NCBI GenBank assembly: GCA_020696885.1
Contig: JAJFMS010000166.1
Span: 1-7,074 of the forward strand
Direction: 5' to 3'
DNA from: Armatimonadota bacterium
GTDB taxonomy: Bacteria > Armatimonadota > SYMT01
Length of the DNA stretch: 7,074 nucleotides
This document shows positions 1-7,074 of the stretch, in pieces. The notes under the pieces were generated by a model. It was not told the DNA's origin. It made no database searches and was given only the letters and a program-made list of their open reading frames with translations. The stretch's first letter is position 1; every line of letters starts with the position of its first letter. The translations under genes were made by a program, and so were the position numbers.

Positions 1-2745
1 TCCGGCAAGACCGCCATCATGCACGAGGTGGTGCGCCGCATCCGGGAGGATAGCTGCCCCGCCTCGCTGCGGAAGCGCCAGGTGTGGTACACCACCGCCA
101 ACCAGCTCATCGCCGGGTGCAGCTATGTGGGGCAGTGGCAGAACAAGCTGCAGAACGTGGTCGACGAGGTGAAGCGCCGCCGCCACATCCTGCACGTGGA
201 AGACCTCACCGAGCTGCTGGACGCCGGGCGCAGCTCCAGCGGCGACGACAACATGGCCCAGTTCCTCCGCCCGCTGCTGGCGGACGGCACCGTCATCATC
301 GTGGGCGAGGTGACGCCTGAGCGGCTGCGCGTGGCCGAGACGCGAGATCCGGGGTTCATCAGCACGTTCCGGACGCTAGTGGTGGAGGAGACCTCGGACG
401 ACACCACGCTCAGCATCCTCACGGCGGTCTCCGCCGGGCTGGAGCAGCGGCTCAAGGTGCGCATCGAGCCGGGCGCGGCCCAGGTGGGCGCGGAGCTCAC
501 GCGCCGCTTCCAGCCGTACCGCGCGTTCCCGGGCAAGGCGGTGCAGTTCCTGGAGCGCGCCGCGGCAGACGCCGCCAGCACCGCCGGCGAGGGCGAGAAG
601 CGCCCGGTGATCACCCGCCAGCAGGCGGTGCGGGCGTTCGCACGGTACTCCGGGCTGCCGGAGTTCCTGCTTTCGGACCACCTGACGCTGGACACGGAGG
701 CGCTGCGCCGCCACTTCAGCGATCGCCTCATTGGACAGGCGGAGGCGGTGGAGACGGTCACGGACCTGGTGACCGTGGTGAAGGCCGGCCTCAACGACCC
801 GCACAAGCCGCTGGGCTGCTACTTCTTCGTCGGCCCGACCGGCGTGGGCAAGACCGAGATGGTCAAGGCGCTGGCGGAGTACCTCTTCGGGAGCGCTGAC
901 CGCGTGCTGCGGTTCGACATGAGCGAGTACTCGCTGCCGCACACCGTGGCGACGCTCATCGGCGGCACCCAGGCCGGGGCCGAAGGGGAGCTCACCAAGC
1001 GGATCCGCCTGCAGCCGTTCTCCGTGGTGCTGCTGGACGAGTTCGAGAAGGCCGACCCCGCCATCTACGACCTGATGCTGCAGGTGCTGGGCGAGGGCCG
1101 CCTCACCGACGCCGCGGGGCACACGGCGGACTTCCGCAGCGCCATCGTGATCATGACCTCCAACCTGGGCGCCACGGCCCGGGACCAGCGCCAGCCCGGC
1201 CTGCGCACCGCGGGGGACGAGGCGCCCTCCACGGCGCGGCACTACGTGGACCAGGTGGAGCGGTACTTCCGGCCGGAGTTCGTGAACCGGCTGGACCGTA
1301 TCGTGGCGTTCCGGCCGCTGACGGAAGAGGCGATGCGGCAGATCGCGGGGCGAGAGCTGGGCAAGCTGCTCCAGCGAGAAGGCATCCGGCGGCGCAACCT
1401 GCTGGTGGAGATCGACGACAGCATCATCGACATGCTGCTCTCCACCGGCTTCAGCCCGGTCTACGGTGCGCGCCCCCTGAAGCGGGAGATCGAGCGGCGG
1501 GTGATCGTGCCGCTCTCCCGGTACCTGGTGGCGCACCGGCTGGGGGAGTCGCAGTTGATCCAGGTGCGGGCCGAGGACGGCGAGGTGCGGCTGAGCTCCT
1601 CCTCCCTGGGCACGCCGAAGGAGACGGTACGCCGCTCCGGTGCGCTGGCCACGGGTGAAAGCGAAGGCGGCGCCGCTTCGCTCAACCCGGCTGCGCTCAT
1701 CGAGGCGCTGGCGGCGGTCCGCCTGCGCCTCTACCAGTGGGCCGACGGCGAGACGCTCCGCGAGATCAAGAACGAGTGGCACCGGCTGCTGGGCGAGACC
1801 CGGCGCAAGGGCTTCCCAACCCACGGCCCGGAGTCGCACCGCGTCTGGAGCCGGGTCTACCACCTGGAGCGGCTCTCCAAGCGGGTGGAACAGCTCCGGG
1901 ACCGGGCGGACTACCTGGAAGAGTTTGCGCAGCTCTCGCACCGGGAGCGGCTGCGGGACTACCATGGCGAGCTGGCGCGCAGCTACGAGGGGCTGGCTCG
2001 GGACGCGGATTACCTGGAGATCGAGCTGCTCTGCGCCCACCTCTCCGAGAACGGACAGGCGCTGGTGCGGCTGAGCGGCATCGGGCGGTCCGCCCAGCCC
2101 GCGGACGCCGAGCGGTGGCTGCTGAAGCTCGCGAAGACCTACCTGGCCTGGGCCAGGCGCAAGGGCTACACCACCGAGGTGCTCGTGCCGACCGCGAGCT
2201 ACTTCCGCTGGATCGAGGAGCGCGGCTTCAAGGTGAAGCAGTACCTCCCCACGTTCGACGCCGGCCCGCCGGCGCGGCCGGTCTGGGCGGAGCTGGGGCT
2301 GCGCGAGCCGAAGGCGATCGAGACGCGGCTGGCCGAGATGGACCCGAAGCAGGTGATCCTCGCGCTGAAAGGACCGAACGTGTACGGCTTCCTGAAAGGC
2401 GAGGCGGGCAGCCACAAGCTGGTGCTGCGGCCCGAGGACTCCGACGGCGCGGCGCCGTTCCAGACGGCGGTGGTGGCGGTGCAGTCGCTGGAGGAAGAGG
2501 AGAGCCCGGCAGCGTTCCTGGAGGCCGAGGCGGAGAAGGCCGCCGCCGAAGCCGCGGGCTCGCGGCCGAAGCCGGCGGTGGTGCCGGAGGTGGTGCGCAT
2601 CTACTCCGTGGACGGCGACCGCTTCGTGCGGGACACGCGCACCGGAGTCCGCACCAACCGCGTCCGCGAAGTCTTCGAAGGCGACCTGGACGAGCTGATC
2701 CTGGCCTACCTGAAGACCGCCGAAGCCGAGGACGCGTGGGAGTAA
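1..2745 (+). CDS. Two-domain Clp/Hsp100 AAA+ ATPase fused to a GGQ-less RF2-like module (5' end missing)
   Basis: The frame is open from base 1, which encodes S-G-K-T, the end of the first Walker A motif, so the gene starts upstream and the ATG at 19 is internal. D1 keeps a tyrosine pore loop (SYVGQW, about 121-138) but has Walker B E-D instead of D-E (199-204) and Ser-Thr where Clp D1 domains have the Arg-Arg finger pair (361-366). No ClpB middle coiled coil separates D1 from D2. D2 has Walker A GPTGVGKT (832-855), Walker B LLDEFEKA, sensor 1 TSNLG (1156-1170), Arg finger FRPEFVNRLD (1267-1296) and sensor 2 YGARPLKR (1462-1485), but its GYVG pore loop is missing and no clear ClpP-docking IGF/IGL tripeptide is seen. 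From about 1681 the protein resembles RF2: an N-terminal helical region, a PCRF-type core with YGFLKGEAGSHKLV (2383-2424), and an RF2-type C-terminus (RTGV...GDLDELI, 2638-2700). The GGQ domain is replaced by an acidic/alanine-rich linker (about 2491-2589). The ATPase assignment is firm; the role (ribosome-directed unfoldase) is inference. Confidence 0.85.
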   Translation, partial: SGKTAIMHEVVRRIREDSCPASLRKRQVWYTTANQLIAGCSYVGQWQNKLQNVVDEVKRRRHILHVEDLTELLDAGRSSSGDDNMAQFLRPLLADGTVIIVGEVTPERLRVAETRDPGFISTFRTLVVEETSDDTTLSILTAVSAGLEQRLKVRIEPGAAQVGAELTRRFQPYRAFPGKAVQFLERAAADAASTAGEGEKRPVITRQQAVRAFARYSGLPEFLLSDHLTLDTEALRRHFSDRLIGQAEAVETVTDLVTVVKAGLNDPHKPLGCYFFVGPTGVGKTEMVKALAEYLFGSADRVLRFDMSEYSLPHTVATLIGGTQAGAEGELTKRIRLQPFSVVLLDEFEKADPAIYDLMLQVLGEGRLTDAAGHTADFRSAIVIMTSNLGATARDQRQPGLRTAGDEAPSTARHYVDQVERYFRPEFVNRLDRIVAFRPLTEEAMRQIAGRELGKLLQREGIRRRNLLVEIDDSIIDMLLSTGFSPVYGARPLKREIERRVIVPLSRYLVAHRLGESQLIQVRAEDGEVRLSSSSLGTPKETVRRSGALATGESEGGAASLNPAALIEALAAVRLRLYQWADGETLREIKNEWHRLLGETRRKGFPTHGPESHRVWSRVYHLERLSKRVEQLRDRADYLEEFAQLSHRERLRDYHGELARSYEGLARDADYLEIELLCAHLSENGQALVRLSGIGRSAQPADAERWLLKLAKTYLAWARRKGYTTEVLVPTASYFRWIEERGFKVKQYLPTFDAGPPARPVWAELGLREPKAIETRLAEMDPKQVILALKGPNVYGFLKGEAGSHKLVLRPEDSDGAAPFQTAVVAVQSLEEEESPAAFLEAEAEKAAAEAAGSRPKPAVVPEVVRIYSVDGDRFVRDTRTGVRTNRVREVFEGDLDELILAYLKTAEAEDAWE

Positions 2746-2761
2746 CGCTGGCTCGTGGGTA

Positions 2762-2792
2762 GCGGCTCGCCCCCCTTGTCATCGCGAGCCGC
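2762..2792. other. Stem-loop just after the Clp-RF2 gene
   Basis: The 9-nt arm gcggctcgc (2762-2770) is exactly complementary to gcgagccgc (2784-2792) across a 13-nt loop. It lies 17 nt past the stop codon. No T-tract follows, so it is not a classical terminator; it may protect the mRNA 3' end. Two smaller inverted repeats follow: aggag-a-ctcct (2811-2821) and gccc-ttc-gggc (2826-2836). Confidence 0.4.
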
Positions 2793-2900
2793 CCCACCGC
2801 CGCCTTCGGTAGGAGACTCCTCCCCGCCCTTCGGGCACCCCTCCCTATCTTTGATGGGGTCGTGGAGCGTAGAGGCTCGATGAGGACAGCGGCGAGGACG

Positions 2901-2935
2901 AAAAGGCCCCTGGAGACCGTCTCCAGGGGCCTTTT
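2901..2935. terminator. Bidirectional rho-independent terminator
   Basis: A perfect 12-bp GC-rich stem (ggcccctggaga 2905-2916, tctccaggggcc 2920-2931) with a 3-nt loop is flanked by AAAA on the left and TTTT on the right. Read on either strand it is a stem followed by a U-run. It can therefore end the Clp-RF2 transcript arriving on the + strand and the tRNA-Val transcript arriving on the - strand, which fits its position between the two convergent units. Confidence 0.88.
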
Positions 2936-3025
2936 CAGCCATCGGCTACAGCCGTGTTACAATTCGAGCCGTTCCCGGTCGCCCGGGGGGGTCAACGCTA
3001 ACCCGATTTAGCCACGAATTCCTGA

Positions 3026-3097
3026 TGGGCGGTGAGGGACTTGAACCCCCGACCACCTGTGTGTAAGACAGGCGCTCTACCACTGAGCTAACCGCCC
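3026..3097 (-). tRNA. tRNA-Val (anticodon UAC)
   Basis: On the - strand a full 72-nt cloverleaf folds. The acceptor stem GGGCGGT pairs with ACCGCCC. A D-arm GCTC...GAGC is present. The anticodon stem CCTGT/ACAGG encloses the loop CTTACAC, giving anticodon TAC (valine, reading GUA and probably other GUN codons). The T-arm GGGGG-TTCAAGT-CCCTC has one G-T pair, and the discriminator base is A. CCA is not encoded (the next bases are TCAGG), so the end must be added enzymatically. It has its own promoter, and the bidirectional terminator lies about 90 nt beyond its 3' end. Confidence 0.97.
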
Positions 3098-3110
3098 GAA
3101 TGACAGCCGG

Positions 3111-3139
3111 ATTATAGCACGTCCCTCTAAAACCCTCCA
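3111..3139 (-). promoter_or_regulatory. Promoter of tRNA-Val
   Basis: On the - strand a perfect -10 hexamer TATAAT (3116-3111) lies just upstream of the tRNA. With a 17-nt spacer the -35 position reads TGGAGG, a weak match to TTGACA. The predicted start would be about 7 nt before the mature tRNA 5' end, a usual leader length for a tRNA gene. Confidence 0.65.
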
Positions 3140-3404
3140 GCGGTTCGTCGTAATCCAGCCACTGGGCCAACTACAGGGAACGCCGGCTCCCGGTAGCGAA
3201 CGGTCGCAGGCCGTTTGTGTCCTCGTGGATGGAAGACGTTCAGCCGAGCCCATCCCGGCTGCCGGTACGATTGCGGCTTTGCGGGAGGGTTCACGAGCAT
3301 CGAGGACACAGGCGGTGTGGCGAGACGCCTGCTACAGGAGTCGGCAGCACCTTCCCCACCCCATCCTGATCCCGTCAGACAAAGCGACTTCCACCCGGGT
3401 ACTA
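3140..3404. other. Intergenic region, no gene recognised
   Basis: This stretch lies between the divergent tRNA promoter and the promoter of the acetyltransferase genes. Reading frames in it are short or are upstream extensions of the first GNAT gene with no family resemblance. I see no RNA fold, repeat or operator that I can support here. Confidence 0.5.
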
Positions 3405-3413
3405 TGGTATACT
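3405..3413 (+). promoter_or_regulatory. Extended -10 promoter for the GNAT gene pair
   Basis: The sequence TGG-TATACT matches the extended -10 pattern TGn-TATAAT with one mismatch. The region 17 nt upstream (cgactt) is a poor -35, as is common for extended -10 promoters. A start near 3420 would leave a leader of about 50 nt before the ATG at 3471 and excludes upstream start codons for the first GNAT gene. Confidence 0.6.
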
Positions 3414-3470
3414 CTCTCTTTCCGGTTCTCCGGCGCCCCCGGTGACCTCGACCTTCAGACGGCCCGCCCG

Positions 3471-3998
3471 ATGACCCAGACGCTAACCTCCCCCACAGTG
3501 AGCTCGCTCGTCCGCCGCGCGCGGGTGACGGATGCCGCGGAGATCCAGCGTCTGATCACCATGTTCGCGGACCGGGATGAGATGCTCCACCGGCCGCTGG
3601 GCGAGATCTACGAAAACATCCGGGACTTCTACGTAGCGGAAGACCCGGACGGCCGCGTGGTCGCCTGCGGCGGGCTGCACGTCTGCTGGAGCCACCTGGC
3701 CGAGGTGAAAAGTCTGGCGGTGGACGAAGGTCAGCAGGGCCGCGGCTACGGCAAGCGGATTGTGCAGGCCTGCATCACGGAGGCGCGCGAGCTGGGGCTC
3801 AAAACCGTCTTCGCGCTCACCTACAAGCCGGAGTTCTTCAGCCGCATCGGGTTCCGCATCGTCGACAAGGCCACGCTGCCCCACAAGGTGTGGAACGAGT
3901 GCATCCGCTGCCCGAAGTTCCCTGCCTGCGGCGAGATCGCCGTGGTCTACGACCTCGCCCGCACCTCCACCCCGCTGAACCTGCCGGTCGTGGGGTAG
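3471..3998 (+). CDS. GNAT acetyltransferase, stand-alone N-acetylglutamate synthase-like
   Basis: This 175-residue cytoplasmic protein is a single GNAT domain. It begins with the typical strand RRARVTDAAEIQ and carries the acetyl-CoA pyrophosphate-binding motif QQGRGYGK at residues 88-95, followed by the late motif FFSRIGF. The overall pattern (GGLHV, S.LAEVKSLAVD, FALTYKPEFF) matches the short stand-alone N-acetylglutamate synthases of the Rv2747 type, which acetylate glutamate with acetyl-CoA as the first step of arginine synthesis. A cysteine cluster, Cys144-x2-Cys147-x5-Cys153, lies near the C-terminus and could bind metal. The ATG at 3471 was chosen because it follows the promoter; a GTG at 3498 is in frame and also possible, and neither has a clear Shine-Dalgarno sequence. 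No arginine gene is visible nearby, so the substrate is inferred from family resemblance only. Confidence 0.8.
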   Translation: MTQTLTSPTVSSLVRRARVTDAAEIQRLITMFADRDEMLHRPLGEIYENIRDFYVAEDPDGRVVACGGLHVCWSHLAEVKSLAVDEGQQGRGYGKRIVQACITEARELGLKTVFALTYKPEFFSRIGFRIVDKATLPHKVWNECIRCPKFPACGEIAVVYDLARTSTPLNLPVVG

Positions 3999-4005
3999 CC
4001 CTCCG

Positions 4006-4485
4006 ATGCTCATCCGCCCCTACCGCCCAGAAGACCTTCCGCGCGTCCGCGCCATCACCGTGGACAGCTTCGAGGGCGTCTCCATCGACCGGAACATCGA
4101 ACGGGAGTTCGGGGAGGTCGCCGGGAAGGACTGGCGGGAGCGCAAAGCCCGGGACGTCTCCACGGACTGCGAGGTGCAGCCGGAAGGGGTATTCGTGGCG
4201 GAAGAAGGGGGCGAGGTGCTCGGCTACGTCACCACCCGCCTGGACCGCTTCACCGGCATCGGCCGCATCCCGAACCTGGCGGTGGACGAGCGCGCCCGCG
4301 GACAGGGCCTCGGCACGCAGCTCATCGACCACGCCATCGCCTACATGCGCCAGCAGGGCATGGCGATGGCCAAGATCGAAACCCTCGTCCAGAACGAGCG
4401 CGGCCAGGCGCTCTACCCCCGCTTCGGCTTCCGCGAGGTGGCTCGCCAGATCCACTACGTGATGCCGCTCTCGGACCACGAGTAG
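4006..4485 (+). CDS. GNAT family N-acetyltransferase, substrate unknown
   Basis: This 159-residue GNAT-domain protein starts MLIRPYRPEDLPRVRAI, a usual GNAT first strand and helix. The acetyl-CoA-binding motif RARGQGLG is at residues 96-103, preceded by IPNLAVDE (the strand that binds the acetyl-CoA pantetheine arm). The late motif NERGQALYPRFGF is the usual C-terminal helix and strand. It resembles the broad RimI-like group that acetylates protein N-termini or small amines; nothing in the sequence identifies the substrate. It begins 7 nt after the stop of the preceding GNAT gene, so the two are probably co-transcribed. A clear Shine-Dalgarno sequence is missing, which suggests translational coupling. 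A residue block around 40-60 (EREFGEVAGKDWRERKARDV) is longer than in minimal GNATs. Confidence 0.85.
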   Translation: MLIRPYRPEDLPRVRAITVDSFEGVSIDRNIEREFGEVAGKDWRERKARDVSTDCEVQPEGVFVAEEGGEVLGYVTTRLDRFTGIGRIPNLAVDERARGQGLGTQLIDHAIAYMRQQGMAMAKIETLVQNERGQALYPRFGFREVARQIHYVMPLSDHE

Positions 4486-4576
4486 CGCCGGGCTCCACCG
4501 CCTCGGCGGCTCGCCACGTCCAGATTCTGCCATTCGCTCCCATTCTTCAGAAGCTCGCATTTCGGCACACAAAAAC

Positions 4577-4592
4577 TAGAACATATGTTCTA
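4577..4592. promoter_or_regulatory. LexA (SOS) box-like operator of the helicase gene
   Basis: A perfect 16-bp palindrome tagaacatatgttcta contains the core GAAC-ATAT-GTTC, which fits the GAAC-N4-GTTC LexA/DinR box of Gram-positive-type SOS systems. Against CGAACRNRYGTTYC it differs only at the two outermost bases. It overlaps the first bases of the -10 hexamer, so a bound repressor would block RNA polymerase. It sits in a short AT-rich island in GC-rich DNA. The repressor is not in the window, so its identity is inferred. Confidence 0.65.
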
Positions 4593-4596
4593 TAAT
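4591..4596 (+). promoter_or_regulatory. Promoter -10 element of the helicase gene
   Basis: A perfect TATAAT hexamer lies 27 nt before the chosen start codon. No convincing -35 hexamer is seen at 16-18 nt spacing (cacaaa at 17 nt). The hexamer shares two bases with the palindromic operator. A transcript starting near 4603 would have a leader of about 20 nt. Confidence 0.65.
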
Positions 4597-4611
4597 ATAC
4601 CAGTCGGGCTT

Positions 4612-4618
4612 GAGGAGA
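4612..4618 (+). promoter_or_regulatory. Ribosome binding site of the helicase gene
   Basis: The sequence gaggaga lies 5 nt before the ATG at 4624. It decides the start: the upstream in-frame ATG at 4585 lies inside the operator, before the -10 hexamer, and cannot be in the mRNA. Confidence 0.8.
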
Positions 4619-4623
4619 CTGGA

Positions 4624-5958
4624 ATGGATTGGCAAAGAAACACGGACACGGAAGAAGCGGAGCTGGAGAGCGGTTCGGCGTTGGATCTACTGATGGAGGG
4701 CGCCGAGGACGCCCTGGATGATGAAGCTGAGGCGGCACCGCAGGTAGCGCCGCCGACGGGCGCGCTGCAGGCCCGCGCGACGAGCAAGGGCTTTGGCCCG
4801 CTGGAGCCGGCGCCGCGGCTGGCGCTGACCCCTCGGCCCTATCAGGAGGACGCGCTGACCGCTTGGACGGAGAACGGCGGCCGCGGCGTGGTGGTGCTGC
4901 CGACCGGGGCCGGAAAGACGATCCTGGCGCTGATGGCGGTGGCCGCGGCCGGTGTGCGGCCGTTGGTGGTGGTACCGACCCTGGAGTTGCTGAAGCAGTG
5001 GTCCGAGGGGTTAAGCAAACACCTGGGCCTACCGGTGGAAGCGGTGGGCCAGGTGGGCGGCGGGAAACGGTGCCTGGGTCCGGCTACCGTGATCACCTAC
5101 GACTCCGCATGGCGCCGGCCGCAGGACCTCAAGCCGTTTGGCCTGCTCATCTTTGACGAGGCGCACCACCTCCCCTCCGGAGCCTACCGGCGCATCGCCG
5201 CGAGCTCTCCGGCACCGTTTCGCCTGGGGCTCACCGCCACGCCGGAGCGCGCGGACTTCCGGCACGAGGACCTGGACCGTCTCATCGGCCCGGTGGTGTT
5301 CCGCCGCAGCCCCGCGGAGCTCTCCCGCAGCCGGCACATCGCGCGGTTCCGCCAGGAGCGGCTCTTCGTGGACCTGACGGACGAAGAGGAGTACCAGTAC
5401 CACCAGTGCATGTCCCGTTTCCGGTGGTACATGGCGCAGAACCGGATCTGGGGGCAGGGCTTCCAGCAGCTCATCTTCCGCGCCGCCAGCGATCCCAACG
5501 CCCGCGAGGCGCTGCGGTGTCACCAGCAGGCACGCCTGGTGGCGATGAACGCCTCCCGTAAGACCGACCGCGTCCTGGAGCTGCTGCGGCGGCACCACGA
5601 AGACCGGGTCCTGGTGTTCTGTGAGTACACGTCCGTGGTGGACAGCCTCAGCCGCAGCCTGGTGCTGCCGTCGGTCACCTACCGTACCCCCACGGCGGAG
5701 CGGCGCCTCACCCTGCAGCGGTTCCGCGCCGGCGGCTACACCAAGCTGGTCACCGGCCGCGTGCTCAACGAAGGCGTAGACGTGCCGGATGCGAACGTCG
5801 CTATCGTCGTCAGCGGCAGCGCCACCCCCCGCGAGCAGATCCAGCGCCTGGGCCGCGTCCTCCGTCCCAAAGAGGAAGAAGCCGTCCTCTACGAGATCGT
5901 CGCCCGAGGCACCGTAGAAGAACGGGCCGCCCGCTCCCGCCGGGTTAAAGACTCGTAG
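4624..5958 (+). CDS. XPB/Rad25-like superfamily 2 DNA helicase
   Basis: This 444-residue ATP-dependent DNA helicase/translocase of the XPB group has a Q-like motif LTPRPYQEDALTAW, Walker A LPTGAGKT (residues 92-99), DEAH box (178-181), motif III LTATP (203-207), motif V (GRVLNEGVDVPDANV) and motif VI QRLGRVLRP (407-415). A helical insertion between the two RecA domains (about residues 255-305) corresponds to the XPB thumb. The XPB RED motif is altered: the stretch after motif III reads PERADF instead of containing R-E-D. The first ~70 residues are acidic and low-complexity, and the N-terminal damage-recognition domain of archaeal XPB is not evident. In archaea XPB works with the nuclease Bax1 to open DNA and cut around lesions; a Bax1-like gene follows here after 270 nt. 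The LexA-like operator suggests DNA-damage induction. Confidence 0.9.
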   Translation: MDWQRNTDTEEAELESGSALDLLMEGAEDALDDEAEAAPQVAPPTGALQARATSKGFGPLEPAPRLALTPRPYQEDALTAWTENGGRGVVVLPTGAGKTILALMAVAAAGVRPLVVVPTLELLKQWSEGLSKHLGLPVEAVGQVGGGKRCLGPATVITYDSAWRRPQDLKPFGLLIFDEAHHLPSGAYRRIAASSPAPFRLGLTATPERADFRHEDLDRLIGPVVFRRSPAELSRSRHIARFRQERLFVDLTDEEEYQYHQCMSRFRWYMAQNRIWGQGFQQLIFRAASDPNAREALRCHQQARLVAMNASRKTDRVLELLRRHHEDRVLVFCEYTSVVDSLSRSLVLPSVTYRTPTAERRLTLQRFRAGGYTKLVTGRVLNEGVDVPDANVAIVVSGSATPREQIQRLGRVLRPKEEEAVLYEIVARGTVEERAARSRRVKDS

Positions 5959-5970
5959 GCGCTGCGCGCG

Positions 5971-6034
5971 GCGTTCAGGTGTTCGGTGTTCAGGTGTTTG
6001 GGGCTGCGGTGGGAGTCCGGATGGCGGTGTTCGG
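5971..6034. repeat. Inverted, degenerate copies of the octamer repeat
   Basis: The segment 5971-6001 holds gcgttcag, gtgttcg, gtgttcag and gtgtttgg, which are the reverse complement of the downstream ctgaacac unit with small changes. One further copy, gtgttcgg, lies at 6027-6034. The 13-nt stretch gtgttcaggtgtt (5986-5998) is exactly complementary to any two adjacent units of the downstream array, so the helicase 3' trailer could fold into a hairpin in several registers. Confidence 0.75.
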
Positions 6035-6081
6035 AGCGGGGTGCTTTCCCATCCCCACCCAAGGTGGATAACGCTTGCTTT

Positions 6082-6161
6082 CTGAACACCTGAACACCTG
6101 AACACCTGAACACCTGAACACCTGAACACCTGAACACCTGAACACCTGAACACCTGAACAC
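6082..6161. repeat. Tandem array of ten identical 8-bp units (ctgaacac)
   Basis: Ten perfect, uninterrupted copies of ctgaacac fill 80 bp between the helicase gene and the Bax1-like gene. There are no spacers, so this is a simple-sequence (VNTR-like) tract and not a CRISPR array. Perfect identity suggests recent expansion by slipped-strand replication, so copy number is likely to differ between strains. It lies outside the coding sequences; a change would alter the spacing and RNA folding ahead of the downstream gene, not a reading frame. Confidence 0.97.
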
Positions 6162-6193
6162 CGCACCGCAATCCCGCCCCTCCACCGCCCCGC

Positions 6194-6207
6194 GGAACGA
6201 ACGTTTC
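6194..6207. promoter_or_regulatory. Second LexA (SOS) box-like site, before the Bax1-like gene
   Basis: The sequence ggaacgaacgtttc matches 13 of 14 positions of the Gram-positive-type consensus CGAACRNRYGTTYC; only the first base differs. It is less symmetric than the helicase site (GAAC against GTTT). It lies 21 nt before the ATG. No strong -10 hexamer is visible next to it, so promoter overlap is not shown. Confidence 0.45.
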
Positions 6208-6213
6208 TACTAA

Positions 6214-6219
6214 CGGAGA
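6214..6219 (+). promoter_or_regulatory. Ribosome binding site of the Bax1-like gene
   Basis: The sequence cggaga lies 9 nt before the ATG at 6229 and supports that start. Confidence 0.6.
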
Positions 6220-6228
6220 CCGCTACTA

Positions 6229-7074
6229 ATGAGTTTCAGACTGGGTGACTTGAAAAAATCGGTCCGGAAGGGCCGGGAGGGCTACCAGGTGTCGCCGGCG
6301 CGGTTGGAGAGCCGACAGCACCGGTTCCAGGTGGAGTTCGTGCTGCAGCAATTCGAGCAGCACCTGGGCCGGCCGCGCCGGGAGCTGGACCCGGACGTGC
6401 TGCTGGACTTCGTGGGGGACTCGCGGCTGGGCCGGGGGCTGCTGGCCACGCTCGCGCAGTGGTATCGGATGCGCGCGCGCACCTTTCCGGAGCTGCTGGA
6501 TGCCCGCAAAGACGAAGGCCGCCGGGTGGCGCGGCTGCTGGAGCACGGGATCAGCGGCCCCGTGGAGCTGCGCGCGTGGCTCTATCGAGCTGCGAACCAG
6601 GAGAGCGCGGGCTATGTGGATCCGCCCACGGATGAGCCGTACTGGCGGGCACGCACGCGTACCCTCGGGCTGCGGCGCGAGGCGTTGGAGGCGCTGTCAC
6701 TGCTGGACCGGCCGGAGGAGGCGGTGCTGGTGCGCACCGGCCCGCGTCCGTCCGCCGCGGACGTGATCGCCGCTTACAACGCGCGGGCACACACCACGCT
6801 GCTGCGCTCAGCTGCGGAAGTGACACTCACGTGTCGCGGCTCACTGGCCGTGCTCCAACGGGCGGCCGATCTCTGGGCGGGCACACTGGGTGTCGAATGG
6901 GAAGTCGATAGTGCGGTGCTGCGGCTGCGTGGGCGGGCAGATGCGCTCGGCTGCTGGACCCGTCACGGGCGTCGCCTGGAGCGGGCGGTGCTGGAACTGC
7001 TCGCCATCCCGGAGCTGGGGGTCCGCGAGGTGACCGGCCGGCTCCGGGTGGGCGAGCGCGACTGCCGCTTCACC
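6229..7074 (+). CDS. Bax1-like DUF790 nuclease, partner of XPB (3' end missing)
   Basis: An ATG with a Shine-Dalgarno sequence opens a frame of 282 codons that has no stop before the window ends. The start (MSFRLGDLKKSVRKG) and the block SAADVIAAYNARAHTTLLRS (around residues 180-199) are typical of the DUF790/Bax1 family, where an invariant Tyr-Asn is followed by a helix ending in Leu-Leu. Bax1 binds archaeal XPB and acts as a structure-specific endonuclease at the unwound fork. Family members are about 400 residues or more, and the nuclease core is expected after the part visible here, so the catalytic residues cannot be checked. It lies downstream of the XPB-like helicase on the same strand but is separated from it by the octamer repeat region and preceded by its own LexA-like site, so it may be read both from the helicase promoter and separately. 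Confidence 0.85.
   Translation, partial: MSFRLGDLKKSVRKGREGYQVSPARLESRQHRFQVEFVLQQFEQHLGRPRRELDPDVLLDFVGDSRLGRGLLATLAQWYRMRARTFPELLDARKDEGRRVARLLEHGISGPVELRAWLYRAANQESAGYVDPPTDEPYWRARTRTLGLRREALEALSLLDRPEEAVLVRTGPRPSAADVIAAYNARAHTTLLRSAAEVTLTCRGSLAVLQRAADLWAGTLGVEWEVDSAVLRLRGRADALGCWTRHGRRLERAVLELLAIPELGVREVTGRLRVGERDCRFT

Follow-up and report, generated by a model that had tools for sequence, protein, structure and literature searches.

Gene content of the window and parts of the fusion gene

The stretch of DNA analysed in this study, referred to as the window, comprises 7,074 nucleotides of a contig from an Armatimonadota bacterium (JAJFMS010000166.1) and begins inside an open frame of 914 codons that runs from the first base of the plus strand to a stop at 2745 (Table 1). 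The nearest relative in the 30-row family alignment, P0001, is 1162 aa long and exceeds the 914 aa of the window protein by 248. Because relatives are longer, the 5′ end of the gene is cut and its true start lies upstream of the window. Pfam domains of the encoded protein follow each other in the order D1 lid, AAA_2, D2-small and, in the last third, PCRF. The gene almost certainly encodes a Clp-family AAA+ protein with two rings that carries a disarmed tail of the release factor 2 (RF2) type.

A tRNA-Val gene on the opposite strand follows the fusion gene, which is thus without an obvious downstream partner in the window. The remainder contains two adjacent GNAT acetyltransferase genes, an XPB-like helicase gene and, after it, a gene for a DUF790 protein; between the last two, the 8-base unit CTGAACAC is repeated ten times without a mismatch. 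We take DUF790 to be a Bax1-type nuclease partner of XPB, and, judged by sequence, the two genes may perhaps represent a bacterial XPB–Bax1 repair pair.

Table 1. Positions of the features identified in the window, with the evidence used
Feature	Position	Strand	Evidence or remark
AAA+/RF2-like fusion gene, 5′ truncated by window edge	1–2745	+	Open frame; 30-row family alignment
D1 AAA+ module and lid	1–690 (far boundary approximate)	+	Alignment with 10 ordinary Clp proteins; AAA_lid_9 at residues 132–197
D1 Walker A end, SGKT	At window edge	+	
D1 pore loop, YVG	124–132	+	
D1 degenerate Walker B (ED for DE)	199–204	+	
D2 AAA+ domain	808–1299	+	Pfam AAA_2, E 2.7e-41 (residues 270–433); motif table
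D2 Walker A, GPTGVGKT	832–855	+	
D2 Walker B, LLDEFEKA	1030–1053	+	
PGL at the ClpP-type loop position of D2	1195–1203	+	GYVG pore loop absent from D2
D2 small (C-terminal) domain	1318–1563	+	Pfam ClpB_D2-small, E 2.8e-14 (residues 440–521)
RF2 domain-1-like helical region	1678–2031	+	Model helices 4–118; structural match to RF2
RF2 domain-2-like (PCRF) core	2056–2487	+	PCRF, E 9.6e-11; hhalign; column table
GPNVYGFLKGEAGSH in the PCRF core	2371–2415	+	GAGG loop absent from the core
P-E-D at the place of RF2 SPF	2431–2439	+	
Short acidic helix and linker replacing RF2 domain 3 (GGQ domain)	2488–2589	+	Alignment; model helix 277–292
RF2-type C-terminal segment (R-x-Y...RDTRTGV...GDLDELI)	2590–2724	+	PDB search; hhalign; column table
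GNAT acetyltransferase gene	3471–3998		
GNAT acetyltransferase gene	4006–4485		
XPB-like helicase gene	4585–5958		NCBIfam XPB, E 2.4e-66, below curated cut-off
Repeat of an 8-base unit	6082–6162		
DUF790 protein gene	6229–7074		Pfam, E 2.3e-8

The motor part resembles ClpA/ClpC-type Hsp100 proteins in its two AAA+ modules, in the Walker A, Walker B and FRPEF-NRLD box of D2, which are intact in the family, in the D2 small domain and, in many members, in a GL/GF loop. It differs from them in the RF2-like tail, in a D2 without the GYVG pore loop (absent in 33 of 33 rows, with other aromatics at this place in a few relatives) and in a degenerate D1 Walker B, whose DE is found in none of the 33 rows, whereas D2 of the window has DEFEKA. 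D1 keeps its Walker A, which is cut at the window edge and complete in relatives, and an aromatic pore loop is present in most rows, including the YVG of the window. With D1 lacking DE and D2 lacking GYVG, classical unfolding is uncertain, and these sequence features make it harder to see the protein as a canonical unfoldase. Ten ordinary Clp proteins fall outside the group that the family forms, and the Pfam matches listed for the relatives checked include no Clp_N domain. In ClpA and ClpX, ClpP is bound by a loop of the form [LIV]G[FL]; at the corresponding position xG[FLWIV] occurs in 65 of 66 proteins and the strict motif in 26 of 66, counts made with no control set of non-ClpP unfoldases, and the PGL of the window falls outside the strict consensus.

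Descent of the tail from RF2 and loss of release-factor elements

The initial annotation had read the part behind D2 as an RF2-like tail with a PCRF-like core and an RF2-type end in RF2 order, and had suggested profile–profile comparison, structure prediction and a search of other genomes as checks, all of which agree with it; none of the three outcomes that it had named as refuting was observed. The tail alone matched Pfam PCRF (E 9.6e-11) and NCBIfam prfB (E 4.3e-23), with weaker matches to prfA; all NCBIfam scores were far under the equivalog cut-offs, indicating that the tail is a relative of RF2 and not an RF2. RF2 chains were the top matches when the tail of the window was used as a single query against PDB sequences (E 4.9e-11), and comparison of a profile of 10 tails with one of 7 genuine RF2 by hhalign gave a probability of 99.9% (E 2.2e-33) over 270 columns. 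The predicted fold of the tail resembles RF2 domains 1, 2 and 4 in a structural match of the model, in which block means of pLDDT are 88–96 across the domain-1-like region and 86 at its very start. An assembly artefact or chance similarity is ruled out by the continuous frame, by more than 30 relatives of the same architecture and by negative controls with shuffled and ordinary Clp sequences.

An HMM of 13 genuine RF2 matched 47 of 67 family proteins at E 1e-3 (16 named duplicates and identical sequences left out), and none of 10 ordinary Clp proteins or 67 tail-shuffled copies. The 20 proteins without a match at this threshold comprise 15 tailed ones (Planctomycetota, Bacteroidota, L079 and G884), four tail-less members of the gene triads described below and one cut by a contig end (L099, E 0.003). 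In profile comparisons, triad-A/Bacteroidota tails reached 98.1% (E 1.2e-13) against window-type tails and 96.3% (E 2e-9) against RF2, and triad-B tails 66.9% and 92.4% against fusion tails and 2.6% against RF2, all 18 column-shuffled controls staying at or below 0.3%; by sequence, a relationship of triad-B tails to the fusion tails is only probable.

In a quick tree without bootstrap, built from 49 of 61 tails and 21 release factors (13 RF2 and 8 RF1, one spurious 39-residue frame having been removed from the references), the fusion tails group as one with an SH-aLRT of only 75, and the place of tails without an RF2-HMM match is unsafe owing to long branches. An RF1 origin of the tail is ruled out by this tree. 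The C-terminal RF2 was probably captured whole.

The window contains neither GGQ nor the stop-codon tripeptide, as previously claimed, and the P-E-D codons and the acidic stretch in place of the GGQ domain were likewise found where they had been described. SPF is absent from all 61 tails, a set from which named duplicates and tail-less genes were dropped and for which the boundary rule differs from that of the earlier tail alignment. An intact GGQ in the equivalent segment of a homologue, named beforehand as evidence against the reading, occurs in none of these 61 tails, although four of the 16 with residues at this site read VGQ or TGQ (P0034, P0035, P0037 and P0038, all Herpetosiphon-type relatives); since Gly-Gln is kept in these four, only the absence of domain 3 makes a loss of hydrolysis certain. 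The initial annotation was less secure in reporting that the conserved His further on is replaced by Phe: this change depends on the alignment, and a shift from R-H/Q-T in RF2 to F-Q-T may be the better reading, according to the earlier tail alignment, which was made without listed duplicates and without 16 rows where the boundary motif is missing. Genuine RF2 of two Planctomycetota genomes (L081 and L087) carry Gln for the conserved His after SPF (KRQT vs RHT).

Among the reading residues of RF2, F189 is kept in none of 34 tail rows, T197 in two and R195 in 13, and the column table reveals that ribosome-functional columns are altered while fold columns stay. At the level of sequence, the stop-codon-reading elements and an intact GGQ are gone from the tails examined, and the whole catalytic domain is gone from the lineage of the window. 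The fusions therefore share with RF2 (prfB) the fold of domains 1, 2 and 4, the domain order, scaffold residues and phylogenetic placement, and differ from it in the lost GGQ and SPF, a changed GAGG loop and the connection to an AAA+ protein; the window type is further set apart by the absence of domain 3 and by an insert of about 44 residues in domain 2 (73 vs 29 residues).

Distribution, gene neighbourhoods and selection

A protein search with the tail returned 32 proteins, some named Clp/release-factor proteins by their source and two bearing taxon names (Candidatus Eremiobacteraeota and Anaerolineae). Twenty-nine of them entered the 30-row family alignment (fragments P0007, P0013 and P0019 left out), in which all 30 tails can be aligned and share invariant residues. 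A second search found the Herpetosiphon-type branch, with two of nine matches named Herpetosiphonaceae; the viral contigs searched yielded no relative, and a scan of genome contigs with the full-length alignment gave AAA-only patterns at no fewer than 80 loci, mostly looking like ordinary Clp proteins. Full-length P0018 is matched at E 1e-100 by 13 of 400 genomes in the phylum of G006 (locus L020, a Chloroflexi bacterium), 12 of which have an RF2-HMM match, the 13th (L099) being cut by the contig end. The window protein is matched at E 1e-95 by 34 of 199 genomes in the phylum of a Planctomycetales genome, 2 of 198 in that of Ulvibacterium marinum, 1 of 146 in that of Obscuribacter, 4 of 81 in a repeat draw of the phylum of G006 and, with no positive control, 0 of 43 in the phylum of G007, and these phylum counts are not counts of RF2 tails because they rest mainly on the AAA+ part and the Planctomycetales-phylum loci were partly opened.

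Related AAA+ genes form tandem triads in Planctomycetota and in G884, which belongs to the phylum of Obscuribacter (L139, L140, L142, L003 and L180). The third member is short (about 746–779 aa) and tail-less, which suggests a hetero-ring. One fusion (L138, 9500–13030) has HEAT-type-looking repeats, recognised by eye, and no HicB-like domain at its N-terminus.

Six Herpetosiphon-type contigs (L113–L118) were read, and pyr genes adjoin the fusion in L113, L115, L117 and L118 and not in L114 and L116. In those four, the fusion is directly behind a gene read by eye as a PyrR-like phosphoribosyltransferase, the ends of the two overlapping, and its 3′ neighbour encodes an aspartate/ornithine carbamoyltransferase (pyrB-like) or, in L113, a dihydroorotase-like protein. 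Pfam was applied to L113 and L115, and since L115, L117 and L118 are close relatives, the linkage amounts to about two independent cases. Genes for translation or rescue were not recognised beside the fusions, whose neighbours were for the most part identified by eye. Replacement of the normal release factors is ruled out by two or more above-threshold PF00472 matches in 15 of 15 genomes, and replacement of trans-translation by SmpB in 17 of 17 genomes.

Rates of dN/dS were obtained for five of 21 possible pairs, all of Herpetosiphon-type genes. Four close pairs with shared members gave omega values of 0.018–0.022 for D1–D2, 0.035–0.044 for RF domains 1 and 2, 0.049–0.061 for the C-terminus and 0.06–0.12 for the domain 3 remnant, and the fifth, distant pair gave 0.10–0.18 where computable, with synonymous sites saturated. 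Domains 1, 2 and C of the tail are under strong purifying selection in the Herpetosiphon-type genes tested.

On RF2 columns, within-clade identity of domain 1 is 0.27 in RF2 and, for three clades of fusions, 0.61, 0.69 and 0.56; the corresponding values are 0.57 vs 0.52, 0.56 and 0.51 for domain 2 and 0.62 vs 0.66, 0.60 and 0.66 for the C-terminal part, figures of which only the ratio within a clade is meaningful because clades differ in depth. Domain 1 exceeds domain 2 in the three fusion clades and the reverse holds in RF2, so that conservation of domain 1, on the L11-stalk side, is raised relative to RF2, while that of domain 2 is about equal or slightly lower; a count over all columns gave the same trend. 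On RF2 columns, the C-terminal part lies above domain 1 in two of the three (0.66 vs 0.61 and 0.56). Four Planctomycetota tails (domain 1, 0.29; domain 2, 0.32; C-terminal part, 0.42) have no rise of domain 1 compared with RF2.

Putative ribosome docking and alternative roles of the tail

We infer that the disarmed RF2 part could serve the ring as an inbuilt adaptor for docking to the ribosome, on the side where factors bind. In this arrangement, the base of the L11 stalk would support domain 1, and the codon-blind body of domains 2 and 4 would occupy the A site or its vicinity, in the window type without peptidyl-tRNA hydrolysis. After docking, ATP turnover by D2 might pull on, remove or unfold something held there, for which a factor that has become stuck, a protein of the ribosome or, on broken ribosomes, the nascent chain are guesses, and the GL/GF loop of many members would let ClpP take the substrate, if the equally conjectural partnership with ClpP exists. 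The tail descends from RF2, has kept its fold and is under selection in the genes tested, and a precedent exists in RF2 that binds with ArfA independently of the codon; these points suggest ribosome docking as the job of the tail, a proposal for and against which we see about equal weight. Slightly more tentative is the wider proposal that a Clp ring with a captured, disarmed RF2 as a codon-blind arm serves in several phyla as a surveillance machine for stalled or damaged ribosomes, parallel to tmRNA–SmpB.

Known rescue systems offer partial parallels. In the BrfA–RF2 complex, the RF2 body is reportedly used without SPF reading. The RF2 body of the ArfA–RF2 complex also works without SPF reading, according to passages of PMC5378476 that also describe contact of RF2 domain 1 with the L11 stalk. 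In this the two complexes resemble the fusion, but their RF2 has GGQ and releases the peptide, whereas the window-type fusion is without the GGQ domain. PrfH (RFH), ArfB and C12orf65 are, like the fusion, members of the release-factor superfamily with altered domain sets, described in parts of PMC6514570 and PMC1586002 as acting as peptidyl hydrolases; the string "Clp" is absent from the main text of both, the former being a release-factor survey. Dom34/Pelota, named in PMC6514570 among release-factor relatives without the catalytic Gln used in rescue, provides with its partner NTPase in archaea and eukaryotes an analogy only, as the fold is unrelated and the partner a separate enzyme. A Clp/RF2 fusion is not mentioned in the titles or abstract openings of the open-access papers searched, and may be described elsewhere.

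If the tail docks on ribosomes, these proteins would represent a motor-driven ribosome quality control that is neither trans-translation nor GGQ-based rescue, and a natural pseudoenzyme in which the RF2 surfaces responsible for ribosome binding in the absence of codon reading could be dissected. A fossil of the catalytic domain persists in Herpetosiphon-type genes, in four cases even with Gly-Gln, which makes the path from enzyme to docking module traceable, and matches named Herpetosiphonaceae and Ulvibacterium marinum indicate organisms to work with.

Conservation across clades is largely that of a structural scaffold, which counts against docking in that a purely structural role explains it equally well, and the raised conservation of domain 1 complicates docking at the decoding centre. 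The uncertain unfolding, the PGL loop of the window, the Gly-Gln of four relatives, the Planctomycetota tails with no rise of domain 1 and the lack of recognised translation or rescue neighbours also weigh against the docking model. A tail acting off the ribosome, with a structural or regulatory function inside the AAA+ ring (in oligomer contacts, as a lid at the D2 exit or in hetero-ring pairing), would account for the change of ribosome-functional columns with fold columns kept, for the greater conservation in three clades of domain 1, the helical part beside D2, and for the tandem triads of Planctomycetota and one genome of Obscuribacter's phylum, whose tail-less third member is as in a hetero-ring. 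We nevertheless regard this role as fairly unlikely, since by itself it leaves unexplained the RF2-likeness of domains 1, 2 and C, their strong purifying selection in the genes tested and the uptake of a whole RF2.

It is unlikely that the tail poses as RF2 to the partners of that factor, as a decoy or platform for RF3, an ArfA/BrfA-like factor, a toxin or a phage factor, with the ring disposing of the catch. The stretches in which the fusions match PADLOC best lie in their D2 AAA domain, and we read these as cross-matches; no defence cluster was recognised in neighbour lists mostly read by eye, and the Herpetosiphon-type gene adjoins pyr genes. Such mimicry would fit a fold kept while codon reading and intact GGQ are lost, the patchy distribution and a UPF0150 (HicB-type) match above the Pfam cut-off at the N-terminus of P0018, a family listed for 5 of 32 relatives.

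Retention of an RF2-like fold with loss of intact GGQ would also suit a dominant-negative release factor that rivals RF2 for stop codons or stalled A sites, its availability being controlled by the ring; this is very unlikely, because the tails have also lost what reads stop codons (SPF is present in none of 61) and competition there would be weak. That the tail is a useless passenger in decay, as the 15 tailed proteins without any RF2-HMM match (Planctomycetota, Bacteroidota, G884 and others) might suggest, is scarcely credible given 30 alignable tails with invariant residues and a tail omega close to 0.04 among Herpetosiphon-type genes.
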